This document shows positions 1 through 64,000 of a stretch of 64,000 bases of DNA, one piece after another. The DNA lies in NCBI RefSeq assembly GCF_003073045.1, contig NC_037592.1:2825371-2889370 (forward strand), given 5' to 3'. Position 1 is the first letter of the stretch, and each line of letters begins with the position of its first letter. Source of the DNA: Pomacea canaliculata (lineage: Eukaryota; Mollusca; Gastropoda; Architaenioglossa; Ampullariidae). Position numbers and translations under genes: made by a program. A model generated the notes under the pieces. The model was not told the DNA's origin. It made no database searches and was given only the letters and a program-made list of their open reading frames with translations.

Positions 1-479
1 AAACACTTCAGCACGCATGCAAGTTACCTATGAAGATTTTACATAGCAGAAGCTGAAGGAGTTAATGAACACTAATGATAAATTAGTTTCAAGAATATTA
101 CTTAAAGAGTGCATTTGATCAAAGTGATTTTTTTTTCACATGCAAAGGTGTTTTGACGTTTTAAGGTTACACCTTACACTAGAGCCATCGTTGAGGGCTT
201 TAATGATGGCTAAGACCTTAAAAAGGGATTGGTCCTGAAAATCAGCCTTGTGTAATCATGGCTAATTAAAATTGCTTAAGGAGTCTGCAATGCCATAAGT
301 TTTTTTCTTTTTGCAGTTATAAATTTTAGAGAAAGTTGGCATAATTAGAAATTATGAACGATGGTAAAAAAAATGTATACATCTGTGTAAGACTGGCATT
401 CCTTCTTTGTGTGATCTGCGAAATCTGTGGAACAGTACAGACTAAGAGTCTTGTAAATTTTCTTCGTTGTTAAATTATT

Positions 480-1490
480 GCATCATGTCCTCATAGCCTC
501 TCATGGCAGACTGTCAAATGGCTTTTTAGTCAACAAAGTTGTGGTATATGACCTGCTGAGGCTTCTTGATAAATCCTCTATATTTAATTGGGGTGGGCAA
601 ATAGCGGCCCGCGGGCCGCATGCGGTTCTCTGCGGCCCGCAGAAGCCCTTTGGCAACACAAAAAAAAAAATTACCGAAAACAGAGTTCCAAAGAAGATTT
701 GTGGATTTTAAGGAGATGGAATCAAAATTCAACATATTATCATGTCCTTTTTTCTGTTCATGTTGATGATGCACCTGATGAATTACAACTTCAACTGATA
801 CACCTTCAATCAGATCATGCATTGAAGGATCGGTTTTATTCCGTCACTGGTTGAGTTTTATAAGTGCCTCTCCAACAAATCATTTCCTTGTTTAAGAGTA
901 TTTGCTGCCCAGCTATTTTCAATATTTGGTTCAAGTTACACCTGTGAGCAAACTTTTTCCTGCATAAATATAAACAAGTCAAAGAACAGGTCATTGCTTT
1001 CAGATGCAAACTTGCAGTCAGTTATGAGAGTATCTACCAGTAATTTTGAGCCAAATTTTAAAAGAATTGTTCAGCAAAATTGTATTCAAAAACATTTTTC
1101 TCATTAAATTGTGTGTGCTTAATTGTTCATTCTGGTTTTATATTTATTCCTACAGTGTTACATATTTCATGTGCTCATTATTAAATAAATGCGTTTGTTT
1201 ACAATTTGGCGATTTTACGTCGTTTTTTGTATTCAATTACAAGGTGCGGCCCTCGGACTAGTCATGACCCAGCAACGCGGCCCTCGCAACAAAAAAGTTT
1301 GCCCACCCCTGCTCTATAAGATCTGCTCAGTTGAGCTTCTATGTGGTCTGAAGCCCTCCTGTTCTTCCATTAGCTGTTCCTCTCTGGTGGCACTGTTGCG
1401 GTTCTGTACAACTTCATCGTGACTTTGCTTGGGTGGGTAAGGCTTGTGGTCCTGTAGTTCTGACACTGCACTGGACAGCAAAAAAAAAAA
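480..1490 (-). repeat. LINE reverse-transcriptase fragment, split by a hAT insertion
   Basis: Minus-strand translation of 1319-1480 gives the non-LTR RT motif EEQEGFRPHRSSTEQIL. Translation of about 490-575 gives QQVIYHNFVD followed by a decayed KKPFDS-like tail. In intact elements these motifs are about 20 residues apart in one RT domain (FRPGRSTTEQI ... YHNFIDFKKAFD). Here they are separated by the transposon at 584-1311. The copy has stops and is only a few hundred bases long, so it is dead. The same family recurs at 22.4-23.4 and 26.9-29.1 kb. The first 480 bases of the window show nothing I can name. Confidence 0.75.
584..1311 (+). mobile_element. Decayed hAT-type DNA transposon with transposase remnant
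   Basis: The left end carries GGGGTGGGCAAA (590-601) and the right end TTTGCCCACCCCTG (1298-1311), an inverted terminal repeat of the CAGGGGTGGGCAAA type. Flanks read CTCTATAT (576-583) and CTCTATAA (1312-1319), a good 8-bp target duplication as hAT elements make. A few extra bases (TTAATT) precede the left repeat. Inside, plus-strand frames around 700-1080 give SVHVDDAPDELQLQLIHLQ and, in broken frames, text like the C-terminal dimerisation region of hAT transposases related to GTF2IRD2/ZBED-type proteins. Several stops and frame breaks make it non-functional. Confidence 0.7.
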
Positions 1491-3386
1491 CACTAGCAAA
1501 GGCAGAGCGAACTGACATCCTGGGCTCTTAACATGACAAGCTCAGATAGATTGGGGTGAGGCTGTACCCAGCGCAAAGTATGGCAATCTAGAAGTCAACG
1601 CAAGCCCCAAATGGCAGCCATTGCTGCTGTGGTCTGACATGGAATACATTTTTGTGTGCTCATCTCTCTCAATGATTATTTCTTCCACCCCTGGTCCAGG
1701 CTTAACTTCTTGCATAGCCTTTTCTCTCTCATGCATCAGATTTCAATAAATCAACTTTGTCACCAAAGCCACAAGTTTTGTGCAGTCTACTTTTATCATT
1801 TGATCATAAAGTGTATACTATACCATTTGAATATTCCAAGAGCATATGGTAGACTTGCAACACAATTTTTTAGAATTTTTATTTAAAAAATTCAAAATGA
1901 AGCTTTAAATGCATGGACCATACTAATTTCATTGAAATTATCATTGGTTACCAAAAAAAAAAATAATAATTAAAATAAAAAAAAAAAACCAAACATTGGC
2001 CACTACTTAAATACTTCATGAAAAGCAATGGCAAAGCTTAGCAAAAATAAAATCCATTAAAAAATTCTTGGATAAAATTTATTTGCAGCATACAACCATA
2101 AAAACACAGAACACATAACAGATATTCATGAAGTCTTTGAAGAATGAAAAACATTTTTTCGGTTTCGATAAGTTTATAAGTGGCTTAAGCTAGAGATGCC
2201 CATCCAAAATTAAAGTGCAATGGTTGAGTGGGAAGTATACAATTTTACATAAGTGATGTAAATATCTACCCACATTTACTTTTTATTTCTGCTTTCCACA
2301 TTCAATACCTTAGGTGGAAACTCAACAGAAATTTTTAAGACATTTTGTAAGGTTGCACAGGGTTTGATTTGCATGGATTAAAATTAATGCCTACATTTAT
2401 CAGAAATCTTTTAAATTAGAAATTTAGGCTTTTAAAGAAATGGCACTGATACTTTGAAAGACACTCAAATGCTAACATTAGCTATAGAGAATTTTAGTGT
2501 GGCTAGAATCATTTAGGATGCCAATAATCTTATAAAAGAAACTAAAAGCAAAGACATTTTTTTTCTATATAGCCAAAAAAAAAAAAAAAAACCCCCAGGC
2601 TACTCATAAACTAAAAGAGAATGCACAAAATCATTTATGAACCACCCAAGTCTTTCCTTGTACAAGACAAGGGAAAGGGGGTTGATTAGGGCAAACATGT
2701 TACAGGTTTCAAAACTGGCTAAGTTGCACTGTCCACACCACTAACGCAGAATTTCAGGTCTGAGCATTGTTTTAATGCCAACATTTCCTATAGTCATAGA
2801 CACATGGATGGTGTTTTTATATAAAATGTCTATTGTGGAATGAACAAAAACATTGGGATTAAAAAAAGACCAATTACAAATTACAAAAACGATCCATGAA
2901 CTACATGTATCAATGTGATTTAGAGACCCCTTTGGTTTGTCTGATTTGTGGTCAAAGAGTGAATCAAGAATATACACAGCACAATTTTTGGAAGATGAAA
3001 AAAGGTACCACATTTACATCCAACAAACAGAATCCTCAACAATTTTTGATGACACATGGTGCTCAATCTCTGCTCCTGAAAACAAAACAATGTAAAAAAT
3101 AAGAAACAAAATTACCATAGCAGAGATATATTATAAGATTCAATCATTACAGAACCAAGAAACTAGGACAAAAATGAAGCATTGCAAATGAATCTTGCTT
3201 TACATTTAAAGCATATAAAAATTAGGCCCCAAAAAAATATGCTTTGGATCTGGAGGATTATTTAAGTACTTCAGCGTGTTTTCATTTCAGATCGTCAATA
3301 ATAAGAGTTAAGAGAAATATAGACTACAGGAAACATATCCCAACTAGTAAAATGCATAAGAACAGACTATAAGCTCTCTGCATGAA
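1491..3386. other. AT-rich 3' flank of the SRSF3-like gene
   Basis: No coding region is recognisable. The segment closest to 3386 is probably 3' UTR of the minus-strand SRSF3-like gene. Minus-strand AATAAA candidates (TTTATT on the plus strand) occur near 2090 and 2283, but none can be assigned without transcripts. There are A-runs at 1952-1988 and 2575-2590. Confidence 0.4.
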
Positions 3387-6300
3387 TTACCGGCTGCGAG
3401 TGGGACTTCGGCTTGCACTGTGCTGGCGGACATGGTCTCGACTGCCACTGCGACTACTCCGTTTACCACGAACAGGAGAAAAGGATCGACTTCTGCTGCG
3501 TGGCCTACGTGGTGAAGGTGACCTGGAACAATCATACTCTACTTTTTAAAATATTTGAACCTTTAAATGGCATCTGCTGTAGACAAAATATCTTTTTCCA
3601 TGCTTCATCCACAAATCAATTTGAGTTGGGCTACATAACACACGTTCAAGTTTATCAGGTTCGCCAAATCTTAACATGAGTAATTTACAGATTACTAAAG
3701 ACTTGCAGATATTAACTCCACAGAGATAAAGCACAACAACTGAAATGCTTAAAAAAAAAAAAGCTAGAGGTAAAGCCTATGTCAAGAAAGACTTGCCGAT
3801 TATTACTTGATAAGAGCAACATTAAGACATTACTTGGAATACTTCACAAGTACTTTTAAGAGTGAAAACCACCAAAAGGCATTTGCAGATGATACTGCAC
3901 ATAAAACTATTGATTCTGTGAATGGAATTTCTCATTTCTTTTTTTGGTCTTGTTCCTATTCATCCCCGAGTGGAGAATTTCTTAGATATTACATTATTAT
4001 TCTCACACATCAGCGCTTCACTGATGAGAATGACCCGATCAATTTTAATGACAGTTATATTCTATATTTGAATTTTTTTTAAATCTTTGAATCAGTAAAA
4101 TAGAGGGGTAGTGTCTGTATGGGTATCACTGATAACTAGCCTTTTGTGCTTAAGCTACAAGATATAGCACATTGAATTTAGGGAAAGCCTTGCTCTCTCA
4201 AATATTCAGCTTTCACTAAATTTCAATATTTTAACAATATCTATCTCAATTGCACAGCCAAAATATCCCTAACTCTTGCAGCTTAAAAGCAAGCGTCTAC
4301 TTAACAATACCTGTCATTTCTAATATGATTAAAGGAGGCTGCCAAACAAATGCCTCTGTTCCTACAGCTGACACAATGAATACATCTTATTTCATAAGGA
4401 TCTTTGATGATAAAATATAAACGATAATTTTATAAAAATCATCACACTTCAAATAACACATTTAACTTGTTTCTACCAAAAGCCACTTCACTGAAACAAA
4501 GTTACATGTGCAAACTTATAATCTGTCCTGGCCAATTTAAAGCAGATTTCTATTCGCAAACTATGATAAGGGCAAAGCAGCAAATGTCAAAACAGATGAA
4601 TTCATGAGTTGGTAAAGATAAGAATGGCAAAGCCACCAAACATGCATGACTAAAGTTACCTGCTGGAGGAGGAGAAACAAGAAAAATCCTCTCACAAAGG
4701 CGAGAACAACAAATTTTCAAAATTTTACCCTGCTTTTCAGAGGAAATCAAAGGGTCACAGGGAAGAAATACCTTTGAAAATATGACAAGGTGGAATCTGG
4801 GAAAGGCTAAATAAATAAAAACATTTGTAACCTTCTAACGACACAAAAACTTGCATTTAAGGTTTGCATAACTTAGAATATATCATAGATCCAGAAATGT
4901 TCAAATATGCAGAAAATAACCAATCTAACATTACTACTGAAAGACAGAGTAATCTTAAACAAGAATCCTTTTATGGAAAATTAATTTTAAAAAGTTCTCT
5001 TAAAGACTGCTCTCAAAGCTTATTACAGTCCAAAATCATGATGATTTTGAAACAAGTGGCAAACCTTCTGACAAAACATCTGCTTGCTATACCAAATACC
5101 AGTACTACACAACTCTTGCATAAAAATAACTGCAACTCCACAAAAGAGGGATGATGCTGTAACATTCGGCATAAGGATCACAACCAAATGCATTATGATG
5201 AGTTGCCATAATCTTACAACAGCCATGTCCAGACGGTCTAGACACAAGCTGAATCTGACTGTACAAAGTCTGCTGAAAATATCCTAGTCATGGGAACAAA
5301 TTGTTCAAAAGAATGTGGGCCCTTTTCTAGACACTCTGTCCATAGTTTGAGACTTCTGATACCATTAAACTAGCTATCCTTCACATTTTACACCCATATA
5401 CAATTAAACATAGGATGGCTGGCTGAAATAGCCCTGAGGAGATATGTCCTGCCAGTTCTGTATGTAATGCCCAGAAAAGTGAAAAGAGGAAACCAATGGG
5501 GTCAGCCTATCTGCCTCTTCAGTTGAATTATGACTACATAGCTAACTGTTGTACTATGCTCATCATCTTCCTGGTCCTAATTAAAATTTTCCTTTGTGGA
5601 GTCATTACTATTAAGGGGAGTCCGCGCTGACAGTGAAGGGCAGATGTGGCCAAGCTGAGGCTTCTCGCTGAAAAGAAGGGCAGACAGACGGGCAGGGTGG
5701 ATGCATGGTGTGCCGGTGCACGTGTTGAAACGGTGCTATGGAAGCAGATGCTGAGGTTTGCTCAGCAGACTATGGCTGACTGGGAGAAGATTAGGCAGTT
5801 GATTTCAGATGCCCAGATGAGCGCAGATAAAGATGAGCTTGTGCCTGGAATTTGGTCAATGTACATGCAACTTTAAATCAAGAATATACTGATTACACAG
5901 CAAGTCTGTTTAAACACTAAGGTGTATGAAAAATTGATGTGTAAACAAGCAACACAGCAACAAAAGGCTACATTAACACAGACATTCTGGAAACTATACC
6001 TTAAACTGTAGAATTAATTTTACTTTTATTTCACTGTTTTATGATGGGATGATAACTGTTACACTTACTCTTTAAAATCTAAAATTTGCTGCTGACAGTG
6101 GTTATTAAGTTATCTGGGAAAAAAAAACTGAAAAATACTTTTTAAAAAAACTTATGCAGCAACAAGCCATAAAAAGCTTAAAGATTATAACAAAAACATT
6201 ATACCATCATATGTGATGCTTGCATGCGTTTAAAAACATTCCCCACACTGGCAACAGACGTAAGATCAATGCCACAAAAATTAACCTCTCAAAAATCTGT

Positions 6301-8374
6301 CTTGAACCATATTACTGATTGAATTAGTAGGAAAGTGCTTGCACCTTGAGTCTGTCTTGAACCATATTACTGATTGAATTAGTAGAAAAGTGCTTCCACC
6401 TTGAGGCAATCTCCGTTGGGAGAGAGGAGTGATGGAAGTGGGGAAGAAACAAGAGTATCTGGAGAAATCATTTGACAGCTAGCATTGCGAACAGGTGTCA
6501 CATAAAGTGAGCATCCCGAGAGAGATCCGAACGCAAGAACATTTTACTGATGTGGTCACAAATGAGTCTTAACTACAACACTATTTGTGCCCTATTTTTA
6601 CTAACTAAAGACTTTATCAGTTTATCAATGAAGTTTCATTCATCTTTTAATAAAATTATACAGATTTCATTAGGGAAACAGACAGATGAGTGATTAGAGC
6701 ACTGGTACTAAACAAGGTGTGCCAATTTGATACCCTTGTTGTGCAGTAAACTTCTCCCAATTGACCCAGCTGTCTGGAATAAGACTCCACAGAGTGTAGA
6801 GAAAGGTAAAGTTGAGAGAGAGGAAAAGAAAAAGATGGGCACTGCCCTCACCTCACAAAAGCTGGCTTCATGAAAAGTGTAATCTTAACATTAACTTCCA
6901 ATAACTTAAAAAAACAAAAACGGTCAGGGAATGACCTTCACTTTCAGATAGGATTCCATCTTAAAGGGTGATTAATTTAATTTTTAGTGTGAATACAGTT
7001 TCAAGGACACTGCTTATTAATTCTAAACTGTCACTGAAATTAATGAGAGGGAAAAAAGTAAAAATCATTAAATGTATATTTTACTCCAGAGCAACAAAAC
7101 ACAATGAGTAGTAATAACTGTGCACAGAATAACTTGTAAACAAAGTCTCATTAAAAGGGGTAAAATACATGATAATGGGACAAAGCAGACTGAAAGTGAT
7201 GAAAAAAGGAGTATATGACAAAAGACCCCAAATCAGCATTACTCTGAGCACTGGTTCAGCATAAAGGACTTATGATTACCATCAATTCTGTAAAGATAAA
7301 GAATGAAGAGGCAGGAAAAGCAAGCCTACAACTGGAGTTTCCTCATATCACCTTTGCCATGCTGTGAAAGAGTAAGACATTGACCTTAACAAATTTTCCG
7401 ATGCTTGTTTTTAGAAATTGTAACACAGATTGTTTTACAAATATTACCTGCGTGAGAACCGATATTCATCATACACAGGTCGTCCCCTTGGTGGAGGACC
7501 TCCAAATCCTCTACCTCTGCGTGACCTTCCAGTAGACATTTCAACTCGAACTCTGCGGCCATTGATTCGCCTGTTACAAACCACAGAAAACATCTTCCAT
7601 GATAAATGTTTTTAGATAACATATTTCCTGTTAAGAAATATGAATTTTCAAAATCATATACAATTAAAAAAATCTTAAAATTAATTCTATACTAACATTT
7701 TCAATTTTTCTGAAAGAAGCTTCTTAAATTTAATTCCTGAAAATACTCTGTAGTTCCAGTACTAGTGTCTCACCAAATCAACTTATTAATCTGATGTTTA
7801 CTGCAATATGTACTTTTAAAAATTGCTTAACATATGCACAGGTATAGTCCCCATACTCACGCATTAATGCACTTGCAAAAATATACACATGTACTAAGAT
7901 TAACAAGCACGTGACTTTCATAGCCAAATCCAAATTACCCATTTTATTGCTACTAGAAAAAAAAAAAAGATGAAAATATTGACATGGAATTAGAAACCAT
8001 TTATACTTTTCTGCATTATTGCAATATGCAAACTAAACATACAAAGTCTTTTAAATGGCTAGGGTAAACATAATACCATAATTCCTTGAAGTCTGAGTGA
8101 AAAATTCTCAAGACACCAACCCATTTGTGCTGCATGTCAGCAGTGTATCATTAAACAAAACTTACGTTCCATCCAGAGCTCGAACAGCATCTTCTGCATC
8201 ACGAGGATCATCAAACTCAACAAAAGCAAATCCAGCTGGTCTCCGGGCTACCCACACATTCTTTAGTGTACCATATTTTGAAAATTTTTCCTCAAGTTCA
8301 TGCTTCGGGCAACCATGCCCAAGTTCTCCCACATAGACTTTGCAGTCTAGATTCCAGTCTCTTGGGTGTGACAT
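3387..8374 (-). CDS. SRSF3: SRSF3-like serine/arginine-rich splicing factor
   Basis: An SR protein that binds exonic RNA and promotes splice-site choice and mRNA export in the nucleus. Three coding exons join in phase: 8374-8166, 7570-7448 and 3522-3387, giving 155 residues. Residues 9-83 form one RRM with RNP2 KVYVGEL (12-18) and RNP1 AGFAFVEF (47-54). A Gly/Arg/Pro linker follows ([12 protein letters not shown]), then an RS tail from about 109 ending SRSPTRSR. There is no CCHC zinc knuckle and no second RRM, so SRSF3 fits better than SRSF7 (human SRSF3 is 164 residues). The start is the first ATG after an acceptor at 8392, so that exon carries 17 bases of 5' UTR and an upstream non-coding exon must exist. 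The 3.9-kb second intron is unusually long beside the 0.6-kb first one. The gene is divergent from the CD225 gene. Confidence 0.93.
5600..5880. other. GC-richer island inside the long SRSF3 intron
   Basis: This patch stands out from the AT-rich intron around it. A plus-strand reading frame (5646-5876) is open and looks fairly protein-like ([20 protein letters not shown]), but I do not recognise it. In gene sense (minus) the frame continued from exon 2 meets stops. It could therefore be a PTC-bearing cassette exon of the kind SR genes use for autoregulation, or a captured fragment. Neither is shown. Confidence 0.3.
6296..6405. repeat. Two-copy tandem repeat, 55-bp unit
   Basis: TCTGTCTTGAACCATATTAC begins at 6296 and again at 6351. 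The two 55-bp copies differ at only two or three positions, so this is a recent local duplication inside the SRSF3 intron. Confidence 0.9.
6670..6900 (+). repeat. Old copy of tRNA-SINE family B
   Basis: Resembles the better copy at 57360-57600 in order and wording: GAGTGATTAGAGCACTGGTA (A-box side), a decayed B-box, then CAATTGACCCAGCTG, GGAATAAGACTCC, and GCACTGCCCTCACCTCACAAAAGCTG. Heavily diverged. Confidence 0.55.
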
Positions 8375-8999
8375 CTTGCAGACAACAAACACTGAAACAA
8401 AAGCACTGGTTACACACACTGAAGTCAATTATAAGACATAAATAAAACTTGAAAAAAGCTTAGTAAAGAAGAAGAAAATGCGAGTTTGCACATTTTCCAA
8501 AACAGACATTTGAGTAAATCAATGAAAAAAATAACTAGCCAAACAAAATCTTTTTACACATTTTTATTATCTGTTACCCTTAAACATTTAACTTTAACAA
8601 TTATAACTGCTTGTCAATTAACTGCAAGATAAAAATTGTAAATGTCAAACTTTTTACGCCAAATAAAAGGTTGTAGAGCGCGGCTGTTCATGATATTGAT
8701 AAGAATCTTTATATAACGCATGTTTTGACAAAAACCAAATGCGAAAAATCTTTCACAAATATGACACGCATAAACAAACAAAAAAAAAAAAAACGCCTAG
8801 AAGGAAGTGCACCGAACCCTCTCCCTAAAAAAAAAAAGTACAATTTGTGTAGCTTTAGTATCTTCGACAAGATGTTGGGTACTATGGCAGAAGCACAATG
8901 AAGGAACGGAATGACGCAAATATTTAGACACGTTTATCGAGCATATTGCATTCTGCAATATAACACATTACATAACTTTTATAAGGAATAAGCGTGTTT

Positions 9000-9660
9000 C
9001 TAAACATTACTAGTACTTTTCTTTATTTAACTGTGTACTGTACCTCTGAAAAATAACAGTTAAATTGAACGCGTGGCGTCACACGGACGATATATAGAGC
9101 AGGAAGTAGCGAGCGGCAAATCAGGGGAAGTCATTCCACTGCTAACGTAAGGTGGCGACACCCATCCTTCTCTAGAATTTCATAACAAAGATGGTTATAA
9201 TTATGTTTTTTCTTAACCGAAAAATAACTTGTAGAAAGCTACGTTTGAGTACTTTTTTTTTATCAAACGTGGGTGGGGTATTTGGTCTGTACTAATTCGA
9301 ACCACTGATCATCCTCAAATCGCCAAATGACTACAGTCTTTAGTCATTAATATAAAATGTTTGTCGGACATCGTACACAAAGATTTCACCACAAGGAATG
9401 CATTCCTTATGTTAGTTTGAGCTCCTATAACACCCAGGCGACATGAAATTTGCGAAACATACCCTAGAAGACCACACATATTAGAACCCGAAACGTACCC
9501 TTATTACACCTTAGTGCGGATATTACACCTGCTGCGCGCATGCGCATTACCTGTTTTTACCTGTAAATTTTGACTCTTCTATAAACTAGAAGGAACTTCC
9601 GCAAGTAGAAAGTTGTGCGAGCTTCGACACAGTGAATTTGTAAGTGTGCAGAATATCGTT
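9000..9660. promoter_or_regulatory. Shared divergent promoter region of the SRSF3-like and CD225 genes
   Basis: The SRSF3-like gene runs left from this region and the CD225 gene runs right. The segment has more CG dinucleotides (GCGTGGCGTCACACGGACG near 9070; GCTGCGCGCATGCGCATTAC near 9531) than the flanking DNA. It contains a TATATA-like string near 9091. The NRF1-like palindrome GCGCATGCGC at about 9536-9545 is typical of housekeeping bidirectional promoters. Start sites are not known, so the limits are approximate. Confidence 0.45.
9600..9639 (+). other. Candidate non-coding first exon of the CD225 gene
   Basis: A donor-like ATTT|GTAAGTG occurs at 9640, about 100 bases to the right of the CG-rich promoter patch. 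The coding exon of the CD225 gene opens with an acceptor at 10876, so a 5' UTR exon is required upstream and this is the best candidate. The 5' limit is a guess. Confidence 0.35.
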
Positions 9661-10884
9661 TAAAAGTAAATTGTTTTCTGAGGTTGAAAACACTTGTAAA
9701 GCTTCATAGAAAATAGACTAGGTATTGAGGTATAGAAGGATCAAGTAAATTCAACTGTGAAGGTTGAACTGTCAGGCTGGGATTGTGACCAGGCTTTTGA
9801 GTTTTTGTCTCCACTCCTCAAAATTTAGCATTTAGCTTTTCGTCATTTTGATTCAAGGGCACATTTTTCTTTTCCAGCTTTCAAGTAGTTCTAATACATT
9901 ACTTAGTGACAAGTTAGTACTTTTCTTAGAGTTGTTTTCGGGAATCCGCAGAAAACAGTGCTAGTGTCCCAACGTTACGAGGATTTCTATATTTCAGGTA
10001 TGACTGAGCTCGAAAATGTTTAGGAACAAATGCGTTTCTCGGGTGGCACGCGACGCCGGGGCCTTGTTTGCCTGGTCTAATTTTAATTTGAGCAACCAAC
10101 ATTTTAAGAAATAATCTTTCACATGGTTCATTAATGACATAACCACTCTATGCTCCACTCCTCTTTGCTCAATAGGATTGCACCGGATGCCTCTTTTCGA
10201 GCATGCCACCCAAGTAAAGCATTTAGATTTGTTTTCAAATAGCAGGAGTACCAAATCACTGGATTATTATTCACCCACTGAATCTCGAAGTATGAGAGCT
10301 TATTTAAAGGTATAGTTGGGTGCAAACTTTTTTAAATGACTGAGTAAAGCTCAGTGCAAGATACTACATTATTTCCCCTATTCTGGATGAATCCCACCCT
10401 TCTGTCCTCAAGATACCTGCTATCAGCAAAATCATGATGTCATGTTTGCAAAGTATGTCTAACATATGGGATCAGTTATCCTATTTGGCTTAACAATATA
10501 AATGAATCCATGTTCAATCATGATGACGCTGCGTTGTTGACGTCTTTCTGCACATGCTGATGTTTAGTGATGGTGTCTGTCTTGAGAACAGAAGGGTGGT
10601 ATTCACCCATCTTCACTGAGCTTTACCTAATCATTAGAAGAAAATGTACTCCACTAGACCTTTAAAGTTAGTTCTTTTAGCTTTACCATCACATAGTAGA
10701 TATGTTTCCTTTTCTTGCTATCACATTTTCTGTGGTAATATTTTTTTTAAAAAATTGCTGTAGATAATAATCATTATGGGTGCTGTCAGTTTTAAAAAAT
10801 GTTGGAATCATGCTACATTTATGCTTGAAGAGGACAGCATTAGGCTGACTTATGTGGGTTTTTTTTTTTTCTTCAGAAGAGGCC

Positions 10885-11584
10885 ATGGCAGGAAAAGGGT
10901 TTACAACACCTGTTTCAGGGGATGTGTATGATACAAATCACAAACAGATCTTGGTGACTCGTGACCCCGTGTACTGCCACCCAGCAATACAAAATGGAGT
11001 CATTGTGGGTCGTCAGCCCTATGATTACTTGCCACTTGCAATCATCTGTGCTGTTTTTAACCCCCTTCTGGGGCCTGTTGCGATTGTTTTTTCAGGTGAG
11101 TAGTTCATCATAGTGTTTACCTGCATCTGTAGAGATGATGAAGTTAGATGGGTATTTACGGTTTGGTGAGAGTAGGATGGTTAAAATTTTTTTGTTATTT
11201 ACTTGAGCATCACACTTTTCCTCAGCTGGTGATAATAAACAATTTATATTAGCCAAAATTTGAGTTGGGCTTTTTTATTTATAGTTATTATATTACAGTT
11301 TACAATTATGACTGGCACTGTTCTTTTACAGAAAATTGGAAACATTGGTTAGATTTGCATATAAATAAAGAAAAATCCAGTTACAGTGATTAGAAAATAT
11401 TGTTTTTTTCTTTTCAGTCATGTCTAACCGGGCTTTCCAACAAGGTGATCTGAGATATGCTGACAAGTGGAGCCAGTATGCTTTTCTCACATGTATGATA
11501 ACCATTGTTGCTTCCATTGTCATATATATTGCATTGGCTTTTGCCCTTAGTCCTATCGGTGTTCGAGGGGGTCACAGCTACTGA
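10885..11584 (+). CDS. CD225/dispanin-family two-pass membrane protein
   Basis: Two coding exons, 10885-11095 and 11418-11584, join in phase 1 to give 125 residues. The start ATG follows the acceptor CTTCAG at 10871-10876 and has a good context (GGCCATGG). Residues 45-115 form a CD225 domain: a first hydrophobic segment (49-72, LPLAIICAVFNPLLGPVAIVFS), a conserved loop (SNRAFQQGDLRYADKWSQ), and a second membrane segment (91-114). The N-terminal 44 residues are soluble and lack the long proline-rich tail of PRRT proteins. The family includes IFITM, SYNDIG1, PRRT and TMEM233-type proteins, which sit in plasma or endosomal membranes and affect fusion or trafficking. Which subfamily this belongs to cannot be decided here. 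The intron is 322 bp. The first AATAAA after the stop is at 11951. Confidence 0.87.
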
Positions 11585-14500
11585 AAGTTGGAGGAACACA
11601 TACTTGAAGGCGATCAATGAAGATTTGCTTGTTTTGAAAGTTTCTACAAGTAAGCTTTTAAAGCAAACTATTTCAACATGGAGTTGAACATTCTGAACAC
11701 TGCTGTTTTTTTTTAAATGCAGAGTTTTGGAACCTGCATTATCAGAGAAGAAGATATGACAGCTATTTGAAAGAATGAATTTCTAATGTGCAGGTCAATA
11801 AGTTTTATTTCTTCAAATTAAACTTCATGCATAGTGTTGTCAAGTGGGGTTTTTTTTTGGCCAATTTTTTTTCCAAAGGTCATATTTCAGTTAACTCTAT
11901 TAACCAGAGTAAAAAAAAGAAAGAATTTCTTTGCTTTAAATTCAGACTTTAATAAAAATCAGTTCCTAATGTAAGTTCAAAGTTGATCCTCATGAGATAT
12001 CTACTGAGGAAACTTTTTGGGGTTTTTTCATAAGTTAATTGTATCCATGAAGTTCATTAAGTTGAAAAGATTGTTGACAACCATTTAACTAAAATTGAAC
12101 ACTGCATTCTGAAAGCTGTTTTCATAATGAAACTGTGCTACATTCAGTTTATCTTAATTTGTTTGTAGTTACTGTATTTCAAGATACCAAGTCAATGCAG
12201 AATTTATAGTATGGTATAGTATTTCTTATTTTAGTTGGGTTTTTTTTTTTTAAATAGTAACTCTTAAGCAACCAGAAACTACTTTTATTTTACCTCTGCC
12301 AATCTCTGTGGGTGCTGGTTAACCGAGAGTCTACTGTACTAATATAATTTTGAAAAAATACACAGAACTGAGAAATGAAAGAAGCATGAAGTGTTATGAG
12401 TACATAGCCATACAGAGATTTGGGACCTTTATAGAACAATGTTACCCACTGTTTGTAATGAGGTAAACCACTTGACACTTGAACAAGGGTAGCATGTGAA
12501 TCCATTCCAATTAAAAGTGATGTCATGCAGATTTCTTAAGTGTTTGCAGCAGTTAACGTGTTTTGAAGGTCATCATATCATGAAAAGGTTATAAGGTCAT
12601 TGGAATACTTTTATGTAAAATTTCTGTCCTTCAGATTCTTTAATGGAATGTCTGTAAATAATTAGCATATGTACTCAGGATTATGTGTTGAGATAAAAAA
12701 AAATTGTGAGGATGGCAAGCATCTCTAAATATGATGCTGATATTGATAATGCTGGTCTTTGATGAAAGAAAATAAGTAAGGGAGCAGCTTCACTTCTCTT
12801 TGTAAGCATGTGTGTGTGTGACGGCCCTATGCTCCACTGGGGGTGAATAGGAACAAGGAGAAGTGTGTGTGCACATGTGTGCATGCTTGCACATGTACAT
12901 TCCTGTGTTTTAATGGAATATGGAATATGCAACGACAAAAAAATATGGCAACTGAATAAAATGTATATTTGGAAACAGATGACAGTAGAAATCTGATGAA
13001 TATCATCTTTCAGACTACATTAATAAGAATAATGACTACTTCATGGAACAAAATAGATATCTTGCATTTTTTTACAGCTATTATCTGTATAATTTGTCAT
13101 AGGCTTGGGAATGGTTTTGTGTAACCAAGATAATGGATAAAAGACTTGAAGATTTTCTTATGTAATGTAGTAATGGGTCTCACATTGGTAGCTTGCACTG
13201 TGAACATGCTTTATCATCTGAGATTATATAAGAGGTACTTGTGAATAGTTAACCTTATCTGTTCATATTTCATTACATTTTGAGAGTTTTATAATGTGGT
13301 ATTGAGCCAGAGGAAGGGGGAGTTTGTGCTCTATTACCAGGTTGATCAGCAGATGGTATGTAACTACCTGCTGCTTTGTTCTGTTTTATATCATTCCATT
13401 TATTGCTTATTTTTATTACTTTTAATGGCTCTCTTTACAAAACATTTTCTCAGCACATCCTTAAATGCACATATATCTATGTGCTCGAGTGCAGTGCCTT
13501 CTTAAGCTTAAAAAAAAAGCCTTGACTTTTTAATTTTCATGTGAAGTACTATTTTTGTTTTTAAATCTATGTCCATTGCATAGATTCTTTAATAAATGAG
13601 CTTGGAATTATGAAATAGTTGTTTGTTGTAAAGCATTGTTTGCTGGGATGCAAAACTTAACATATCAGTAGTTAAAGCTTTAGCATATCAGTTTTATCAT
13701 ATTCCAGAAATGCATTTGCATATTTTATATTCTCATATTTTTATTCATATGTTTGAAAGAAATATCACTGACTGATTTTGTAAACATATTTGCTAAGATG
13801 TAAAATAAAAAAGCTTCATTACATTATGTATTATTATTCATCCACTTAATGTTCACAGAAGATATATTTTTTTCTAAAATTTTGTTGTAGCTGCAGGTTA
13901 TCACCATAGTTACTTAACACAAACAATTCTGTGCAAAATAATTTTTTAACTACATATATGCGCATGAAATGGAATTCCTTAAATTTTTATTTTGACTTGA
14001 CAGTACTTGTGTTTGAATGAAAACATTTTTGAAATTCAAGTTCTTTGGATCTATATATATATTTAGGTAAATGTTAACATCTAAAAAAGAGATGTGCTTT
14101 GATAAAAAGATCTGCTTTTGTTTGAAATCATCATTCCACTCTTAAACCCCAAAAAAAGCATTCCAATTGTTCTTATGACTTTTAGCCCAAAGGCAGTTCA
14201 CTTTCATCAGAATGTGATTTAAACTTAAAGGCCTCTGTACATAATAATTCATATGCATTTTATTTATGATAAAAGAAAGAACTTTAATGTGTTTCATTTT
14301 GTGCTTGTTAGTTGACAAAAGGGCAATGTTTAAAGTATGTCTTTTAGGCAAAACAGCAGATGGTAATTATCTGCCATGCTTGTTGACTCTTGTTACTAAT
14401 AAAATGTGTTCTCTAATAGAGTCACTGAAAATAAAAAATATTTCTTTGACAATTGTTAAACAAATCTGACTTCGAATTGGACTAAAATATTTTGTTTAAA

Positions 14501-15500
14501 AAAAAAAATTCTCTTGGGAAGGGAAGGGGATTCACATTGGAGTGGTTTTATTTAGACCTTTACAAGTCCTGTTCTTTGATATATTATTATAGATATTTTT
14601 GTTTAATGAGAAACATGTTTTGTATTTTAATTTCATGAAACAAACCAGAAAATAGACATTATCAGTATTGCTTCCTTTGAGATGCAGTTATATTTTCTTT
14701 CTGTTGTAGCATTGCAGGAAGAAAATATTAATTCTGCCAAGAGACATAGCCTTTTTTGTCACAGTTGTAGACATTTAATCATTGTAATTATACATTATTG
14801 ATTAATCATACATTTATTATGATGATGGAACACCACATAATATTAGATTATGTACAGACTTTGAACAATAATGTAACATTGTCACAAAATAAACTTATTA
14901 ACCATAGGCATTGGTTTGGTTTTTTTTTTGTTGAATTGGTGGTTGCTTGCAAAGTGGCATTATAGTAATTGCATGTCTAATCCAATACCACATTAATGTT
15001 GACCTTGATTTCTTAAGTTCTTTACACTTCAATTTTGGCCTTTTAATAAGACTCATAAAATTGTGATGTGTGTACGACTCAGTACATTGGCTTTGTGAAC
15101 AAAACATATTTTGAGAACAGGGTATGTGTATGTTTATTTTTGAAACTGGATAAAATTCAGAACTAAAATGAAAATGTGTCTAGAGAATCTGAAAATAACA
15201 TAGCTAGGTATTCAAAAGAAAGCCATACACCAAAGAAACCAAAAAAGGCATACCTGGTAATCTGAGTAAGTGCAACTTTAATTATGAACAGTGATAAAGC
15301 ATCACACTTCTCCATGAGAAAAGGCAAATGCGTGAACTGTTAACATATCTAAGCTATTACTCGCAGACAGAAAAAAACCCTTTACTACATCAGACAAACT
15401 TAAAAAGTCCATATTTTACTCTCAAATTTGCTGGTCTTAAGTAGGAACTCTGCTTCCTATCTAAGCAGTTTTACATTACATAAAACGAGTAAGATCATCT
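11585..15500. other. CD225 3' UTR and AT-rich intergenic DNA
   Basis: Contains poly(T) and poly(A) runs and several AATAAA strings (11951, 12954, 13590, 14886), any of which could end the CD225 transcript. There is a short TG/CA-rich patch at 12805-12900. No coding region, RNA gene or recognisable repeat is seen. Confidence 0.4.
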
Positions 15501-15989
15501 GCAGTTCAGTACTCCTCGTCGGATCCCTACTACCAGTACACACCTACCCTCAGAAACATTCTTGATGTAAGGCTGATGCGATGGCGGTCATTTCGACCCC
15601 AAACCATGTCGACCTCCCGCTAGAGCCGCATTGTACCCCAGGCCCAAAGACAGTGGCAGTGTCATCACACCTCGAGCACAAGGCCTCTGACCATTACGCA
15701 AGCCAGTCTGCTATTGCAGAACTTTATCAGTCCGTTTGTTGAGCTGCAACATTCCAAGAGGAGTAGGCCCGAGTGTCAATTACGGGCTGAAGGTTCGAAC
15801 GTCTTCGGTTAGAGGAGACCAATGTGCTTCGGGCTACTGATTCTGTCTTTTTTTTTTTTTTTTTTTTTCTTCTAGCTTCTGGAATTGGTTCACACCCGAT
15901 GTCACTGACAAAACTGTGTTGCACCTTTTCTTGATCTCGTCTAAGCGCGTTGAGATTCTTTTGAAGATTCTTTTGAAGTCTGGTTGATA

Positions 15990-17060
15990 CCAGCCGAAAG
16001 TCCGCATATCCATTTACTACCATCATCAGTCATTCGTCCCTTGACCGGCACCTGTCGTTTTGGGGGTCACATGGATAGTCGTGGCAGCTGACAGGGTCCG
16101 CCACTCCCGCCTGTTTTGGACGATGTGATAAGATCCTGCATGGGCAACCAGTCCAGTCTTTGACGTTTCTAAGCCACGTCTTGCTCTAGCCACTGCGGCC
16201 TCGACCACCCTCCAAGGAATCTTGAAGGACAGTCTTCAATGGTGTTGTGCAGGATCATATGGTCAGACCAGCTTACGTCACTTGACTGTTGCTAGTAAGG
16301 GAACATTAACCCAAACAAGTCGGTGAAAGATCTCCAGCAGCAGCCTGTTGAAAAGAACCAACCAAAATGCCACTAGCCAAGACATCAGAAAGCACAAATG
16401 GGGCTGGATAGGACACACCCTGCGCAAACCAACTGACACCATTGTCAAGCAGGCACTTGACTGGAATTCTCAGTGGAAGAGGAGAGTTGGGAGACCAAAG
16501 CAGACTTGGGCAAGAACAGTAGAAAGTGAGGCAAAGGACGTCGGTACCACATGTGCCCAACTGAGGGGGGCTGCCCAAAACCGGGTTCGCTGATGAGGTG
16601 TTGGTGTAGCCCTGTGCTCCTCGAGGAGTAACAAGGAATAAACTACAAAACGTGCAGTATATAGTCCATCGGTTGAGTATAGCATTGCTTTCTGTGAGAA
16701 GGTGGCCATTGCTGTCTTTGATCAGTTTGATGACCGAGTTCTTGTGTTGACTGCATTAGTGATGGTCCTTATAGTAGTTGGTGGGCCTTTTTGCTGTCAT
16801 CCCGTGCCATTCCCTCCTCTATGGTCTGACATTGGCTCTCAATCCAGGTTTACTTCATCTTTTTTCTTTTCACTTCTTTGTATCTGGAAGTTGCTTCGGG
16901 TTAGCTTTTCCTTTCTCTCTTCAAAGTCGTCCTTTGGTCACAGAGATCTAGGATGTCGTCCGAGACCCATGATTGTTTCTTCTTCTATTGACCCCCTTGA
17001 AATGTTGACAGTAGAACCTTTTCGATGCTTTCAGCGAAGATGTCTTGCATGATATTGTGA
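15990..17060 (-). repeat. Rearranged minus-strand LINE copy
   Basis: 16025-16300 matches, in order and orientation, the 3' end of the LINE at 26880-27160 (shared phrases: CACATGGATAG, GTGGCAGC.GACAGGG, GTCACTTGACTGTTG). 16700-16990 matches that element's linker region (CCTTTGGTCACAGAGATCTAGGATGTC at about 16930 and 28204, minus-strand DILDLCDQRR-like text). The RT core between them is missing, and a plus-strand LINE end lies there instead. Confidence 0.65.
16336..16640 (+). repeat. 3' end of a second LINE family (plus strand)
   Basis: The frame at 16348-16593 reads RKHKWGWIGHTLRKPTDTIV, then VGRPKQTWARTVESEAKD, and stops. This WGWIGHTLRK ... GRPKxTWRR pattern is the usual C-terminus of many animal LINE polyproteins after the RT domain. 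Only the last about 80 residues are present. It lies inside, and opposite to, the minus-strand LINE copy. Confidence 0.75.
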
Positions 17061-17244
17061 ACAGCACCGATGATAAAGGGGTACCTTTGACGTACGCATA
17101 CACGTACTGTAGTGCGAAAGTGAACTATTTTGTTATCCAGCACTTCTTTGAAGTGGGGTTCACATCAACAGAAGATAAACATTTACAATCATACTTATAC
17201 AATACGAGGGTGTGTGTGTGGAAGTTTGGGGGTGGGGGCTGACT

Positions 17245-17345
17245 GGGGTTTCACGCCGAGCCAGGAACTATAAGGCTATATCACAACAAAGCAGCCCTGC
17301 AGCTGCAAACAGATATGCACCTGCAGAGGAAGAACAGCATCCCCA
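17245..17345 (-). repeat. SINE family A fragment, inverted
   Basis: GAGCCAGGAACTATAAGGCT, a decayed ATATCACAACAAAGCAGCC, then GCAGAGGAAGAACAGCAT is the reverse complement of the tail of the SINE at 55935-56130. Confidence 0.65.
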
Positions 17346-17389
17346 AGTGCATTTAATAGAAAAAACACCAAACTAAAGAACAAATAAAA

Positions 17390-17770
17390 TAAATACAAAG
17401 GCTTTAAAAGTGGCGCACGCCTAGCTGTTGCAGTATTTGACGTTAATAGCGTCTGGCGGAGGTCGAATCGACCCAGACCCAAAAGACAACTCGACCACCG
17501 ATATCGCAATATAGAAAGTCGATATGTCTGGAGCGATCTGCGTTTTGAGTCGACGTGACCGGTGACCGATTGGTTGGTTCGATAAAGAAAATGTCTTTTC
17601 CTTGGGGTGATCTGGACAGTTCTCGACCTGCGATTCTGTCTTGATATTTGTTAAATTCACTCGCCCACTGTGCCACCGGAACTCTCCGGTCTCCATTCTA
17701 AGGCCAGTAACTCTCCGCGCTTGCTCATGATGGTGGAACGCCTCCTTAGTGGAAGTGTAGGACCACGAAC
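17390..17770. other. CG-rich segment of unknown nature
   Basis: Base composition shifts sharply here to CG-containing text (GGAGGTCGAATCGACCCAGA; GTCGACGTGACCGGTGACCG). Two overlapping minus-strand frames are open (17443-17676 and 17421-17696) but match nothing I know. It may be the 5' part of the neighbouring LINE or a separate young insertion. It could also overlap the still unlocated 5' end of VPS18. Confidence 0.3.
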
Positions 17771-19201
17771 CTACATGTAATTTGCTGCTGTTAACATGAA
17801 ATGATCATCGCACAGATTTCTTTAAGGTAGGTGTCTAATGATGATTAAGGCCATTGTTAAATACCTTACATCCTTATAGAAACCTAAAACTGGCGAAGAT
17901 GAAAGCTACCGACTACTTAGTGCTAGTGATAAGACTAAGCGTGGACTGCATCACTTGTCAGTCTGAGAGATCTGTCACCTTATACACATCTCAAAACCTT
18001 TAAAAATATCTTCTGATTATGTCAGTGCTGTTGAAAAAAGTCAAAACATTCCTTTCAGAAGCGAGGACTTAAAACCGTTTGTGCTTTGAATGCTACCAGA
18101 TCATGTGATTGTGTTTAGTCCAAGTTAAACACTTAAGCTACTCAGTAAGGCATAACAAAATCATTTGTCCAGCAGTCGTTACCAGCGATGTGTGGATGCC
18201 TGTTTTAAGTATTGGGGCAATAATAGCAGTCATTTTAAATATGCACCAAATTTAATTTCCAGGAAGAAGCTTTAGATAATATTTTTCAAATTATTTTACA
18301 GTTTTGATGGTTAACAAAATATGTTGTAATCTGTTTAGAACTTAGACCCAGGCAATATTCAAGTGATTTAAGAGGGGACATTAAATAGGCTCTGAGCCCT
18401 ATAGGCTAATGATAGCCAGTTCCTACGACTACTACTACTACTTTTGATTTCCATGTACACCTCCATGATTTAAGACTTTCAGATTTAAAGTCAAAGAGAA
18501 AGATGAATTTGAAGGATGAGCAAGCAAGAGAGAGAGAGAATTAAAGATTACTTATTACCTCTTAGTGTGTCTGTGGCAGTAAAGATATAGTAATGTAAAA
18601 TTGATTCAGAGAGCAGGAAGTATTAAAATATTTGTTGAAAACAACATAGTAATCAATAATAGTTTATAGAAATGTTGATATAGCCTTGTGTATAAGCTAA
18701 TGAGTATATTTGTAAATTTACTATTTATATTTATATAGTGATGATGTTATTTTTATAAGTTGTGGTAGTTCAGTTATCAGTTGTTGGTGGCTTTTGGATT
18801 TATGTTGGATTTGCAATTATCTACAACTGATTCATGTAAATGTGTTGAAGAAGCACAAATGATAAGCTTTGTATTTATGTGGATAGACACATATTCGTGC
18901 TCTTTCTCTCTCTCTCACTGCCTTTCTCACTTACTTTTGCAATCTGATGTACACAGACATTTGAAGAAGTTTTGCCTTTTTTCAGTTTTATTGGTAATGT
19001 TAATGGAGCATAAATTTGTAGCCATACTGAGAAGGTTCTTGCAGTCTTGCTGTAGCCAATGTGCCTGAAGTAACAAAAGATAAGTCATGTCTCTCTCTCA
19101 TGGACAAAAGCAGAGAAGAAAATGATTGAGACTCTTAATATTGGAATGGTCACCAGATTTTTCATTTTCCAGGTTGAAATACTGAGATAAATCATAGCAA
19201 G

Positions 19202-22200
19202 ATGGCATCCATCTTGGACCAGTATGAGGAAGAATTTACACGAACATCAACAGGAAAACCTGCTGTGCGATCTACAGCCCAAGACATAGTTAGTGATGCC
19301 TGTCATCAGTTTGGAATTTATTTTCCTTAGTGGAACAGTGGCAGTTCTTGATGCCATAGAGAATGTTTAAAATTCTTCCTTTGAAAAATATGTGATTAGA
19401 GCAGATAAAAATAAAAAAAGAAAGGCCAGTTGTTTAAAGACCTCTCATTGTCATTACATTCTTCATTTCTTTATTCTAATAACTGGGATTATGCAACATG
19501 ATGTTGATTTAAAAAAGAATATTTTGTGTGGAAACCACTCAGGTAGCCTGGCGGTCCCAAGCTCAGATGAAGGAGGAGGGTTGGGCTTGGGGCTAGCAAC
19601 CACACCCTGTAAAAAATAAAACTATGGAAACCGCAAACATATTAACCACACAATTTTATTCTTAATATGCTGATATATTTTGGCCTGTAAACTACATACA
19701 TTTTGTGTCTATTTTTTGTATATTGCTTTGTTTTATAAAGAGCACTGAACCTACTACAGTGGTGGTAAAATGTGCTATATAAATCATTATTATTATTATA
19801 TAAATATGTTGTTTCTATAATAAAATGGTAATGAAAAGAGAATCCACAAAGCTACTTTCATCAGCATGAATTGTCTTGTTATATGTTAGGGGTTACCAGG
19901 CTATGTCGATGCCAGACTGGAAGATGAGACACCAATATTTAGTAGAGTCAAACTCAACTACAAGTAAGGCATTAAATTTTTTTTTTCATCCTTTTGAAAT
20001 ATGATCTAGCACATTTAATAAATGAATAATGCCAATGGTAGACACTAGTTTGATATGTTTTATGACTGATCTAAGCTTTTACTTTGCTCAAGAAGTCATT
20101 AGTGACTCTTGATTCTTATTATAAGTTAAAAAGAATGAATTTATAGATAACAAAGTAAGCAAAGAGAATCTTATTATTTGAAGCTTCAAGGAAGGCAATG
20201 AATCATTTATCCTATAGCAGTAGAGTAATACTTGCTGTTGCTTCAGATCGCTCCACTACCTCAAGGGTTATTGATTCTGGTTAGGGACTAGTTGCTGCAT
20301 AAAAAGTGATGTTAGAGAGTCACATGTTTCTGTCAACTAATCAAATAACTAGAAAGAAGTAACAAGAGTGATCTATTTCATTTAGTCAAACAGTGGCTGA
20401 TTAAACTAAGAGTGATAGAAGGTATAGTCTTCTATTTTGGAATCATACAATTAAATGTTATTAAAAAAATAAATCCATATCCCTTAAGAGTGTTATGTTC
20501 ATGGGATTTCGTCATCTTCTTTCAACCCCAGACCTCCAGGTGCTACAATAACACATCTGTGTGCTGGAATAATATTCTGGTTCTCGCTCTTTCTACCAAC
20601 TGTTTGGTTCGTGTGGAAGTGGAAACTCAACAGGCCAGTATGTATTGAATGTTATTTTTGATAATAAATGCAAAGATTTATATCTGAAAATAATACTGAC
20701 TTTATATGTGATAAATTTTTTAATGTAAAATTATTTGCCAGTAAATTGTAAGTTTGAAATTTTCAAGATTAGACTGTTTTCTTTATAAATTCATTGCAGT
20801 TTGTTCATGCATTTTGTGTGTTGTTTGGTGCCATGTATTTGGGAATACTAAAGGTAGAGTTAAGAATCAAGCTCTATATGGCTTATTGCTGGGAATCCTT
20901 TTGTGGAAAAACAAGTCTTAGTAATTAGCAATCGCATGTGCATATATTTTAACATAGTGTAGAACATTGCATCAAATACATTTAAATGTAGAGGTACTAC
21001 ATGATAACTGTTCATACTCATATTTTTCATCATCTCTCTATCTCTATAATCATATCTCTAACTGAAAGACTCAGAGATTTGTTCTGGGGGTGGAGACTGA
21101 AGCCGAATATTTATCATATTGTGAGGGCCAAATATTTCTGTCAGATTCTTAAACCTGTATTTTTAAAAAAAAATCTTTCCCACAGCTGAAATTGAGTTGC
21201 CAAGCCCTGTAACAGACAGAGTGCATCAGATTTTTCTGGACCCCACAGGGAAGCACTTACTTATCTCTCTAGGTTCACAAGAAAATTATTATGTTTCCCT
21301 TGGGACATCAGCAAGGAAGCCCAAAAATATTGCAAAGCTTAAGGTTTGTAGCTCTAGACAGATGTACACCTTACTGTCTGTCTCTTTTTGTGTTTTTTTT
21401 TTACTTTGTAGTGTTTAGGTAATATAGATAAGAAAATTATTTATGCTCCTTATGTGTTCAGAAAAAAAGACCAAGGCAGGTAGAATGCAAATGTTTGAAA
21501 AGTACTACAAGTATTGCACAAAGTGATTTAGAACTGTTTTGGATCTTCAGAATGTATGTGAATGTGCGTGTGTGTGCACATGCACATGGATGATGCACAA
21601 GTGCATATATATGGATGGAAGTGTGCACATTTTTTCAGTTCATTTGCAAGTTTTTGTCTTTTTTTCATGTATTCACCACAAATAATTATTTTCTTGCAAT
21701 TTTTACATTTCAGTGTTTACAATTGAACACTGCAAGAGTGTGAGACTATATTTCATAATAATCAACACTCTTTTCAGGGTCATTTGATTGATTCTGTAGG
21801 ATGGAACTGGCAAAATGCTAATGAAAAAACAACTGGTGCAATCCTTTTAGGGACCAACAAAGGTAACATTATATTATCTTTCATTATTTATTTGTTTCCT
21901 TTCAAATGTTTGTAGAAACAGATAGCCTTTTCAAAACCTGCGGGAGGGGAGTGAACATTTGCCAGTTTACCCAGCTTTTGGGAATGGGTCCATAGAAGGC
22001 TGGGGAAGGTACAGCAGTACAAGAGATGGCACCACGCTCATACAAAGCTGCCTTTGAGAAAGTGCAGTTTCTGACACATTGTATAGTCTTTCATAGTATT
22101 TACAGATTTCATTTTGAACATTGCTAAGTGTCTTAAAATCAATTGTTTGCTATAAACACATAGAGAAACAGGGAGGAGGGGAGATTGGTGCTTTACATTG

Positions 22201-25200
22201 AGCCAGCAACTAAGGTTATTTCACGGCAAAGCAGCCAGCATCGTACTCAGATGCCAAATGCAGAGAAAGGACAGCGTGCCTGAACCTATACTCACTGGAC
22301 TGGTGACAGGCACTAACCATTGCATGCAGAAACAAAAATTGAAAAATATTTTAATGCCTGCCCATTTAATTTTTATCATTTATTGACAATGATGTGCACT
22401 GGAAAGACCTGTTCTCTCCTTTACATTAGCCAATTAATTCTTCTTAGTACCCCTTAGCAGTGACCCTACTCCAAGGTACCCTGATGGATGGACAAAGTGC
22501 TTTGCCAGGTCACATGGCTCAATCAGTCCAGCTTCTGCAAATTCCTTGTTATGAGAAGGGGTTTCTTGGTAGCTTACTAGGGTGGTGACCATGCTGTCTA
22601 CAAAGTCACTGGTTTTGTGTTCCCTGGATGAGATTCAGAGCTGCCTCCTCAGACCTTTGGTCTCAAATGCATTTATTCTCTTTTCATTTTTTGGCAAGCA
22701 ATGTCCACATATCACATCTGGATGGGAACTACAGGGATATTTACATTCTGTACTTTGTAGTAAACCTGATGGTTCTGCTTTTCCAAATCCTGTCCAGCCT
22801 AGTCATTGCTGATTGCTATGTTGCTGATGTGGATGTTTGCCATACAGCTACCATTTTTGGAAAAAGTGATTCCCTAGAGCTCTTCACCTCCTCAAGCTGT
22901 ACTCCATTAATGTAAATCTCATGTTTTCTGTTGCTATTGATGTTACCCATGACTTTGCTGTTGTCAGTTCTGGTCTCCATACTGTGTGCATTGACATTGT
23001 CAGTCTGTTAGTAAGGTCTATCTCTAGCAGTTTGCTGTTGCTGCCTACCATTAGATCAGTGTCATCTGCAAAGCATAGATTGCATATGAGCTTCCCCCTA
23101 ATGAAAATGGAAGTATGACAGTCTTCCCACCCCTGCATCTATACATCTGTTTTCCCTGATGACTCTAATAGATGTCCACATTTGTGCGACAGAAAGCTTC
23201 TGTGTGGTGATCCAGTAGTATTGCACTCATTGAACTTTTCAGTCTTTGATGTTAATTTTTCATTGCATGTCAGAGTCCCTTATGCCAGACTCTGTCAAAT
23301 GCCTTTTTATAGTTGATTAAGTTGTGGAAGAGAATCCACTCTGTAGATGTTTTCTATCAGGATGCAACCCTTTAAGATCTATTCAGTTGTGCCCCTGTCT
23401 GGTCTGAAGTACAATCACATTAATGCATGAATGTGCACACATGTGTATAAATGTTCATGCACACACACATTGATATATACACTAAATATTTTATTATAGG
23501 AAAATATAGTATAGGGAGTTGACATTATTGTTGTCTTTATTAATAACCATCATAGAAATATCTGTATTGTACTTATTTTCTTTTCAGGCCTGATTTTTGA
23601 AACAGAGCTGACACAGTTTGATGACAGTCGTTTCTTTCAGGGCAATGTTGATCTTTATCTCAAACAGGTACAGAACCTTATAGTCTTTCATGTTCCCTTG
23701 TGTTAAAAAAGATTTGGTCAAAGTTGCATTAGTTGTGATTATATGAACATGCTTTCATTCATAGTTTCTTTCCAGCTATCCAATGATTTGTTAACCCAGC
23801 TCCCAGAATATGTGCAGACAAATTTACCTGTACATATTTAACATTTATCATTTTTAAGATTTACGCTGCATAATGAGATGTCTGCATCTTGAAATATAAT
23901 ATGCTGATAAAGTTGTATTTTTAGGTGACTTTTTGCACATTTTTTTCCTTATGGTGTTGTCTTAGTGTCAATTCAAAATATTTGGTATTTTATTTATGTA
24001 TAAGGGTTTGGCAGAGGGAAGGAACAAAACATGTTAGGAAAGCAATGAAACTTTTATTTTTTATGTTTGGCTGCAAGCTGTTTAAGGTAAGGGTATGACA
24101 GTTTTAGTGTTGTGGCTGTGAGTAATTGTGATCTATGAAGCTGGATTTGTCTTTCTGATGTTGTAAACTTTCATTTAGGTTTTAAAAAGAAACATATGTT
24201 GCAGGTATTTTAAGTAAAAAGCAAAGTAAATTTGACAGTAAAGCAAATTTTTTTAATTAGGATAGAATATTTGTACTTGTAATAGAATTTTCAAAGAATA
24301 GAGTGACTGGCTTCCAGCAAAAAGGGGAAACATTTGGGTGAATAAAGTGCGTAAATAGAAAAGAAAGAATGAACAGTCATGACTTGTACTTGAAATATTT
24401 TACATTTTAAATGATTGTCAAAAGAAATGATAAAATGATTTTGGAATATGTAGTCTTTTTGTATCTTTTTATTACAAGTTACTTATATAATTTTGGAATT
24501 TAAAAAATTGTATTATAGTCAGATGTTTTGTCCTTGATGTTTCATAGGGCTTGTATATAAAGATGTAGACGTGTCTCTCTTGCTCACACACACACATTCA
24601 TAACTGTTTGCTTTAAGCATGTAAGTGATCTATGTGTTCCTGAAATTACAATTTTTAGAAATCAAAGTATTTGGTTGGAAAAAAAAACACTACTGTAATT
24701 TGTATAGTTTTGTTTTAAAATCTAGTTGTTCAATCTTGGCCGTGAGCGTGCAGAACCAGTAACAGGACTTCAGTTTGACCGTATGCCATGTTCTGACCTG
24801 TCAGTGTACCGATATTACATCCTCGTTACAACACCAGGGTCAGTGGAAGCATTTGTGTGTATTATTCATCGTTAACCTTTACTTTAATGGATATCATGGC
24901 ATATCATGTGTACAAATCAAATCCAATAGTATTGAACATGCATAATGTGAGTGCCTTAATTTCATGATCTGAAAAATTAATAGTTTTAAATTTATAAACA
25001 CCAAACTAAATACCTTTCAAACTGAAGTACCACATGAAGTTACTTATACATTCCAAAAACAAATAGGTTGGTTTACTTACACGTACACATGCATGCTGGC
25101 ATATGTGAGCACGTGCGTGCATGCACTTACACAATGAAGGCATTTATGTTTGAGTTGCATGCTTGAGTTATTTTTATTAGGTCACCAATTGTTTAAACCA

Positions 25201-28200
25201 TGATTTATGTTCAAGTGTCAAATATTTTTCAGTATTGAGAGAATTACTTTTTGGCATCTTTCAGACGTTTGTATCAGTTTATTGGAACTGTATCAACAAG
25301 TGCAGACCCTCCCATGTTCACACCCCTTTTCCAGCAATATGAGTCTGGAGCAGGTATGATTTCGCACAAAATCCTCTCATATCTGGCGTCCTTTTGACAG
25401 AATAACATCATTAATGGCGTAGTAGTCTTTGCAACATTATGGAGGTTTTTTTGTTTTGCAGTTTTTTTAAAATAACATCTCAATAAGCATGAATAACATC
25501 AATTAATGGAAGTGTCTTATGGATGTTTTTTTTTTTTTAAGCTGGAAGTGTCTCTGTTTTGCTAGCTGGCGTTCTAGAGATTGTCACATGAAGAGGTTTT
25601 AAATTAGCTTGGAAGTTAACATCATGAAGTCTTTCAAAAGTTCTTGGATTTTTTCTAACATCTACACAGTTAGCCAACAAACTTGTCTACAGACTTTAGC
25701 ATTGAGTATTCTTACAGCCTTAGCCTAAGGGTGTTTAAAATGATATGTCCACATAACTGTAATTTTGATTGCTTCTGATGAGTTTTGAAGAGTCAACTTT
25801 TTGTGCATGCATGCACACAAAAAAGAATAAGTATGCTTAGGGTCTGACATCTATAACCATATTTTATCACTGACTGTGTTACAGATCACCCACAGTTCTT
25901 GGAACTTCCAGGAAACTTTGGTTACAGTGACTTGCACCTGTTTTTTCCAAAATTCCGACAGCCTGCCCTGACATTTGCATGGTTAACTGGTATATCTTGA
26001 CTTTACATTCATTCCATTCAGCATAGATGAGTTTATTATTTTTATGAGATTCTAACTACTGTATACTGTTTATGCCTTCTAGGTCATCATGCATTGTGTT
26101 TCTGCTGTCTCTTTCAATGATTTTTTTTTTTTTATTAATTAATGATTTATACTCATGAACTATATTGATGAGCAATAGTCAAATCTGTTAATCACTGCTT
26201 TCACAGGTCCAGGTATTTATTATGGCAACATTGATGTCACAGGCTCTGCAGGCCCTAATTCTGTCATGTCCAGCTCAAAACTTATTCCGTATCCTTTTCT
26301 AGATTTTGTTTTCAAGCATAAGAAACACGGTTTGTCTTGTGATGAGGATGGCTAGAGCTTGGTTTGTTTTTATATCCAGTTGATTGTGTTGTAATGGTTT
26401 GTGATAATTTTCAATCTTTTTTTGCAGCTTTAGTAAGATGGCTTAATGTACACATAGAGTTACTAATAAAAAATGTATGTTTTTTAATGAAAAACATTTA
26501 TTAATAACTATTTTCAAAAGTTTGCAAGATATTTTTTTCCTTATGGTAATACAGTTATCCTAAGGATATTGACGAGCAGAAAGTGCATCCCATTGGCATG
26601 GCCTTGACAGAATTCCATATGCTAGTGCTATATTCTGACAGGTGGAGATCATCTTGTGTGATGGTCTTTTTTTTTTTCCTTCTCTAAATTTTCTGTTTAT
26701 CCTGTAGCCACTCAAATCATGATTCATCCCAATACAGCACAAGTGGGCAGTCTTTGTAGAGCATTTACTGTCAGCTTAGATTTAGGACTTAATTAGGCTG
26801 CAAAAGTTCTGAGTAAGCCTTAAGAAAATGAATGGTTATCTGTCATACATACACTCTGTTCTGCCCAATCAGTCAATCATCCCTTAACTGGCATCTGAGG
26901 TTGGCGGGAGCACATGGATAGGTGTGGCAGCAGACAGGGCCTGCCGCTCTTGCTTGTATGGGGTGATAGTGAGCAGGTCCTGTACAGGACAACCAGTCTA
27001 GTCTTCAACATTCATAAGCTAGTTCTTTCTCTGGCCACTGCAGCGTCAGTTACCCTCCAAAGTGCCTTGAAGGGTAGTCTTCGACAAGGTGTTGTGCTGG
27101 GTCACATGGTCAAAGAAGACCATCTTATGTCACTTGACTGTTGAAAGTAGAAGTTCCTACTAGAGGTCCAACAAGTGTGGCAATCTTGTTTCATTGGTTC
27201 TTTGTTCTATGTATGAGATTCAGAGCAGTCTCCTCAGGCACTTGCTCTCAAATGCCTAGATTCTCCTTTCTGTTTTAGTGATCAGAGTCCACATGTCACA
27301 TCCATTAAGCAGAATTGGTGCCAGCAGGGATTTGTACAGCTTATACTTGGTAGTGAATCCTTATGTTATGGCTATGCCAGATCTTATCCAGTCTAGTCAT
27401 TGTCACTGTTGCTGTGGAGCTGCAATCCTTGGAGAGGGTGGCACCCAAGTATTTGAAGCTGCTTACCTCTTTGAGTTGTACCCCATTCATATAGATCTTT
27501 ACTTTGCTGCTGCCGTTGATCACAACTTTGTTTTTTTTCAGTGCTTCACCCTATTCCATATGCATTTGAACTGTCTGTCAGTCTGCTGGTAAGGTCTTGA
27601 AGTTCTTTGTTAGTGCCTGCTAACAGATCTATGTTGTCTGCAAATTGTAGGTTGGAAATCAGCCTTCCACCATTTGAGATGGAAGTATAGTGGTCATGGA
27701 GAGCTTTGACCATGATTTTCTCCAAGAAGATATTAAACAGTATCAGTGATAGGGGACAACCTTTACTTACACCTACTCTAGTTTGAAAGTAAGGTCTGAT
27801 TTGGTTGTTCAGCAGTATTGTACTCGTTGAGCTATTACACAGCGCTTTGATGACTTGAACGACACCTTCTTTGATGTTGAGGTTTTGCATCACATGCCAT
27901 AGCCTCAATGTGCCAGACTCTGTCAAATGCCTTTTAAAGTCAATGAAGTTTTGGTAGAGGTTCATCTCGACTGTGCTTCTACGTGTCTTCGATGAGTGAG
28001 GTCTTGGTCTGATCTGTCTTAGGGAGCGGCCTTAGTAGTATGTAGGTTTTTTACTGTCAATTATGCCATTCTATCCTCTGTGTCCTGCTATTGATTCTCA
28101 GTCCAATTCTTCCTAGCTGCCTTCATCCCATATTTGATGGCATAGTTCACTTTGGGTTTGGTAGCTGCTTTGGGTTTGCTTTTTTTTCTCTTCAGTGCCC

Positions 28201-31200
28201 TCCTTTGGTCACAGAGATCTAGGATGTCATTTGTGACCCATAGCTGTTTCTTATTCCTTTGTTGCCCTGGAACCCAGTGGCGGCGCTTTTCCGAAGCAAC
28301 CCTGCTGCTTGCCGTGTGACACCACTGCAAGCTATGCAGCGTTTCCACATGGCTTCTGGCGAACCTCAGCGAGGACCAGACCGTTCATTTGATCGAATTA
28401 ATTAACTTCCCATAGCGAGCTATGCGACTGGAGACGGCCTAAATATAGGCACAACAATTTAAGACCGAAACAGCGTTCGTGTGTGTGACCATCAAGCCGG
28501 CTTATCAAGCAGCCCGCTAGCAGGCTCGAAAAGCGCTGCTTCGAAAGCCAAGCTTGCGAAGCCGCTTTTGGCTTCTCGTGTGTCTGCAGGGTGGCAAATG
28601 GGGCGGCCGCCCAGGCCCCGCTCTTTAGCCCCGAGGTCATCTTTCTGACTTGCTAGCTGTGTTAAACCAAATTGACTTTCAGAAAACACTCTAAGTTCTA
28701 GAACCCATGTCTTCACGTTGACAATAATAACAAGCAGTTTATTCAGTTTTGTCAAAACGCGAACAATTAAACACTAAATTCATTCGTTATTTCGCGAAGT
28801 GTGTTCCGGCATCACATCAATAGGATATTGATACCTCCATACCCGGCCCGCGCGGATGCTTTGTTGGCAGAAGCACCTCTTTGCTGTTTCCAGCAAGGGT
28901 GTCTACATCATATTCCACAAGGTTCGGTGCAGCAAATTTTCCTCCCACTGTGGCCATGAAGACTCCTGCAGCGTTGGGGTTTTGCAGCTTCTCCAGATCA
29001 AAGCGAATTTGAGGGTGTTTGAGAGTTGCTTTGCTTTAAGCTTACATTTCTCCCCAATAAAAATAAAAGTGGATAAGATTCAGCGATATTTAAAAATTCT
29101 CCTGTGTAACATTGTAACATGTGTAACATTGAAATTGCAAATTTACTTTAGATTTCTAGTCTCTCCTGATATTCTTAGCATACTATGTGATGTGAGTAAA
29201 TTTCTTGCTTCATATCACAGGACAAGAGCTATCTGTTCCCTGAATGAGCAGATGATACTGGATGATGTGATACCTGATGTGAGCATCAACATATTCTGTT
29301 TATCTGTTGTGTCTTTTAGTCATGGTGCTTTTCTTCCAAATTGCTAAATTGCAAACATAAAAGAGGAATACATTATCATGAAATTTTATAGATTTCTTGC
29401 TCCTGCTTCTGTTTCAAAACTTTTTTTTTTTTTTTTCGCTTTGGTCGCATGCTTGGAATACGCAAAGATCCTATCCGAGGTACCATCTGGGCTTTTTCCT
29501 CACAGGTGGTGTTTTTCTACAAAGTGTGCAGAGAGTCCAGGTTTGTATCTGTTCCCCACCCCTATCCCACAACAACACCCCTCACTATGGTAAATAGTTT
29601 GAGTTGACATCTCGTCATCATTGCCACCGTGTTACTTGCTTGTCAGCATGGTGTTAAGCTTAGTCCAAAGTTAATCCAGTTATTTCTCCTTTTATTTGCA
29701 GGCGACATTACTCTACTTTCTGATGCAGTGATTGGCTTACAAAACCACTTAAATATTTTATGTAGAACAGCAAAACATTTGGACCTTATTATAAATATGA
29801 GGAAATCTAATGTGGTTATTTTCAGGAACAGGGATCATGTTGCTAGGAAAGAAGAATGGTATCATGATGATGCAAAACTGGAAATAGTTAATAGTTACAA
29901 ATATCTAGGAATAATTCTGTCAACAAGCTATGTGTTTTCTCGTGCCTTAAATGACTTAGCAGAGGAGGAATTGGAATTCTAAAAGTTCTGTGGCACCTTG
30001 AAGATTGTAATCCCTTGTTGTTTTTCAAACTATTCGATACAAAAATTTAGCCATTTGTTTTGTATAGTTCTAAGGTGTGGGGGTCTGTGTGCTGACAAGA
30101 ATATTATTGAGAAAGTCCATTTATTTTCAATGAAATGTTTCTTGAAAGTGACAACAAGAACTCCTAATGGAATGAATGTGGTAGATACCCATTGTAAATG
30201 CTTATATGAGATGTATTACACACAGGCTGAAAGTTGTAAATTTGTCCTCTGGTAGATTTCCAAAATAAGCGTTAAATATATTGTTAAATATGCATAGTAA
30301 TAACAAGGCTACTTGGGTTAATAACATTATGGTACCACTTTGTCAGTATGGGTTTGGATTTGATTGGGAATGTAAGGGTTGGGCAATGTTAAGAATTTAA
30401 GCTGAGACTTACAGACTGTTTTGACAAGATGATTTATGACACATGTCTTTTGTAATGTCAATGCAAGTGAATTGTTGCTACCCATTTTTAACAGGGATGT
30501 ATGGCAGATGTACCTGGAGAAAGGAGATTTTGAGGTGGCAAAGAAATACTGCCAGGTAAAAATTGTTGCATGCACCTGTATGTATATGGACATGTGCTTG
30601 CATACTGACTTGATTGTATAGGAAAATTCATGATCCAGATCATGTAGAACCATCCTTTTCATTAAGGAAAGAGTTCACTTGAGGAAAAAGAGAAGATTAC
30701 AAATTCAAAAATTTCAAATATACATTTTATGGATGATCAGTAGAACAAAGATGTTGCGGTGGCAAAGTAAGTCTGTGTTCTAGATGATTCTGTGCTTTTC
30801 CATGAGTGAAGCTTAATCAAATAGTTTACTTAAGTAAAAACTGTTTGCCTACAAATGTAGTTCATCATTCTACAGTATTGCATGCATATCTTCTGTTACT
30901 CAGGATAGTCGCTTTAACCTGGAAAAGGTATTGATCAAGCAAGCTGAACACCTGTTTGAAATAGGAAAGTGAGTAATCCTTTTTGAAAGTTTCTTCCAGA
31001 CTAAATTTTGGAAGATGACACTTTTCTACAGTTTTGCCTGAGTATTGTTTCACAATGAGCTCAAATTTTCACGCTTGTTCATTATTCCTACTTGCTTCTT
31101 ACTAGTTAACAGCATCTTGAGTGTTTGTGGAACAGGTATGAAGAGAGTGCAGCCATGTATGCTCAAACACAAAATTCATTTGAAGAAGTAGCCCTTAAGT

Positions 31201-34200
31201 TCATCAAACTGAGCAACAAGGAGCCGCTACAGACGTTTATCATTGAGAAGCTTAGCTCCCTACGACCTCAGGTTTGCACCACATATGCATGCAAGTCACT
31301 AATCTTGAGTCATCAGTAATGACTGGTGTCACTTTATATTCATGTCTGCTTAACTGTTTGGGAATACTCTGTAGCCTGGGATGGATGATTAAGTCACTGG
31401 TTTGAGGCTTATGTGTGGCTGTGATCAGAAATCTTCCCATCTTCACCCAGCGGTTTTCACAAAAATAAGGGAAAGTAGAGACAGTGGGGTCTGCCAAGGA
31501 TGCACACACTTGTCATACTATTGACATACACTTGTTATACCATTGACACAGTTGTCATACCATTGACACAGGGATGCACACACTTGTCATACTATTGACA
31601 TACACTTGTTATACCATTGACACAGTTGTCATACCATTGACACAGGGATGCACACACTTGTCATACTATTGACATATACACTTGTTATACCATTGACACA
31701 CAGTTGTCATACCATTTACACAGTGGTGCACACACTTGCCATACCATCAACATAGTGAAAGACACATTTGTTCATGGTCTCTCTCACCTTTTGTATACTT
31801 GCTTAGCCTCACTTAATGTTTTTATAAGTTTTCTGGCAATTAAATAAGTCTTTATATTCTTTGTTGAGAAATCCTTCTCCATACTATTTTCTAGAGGCTC
31901 ATGACATGGGCCAAGACCTTCATGTCTAAATATGTGTTTTCATCTGCCTGCTTACAACAGGTGTAGGTACATTTTGATCAGTTTTCTGTCATATGCAGGA
32001 CAAGACACAGATGACGATGCTGGTGACATGGATAGTTGAGCTGTTTCTGAACACTCTTGGCAGATTGAAAGAACAGGGTCAGGATGAAACCTATGAATAT
32101 GAAAGCACTCAGGAAAAGTTTCGCAAGTTCATGGCAAGCATGCGGATCAAGGTATTTGGAAATTTGGTGTGATGCTCTGCATTTTACAATATCTGCCATA
32201 CTTCAAATGAGTTATGGCTTATTGTAACAGATACCTGAAGTTTAGAAAGCAGCGTAGTGATTTTTTTACTATCATTAGACAAAAGGTCTTACCTCATGGG
32301 AAGTTCATGTAGTAAAAATGTAGGCAGTTTCAGCATAATTAAGATGATTCAAGTTTCTTTGTATTGTTTAATCTCTGAGCCCTTATGGGTCCCTCATATG
32401 ATACAAGCATTAGCTTTTTAAAAAATTTGTATGGCTGTAGGAGTGAAAGGTTGAGAGATGTTTTTGCCATGTTTCATGCCTGAATACTTTATTTAGATTC
32501 ATGTGCATTTATTTCTTTTACAGGAATGCATTACACTCAATCGCACAGTTATCTATGACCTTATTTCCAGTCATGGTGATATAGAAGACTTGGTATTTTT
32601 TGCACACCTTATGAAAGGTAATGACTGTATGATTTGATAATAATTTAGATCATCTGACGTACACATATTTTGCATAAGAACATAAAAAAATAATTGTAGT
32701 CTTTGTATTCATTAGTTGGATGCTAGTTTGAATTTGTAAACAAACATCATGTCTCATTGGGAGATTATTTAGGATCATGCAGTGCTGGGTATCAGCCACC
32801 ATCCTGCATTAAACTATGCAAAACTGGTACATACAGCAAGGAATATGTGAGAACTGTGTAGATAATAGTCTGTGTAATATCTCTACCGGCAGCTGTGACA
32901 AAGGATGTGCTGTAGGATACAAGCTACCCTAGTGTAAAGAAGTTGACAGCAATTTTTCGTCCTGTAGCAGCATGTGCGGCAACTGCTCTGAGGGAACAAC
33001 ATGAAACTTCTTAACAGGAGAATGTCCAGTGGGCTGCATGCCTATCATGGATATCACAGAAGCTATTGTAATGACCCCTGCAGACCTGGTACATATGGCA
33101 TGAGATGCAACAACATGTGGCAACTGTACAGAACACAGTACATGTAACATCTGTGACGGCAGGTGTAAGGCAGGGTGTAGTGCATGATTCCAGTTACCTT
33201 TCTTTAAAGAAGCTTTGCTTTTGGCATTTGTTTGGCCTTGACTGCAACAAGAAATGATGACTACTTTGAGGGAACAGTGTTCAACCTCATATCAGGAGAT
33301 TGTCCACAAGGGCTTCAAATCTGGATATGAAGGAGTTTCTGTAATCAAGTCTCTTCACTTACATCTTACAAAAAGTGGAAAGATTCAAGCAGTCTGGGTC
33401 CCATTGTCAGAGTGATTGTTGGCAGTATTGGTTGTTGCTGACTTTTTTAAAAAATATTTTTTCTTGGACTATGCCAAGCACCATTTAAACGCCACACTAC
33501 TGGCATCTCACAGCCATTGCAAACAATATCTAATCCAGACCCTCCTTCAGGCTCAAGTGTCCCAGAGTATGCAGTGTTCCTTCTTGAAGCATTGCTTGTC
33601 ATTATACATGTATTACATTTGTGTTCCTGGAACTTTTGTTCTTGCAACATTGTATTAAGTTAAGACCAGTCATACTATGCCCCTTAAGAAATAGGCTGTC
33701 CTATAAAAACTTAATTTTTTTGGTAAAGTGCCTTGAGCTTGCCCATAGTGGTTTCAATGAAAATATCTCATGCCACCTGCTCCAGTCACTTTTTTGTGAT
33801 GGAATATTATTTTGGAATATTAACCAAAAAAAATATGTGAAGGTTTCCATAGTAAAATATAGGTACATTGACTCTTTAAAACACCAAAAGTGCTACAGGA
33901 TCTTTGTCACTGTAATGCTTTAAAAATTTCGAATGACTTGGTTGAAAGATCTTCTAGTTTCAGAACGATTAGTTAAGTTTTCATAATTGTTTCAATTTTG
34001 CAGATTATGAACGTGTGATTAATCACCATTTTCACCATGAAAATTACCGGGGCGCTCTGGAATGTCTCATCAAACAGGTCTGTACCTTTTTTTTCTATAC
34101 TATTGTAGGTGAGAGTGTAGATTGTTTCACAGTCATTGAACTTTTGCAAATTTCATGCTATTCCAGACTTAGTTTATGGCCCATTGTTAAGTGATTCTTT

Positions 34201-37200
34201 TATAGGCTGAAGACAACACAAAATCAACAAAGTGAATGGTTTTGCTATTTTGATAAACTCTTTAAATATATAAACTTTATTTCTCAACATACGAGTATCT
34301 AATCTTTAATTTCTCAACATCAGAGATCACAGTAATCATTAGATGCAAATTGATCTGAGGTGATGTTTTGTAAGCACCAAAGTATAGATGAAAAATCATA
34401 AAAGTGTGGATAGTTTCATTTGTGAAGGATTTAATTCCACTTGCTGTCTGGTATCAGCCCGACATTGAGCTGTATTACAAGTTCAGCCCAGTTCTAATGC
34501 AGCATCTTCCTAGAGAGACTGTTGATGCATGGATACGAGTGGGAAAGCAACTGGATCCCAAAAAACTAATTCCAGCTTTGGTTCAGTATGACCACCTGAG
34601 AAACATAGACCAAGTACGTTAAACTAATTCCAGCTTTGGTTCAGTATGACCACCAAAGAAACAGAGCAAGTACATTAAATGTTTGCATTTGAATGTATGT
34701 ATTAAATGTATATTTGCAGAAACAGAGGTTTTGAGTGTGTGTGTATTGATAAACACCTGTTCATGTGCTTGTATGTTTATATATATATCTGTGTGTGCAT
34801 GTGCACATGTGTATGCACACATACATGCAAGAGTGCTTTGCTTATCTTGTGTGTTTGATAACAGCAATGTAGCATAGCCCAGTATTTACAGAAAATTAGC
34901 ATCTAGAAATACTGACAGGGAAATGAGGCCATCCGTTATCTGGAGACATGCATTCAGAAGTTTGAGAATCGTGACAGTGCCATCCACAACTACCTTCTAG
35001 CCCTGTATGCCAAATTTCAGCCTGACCACCTCATGACTTACCTACAGCTGCAAGGGGAGGTAAATTTTGAGTAGCCCTTGACTCTAGAATTAATAATCTA
35101 TGATGGAGAACACTTATCCACTAGGTTTCAATAAGAGATGATAAAATAGAGTTGAGTATGTTTTTTAAATTTAATATTTTTTTGATTAAATTTTTTTTTG
35201 TAATATTAAAGTTAATTTCCTGACCACCTTCATGGCCCCTTTCCCTAAAAGGGTCTGTGGAAGATGCATACAGATTTTTTTTTTAAACAAAGAAAATCAG
35301 TGCAATATTATCTTTAAATAATTTGTCATGTCTTTAAAAGTTTGTTTAAAAATTTATTGTATTCATAGCAAGTTGAAATTAGTGTATTTTGATTAAATTT
35401 CAAAACAGTTTCAGAATTAGATTTATTTTAAAAGCTTTTACTTCTTAGAAGGATTTTTTATTTCAGGACCCAGACGAGATATGCTATGATGTGAAATATG
35501 CGCTACGGCTGTGTACAGAATGCAATCATCACAGAGCCTGTGTCCATGTGTATTCCCTCATGGGACTGTATGAGGAGGCTGTAGATATGGCCCTCACAGT
35601 AAATAGATTTTTCATAACTGTTCAGTTCATCTTTGAAAATGATTTTTTTTTAAATGTGTTGATAAGGAAGGGTGTGCATAGCTGTTTAATTTAGCTTTTA
35701 TAGAGTTTGTGCACTCATGATTCAACAGATTTTAAGGAGAGGGGATTGGAAAACAGGACCAATGAAAAAAAATTCATCAGATGAATGCTTAAAAAAATGC
35801 CCAGGCTTTATCTTTTTTAGTCTATGATTTCACTGTCTGTGTTGAACACAAGCAAATAAAAAGCAAATTTAAATTATATAAGTGTGCAGGTGAAAAAATA
35901 AGGATTACATTTTATTGAAGCTGTTAAAGTAACACCCCAGAGCAAAATGTTTTCAGATGATGGATTTTAGTAAGATACTAACTTAAAAAAAATCCATTTC
36001 TTGTTGCAGGTGGATGTGGAGCTTGCTAAGCAGCAGGCAAATAAACCGGCTGAAGATGATCTTGAGTTGCGCAAGAAGCTGTGGCTACGAATTGGTCAGT
36101 GTTCACCTTATTGCAGTGTATTTTCTTCTTTTCTTCTTTATGTTAGAGATGCAAAGTCTAGTGTATAATTAAGAGATTTCAATTAAGTAGATTATTTCAG
36201 AATATCCCACATTGTTTGCTTTCAGACCATTCAGTTAGCAGGTAATTATTTTTTCAACAGCTCGGCATGTAGTGGAGGAGGAGAAAGACATCAAGCGTGC
36301 CATGGAATTCCTTCATGAATGTGACTTGCTGAAGATTGAAGATGTCTTGCCTTTCTTCCCTGACTTTGTCACCATTGATCATTTCAAAGTAAATATAATC
36401 AAATATTGTGGAGTAATATGCAGACCTAGATACCAAAATCCTGTGACTTCCAGCAATTAAGAGCATGAGATTAGAGGGATTTCATGTCATAAAATGCATT
36501 CCAAATGCACATCATGTTTTGTGACTGTTTGCAGGATGCCATTGTGTCATCCTTGCAAGAATACAATCAGCATATTGAGTCACTCAAGATTGAAATGGAA
36601 GAGGCTACACAGAGTGCAGAAGAAATACGACGCGAGATTCAAAGTTTCCGCAACAAGTGTGTAGTTTTTTATGCTTTTTACATGGGCACACTGGCTTCAG
36701 ACAATGGCTGTTAATAGTATTGATTAGAACATTCTGTTAGTATCAGTTGTTGTGAATAGTCAGCTGCCATTTTGCAAAAGTATAAAAATGAAGGTTGATC
36801 TGGTAGTAATGTGGTGGGTTCAGTGTTATGGTGATGTTATTGCTATTATAGCACTTAGTTTACAAAGTTACAATACTTCAATTACAAAGTTACCTGGGTT
36901 CTTACCCTCTTAAGGCTGAATTTTCAGGTACTCCCTTGTGAAGGCAGAAGACAAGTGTAGTGTGTGCACATACCCACTCATGTCCCGGGCATTCTACCTC
37001 TTTCCTTGTGGACACAAGTTTCACATGGACTGTCTTATAGCAGAAGTAAGTCCATTGGGTAATTTTTTTTTTATCATCCTATGAGACAAATACAAGCAGT
37101 TAGGTTGCATTCCTTAACATGTGAGAGGAATTAAAGCAGTGGATAGTAATTCATTATCATGTGAGACAAGCAGAAGCAGTGAACATGTTCTTTTGCACAA

Positions 37201-40101
37201 CTCAGAGCCAAACTAAATCTGCCCCTTTAGGCCCTGTCTACTTTAACACATACTACAAAAAAAAAATATCACTCAACAATCAGTAAAATTCACATACACT
37301 GTTGATGATTTATGTAACCGAGACAAAAATTTCAGTTTTGAATGAATGGCATTCAGAACACATAAAAGGCTTTTAAGAATTAAACCTTTCCAACAGTTTA
37401 CTTTTTCTTCAGCTTTAGTTTTTTACAATTATGAACCCCATGGCTGGGAAAAAAAAGTGTTGTTCTATAAATTCACTCACCATACAATAGAATGATCTGC
37501 TACTTTGTGTAACAAAATCGTGACATCATCACTTGGAAGTCAGTATCCTCTGAATTCACATAGAATCCAAGCGTCACGTCTCAAGCTTATCTCACAGCTA
37601 CTCAATGTAGGTGTCATCTCTTGGTGTTGATGTCGTTATTGCAACACGATATATATATATGCTGACATTTGGATCTGTTGTCCTTTCTCCAGGCTGGTTC
37701 AAAGTCTGTTACTGTGGCTCGCCTTTATCTTAACCTTAATTCAAACTAAACTGTATCTCTGTATAACAAGGTTGTAGGTAATTAGACACTGTCTTAATTT
37801 TCTATTTAAACCTATTCTAGAGAAATAATTTACAATATTAAAAAAGTCTTTTGCAAATATTCAGCAAACATTAACAAAAAATCATATGCATCACACCTTT
37901 TTGGGAAGGTAGTGTTTACACGTCTTATTTAGCATGGAGATTTTCATGGCTGAGCTGGAAGTGGAAAACTTGCCAGGTGGTTGGACAACAGAGAAAGTCA
38001 GCAACCCTTCTAGAAAATTCTATACACTTTTAACAAAAATAATGTCAACACTTTCCAGTATGCACGATCTTGCTTCGTGCATTCACCCTCACTTCTGTGG
38101 CCAAACCTGCTGACTTTAGCGAACACAACCATTGCCTGTTTGTGATGTCTAACCCATTGACTTTCACAGTGCCACTAAACAGTCATGGCAAGGATTTTGA
38201 AGATGAGGGTAGTAGTGATGTGATAATGCTATCATCAACAGCAAAAAAAAAAAACTAGGAAGGTGATTTGAGACAAATATGCTGTCCTGAGAACAGCCTA
38301 TAGTAATTATAGTCACTGATGGATTGAGATGTGCTCTTCCAGCAAAGTGTGATAAATGTAAAGAGGTTAAATATTTCTAAAAGGTGATTATATGCTAATG
38401 TATATTTATTCATCTTTAGATCTATCATAACCCAATCTAAGCAAAAGTTGACCCATTCCGAATTGCCAATTCTAGGGGGAAAAAAAGAAATTTGAAAAAA
38501 AGAGAACAGATTGTAAAACTAGCAGTGTCTGCAGGTTCTGCCGACTCTACCAACTTCAAAGAAAAGTCAGGTAGAGAGTCTTCAGCGGAAACTTGCTGAG
38601 ATGGAGGGCAGCCCAGCTCACAATCGTGCACCTGGAGGTCCAGAAAAAGCAGCAAAGGATATGGATGTACAGGTATGTATTCATTCATTCAAGAAATAGT
38701 AAACTAGTAATGGTGATTTAATTCATTCATTCTGTTTTATTTGTCTCTTATCTGATTTGTTCCTCGTGTTGGACTTGTGATTGTGTATGTTTTTGATGGG
38801 CCTGCCATTGTGTGTTTGGAAGGTCGTGCCTTTTCCTTTTCGGTGGCTTCGGTTCCTTTTCAGTGTGCAGACTGCACAGTTCTTTGGGATTCATGTCTGC
38901 TTGACCTTTGATGATTAGGAACTTTTGCCTCTGCTGGGCTCATTTATTTTTCCAGTGTGACTGGTGGCATCTGTTGGGTGTGCTATCTGAACTTCATTTG
39001 TTAGGGAGTGTATTCTAGCTTGTATGATATTTGAGCTGTGGATTGTAGGTGTATGTGATTGTATGTAGATGCTACCCTTTGGCATGGAGTAGACACAGTC
39101 TACTAAACACCTACATCATTTTGTCTTTTCACTTTATTTTGACATCACACCACCCTCTGTCATTTGTGAAGCGCTTGTCCACAGGCAGGATATACTTTAT
39201 TATTATTTACTGAGTTAAGTGGGTTAGGAGATCAGTTGGCCAGCATGTTTGGCTGATAGATGTGAGGATTGGATAGATTAGTGCTTAAAATGCTTCTTTG
39301 ATTGATCTAGAGTTGTCTTTTTGAGGACAAGAATAATAATTGAAATTTTGTAAGTGAGTTTCTTTGTGTGGCGGCAAGACTGCTGTGTTGTGCTCACAGA
39401 ACTGTCAATGAACTGACAGTTACATACAAGGTCGGGATCCAGCTTAAAGAAAACAATAGTTAATAACATGTATCTATATTAATAAATGCATTTTTGACAT
39501 TCATTCATGCACATATACGAATTCATACATATGCAGACATGTACATCCATGTACGAGTGCATAAATTTACACATGCAGTGCCAGAGCACTTAAATTTTGC
39601 ATAAACGACTAACAAACTGTTGCTGTTCTTTTCTAGACCAAGCTTCATGACCTGGTTTCTTCAGAATGCATTTTCTGTGGTGACTTCATGATCAGGTCAG
39701 GAGTGCTGTCATGCTTTATCATATCATATTGTCAGCAATGATTACTTTTTATTACAGCTTTAGATTATCAATATATATATCATATTCTGACAGAAGTCTT
39801 CATTGTAATACAAATTATCAGACTGTTTTTTCTCGTTACAGTTCTTTCAGAATGAAACTATGATCATTAACATTTATCATACTAAAAATGCTTGTGCATG
39901 TATGTAACCACAGGTACACATACCTGCATGTAAGGAGAGAGGGCAACATGCATGTACACATGGGGGTGCTTGAATATGTTAACTGTGCGTATTTGCAGAT
40001 GCCATATTATTTTCTGTGCTCTTTTTGTTTGCTTCAGATGCATCGACAAACAATTTGTGGAAGAAGAAAAGTGGAGCATCATTGTTTCTGAGTGGGAGTG
40101 A
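19202..40101 (+). CDS. VPS18: VPS18, core subunit of HOPS/CORVET
   Basis: Tethers late endosomes and lysosomes before fusion. About 981 residues (human 973). Coding exons: 19202-19288, 19890-19963, 20540-20637, 21186-21343, 21778-21862, 23588-23667, 24726-24838, 25265-25353, 25885-25989, 26207-26288, 26555-26641, 29221-29278, about 29437-29540, 30495-30555, 30904-30968, 31136-31271, 31999-32151, 32524-32617, 34004-34077, 34458-34613, 34919-35059, 35467-35598, 36010-36094, 36261-36388, 36535-36656, 36928-37045, 38535-38672, 39637-39695, 40038-40101. Phases agree at every junction. The N-terminus (MASILDQYEEEF) and beta-propeller match VPS18. The clathrin-repeat solenoid contains LKIEDVLPFFPDFVTIDHFK. 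The C-terminal RING has CSVC (866-869), CGHKFHMDC and CIFC (952-955). The start follows an acceptor at 19172, so an upstream non-coding exon exists. Oddity: exon 13 has no AG acceptor (see findings). Confidence 0.97.
19535..19640 (+). repeat. Short LINE 5'-leader fragment
   Basis: CTCAGATGAAGGAGGAGGGT ... GGCTTGGGGCTAGCAACC ... CCCTGTAAAAAATAAAAC resembles the text found just upstream of ORF2 in animal LINEs. It sits in VPS18 intron 1. Too short to assign to a family. Confidence 0.35.
21925..22095 (+). repeat. SINE family B, 3' part
   Basis: CCAGTTTACCCAGCTTTTGG, GGAATGGGTCC, GAAGGCTGGGGAAGGTACAG, CAAAGCTGCCTTTGAGAAAG repeats the order seen at 57455-57580. The tRNA-like head is lost. Located in VPS18 intron 5. 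Confidence 0.65.
22170..22335 (-). repeat. SINE family A, inverted
   Basis: GAGCCAGCAACTAAGG, TTATTTCACGGCAAAGCAGC and GCAGAGAAAGGACAGCGTG are the reverse complement of the SINE at 55935-56130. It lies next to a family B fragment and a LINE in VPS18 intron 5, forming a small repeat cluster. Confidence 0.7.
22400..23430 (-). repeat. LINE copy, RT domain remnant
   Basis: Minus-strand 22884-23138 reads IRGKLICNLCFADDTDLMVG, containing the catalytic FADD box of a reverse transcriptase. Near 23270-23330 the same strand gives FHNLINYKKAFD-like text, and near 23390 a decayed FRPxRxTTEQI. Stops and frame breaks throughout. Same family as the 26.9-29.1 kb copy. Confidence 0.8.
26870..29060 (-). repeat. 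Long LINE copy, interrupted by a GC-rich insert
   Basis: Fills most of VPS18 intron 11. Minus-strand reading from high to low coordinates: 29040-28860 gives RFDLEKLQNPNAAGVFMATV and GGKFAAPNLVEYDVDTLAGN (pre-RT linker). 28285-28088 gives RNKKQLWVTNDILDLCDQRR. 27965-27546 gives the RT with LYQNFIDFK, GVSKGCPLSLILFN and NLQFADNIDLLAG, where the FADD box is changed to FADN. 27523-27341 gives SSFKYLGATLSKD. The 3' end is near 26880. The catalytic change and frame breaks mean it is inactive. It is the most complete copy of this family in the window. Confidence 0.85.
28285..28858. mobile_element. GC-rich insert inside the LINE
   Basis: About 570 bases separate two pieces of LINE linker that are normally adjacent (DTLAGNSKEVLL on one side, QQRNKKQLWVTN on the other). 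The insert is much richer in CG than its surroundings (GGCCCGCGCGGATGC at the right edge; GGCGGCGCTTTTCCGAAGC at the left). It contains inverted-repeat text around AAGCGCTGCTTCGAAAGC and GCTTGCGAAGCCGC. I find no convincing terminal inverted repeat or target duplication, so its class is unknown and its limits are approximate. Confidence 0.5.
29690..30255 (+). repeat. LINE RT fragment, plus strand
   Basis: The frame at 29629-29982 reads GDITLLSDAVIGLQNHLNIL (remnant of FADDITLLSD), then MRKSNVVIFRNRDHVARKEE and NSYKYLGIILSTS. The next frame (29998-30255) continues with IEKVHLFSMKCFLKVTTRTP. This is the back half of a LINE RT and its thumb region, with at least one frame break. It lies in VPS18 intron 13. 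Confidence 0.85.
31499..31760. repeat. Minisatellite, 74-bp higher-order unit
   Basis: GATGCACACACTTGTCATAC starts at about 31499 and recurs with a 74-bp period, giving about three copies plus a decayed end. Within each unit a smaller motif close to TTGTCATACCATTGACACA repeats about every 20 bases. In VPS18 intron 16. Confidence 0.9.
32760..33440 (+). pseudogene. Relic of an EGF-repeat receptor-type gene
   Basis: In VPS18 intron 18, plus-strand frames give cysteine-spaced EGF-like pieces: GSCSAGYQPPSCIKLCKTGT (from 32773), CNISTGSCDKGCAVGYKL (about 32874), MCGNCSEGTT followed by a stop where Cys is expected (about 32969), PCRPGTYGMRC (about 33081) and CGNCTEHSTCNICDGRCKAG (about 33117). Later pieces resemble NLISGDCPQG (about 33285) and a hydrophobic GPIVRVIVGSIGCC (about 33400), where a membrane segment would follow. 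The C-x-x-GTYG-x-x-C spacing is that of MEGF10 and scavenger-receptor-class-F-like proteins. Stops and frame shifts interrupt every repeat, so this is a broken copy and not part of VPS18. Confidence 0.6.
34563..34676 (+). repeat. 58-bp tandem duplication over the end of VPS18 exon 20
   Basis: AAACTAATTCCAGCTTTGGT begins at 34563 inside exon 20 and again at 34621 inside the intron. The first copy carries the donor CAA|gtacgt (34614), the second a copied donor gcaa|gtacat. Reading past the first donor meets an in-frame TAA, so only the first donor maintains the protein. Confidence 0.92.
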
Positions 40102-41735
40102 AAACATTTCTTTTCTTCCCTATCTCTTAATTGTTCAGCTGAAGCTGACTTGCTGGTCACAGAAAGGGATGACAGCCTGAACTGGACTGCATGAGAGATG
40201 ATGAGGTAGAACAATTCACAAGTGTCTGATGTTGATTGCATAAACAGTTCTACAGACATTCACAAAAGGATCTGGCTTGAAGTTATTCTTTGAATAAGAA
40301 ATGAAAAGAAGAACCATCTCTCATATTTCTTGCTTTGAGAGCTGCCTTGTAAAGGTCTGCAGAGTGGAAATATATTAACAAATTGCAGTTCCTTGCATCT
40401 TGCAAAACATGCCTTCATCTCTTGTTGGGGACTGAAAGGCAATCTGCATTGCCACATCCAGCAAAAGTGCATTATTTTTAAATAAACTATCAGTGAAGAT
40501 GACAGACACAAAATCTTGGTGCTGTTCGGACAGGTGACAATGGATTTTTTGCCCCATTTCCTCATGGTACAGTATCTAGCCATGTTTTTAATTTGGAAAT
40601 TACATGATGACATTTAAAAAAAAAATGGGGTTAAAAAATTTGGGCGCTGATTCATTCTTCTGTTTGTCATAGTTGTGTATGGATTCATGTGCTACATGTC
40701 AATATTTGTTAAATGTATCAAATTTGGACAGAAGACACTAGCTGTGTCTTGTGCTAAGACATAAGCCTGTTGCTATAGAAACGAAATGAAAGAAGTTGAC
40801 AGTTGTTACCACCTGCATGCCCGCCCTTGTGGTTATGCATGGTTTCATTTATTTGAGAGATTATCCTTACATCTAGATATGTGATGGCAGTCAGTTGTAT
40901 TAAGTGCGCAAACATTCAAAGCCGTGACAAAACACCTTTGACAATAAATAGCAGATGTAAAGCAGCTCCATTTGCTTACAGACTTTCCATTTGACTTACT
41001 CAAGTCATTCTGTCAGGGATTTTATGATAAATAAGCTTACAACAGAGAATGGTTTATGTGTAATTTTTTTAAAGTGCATAATATGTGTGTGTGCATGCAT
41101 GAAGTGTGGACATGCACAAGCTGCAACAGAAATTGGTCATTGTGTCAACAGAGCAAATATACAAAGCAATAGAAGCTCTTTGCTGCCTCAATGGATAATC
41201 CAGTTTATTCTGTAAAGCACTCAAAAGTATTATTTCTTTAACATTTATTATTTTAAAACATTAGTTGGGGAAAGGAGACAAATGAGAGTTTAGACATCAA
41301 CACATCTGTTGACATGAGTGTCATTTCAACAGCTTTTGAAAACTTTAAATATGTAAAGAGTACTCCACTGAACACCGGAACACTGGAATGTATAGAGCTC
41401 AAAGTGACTTAGGTAATGTTTGCGTGGTGCATGCATACAAGTTTTATAATAATTATACCCAGATAAGTAACCCTCTTTTTACATAATCCTGTCAAGCATA
41501 ACTAAGCCACCGACACATGACCATGCAACAAACTTGTGTCTTTGCTGAAGCCCTAATGACTGGTATTTGACACAAGCTAGGCTTCTAGATGGATATGGCC
41601 ATTCATGACCAAGTCATTTGGGGAAAATATGACTAAAGGCTTTCCACAAAATGTACTGCCCAGTGCCCACATGTTCATGATGTGGCCAACCAATTGGCTG
41701 TAGTTTATTTGTAGAAGAAAATTAACTACAGATTT
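40102..41735 (+). other. VPS18 3' UTR and flank
   Basis: Non-coding after the VPS18 stop. AATAAA strings at 40481 and 40944 are candidate polyadenylation signals. Nothing else recognisable. Confidence 0.45.
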
Positions 41736-42460
41736 TCACTGCAGGTCACCTGTCATCAACAACGTTCCATCTAAGCTTCTCAAGTAGTGTAGGGATGAAA
41801 CAATAAAGGATTACTGCTCTGTTCCAATGAGACTGGGAACACAAAGAATAGCCCAGATCATGGATGTAGTCACAGCCAACGGTGCCTAGACCACAAAACC
41901 ATAAATTTGATTAGACACCAAAACAAGGTCATGGTGAAAATAATACAGAACTGCATCAGCACCACCTTTGATGAACTACTGGCAGAAGAACTGCCTGGCT
42001 TCAGACCTGCTTTACAGATGTGCAACTTAGACTCTCTTAACAATAAGGAGAGATGAATCTATGGTTTCAAGAACAAGTGCCTGAGGAGGCTGCTCTGGAT
42101 CTTATGCAGGGAAGAGAAAAACCAATGACGGAAGCACAATGGCCACACTGATATGACACCATTAAGCACTGCTGGTAACAGTCAAGCAGTGTAAGCTGGT
42201 CTGATTTGGTCATATGACCCACCACAACACTCTCTTGAAGACTGTCCTTGAAGGGAGGTTGATACCGCAGTAGCCAGAGGAAGAACTGCCTAATGAACAT
42301 GAAAGAGTGAACGAGTCGTCCCAGGCAGTACCTGCTCATTATTGCTAACGACAAACCTGAGTGGTGGGCGTTGTCAGCTGACACGTCTACCCATGAGCTC
42401 CTCCAACAACTGGTATCAGCCAAGGGACAAATGACTGATGAATGAATGACATTTGAGTCC
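41736..42460 (+). repeat. Internally deleted LINE copy
   Basis: Plus-strand text runs from the start of the RT domain (NVPSKLLK, RDETIKDYCSV, DELLAEELPGFRP) straight to the post-RT end (NKCLRRLLWI at 42067, VWFGHMTHHNTLLKTVLEG near 42200). It then gives the same 3' end, in reverse, as the copies at 16.0 and 26.9 kb. The FADD-bearing core is deleted. Confidence 0.75.
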
Positions 42461-43828
42461 AACAATCATGTCATATATCTTCTCATAAAGATGAGACTGT
42501 GACCAGAGTTTTCCCTTCCTACAGCACATCATGGGTTTAATCTCTTCCGATGATCAAGATAGGTTGTTGGCCTTTGGGGACAGTACTAAAAGAAAAGAAA
42601 TCTTGAATGAAAAGTGTTAGAAATACAGTAAATCTTCGTTCATGCTTATGCTAAATTGATCTAGATGGACCACTGTGTGGGGTTGTATGATATCCCCACG
42701 TCTGTGTGGATTTTCTCATGATTTCCATCTACATCATCTGGGTATTTATTTAAATGTTGTGTATTTTTGCCACCAAAAATATACAATAGGAACTTGACTC
42801 TTGTTTACATATTAATTAGCTTTAATCAAAATTAGTTTTGCTCCACATCATTTTCCTTAAGTCAGTTTCCAAGAACATACTTACCTTTTATATAGCTGTA
42901 CCTCTGACCATCAGGGTCTTGAACATGTAGTTCATTACAGACAGTGATTCCCAAAATGACTTCTCATGTAACCAAATCACCAGATTTCTATTACTAAGAA
43001 AAGGCTTAGGGTGCAATAATAAATTTCAAAGTTTCTTCTTTAAACCTATCCAGGTCATCCTTACAATATACTTGTCATGTTCCAAACCTTCTTCGTTACT
43101 TTCAAACTATACACCACACTACTGCATTTGATTTTAAGTAGTAAATGCAGTATCACATTAAATAATTAAGGAAAATTTTATTTCTGATGGAGAGAAATTT
43201 AGCAGGGGTGCACAAGCTATATGACAAATATATAGCAACAGATATTTATATTTTCTCTCATTGTTGATCAGTTACACCTTTATTCCTGCCATCCTTAAAA
43301 CTTGACCATGTAATCTTTAACTACATAAATGATGCATTTATGATTATTAACCAAAAATAAAATTGAATTTTTTAGGTGATACACAATATGCCCATGATAG
43401 ATTGTCACTTTATGAGTCTGCTTCTGAAAAGATTTAGGGTCTGGTCATCTGTAGTAAGCAGTAACGATCTCCTGATTGTCATCTAATGACAGTAAAAGAC
43501 AAACACCAACATATTTCATGTTCTTCTACCAGGCCACAAAGAAACAAAAAATAAAAACAAATAAAACTACATCCACAGCTCACATTGTAATGGACAAAAT
43601 CACACTAAATGCACAAAATATTTGTCAAAGTTATAGCAGTAAAATGTAGATGCTGCCATCAAAACTGGGACCTGAACACAATAGCTGAGGAGTGACGAGA
43701 CAAACATTCATGGAATTCCTTAAAAGAATAGGAAAAATCAGACGAGAGCTGCCTATCAACTGCACAGCAATAATAAATCAGGTTTCCTGCAACAAGAATA
43801 GAGGCGATTTTCATATTCCCATTTAATA
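42461..43828. other. Intergenic, no feature seen
   Basis: AT-rich DNA between VPS18 and the zinc-finger gene, probably including 3' UTR of the latter. No coding pattern or repeat recognised. Confidence 0.3.
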
Positions 43829-43910
43829 TTGTTGGGGTTTATCACACCCTTAGTCAAAATTGTTGTGGTTTTTCACACCCTTGGTTAAAATTGTTGGGGG
43901 TTTTAGCCCC
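43829..43910. repeat. 31-bp tandem repeat, 2.6 copies
   Basis: TTGTTGGGGTTTATCACACC starts at 43829, and variants start at 43860 and 43891. The repeat ends just before a SINE family A fragment. Confidence 0.88.
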
Positions 43911-43917
43911 CTCCCTG

Positions 43918-43995
43918 TTTTCAGGGCTGGCTGCCTTGCAGTGATATAGCCTTAGTTGCTGGCTCATGTAAAACACCAATCCCCTCCACCTCCTT
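43918..43995 (+). repeat. SINE family A, 3' fragment
   Basis: CAGGGCTGGCTGCCTTGCAG, TGATATAGCCTTAGTTGCTG and AACACCAATCCCCTCCACC match the tail of the SINE at 56052-56120 nearly base for base. Only the tail is present. Confidence 0.8.
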
Positions 43996-44188
43996 TCCCT
44001 GCTTGATAAACATATTGGAGGTCTTATGTATCAGTAGCAAAAACTTTGACCTAAGTTCTTGTTTTCTTAGTCTTGATGTCAAACTGTTTATATTATAAAC
44101 ACACTTAGCAAATTTTCTTTGCATGATTAGAGCTCTCTATAGTGATTTACAAACACTATGATGTAAGGGAAACTAAAGTATTATGGTC

Positions 44189-45725
44189 TCAATGCTGGTT
44201 GATAAAATGTGACGTGAAACTATACTTCTCAAAAAAGGTACATTTGCATATTGCACACTTCCATGGGTTGGTACCATCATGTAGGCCCATATGCATTAGG
44301 TAGAGAGCATTCTCGAAGAAAAGAATGTCACAGTGGGCACAGTGGAATGATCGCTTGGTCTCCAAAGATTTTGACCGCATCACAGTGCTACTCATAGGCT
44401 CCATATTTGTGCCCTGATCACTCTGACTGGTAACATGAGCAGACAACTCAGATGCAAACAGGTATCGCCCCATTTTGGCAGAAGAACAACCCTTCTCTGA
44501 GTCAGGGCTTCTACCTTCATAAGAATCCAACAATATTTGTTTTCTCCCACGCTTTGATTCTGTTTCAAGTTCACAGTGCCAATGATCTGCAATCCCAGAT
44601 GATTTGGACTGCTCTCTGGTAGGCCCACTCTCAAGTTCTGAGGGTGAAGATGATGTCCTGAAAAGTGATTTGTCCTCAGTGTTTGAGGAATGGTGCAGTT
44701 TGTCTTTGAGAAGCATTTCTCGCACTGAAGGCAGTCTCTTAGAGTTGGCCACTGATTGATAATGAACATTCCTGGCCACCAGTCCCTTCTTGTGATCAGA
44801 CATTGAGATATCATCTGACAGCTCAGTATCGGAGTCCATGGAAGATAAGAAGTTGGAATCCCGCACAGACAAGGGAGGCAAACCTGGCTTTGCTACCCCT
44901 ACATCACTGCAGACCTGAGAGTAGGGGAATTTGTCTGCAAGAAATTTTCCAGCAGTTGATAGCAGGCCTGGTACAGCCCCAGTCATCTGCACAGACGTTG
45001 GCACTGGCGGAATCGAGCTGTTCACTACCTGTTGATGTCCATGCATGGATCCTGCAGCGTTGCCATGCAAAGGAGATGAGTTGGCTACATGAGGCTTGGA
45101 CTCAACAGGGCTGGTGAGACTGCTGGAGGAAGCAGAAGATGAGAAAGGATTGATGCCAGGTTTTAAGGCTAGAGAATCAACTACCAATCCATGCATGGTC
45201 TGCAGGTGCTTTTTAAGGTCTTGCTTTCTTTTGGCTGCATAGTCACAGATTTCACAGATCCAAGGCCTGGCATCTGAGTGGACTGCCTGATGGTTGACCA
45301 GACTGTTCTTGAAGGCAGTTTTGAAGTTGCATATGTGACAGGAATAGACTTTGGCTGAGTCATCCATGTTACCTGGGAACTGAAACACGAGTGGCAATTC
45401 CCCAAACTGTTCACTTTCAATTCTGTCTCCTTCTCCACTGTCTCCTTGTCCTGCCTGGAAGTATGGGTCCAACTCTTCCTGAGCAAAGGCCTCTTGTGTC
45501 CATCTGAAGATCGGTCAACAATGAGGTTCATTCCTTGCTGCTGTTCTTCCTGATTGTGGTCTATCTCATCTGCATGTGTTTTGTGGGTGGCCTCCATGGA
45601 GTCACCTTCATCCTCACTGACATAAGATTTATCGGCATACTCTTTGTTCAGATCAATGACTGTGATACTTGCAGCATCATCACTGCTTTCCTCCTGTTTT
45701 TGAATTTTTATATCTTCATCCGAAC
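44189..45725 (-). CDS. C2H2 zinc-finger protein with Ikaros/Hunchback-like C-terminal pair (main exon)
   Basis: Probable DNA-binding transcription regulator. This large last exon begins after the acceptor TTTCCAG (plus-strand 45732-45726) with an acidic stretch (SDEDIKIQKQEESSDDAASI). Two adjacent fingers lie at about 45370-45220: C-x2-C-x12-H-x3-H (YSCHICNF) and C-x2-C-x12-H-x4-H (WICEICDY). A long Ser-rich, poorly conserved middle follows, then two final fingers, FHCAHCDILFFENALYLMHM and WKCAICKC...FINQH, with the stop at 44189-44191. A C-terminal pair of this kind (LFFEN..YxxHMGxH) is typical of Ikaros and Hunchback proteins, where it mediates dimerisation. The acidic head and the finger region lie in different frames, with the break at about 45490-45525. 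At least one 5' exon is missing from this entry. Head to head with JMJD6. Confidence 0.9.
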
Positions 45726-46471
45726 CTGGAAACAGCAGTAATGTATTTATTTATTTTAAAAAGTATAATAAAAACACAATTCTTTTAAATTTATTTCAAA
45801 AGAGACATTTTAGAAACTATCAAAGACTTTGACATGACCAACATCTATAAATCACACAGAATTAACTTGGGCAAGATGGAAACAGGTAGGCATTTATTTA
45901 TTCTATTATCGATAAAATTTTATTGATATTGTTTGCACTACACCTAAATATATGTATGACTGCGCCAATAGCTATTAAACATCATATAGCCAAACAGTTA
46001 AAATCACACTGAGACAGCAGCTTTACTTCATCTAGGTAGAGCATATAACCGTGTAGGAGATAAATTGAATTTCCACTATTCCAGACCTAGTAAACTTTCT
46101 ATCGATAATCTGAAGCTAGTAATGAATATCACGTTTGTTGTAGAATAGTTTATAATTTTTCCAAGAAGTATTCGATTTATGCTGAAAAATGTGTATTAAA
46201 AACATTACTGCAACATACTGTGCCGTATGTATACATTTCAGTAACCTCTTGTGGTCTATCTTGGCAACAGAATTGGGTTAAAATGTCATGTTCCTTTCCG
46301 TTCAGAAGAACAAGAGACCGCTTAAATAACAGTACTTGTCACAATAATGAGGACAGAGTCGACAACTGCTTACGATCCATCGCAGCTGGATTGTGCACCT
46401 GGTTTGTTGACGCTGGGTTGGCGAAGCCAAGGGTCGTGTTATGTCACATTCTGATTCTCAGACCAAAAAAC

Positions 46472-46499
46472 CACGCACAGCTTTCTTTCGTGGATGCAT
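46472..46499 (-). CDS. Candidate first coding exon of the zinc-finger gene
   Basis: An ATG at 46499 opens MHPRKKAVR plus one base, ending at a possible donor G|GTTTTT. The main exon needs exactly one base from upstream, so the phase fits. The basic start resembles the short N-terminal motifs (MSRRKQ, MPRRKQ) that recruit NuRD in several C2H2 repressors. The donor is weak and no other evidence supports it. Confidence 0.35.
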
Positions 46500-46847
46500 G
46501 CTGCTCAGAATTCAAGCATACATAAAAACTCGAGAGTATGGCGTTGCAGTAAGAACAGAACGGCAGAAATAAATAAAGCAGTCCGTGAAGAAAGCAGCTC
46601 AGGTTATTTACATTCTCATTGATGTTGATAGTTGCCCCCCCACTATTGGGGTCATATCCGGGTCACAGAATTGTTTAGCAACAAGAGTTGTCTCCCTTGA
46701 GTGTGCTTTGCGGCAATTGTGGCATCTACAGGTCGAATCTTAGAATCTGGTGGGAAGCTTGACTCTTCGTCTTGAACTCCATCTTTACAGTCGTGATCAG
46801 ATCAGGCTGTTGTAATATTTTCTCCCATTAACGTTTGTTTGTCCTGT
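46500..46847. promoter_or_regulatory. Divergent promoter region between the zinc-finger gene and JMJD6
   Basis: The two genes point away from this interval. The JMJD6 start codon is at 46848 and the zinc-finger candidate start at 46499, so any core promoters lie within about 350 bases. No TATA box is obvious. Confidence 0.35.
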
Positions 46848-49800
46848 ATGGACCACAGACTTCGCAAAAGAGTTCGAGAAGCGAAATCTAAAGCTCGACC
46901 TGGTGGGTTACCATGAACATGTGCTTATGCACGTCGTTAACTAAATTCGACCTAAAATGGATTATTATTTTATACGAATGACCTGTTGATTCAGTAGTGT
47001 TGTAATGTGGGTAGAATGACAGCATAATGCTCACGAGGATGTTGCATAACAGGTTTGAATACCGATCCGATTTTTGTTTCGGGATTGAAAGAATGCATAG
47101 GCTTTATCCTGTGAGAGATGCTTTGAGTATTATTTTCGTCGTCGGCCAATATGATGTAGGTGGAACTAAGTCAGACAGCTGAAAATCTTTATATTTTAAT
47201 GACTCCTTAGTTTAGATTTCAGAGGAACAAGTAAAAATAGTAAAGACTGGTTGTCATTACCTAGGCATTGCGGCCTGTTGAATGTACTCCAACAAAATCT
47301 TTAATAAATATTGTCTGGGTCAGTTTCACATACCAGTGTTACAGTGCATCAGTTGTAAAACAATTCTATAAATGAAGGTAATAAAATTTGGCGCATATTT
47401 ACTGCTACACTGGGTATTTACTTGCAGCGAGTTTCAGTTAGCAGCTATTCGTTGTGAAAAATAACATTTGTGTTTAGTAGTACTACAACATCTAATAAAA
47501 ACTTTTCCGAATTTCTAGTAGTGTTTGTGGTGAGGAGAAAAATACATGCATATCCATTATTGATTTCATTGCATCCATGAAATATCTTAAACATCTGAAT
47601 ACCTTTTTAGGAATGGGCATCAGGTGATGGGCAGAAATAAAGTAATGCAGTGGTTTCCCTTTTTAGAACTGTTTAGTTTGAATGTAATGAAAGTTTTAAG
47701 CCAGTATTGACAGTGCAAGAGTCTAACTGAATGGTCAACTAAAAATAACATTACTACACTTATACTGGGTTGTTTTTAATAGTAAAATTTTTAAAAAGTA
47801 TTTGTGGCCTTTATTATATTTTGTCTAAGTAGTTGAATTGGGCATGTTCTGTCAGATAATAATGTAAGGTTTACACATATTTTAGAGGAAATTTTTCTGT
47901 TGTTTAACCTTCTTAGTATTAAGTGGCTACTACCCATCCGCCATCACAGGAAAGAACATAGAAAAAATAAAGTTGGCACTAGGTTGTAGAGGGGGTGGTG
48001 ATTCGACCAATCAGTTTGATCATAACTTGGTTGACCACAGCCTGAGTCAGTTTGACCATGTATGGCACACATTACTAGTCAAGATACAGGTGTATCTTTT
48101 TAATCTTCAAAGCATAAACAAATAAAAAAGCCTGCAGCAGAGTTCCTTTGTATTATGTGGTCATGTGGATCATAGATGTAGTCAAATTGACTGCATAGTT
48201 TCTTTGAGTTTCAGCCACTGACCACAGATATTTCAGGTGGTCTTTCATCAGATATCTGTAGTTAGTAACTGATATGCAAAGAACCTGCATTTATCTGATA
48301 CAAAGCTTACTGTTGTCAGATATAAAGTTTACTAATTGCTGTCTGATATAAAGCTTACTAATGCTGTCTGATATAAAGCTTGCTACTGTCAAGGTGAAGA
48401 TAAACTAAAAAGAAGCACATTGTATTAACAGAAACTGAGGATTCACATGATCAATAAAACTAAATCTTTTGGGGTGTGCTTACTAAAGTGCTTGTAAAGG
48501 CCGAGGGGTTGACTCAGCTATATGATGCATACTGAAAAACAGATGAACTTTAAAAGAGTTTAAAATTCACTTGTGTGATACCTGTAATGTTTAATAAAAT
48601 AAAAAAGGTTTCTTATTTACTCACAGAGCTTTCATCAGAGAAACATGGATGGCATTGCCTGAATTATGCAGAGACTTTTGATTTATCTCTCTCATCTTTT
48701 CGAGATAACGTAGAACGAATTGATGTGAGCAAGGTTAGCACGGAAGAGTTTGTCACTCGGTACGAGAAAACTTATACCCCAGCTGTCCTAACCAATGTTC
48801 AAGAAGACTGGCCTGCCAAGTACAAATGGACACTTGATGTGAGTTTGTATTCTTTTTCTAAAAATGGAAAATCTTTAAACTCAACTCTTTGCAGTTTACT
48901 TAAAAATGTAATATTTGTTGAAAATCACCTCTTCTAAGCTCAACATGAAATTTCTTTTCTAGTTCTACCTTCCTAGCTTTTTTTAAATGACAGGTTTGTG
49001 TATTTACAGTGGCTTTTTATGTAGGTTTCATTTTGTTTGTGTATTTGTAGCGGCTATGCAAGAAATACCGAAATCAACGATTCAAGTGTGGAGAGGATGA
49101 TGAAGGTTATTCTGTGAAAATGAAGATGAAGTACTTTGTTGCCTACATGAAGAATAATTCTGATGACAGCCCTCTCTACATTTTTGACAGCAGCTATGGA
49201 GAGGTGGGTTTGCACATTCTGATAGAAATGTGTAAAGTGATGGAGATAACTTGCTAATAGCTTTAGGGATAGCAGAAGGTACATATTTTAGAAACTCATT
49301 CACAAATGCTCATACATTCACATCAGGATGGAGCAGGTATGTGTCATTTATTTAGCCCTACATCTAGGAAGCAAAAAGTTGTAATTCATCTTAAATCACT
49401 TTTATATTTGTGATGGTGGAACTTGAAAGAAGAAAAATACACATATTCTGTAAATGTCAAGTTTCTCAAAGCATGAATAGAGCAGTACAAACTATGCTAC
49501 ATATCATCTGTATATAAAATGAGATATTTTGACACAGCATCCCAAACGAAAGTGTCTACTTGAAGACTATGAAGTGCCAAGTTACTTTCGGGATGATCTC
49601 TTTAAGTATGCTGGAGAACCCAAGCGTCCACCTTATAGGTATGATTAATTTATATACATGTATATATTGTCATGATATTTATATATTTTTTGTTTCATTT
49701 AAAATTCATTTCATTATTTCATTGAATTTGAAGTTTATGATTTAGATATATTGGTATGATATATAAATATATTGAAGCTGAATTATATGATGTTGATATT

Positions 49801-52508
49801 GAGGCTCAATTTAGTAATGTAACAGGTATCTCCTGATTTAAATATTGCTTATGTATCAAAATGTTCAGGCTAGGTAGGTCTGCAAATACTGATAGATTTG
49901 TGTAAAGTGTGTATTACCAGTAACAGTTTAAGGATAAGATGTCATCTGCAGTCTTATTCTGCCCAGGAAAAGGCTACCTTTACATACCACGAAGAAAGCA
50001 TTTAAAATCATCATCTCTGTGTTCACTTCTTTCATCAGTCAAGATTTTTCTCCACAGGTGGTTTGTGATGGGCTCGGCTCGATCAGGAACAGGTATTCAT
50101 ATAGATCCATTGGGTACCAGCGCTTGGAATGCCCTAGTTAAGGGTCACAAACGGTTTGTCACTTTCAAGATTTATTGAGTGTTCTGCTTCTTTTCTTTAC
50201 TACTACTGTATTTCAAGTAATGCTATAAAGTTTTGTTTGAGGTATCCTGCATTATATTCTTATGGACTGGCTGCCATAAAGCTTCACTACAGAAGTTTCT
50301 GATATTGCTATAGAGTAAGAGAGGAATTCTAATGTACAATAATTTAACAATTTGTCTTAATGCTTAATCATTCTTCATATTAAACATCCATTTCTACACA
50401 GTTTCATTATGGTGGACATCACACGAGTGGGCTGCATTTTTTGTTACATCTTTTTCAACATTTGATCTTCAATTTTTTCATTAATTGTAACAGATGGGTT
50501 TCTAATTGTACAAACCACAATGTTACTTTACTTGAGGCCACCTAGATCACTATTTTAGCCATTTAGTTTATATCCCCTGAGTTATTTACCATCTATTTGA
50601 TTTTTTTTTTTTGGGGTCACCTGTCCAGGTGGTGTCTTTTGCCAACAAATACTCCACGAGAACTTGTGAAAGTGAAGCCAGATATGGGGGGTAAGCAGCG
50701 AGATGAGGCAATCACATGGTTTACGCATGTTTACCCATTGACACAGTTGCCAACCTGGCCTCAAGAGTACAAGCCTGTAAGTGTTCCTTTTAGATGGTTT
50801 TTCTTTTGAATATAGCTCTTATTTTCCAAAATACCCTTTTTTGTTTATTCTTTGGGTTAAAATTTCAGATGGATGATTGCAAAACTCTCAAGTGAGGACA
50901 AGTGTCTGGTTATACAAGCAGCCATTATAAACAGATTTTTTTTTTCTTAGCCATGGATAAGAATTTCTGGATGTTCTCATGGAGTCTTCATTGATTTGGA
51001 TGTCTTTTCTTCAGGGATGTAGGCATTCATCACCAACTTCCATTGTTTTTTTATGTGCCTTTGTTGTGAACTGCTTGCCTTTTTTGTTTCTACTTTATTG
51101 GATATCTTATGTTTTAAATGTAATTATGCATCAAGTTATAGCATGCTCCCATGTCAGACAACATAGAGAAGGCAAGAAATAGATGCCCTTGTTTTGCATT
51201 TATTTAAATGGGTGATCCCTCCAACTGCCACATATAGTAATAATCCACTTGCAAAAATATGTTATTTATAATAGAACTCTAATGGAATTAGTCTATCTCA
51301 TTTGTAACTCTAACACTTTTCCAGATATTCCTATGAGTTTTCAGTACAAGAAAATTTAGTGTTAGTTTCAATGGATGTAGGTAAATGGGAACACTAGAAA
51401 TTTGTTTAAGCTCAAGCTTTTGTGGGTTGAATAAATATTCCACTTTTTCAAAGGTTTGAATAATAGTCTGGATAATTTATTCTTTCAACATCATTTGCCT
51501 TAAAGTTTTGGGTTTCCTCAGCTGGAGATTCTTCAGCATCCTGGGGAAACCGTTTTTGTTCCAGGGGGTTGGTGGCATGTTGTCATCAACATGGATGACA
51601 CTATTGCTGTGACACAGAACTTTTGCAGTGTTGTGAATTTTCCCATTGTCTGGCACAAAACAGTTCGTGGGCGGCCCAAGCTTTCCCGCAAGTGGTACAA
51701 GGCTTTGAAGGTGAGGAAGTAACGTGGTGAGACTAAAGAAAGTCATCTACATTTATGTTACATCACATTTAATTGTTGATGTTTTGCTGAAAAAAAATTG
51801 TTGCTGATTATAACTATGTAACTATCTTGGGTATGTTGGTTTTATTTCTAAATAGAAATTACGACCAGAGGTAGCCACCATGGCAGACAAGGTTGATCTG
51901 CAGAAACCCACAGGCTTTAATTCAGACAGCTCCAGTTCTGCTTCATCATCTTCTTCCTCATCTTCATCTTCTGACGATAGTGCAGACTCAGAACCTGATT
52001 CAGAGTCAGAAAGCAACAGCAAACGGTTTGTTTGAAACTTAAGATAATGTAGGGGTTTGAGTAACCATGATCATTTCTCCTAAAGTCTCGCCAAAGATTG
52101 GAGACTTTTAGTCTGTATAATCTGTCATCAGAAGAACATGCAAGATTTTAAGTAGATTTTGATGGTTTATGATTTAATTAAAAGACCTTCCACAAGATTA
52201 TGTGGTGGGTTTTATGGTTTAATAGTGGCTTTCTCATAAAACTTGTTTCAATTTTGCTTTTGATCTGAGCATTCTTTTTGAGACACACAATTTAGTGAAA
52301 GGGTTCTTCCTTCTTTTTTATTTTTAGACGCAAGGTGACACGCTCTCGTTCCCTCACTCCCAATGGCAGCAATGCACGTGACTCTCCACGAAGGCATAGT
52401 GGACGTGAGCACTCCCGCTCACACCCAAAATCGACCCATTTGCACGAGTCTGAAAGAAGTGACAGAGGAGACCGCAGTGTCTCTAGCACTCCCAAGAACT
52501 CCAGATGA
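46848..52508 (+). CDS. JMJD6: JMJD6 Jumonji-C dioxygenase
   Basis: A nuclear Fe(II)/2-oxoglutarate oxygenase that hydroxylates lysines in splicing factors; arginine demethylation is debated. Nine exons join in perfect phase to 434 residues (human 403): 46848-46902, 48627-48838, 49051-49203, 49538-49638, 50058-50153, 50629-50776, 51522-51710, 51856-52025, 52328-52508. The start [18 protein letters not shown] matches the basic N-terminus of the family. The JmjC core has the iron ligands H188 and D190 ([15 protein letters not shown]) and H274 (GGWWHVV), and the 2OG-binding K205. After the fold come [20 protein letters not shown], a poly-Ser/acidic stretch (51921-52015), and an RS-like tail rich in RSRS, SPRR and HSR. 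All key residues are present, so it should be active. AATAAA at 54042 is one possible polyadenylation signal. Confidence 0.98.
48295..48391. repeat. Short tandem repeat, about four 25-28-bp copies
   Basis: CTGATATAAAGCTTACTAAT with small changes repeats four times in JMJD6 intron 1. Confidence 0.85.
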
Positions 52509-55500
52509 CCTTGAGACTCTCACTGTATTGTAGCTTATGGGTTTGTGAATGTAGGAGGGCAATGTGATAAGGAGCCTGCTACAGCAGTTTTAGGGAACTC
52601 TTGGCACAGATCTGTGATCTCATGCATTAAGCTGAAAAAATATTCTGTTGATTTACAGCCACCAGTAACAATGCTAGTGTCCAAGGACCTTCTCTGCACA
52701 GATACTAATATGTGCCTTACTCTAACCATCTATCTAGGATTGTCAAGCTGTGGCAGGAAAAAGAAAGTACAGAAATGGTGGATTGGAGGTCATAAAGAGT
52801 GTGTGTTCACAGGCTTACTGGAAAGATTTTTTTGAGGATAAAAAACAGGTTTTAAGAAATTTCTTCATATATGAAACAGAAATGATCTACAAATTTTTAT
52901 CACGTTTTCACAGTTGCACTATTTAGTTATAAGATACATCTTCATGCAAAAATGACTTCTTTCGTAGTCTGTTCTTAGCATTTTGTTGACAGAAGGTGGT
53001 GCTTGCCATTTCCCTAAGTCTAGTTTTACACAGACCAGCTGCATGCAGTAAACTATTTTGCTTTCTTTATGTAGCTTCTGTGTTCTATACAAAACCTCTT
53101 TTATAACCTAAGCCTTATTTAGCCTTAAAAAATGCCTTTGTTGATACATTCAGATAATATTTAAAAATTATGGTGCACTGCCATTTATATGCTTGCTGTT
53201 GGACCAGACATAAACATGCTTGATAGCAGGAGTTTATATTACTCATAGCTTGGTTTACAACAGCCAATAGGACAGAATGTGTAATGAATGAAATGCAGTT
53301 GGACTTATTAAGGTAGTCTGCTCGACATGTCTCAGATTAGAGCATGTCATCATTTTAATGTGCTGATTCCACTTTATATTTGAAGTTATTATTTACCATT
53401 AGCTTTATTGTGAAACACAAGTTATCAAAAATGCTTCCATCATAATTTTGTGAGGTTTTAAACTCCCAGTGTAGTTTATGTGTAATCCAGTATCATTATT
53501 TTTTTAAGGATACCTAAGGCAAGATCTGCTTGGAGTACACACCACAAAATTATTGCGCAGGTGTATATTTGTATGCAACAGTATAAAGCAACAAATATTT
53601 AAAAAAAAAATTCTGTATCTTATTTCTTTATTTTCAACAGATGTAAGTAAGATGATGTAATTTTCGTTATCTAGTATCATTTAAATAATTCCAAGAAATT
53701 TTTTACCATCTGTTGTTTAAGATCCAGTATAGAGGCATTGTTTTCTAGCAGCTACCCACTGTATTTTTTTATTAGTGATGGTACCAAAGTCACGTAATTT
53801 CAGAGGCATTATTTGCGCTTATCTTTGTCTTTTATTGTTATTAAACATGTGTTGAGGATAAAGCATATTAGATCACACTCTGCAATTTTTATGCTTGCAT
53901 GGCAAGATCTGGCTTTATTTTTCTCAAATGTATAAATATTCAGAATTTGTCTTGAAGAAGTCAATTTGTTCTTATTTTGTAATTTTAGTGGCTATTAGAA
54001 AGTAGAGCAAAGGTGTGGAATTATTAATGCCAGCTAACATTAATAAAGTGGTCTTTTAGAAAATAGTTTTTTTCACAAGCCAGTGGCCAAACCATTGTGT
54101 ACTCATTCCTGCTCCATTTTAGAGCCTATTTTTGCAATGTGCAGGGTGCACAGGCAGAATGCACATTTCCAAGGCATTCCTCCATTTTAGCAGTAGTGAC
54201 ATGGTCTCTTCTGTGGACTTATTGGGTTGTATTTTGTAAATGTTACGTTTAAGAGAAAGCTGTATAAGCAATCAGTTCGTATCATTTTTCCCCAGTGTTT
54301 GGCATCATACATACGAGAAAATCTTTCTGCGTTTTTTGTGTAAGAGCAGTCAGCCGCAGTTTTGGGTGTTCTGATGATATGTATGTGAAATAACAATATT
54401 CATGGCAGAGTATTTGTGTGAGGGCTAGTGCCTACACAATCCCTTTTGTGTGGTCTGAGCAGGATAAGAACAAAGATATTCTTTGTTCCAAAATACTTTT
54501 GGAAGTGTCCTTGCACATGTGCACTGAACCTTTTTTTGGGATGCAGGGGTCAGTTTGAAATTTTTAAGATTTGGCAAATCATGAGTCTGACATGTGCATG
54601 TGGCTTTTCATTTATGCTTTGTTTTTTGTTTTACAAAAGGTAGTCCCATGACCTTATGGTTTTGGGGGAGTTAGGTAAAGACTGCTTATCTTGAGGTCAG
54701 CTTCCTGTGAGGGCAGTTTCCATTTCTTCCTCACTGCCTTACCTTTCCCAACCCCCTCAAAAGTCAGGTACTTATTTCTCAGCTGGGTCAGCTAGCAGAA
54801 GCGCATTCATCACATGAATAATAATGTTTGTGTAGAAATGGCAACTGTGCACACCACTAGATTTGGATATGGCTCCTCAAACCACTTGGCTATCCACTTT
54901 CCCAATTCTTTGGTTAGTTAGTGATGAGAGAAAAATGTTTAAGCTTGCTGTACTGATGACCTGCCAAAAAAAGGACCAGCAAGTATAAATAGTTCATGTG
55001 CAAGTAGTCATTAAAAGCATATATCAAGAAAATGACTTCTACACTTTTCTGTAATCAGAATATTAAAATGGTCACGATAGCTTAATTGTCCATCAAGGAT
55101 GTTAGGACTCTTTTTCTTTTAAGACTCAGCAGGAAAAAATGTACTATTTCAGTGCACATCTATGCCTTTTAAAACAAATTGTGAAAAAGGCAGGGCAAGC
55201 CCTAAAACCTTTTGCTTCACATTTTTGTTTTCTCAGTGTATCAGGTTTTGACGTTAGGTTTAAAGTGATGCCTATGGTATTGAGTGAAAAACTTCAGCTT
55301 CCTGCTGTCCCAGCATGCTGAGCTTTTAAACATTCTTCTATCACCTGTACAATTTATGTTGTTTCTCTTCTTATTCTGCAGCTAGTTTCTAGCATTGCTC
55401 AAAACTATCCTCACAGACACTTCCTACCATTCCTTTGTTAGTGAGTCCTGCTGTTTGTTGAATTTAGCTGTAGAGTTGCATTATCAAAAATTTTTAATAT

Positions 55501-55930
55501 TTTGAGAATTGTGACTTGTCAGATGAAAATGTACATCAGTAATCTAGTCTTCTGAATATTCTTAATGTACATGGGGATGTCTGCAGGACAGGGATTGAAA
55601 GAGCTGTGTTGGCATGATTAAGTGAATACAATGATTAACCCACATTATTGTATACTTGTGACCATGAGTATAGCCTTGCAGATGGTAACATTTTGTAGAA
55701 GCAGGCATTTTGCTAGGAAAGGGGTGTGTGGTTGAGAATCAAAAGTAGTCTCTACTAAAGATGGGAAATGACAACATATTTTCCCTTTCTGTGTGTGTAA
55801 AATGAGTGCGTTAACATTCATAAGCCTTTTGAAGATTTCTATGCATTAGCATGCACGATAGGTATGAGAATTTTTCTAGTCACAGGCCTACGCTAGATTC
55901 TTAGTGGCAATTTTCTTCTGTGACACTTCC
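52509..55930. other. JMJD6 3' UTR and intergenic DNA
   Basis: No coding pattern. Contains an AATAAA at 54042. Short open frames here (for example 54428-54643) have no domain or splice support. Confidence 0.35.
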
Positions 55931-55934
55931 CTTA

Positions 55935-56130
55935 TAGTTCCAAGGTGGTGCAATGGTCAGGGCCTGTAACAATACAGTGAGGACTGGCTTCCCTGGGTTC
56001 AGATCACGTCTTGGGCACGCCGTTCTTTCTCTGCATGTGGCATATGATTACAGGGCTGGCTGCCTTGCCGTGATCTAGCCTTAGTTGCTGGCTCGGCATA
56101 AAACACAAACCCCTCCACTCACCCCCACCG
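55935..56130 (+). repeat. tRNA-derived SINE, family A, near full length
   Basis: The head has pol III boxes: an A-box-like TGGTGCAATGGTC (about 55946) and a B-box-like GGTTCAGATCA (about 55996), with tRNA-like spacing. The body follows: TGATTACAGGGCTGGCTGCC, GTGATCTAGCCTTAGTTGCT and ACACAAACCCCTCCACTCAC. Partial copies lie at 17.3, 22.2 and 43.9 kb. Confidence 0.8.
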
Positions 56131-56851
56131 ATTCAAACCTTGTCATTTGCTTAACACACTTTTTTAACTGCATATTTGGCAGGTGTAAGTGTCTTTTTTT
56201 TATATTTTAATTTTTTTTAAATCCTTAAAATGGTCACAAAAAAGAAACTTTTAACAAAATAGTGATTGCATACAGCAATCCACTTAAAAAAAAAAAGAAG
56301 AAATATACATTTCTGTGCACTTTGCCTTCATTAATGTATCAAGTAAATGACTTTAAAAAATACATACAAATTTATTGATCTGTTGAGCCTATCTTTGCTG
56401 CAACACAAACCCAAAATGATGGGTTGTACATTCTCCACTGCAAAATTATCAAACAGAAGAATTATTTGACAAAACATTTCTTATGTTGTTGAGAAAATGT
56501 TCTTGGACAATAACTCATGTAACCCAAATAATGAAAAGGTACTTTTGATCCACTCCTGGGAATAAACAGACAGCTCCTAAAAATGTCTTAAAGAAACTAA
56601 AAATATGCTTCAAAATGGCATACTTTCTCTAAGCACAACAACAAGATTAAATCTTCAATAAGGAAAACGAATTTACAAACTATGCAGAAAACATTTTTGT
56701 GTTTGGGGAAAAATGCACTTAAATAATTTTTCATTCTAAAAATTTTAACAATAAAGCTTTGTAAAAAAAAATCTTCACATCAAAGTGTTTCTTTTCCAAA
56801 CAAATTCATTCGTTGCAACTCATTTCATGTCATTATAGTTTGCAGCTATAA

Positions 56852-59800
56852 CTAACAGTTGTTAGTTACTGCCATGTTCAGAAGAATGTGAGCTGCCATT
56901 TCTTCAGCTTCTTTTCTTTTCAAGCTGGTTTCCTGCACAAATGATAAATATACTGTCTGAAGCAGCAAAAAGATTAGAGGCTAGGTCTACAACAATGTAC
57001 TAGCTCATATTTTATGATCAAAATGTCATGTCTGACTCATTTTAGTGAACCCTCCTATGGATCCCTAGCTTTATGTACCATTAAAAATTTTATAAAAAGG
57101 TTCTAAAAGTAGTGTAAGATTATTTTTAGAATAGTCTTAAAATTTGTTTTCAAAGTTTGGCTACATATTGGTACTATCAACAGTGCAGCACAGAAGAGGA
57201 AGCTCCCATGAAAAAGTGAAAGGAAATTTTTTTATATGAAGAAAAGGACAGAACTGAATGGACTGTTCATTAGCCAAACTGAAGACTAGCATTTATACAG
57301 TGGGTATGAATACTACAGAGTATAAACAACATGATTTCAACATAACTCTACCACCTGCCAGCTTAGGGGAAGCAGATAGCTGAGGGGTTAGAGTGCCGAC
57401 ATCTGAACTGAGAGCACGCTGGTTCAATCCCCAATTAACGTAGCAAACTCTCCCCAGTTAACCCAGCTGGGGGGAATGGGTACCTGACTCCTTAGAGGGT
57501 TGGGGAAGATAAAGCAGCGAGGGAGAATAAGCACCGCCCTCATGTAAAGCTGTCCCCGAGAAAAGTGAGGTCTCAACACACCTAGATAATTTAGGAGTGA
57601 TTCTTTTTTTGTTTCTATTTTTACTTTTTTAGAACAGTTTATAGATTTACAACTATACAACTGGCCCTTGTCCCATGTGATTAGAACAGTGGTTCTCAAA
57701 GTGTGGGCCGCACACCTAAGTCAGGTGGTCTGTGACCGACAGTCATGTCACCAAAGTGATGTTTAAATCACTAAATAAGCTAATTAGACCATTACTGATT
57801 TCACAAAGTTTTAATTTTATTGGTGCCCAACTGCTCGTTTGTATAAAATGCTTGCTTACTAACTAAGTCTTTATGTCAATATGTGAGCATTGCATCATTT
57901 AGCCGCATCATCCATTACCCTTAGAAATGCAATGCACTTCCTTATTTTTAATTATGTGTACTTTGGGAAGTATTTAATTTTGTGTAAACTTATTACTATA
58001 CTAATGTCACAAAAGTACATTTAGTTTTGAATTGTAATGAAACATATGCGGCAATTTAAAGTTGAAATTCATGGTCCCGAATGATTTTAAGCCTTGGTAG
58101 TCCGCGTATTTTTCACTTTAGTAGGGTGGTCCGTATTTCAAAATACTGAGAACCACTGGACTAGAGGACTTACAGTACAAGAGCATATACAGTAGAATGA
58201 ACAGTTACCAGTCGATTCAACCATTTAATGAGAACCACTGGCCTCAGTTGAACTGACCACTGGTCTCAGTCTATTTGACCATTGAGTACACAAGTTACTA
58301 TTTAGTGTAATGATGCAGTTGTTCAAAACATTTTTCCCAATACAAATTAGTAATGTGATATAACGTGTCGCCATTGTTATCAAATGCAAAATGGATGTTG
58401 TTCAAGGTAAAATAGGGCATGGATACCTATGTTTCAGCAAGGAAAGAAATTACATTTTCTGCTTGATTTAATTTATGCAAAAGCAATCGACAGGACAGCT
58501 CATGGCCATATATTTTGTGGATCAGAAGTTTGTGTACCAAGTATCAGCAAAAAACATCACTACAGATAGAGGTAAATTTAGGTATATTAGCTAATGTGAA
58601 ATCCACAAATAGGTCCTAATGGTACCTTATTCCCTAAATGACCTGAAAAAGAGCAGGGGATGACCTTTTTCTTACGCTGCATTTACTTCTGTAGGGAATC
58701 TCAAGAGACCTGAACTAGAATGCTTGTAAGCATATGAGAACTAGCTTTTCAAAAAATTTCATCCCAGCAGAGGTTAAAGCAAACTCCTTGTTCTGATCAG
58801 TACTATAATCCTGTTTGCCCCGGTGTCCACACATCAATTTTAATCCTTCCCAGCTTTCTTTATATTAAGCTCTAGAAAATTCTCCTTGATGTTTTGTTTA
58901 TACTTCTCCCTTCCCTCCTTAATGGAAACTTGTGCCGTGGTAGAACTGGCAAATGGTCAAAGCGACCTGTCCCTAAATGAGCAATATTACAGTCTTCCTC
59001 TTTCAACAAGCCACATGTACAGATAAACCAGGCTTCACTATCAGTTGATGTCAGAGCAATGATGTCAAATGAAATACAAACATAAACAATCTTCAAAGAC
59101 TAAACATAAGTACTACACCTGTAACTGAATGGCTGGTAAAGTCCCCATATGATCTGATGCAATGACTTCCAAGCCAGAAGTACTAAGCTTGCCTTTGCTA
59201 CATAGAAAGAAAACTACAAAAGCTGATGTCTGAATTACTGATCGAGAACATGCAAATTAACTAATCTTTTGTATAAATGTTTTTCAATCCATGTAAATTA
59301 CTGTATGTATTAATGTCTTCAGATTTCTCAATTTCTAGTTGGAAAATGGTAGAATGAGACATATTCAACATTATATAAATTACTGCTGTCATTATTGCCT
59401 GGCAATGTTGCAGAGTAATACAGCAAACAAACAAAAATCCAAATGATCACTGAATTGCAAATTTCTGTACCTGAATGTAGAAACCAAAGGCAGAACCGTC
59501 CACGAAGCCTGTAGTTCTGGTAAAGGCAGGAAGGTGTTATCCCGACCAATGTACGGTGATTCTATGTCGCCTGCGCTCTCTGCCATATCAAAGACAGCCT
59601 TTTGTTGTAACTGCTGTGAAGATCTACCATCAAAGTATGGCTGTTCTTGAGAAGAATCTGTGCTTGCTTGCAATAGTGGACTAAACAAAGGTTCTGGGCT
59701 TGAAATAGGAGGGCTGGTGATATTCACAGTTGCAGATGAAACAGCTGTTGAGTGGGGTGACCCAAAGCATGGCTTTGTTGGTTCTGGCATCTCCTGACTT

Positions 59801-62800
59801 TTGGGCTCTCTCCCCACTTCTGATTCTTTGTGAAAAGATGTTGAAAAAAACAAATAAAAGGATTCCCACATTCACAAAACAGAACCATTTCCAGCAGTGT
59901 ACATCAAAGTGTTCACTTCATCTAATCATTGACTTTATGTTTGGCTATTTTTTGCTGCTGTACAGGAAGGGGAATCTTTCCCAGAGAAAGGCATAAGCAG
60001 CCCTTAAATTGGCACCTTTCTCAACTATCTAATATTGAGCTATGCTAATTATAATTAATGCAAATGTAAATAGCAATACCTGCTTACGCAAAAAATTGCG
60101 TACAGTACGCATTAAAATTCTTCAATTTTCGTCAATGGGGTCCCCTTCAAATTTGGGCAAAGAATAGGGACCCCTTAAAAATCTGAAGAAGGGGTCCCTG
60201 GGACCCCAAAGAATTTAGCCTTAGCAGAAGCCCTGCAATACCTGTATTTGCTTACCTAAAGGCTGGATTAGTGGCTTTGATGGTTGTGGCTCAACACAAA
60301 CTGTTGATAAATAATGCTTTATTATGAAACGATAGAAATGTTCCTTTCATATTAGGCAGAATGTGAAAGAAACAGAAAATTATATAGGTAAGATAATTAC
60401 ACATGGGGAGGACAATTATACACGTGGTAGATAATTACATATGGGAAAGAATGCTTTCTAGAAAAATCAAGGGGGGTTGGGGGGAGAAGAATCATGGTGC
60501 CCCATAAACTTGCACAATCTTCTGCTTTAAAACCCATATCAACCTTCACAATGTAAAAACATACTTAAAGGATTTGGAAGAATAATGTGTGAAGACTGAG
60601 GCATTCCAGTAAAATGACATGAGAACCGCGATGCTTCTGGCATTGAGGAGGTGATGGACATCATCTGCCTTTCTGCTTCCTGTGAGACCATTGTTTGACA
60701 ATTAGGGTCATTCCTTAAATAGTTTGCTGCATTGGAGATGGGGACATGTCCCCAGTTTCCCCAAACTGTGCTTTGCTGCCATGGAATGAAATGATGAGGC
60801 ATCTGAAGGTCATGTGGACAAGGCAGACTGAAGGAGGATGGAAGCATTGCGTTCTTAAAAGGTCTTGCAGTGCCACAAGGGGCAGACCATAATGTGACAG
60901 TCTCAAAGAATGGCTGTGCATCATTTCTGGTGACTGCAGTAGTGTGGGCAACATTGTCTCTATTAGACATAATAAGATGATCATTGGGAAAATCTCTGGT
61001 GGTGAATGAATGCTCTCCTGAGCTTTCTGCTTGAACAAACGGCTGGTGCATTAAGAGCAGTCCTTGCAGGCCAGACGGTCGGGAAGCAGTTTTTGCAGGC
61101 TGCCATATATCACTGATGGAAGATGTCATGGTTGGGACTGGATCACTCAAAGAGGCTTTGTCAACAAGTGGATGAACTGCCGCGCTGTCTGCTTCAATCA
61201 GTTGCTGGGAGATTTGTCCAAGTCCCTGCAATAAGTCTTGTCTTGAAATACATTAGCAGATAGACGTTTTCAAGTCCTGTAGACATAAGCTTTCAAAAAG
61301 ATTCCACCTCTGGTTGATGAAGGGAAAGAATTAATGCCATAATAATTTCTTAAGTTAATAAGGGTTTCTTTTCTTAGTTTATTTGTTCCTTGTACACTAA
61401 TTTGCAACATGAACACTTTGTAAAAGTGTGAAATATCAAATCTATAAGCAATAGTTTGTTTCTTATGGATGTGAGTGCAAATCTCAATGAATGTGCTTAA
61501 AAGAAAAGAAAATGAATCATGGAAATACCTTTTACATATCAGTATGAGAGCACAGCCATAAAACTGCACCCTTACCACACAATGAACCTTGAGCTTCATG
61601 TAGCCATGTTAGAACAAAGGGGAGGATAGTGATCAAAAGAAAAACATCATAATGATATAATATACTGTCCATACAACATTTCTTTCCTGTCCCTCATGCT
61701 GCATTTGCAATGCTACCTCATATCCTGATGCTTGTGCTGGATTTCTAGAATTTGCTTCTCCATCAGACGTTGGATCTTTTGTGTTTTCATCATATGGACA
61801 TTGTAGCCCACCTATCGTGCTTCTTGGTACCTGCTGTTGTCCCTTCTTTTGCTTTGTTCGGCGCCGAGCATTCGAAAACCAGTTTCGAATCTGTAAATCT
61901 GTCAACCCAGTCTTCTGCGCTATCTCCCCCCGCACTCTGAGAGATGGATATGGTGCCAACACATGGTCCTGAAACCATGTTGAGAGAAGTGACCTGACTT
62001 TCTGGTCTAGAGATCTGGAAGGACGTCGTCCATCTGGGCAAATGCTGATTGGTGGTGGGTTTCTAGAAGACAAAATAGTAAAAACCATGTTCTTACAATA
62101 CACTCCAAAAAGAGTGTAAATTAAACCTTTTGTTTGCTGTCCTGCATAATGTTCAAAGAAAAAGTATTTACTGTTTCTAAAAAGTATTTAAAGTATTTAC
62201 TGTTTACTGAACGCCAGGAATTTACACACGACAGAATTGTCATGTCTTATGCTTACACACACTCTCTCAATCATTATCTCTAACCAAACCTAGCAGAAAG
62301 TTCATGAAAGGCTAAACCTTTTCCTGATGCGAAATCTCAGAACTGATGTTAGTGGTTTGTCAGCATGTTGCTTCTTCCAAATGAAGTAATGAGCTTCATC
62401 CCATATGTCTACCAAGTCTTTTCCTTGTGAGAATCTGCCAGACTGGAAAAGATTCAGCCACATATTCAATGTATAAAATGTATTTTGGTCTAACTCCCAG
62501 CTATTGCACTTAAAATATTCTCCACCTATAGAAGTGATGGGGTCATTTTTTTTCGATTTACCCAGTGTGGGCAGAAGTGACAGTTCACCGGTTTCACTCA
62601 ATGGCCTACGTAAGGAAGACGAGGTAAGGGCCCGGGTCATAAGCCACGTGGCTTTGCCAGGGAAGTACGGGGATAACGATTTTCATTACTTCTATTGCAA
62701 AGTTCAAGCTTTCTCCTTTCCAATAATGTAGAGGTTTCTTGGTCTAATGTTTATCTGAGAGCAGCAATAATAATAAAACACCTTCACTATCGTCTTCAGT

Positions 62801-64000
62801 TATTAGCCAGTCTTTGTAACACTTACACTTTTATGTCATGCTCAGAGGATTAAGGAAGGGTTATCAAAAACCTTTTGTCTATTTCTTTTTGTTTGCTGTA
62901 ATGGCAAGTTTAAGTTTAAGAGAATCTCACAGCTGCTGCAGCTGGAACGATACAATAGTGGTCATTTAATGCCGGGGGAGTGTAGACTGGGTTGGAGGTC
63001 AAGAAGCAGAATAACAATTTCACGGGATCGTCGGGATGCAAGATATATTCAAAGACCAAGAAACTGTGTCGTGTGCTAGTGGTGTACATGTAGTCGGCTA
63101 GAGCAGTGGTTCTCAAAGTATTTCGGACCACTTTACTTAAGTAAAAAATATGGCGGACCACCAAGGCCTAAAAATCACTCTGTACTATGAATTTCAAATT
63201 TAAATTGCCGCATTTGTTTCATTACAATTCAAAACTAAATGTCCTTCTGTGACAGTAGTATATAGTAATAAGTTGACATAAAACTACCTCGTTCTTTCTA
63301 ATTAAAATGTTGATGCGAGGAATGCATCACTTTAAACATCACTTTGCTGACATATGACGACTGTCAGCCGCGGACCACCTGACTTATGCTCACGGACCAC
63401 TAGTGGTCCGCGGACCACACTTTAAGAACCACAGGCCTAGAGCGCAGTCACGGAGGTGTGTGTGTAGGGAGAAGAGGGCTGTTTTTTTTTTTTTTAAGCA
63501 ATCTGTTAGGGAAAAATATCATTTTCATAGAAGACATTTGCAGAGAACCTTCACTCTGCTGGTGGGATGACTTCACCACGCAAGTCGTTTACTATCCATT
63601 TATTTTTAAAATTGGAATAATTATATATGTTTAGACTTAACTTTTTTAACAGAAATTTTAAACAATGAATCTAGGTTTAAATATTACCAGTAATGATTGC
63701 CGCGATCTGTGTAATTGTGACAAAAAGACCACAATTAGACTGTAAGGACCCGTACGTGAAATTAAAAGTTTTGCAAAACGCTAATTATAACACCTTTGCA
63801 TCCGTCGTAAATCATAACTTTTGCAATTATTCAACATACCCTTATGAGGTCACACACGTCTTCATAACGTTCTTGTCGGTGTCGCAGGTGGATCATCACT
63901 CGGCGAAAAGTCTCGTCCTCAAGAAAGGCGTTCTGGACATCTTCCGGTAAGGACGACACAAAGTTCTCCAAAGCGTCGTAGCGTTTTGTCTTCAACAGAA
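56852..64000 (-). CDS. Homeobox protein: SIX-type domain plus TALE-length homeodomain (5' end off window)
   Basis: Likely DNA-binding transcription factor, possibly related to anomalous homeobox (ANHX). Exons, high to low: 64000-63840 (partial), 62442-62318, 62062-about 61666, 61225-60565, 60300-60256, 59825-59471, 56924-56852; phases match throughout. The first two encode a SIX-like domain (ALENFVSSLPEDV, DIWDEAHYFIWKKQ, PLTSVLRFRIRKR). The third encodes the homeodomain: RSLLSTWFQDHVLAPYPS then GLTDLQIRNWFSNARRR. The spacing between helix-1 Trp and PYPS is seven residues, as in TALE proteins (MEIS/PBX), whereas SIX proteins have four. Helix 3 has Ser50, Asn51 and Ala52. The rest is Ser/Pro/Gln-rich and ends MAAHILLNMAVTNNC. 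The homeodomain-exon donor (ACA|GTATAT at 61665) is the least certain junction. Confidence 0.86.
57360..57600 (+). repeat. tRNA-derived SINE, family B, best copy
   Basis: A-box-like TAGCTGAGGGGTTAGAGTGC (about 57376) and a good B-box GGTTCAATCCC (57421). Then CCAGTTAACCCAGCTGG, GGAATGGGTACCTGACTCC, a GGGAAGATAAAGCAGC stretch, and ACCGCCCTCATGTAAAGCTG. Lies in the last intron of the homeobox gene. Older copies at 6.7 and 22.0 kb. Confidence 0.8.
57687..58158. mobile_element. hAT-type MITE, 472 bp
   Basis: Begins CAGTGGTTCTCAAAGTGTGG and ends with its inverted form ATACTGAGAACCACTG. Flanks GATTAGAA (57679-57686) and GACTAGAG (58159-58166) match at 6 of 8 bases, a worn 8-bp target duplication with the nnCTAGAn core hAT elements favour. 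No transposase frame. Confidence 0.82.
60130..60212. repeat. Cluster of GGGGTCCC/GGGACCCC inverted repeats
   Basis: TGGGGTCCCC (60136), AGGGACCCCTT (60167) and AAGGGGTCCCTGGGACCCC (60189) fall within 80 bases. The last is a near-perfect palindrome, and the whole block could fold on itself. In an intron of the homeobox gene. Origin unknown. Confidence 0.7.
63104..63434. mobile_element. hAT-type MITE, 331 bp, opposite orientation to the copy at 57.7 kb
   Basis: Starts CAGTGGTTCTCAAAGTATTT and ends CACTTTAAGAACCACAG. Flanks GGCTAGAG (63096-63103) and GCCTAGAG (63435-63442) match at 7 of 8. Interior text near 63175-63370 (ATTGCCGCATTTGTTTCATT, AAACATCACTTTGCTGACAT) is the reverse complement of the interior of the 57687-58158 copy. 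In the intron between the two SIX-domain exons. Confidence 0.85.

What the first reader, a model, noticed from the sequence alone, without database searches (positions are those of the whole stretch)
61666..64000. One protein with a SIX-type domain and a TALE-length homeodomain
The exons at 63840-64000 and 62318-62442 read as a SIX domain (DIWDEAHYFIWKKQ ... PLTSVLRFRIRKR). The next exon, joined in phase, holds a homeodomain with the three extra residues between helix 1 and PYPS that define the TALE class and a TALE-like NWFxNARRR third helix. Known SIX proteins have the shorter loop and NWFKNRRQR. Seen directly: the spacing and residues. Inferred: a divergent family bridging the two classes, possibly related to vertebrate ANHX.
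Basis: partly seen in the sequence, partly recalled or inferred. Interest (0 to 1): 0.72.

Follow-up and report, generated by a model that had tools for sequence, protein, structure and literature searches.

The report
Snail SIX-domain gene with TALE-length homeodomain
A snail gene appears to encode one gene-regulating protein that joins a SIX-family domain to a DNA-binding homeodomain of the length typical of another family (TALE), and it is probably a relative of the little-studied vertebrate gene ANHX.

Summary
On the minus strand an intact seven-exon open model runs from an ATG at 64127 (127 bases beyond the window) to a stop at 59113, 596 or 634 aa. It has a SIX domain (Pfam SIX1_SD 58.5 bits, cut-off 27.4) and a homeodomain. 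The homeodomain lies in one exon and reads WFQDH-VLA-PYPS: three residues more than the genome's three ordinary SIX genes, exactly TALE length. Residue 50 is S, neither SINE (K) nor TALE (I/A/G). The best solved-structure match is SIX1, in one alignment through SIX domain, linker and homeodomain.

Closest family: vertebrate ANHX, listed in the SIX class in one paper. Homeodomain trees cannot decide SINE versus TALE. Best reading: an ANHX-like lineage related to the SINE class whose homeodomain has TALE loop length and TALE-like recognition residues. Eight searches of the held library showed no description of this combination. No transcript evidence was available.

The parts
63840..64000 (-). 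Exon 1, part inside the window: N-terminal part of the SIX domain; exon continues on the contig to the ATG at 64127
   Evidence: open frame, in-frame stops before the ATG, donor GTATGT
62318..62442 (-). Exon 2: C-terminal part of the SIX domain (DIWDEAHYFIWKKQ...PLTSVLRFRIRKR)
   Evidence: in phase, AG/GT borders; SIX1_SD residues 38-142 of the product
61831..62062 (-). Exon 3: linker NPPPISICPDG and whole homeodomain with three extra loop residues (VLA) and S50; a second in-phase donor would end it at 61717
   Evidence: Homeobox_KN 52.1 bits, profile 1-40
60565..61225 (-). Exon 4: C-terminal region, no Pfam domain above cut-off
   Evidence: open 661 nt; 0.155% of random segments of that length open
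60256..60300 (-). Exon 5 (45 nt), inferred from phase and splice signals only
   Evidence: 42.7% of random segments of that length open, so weak
59471..59825 (-). Exon 6: C-terminal region
59113..59197 (-). Exon 7: C-terminus and stop codon

Best explanation
One intact gene for an ANHX-like transcription factor, a divergent lineage related to the SINE class, in a gastropod (Pomacea canaliculata). Shown: SIX domain, linker and homeodomain in one in-phase exon chain; TALE loop length; no K50. Inferred: as in SIX1, the SIX domain lies beside the homeodomain and offers a protein-binding face (EYA- or Groucho-type partners), and the C-terminal region regulates. Inferred: with N51, R53, R54, R55 as in Meis and no K50, the homeodomain reads a TALE-like core (TGAC/ACA type) and not the SIX TGATAC-type site, so a SIX-type partner module is brought to TALE-type sites.
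For: SIX1_SD 58.5 bits and homeodomain matches above cut-off in one 596-aa product. SIX1 (4egc) is the best of 139 PDB sequences at 5e-16, in one alignment over query residues 36-168, that is SIX domain, linker and homeodomain. ANHX listed in the SIX class (PMC5928047 table, passage). Linker RKRNPPPISICPDG agrees with recalled ANHX at 11 of 14 positions and with snail Six1/2 at 6 of 14 (alignment). SIX-domain+homeodomain tree of five rows: window+recalled ANHX apart from the three snail SIX genes, 99/97. Exon chain open and in phase, GT-AG introns.
Against: Overall identity does not separate the candidates: 52/174 to recalled ANHX, 50/172 Six1/2, 51/174 Six3/6, 45/172 Six4/5. Both long rows, window and ANHX, are the pair joined in the five-row tree. 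Recalled ANHX has one extra loop residue and A50, not three and S50. The homeodomain tree from the same genome leans to TALE, 71/79. No transcript, no orthologue from another species, no binding data.
Confidence: 0.68

Rival explanations
1. A snail- or mollusc-specific duplicate of an ordinary SIX gene that diverged fast and gained the three loop residues by itself; not an ANHX orthologue.
For: SIX1_SD and SIX1 matches; overall identity to snail Six1/2 and Six3/6 equals that to recalled ANHX; ANHX evidence rests on a recalled sequence.
Against: Linker agrees with recalled ANHX and not with SIX; the three snail SIX genes group together apart from it, 99/97; it is on another contig (C3) than Six1/2, Six3/6 (C8) and Six4/5 (C4).
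Confidence: 0.18
2. A TALE homeobox gene that took up a SIX-domain exon by shuffling; mollusc genomes have many divergent TALE genes.
For: Homeodomain leans to TALE at 71/79 in the native panel, TALE-like NARRR and loop; an intron lies just between SIX domain and linker/homeodomain; PMC5322547 reports 14 extra TALE genes in oyster (table).
Against: Similarity to SIX1 runs across that intron through the linker; the linker resembles recalled ANHX; S50 is not TALE.
Confidence: 0.09
3. Artefact: two neighbouring genes or a pseudogene read as one protein.
For: No RNA evidence; intron 1 (1,397 nt) holds what by eye is an interspersed repeat.
Against: All exons open and in phase with GT-AG borders; exons 3, 4 and 6 are open beyond chance; domain order is that of SIX proteins.
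Confidence: 0.05

Closest known systems
ANHX, anomalous homeobox (vertebrate; in the SIX class in PMC5928047 table 1)
   Same: SIX domain followed by a homeodomain without K50; linker RKRNPPPxSxCPxG (from a recalled human sequence)
   Different: Recalled human ANHX has one extra loop residue and A50; the snail protein has three and S50, and is longer (596/634 versus 379 aa)
SINE class (Six1/2, Six3/6, Six4/5)
   Same: SIX domain N-terminal to a homeodomain; alignment to SIX1 through the linker
   Different: Three extra loop residues, S50 instead of K50, NARRR instead of NRRQR, linker differs, introns in and after the SIX domain where the three snail SIX genes are uninterrupted there
TALE class (Meis, Pbx, Tgif, Irx, Mkx, Pknox)
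   Same: Three extra residues between helices 1 and 2; NWFxNARRR
   Different: SIX domain in place of TALE companion domains (no other Pfam domain above cut-off); S50 where TALE has I/A/G

Membership tests
SINE class | SIX domain N-terminal to the homeodomain (PMC2211742 passage) | tested here: met
   SIX1_SD 58.5 bits, residues 38-142, homeodomain after it
SINE class | Typical homeodomain length | tested here: not met
   Three extra residues in the loop, in one exon
SINE class | K at homeodomain position 50 | tested here: not met
   S50 (NWFSN)
SINE class | Homeodomain groups with SIX homeodomains | tested here: inconclusive
   59/69 with SINE+recalled ANHX; not with SINE in the native tree, p-AU 0.162
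TALE class | Three extra residues between helices 1 and 2 | tested here: met
   VLA before PYPS, same length as Exd, Meis and other TALE rows
TALE class | I, A or G at position 50 | tested here: not met
   S50
TALE class | Homeodomain groups with TALE homeodomains | tested here: inconclusive
   71/79 in the native tree; p-AU 0.43 in the recalled panel
ANHX | SIX domain with a divergent homeodomain and the ANHX linker | tested here: inconclusive
   11 of 14 linker positions agree with a human sequence recalled from memory; no verified record reachable
ANHX | Orthology in a tree with ANHX of several species | not tested
   No such sequences in the collections searched; five-row tree only

The most novel reading that the evidence does not exclude
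ANHX-like genes are an ancient fourth SIX-domain family, older than the protostome-deuterostome split, whose ancestor had a TALE-length, non-K50 homeodomain; the snail protein keeps that state, so it either records how SINE and TALE homeodomains parted or shows a lineage that brings SIX partners to TALE sites.
Probability: 0.2. Interest if true: 0.72.

Novelty: new variant of a known kind. Interest (0 to 1): 0.43.

Why it matters
SINE and TALE are kept as separate homeobox classes, told apart partly by loop length and residue 50. One protein with the companion domain of one and the loop length of the other shows that loop length alone does not define a class. If orthology to ANHX holds, a vertebrate gene named for being anomalous gains a protostome relative, bilaterians would have had four and not three SIX-domain families, and the gene is a natural test of how homeodomain specificity changes while the partner domain stays.

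Tried and rejected
Relatives were sought in viral contigs with 168 aa of the window protein (9 pattern matches, none a relative) and in genome contigs with window+recalled ANHX (38 pattern matches, none a relative), hoping for stray animal DNA. The homeodomain exon folded alone gave a low-confidence three-helix model (mean pLDDT 61.8, pTM 0.28), so I ran no fold search. Homeodomain trees were built twice and lean opposite ways; I treat them as undecided; the bootstrap had not settled and the three snail SIX rows were not one clade. A search of the own genome with the whole protein for paralogues did not complete. The SIX1_SD search of the genome gave 3 matches, the ordinary SIX genes, and did not list this gene, whose SIX domain is split by an intron; the Homeobox_KN search gave 24 matches with this gene sixth by score. 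I looked at 24 loci by eye and saw no second copy, which is no full test. Literature: eight searches listed no paper whose title or abstract start describes a SIX domain with a TALE-length homeodomain or an invertebrate ANHX; of the papers I saw passages of nine only (PMC5094009, PMC5928047, PMC2211742, PMC5322547, PMC6118893, PMC2959044, PMC1779571, PMC7566022, PMC8848322), no whole text, no supplement; subscription papers and database records (RefSeq, HomeoDB, HGNC) were not seen. Mollusc surveys seen as passages name three SINE genes: oyster (PMC5322547) and Biomphalaria straminea (PMC8848322).

Full report
What is there. On the minus strand the window ends inside a gene. Reading on into the same contig gives an ATG at window coordinate 64127 with in-frame stops before it, and a chain of seven open exons to a stop at 59113: 63840-64127, 62318-62442, 61831-62062 (or 61717-62062), 60565-61225, 60256-60300, 59471-59825, 59113-59197. 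The joins keep the frame, the six introns are GT-AG, exons have 41-50% GC and introns 30-39%. Of 20,000 random segments of the same lengths from window 1-59000, 10.3, 1.85, 0.155, 42.7 and 0.485% are open in a fixed frame for exons 2 to 6: exons 3, 4 and 6 stand out, exons 2 and 5 alone do not. The product has 596 or 634 aa, by the donor of exon 3. The start codon is the first ATG after a stop in exon 1; an upstream exon cannot be excluded.

Domains. In the 596-aa product Pfam finds SIX1_SD (58.5 bits, cut-off 27.4, residues 38-142), Homeobox_KN (52.1, cut-off 24, residues 167-206) and Homeodomain (35, cut-off 22.9), and nothing else above a cut-off. The 172-aa part read from the window alone gives 57, 54.5 and 37.8 bits. 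With that part, phmmer lists 139 PDB sequences at E up to 1 (60 shown): human SIX1 (4egc) is first at 5e-16, in one alignment over query residues 36-168; Extradenticle and Meis2 follow at about 1e-10.

Loop and residue 50. The homeodomain is in one exon. Between helix 1 and PYPS it has three residues more than Six1/2, Six4/5 and Six3/6 of the same genome (L001, L002, L003) and as many as Exd, Meis and the other TALE rows. Position 50 is S. Passages of PMC5322547 give K50 for SINE and I/A/G for TALE; passages of PMC2211742 describe SINE by a SIX domain with a typical homeodomain and TALE by the three extra residues. So the protein has one defining feature of each class and fits the position-50 rule of neither. 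By the evidence rule I file it as a formal member of neither, while its SIX domain and linker relate it to SINE. Homeobox_KN is no TALE test by itself: the three snail SIX homeodomains score 45.5-53.8 bits on it, from profile position 7 or 8.

Which genome. G000 has 440,159,624 bases in 24 contigs. PMC7566022 lists Pomacea canaliculata GCF_003073045.1 with exactly these numbers (passage). Six1/2 and Six3/6 lie on C8, Six4/5 on C4 and this gene on C3. In the Homeobox_KN search of the genome it is sixth of 24 matches; other matches read by eye as Irx, Mkx, Pbx, Tgif-like, Pknox, SIX and more distant homeodomains.

Which family. PMC5928047 table 1 lists ANHX under the SIX class (passage); PMC5094009 records the naming of LOC647589 as ANHX, anomalous homeobox (passage). 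No ANHX record was reachable. I compared with the human sequence as I recall it (379 letters), written down after reading the window and unverified. It shows 46 of 126 identities at 80.1 bits; the 129-residue SIX1 segment shows 42 of 123 at 71.6 bits. The recalled ANHX itself is above cut-off on SIX1_SD (35.2), Homeobox_KN (36.5) and Homeodomain (35). The linker after the SIX domain is RKRNPPPISICPDG here, RKRNPPPPSLCPEG in recalled ANHX and RRKFPLPRTIW-DG in snail Six1/2: 11 of 14 positions against 6 of 14, counted from that alignment. Against this reading: whole-alignment identities do not separate the candidates (52/174 ANHX, 50/172 Six1/2, 51/174 Six3/6, 45/172 Six4/5), and recalled ANHX has one extra loop residue and A50.

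Trees. A panel of 20 homeodomains (14 recalled, loop columns left out) puts the window protein with SINE+ANHX at 59/69; grouping with TALE is not rejected, p-AU 0.43. Fifteen rows from the snail genome (five partial) put it with TALE at 71/79; grouping with SINE is not rejected, p-AU 0.162; there the bootstrap had not settled and the three SIX rows were not one clade. A five-row tree of SIX domain, linker and homeodomain sets window+recalled ANHX apart from the three snail SIX genes at 99/97, but these two are the long rows. Homeodomain columns alone cannot place it. PMC2211742 itself notes artefactual mixing of TALE and SINE in such trees (passage).

How it may work (inference, not tested). 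Both SIX domain and homeodomain are needed for DNA binding in SIX proteins (PMC2211742 passage), and in SIX1 the SIX domain binds EYA (recalled). A valine in the first SIX-domain helix that the three snail SIX genes share is kept (alignment); that it is the EYA-contact valine of SIX1 is recalled. With N51, R53, R54 and R55 as in Meis and without K50, I expect a TALE-type core site. I therefore expect a regulator that carries SIX-type partners to TALE-type sites.

Novelty. Eight full-text searches listed no paper that, by title or abstract start, describes a SIX domain with a TALE-length homeodomain, and ANHX together with homeobox is in seven papers. A database model for this snail gene may well exist. 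I rate it a new variant of a known kind.

Noticed in passing
L014/L018/L021 (G000:C11:17173058-17173511): Three tandem, nearly identical partial Pbx homeodomain stretches about 180 bases apart, each reading RRKRRNF..NPYPSEE..KEELARKCGI and ending before helix 3: possible alternative exons, or an assembly effect.
   Followed up: no
L010 (G000:C8:25167766-25167885): A divergent TALE-length homeodomain in a 457-aa open frame, helix 3 SWFANKRNR; perhaps one of the extra molluscan TALE genes.
   Followed up: no
window 63100-63410 and 58000-58170: By eye, similar repeat-like DNA (TGGTCCGCGGACCAC type) lies in intron 1 and, in the other orientation, downstream of the gene.
   Followed up: no
window 44192-45514: 441-aa open frame on the minus strand with C2H2 zinc fingers (zf-C2H2 28.4 bits; weak similarity to ZNF462 fingers).
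   Followed up: partly
window 8165-8428, 21167-21415, 51504-51719: Exons of other genes: an RNA recognition motif protein, a Vps18 beta-propeller and a JmjC domain.
   Followed up: partly
window 826-1104 and 27546-28028: Fragments of mobile elements: a hAT dimerisation region and a reverse transcriptase stretch, the latter below the Pfam cut-off.
   Followed up: partly
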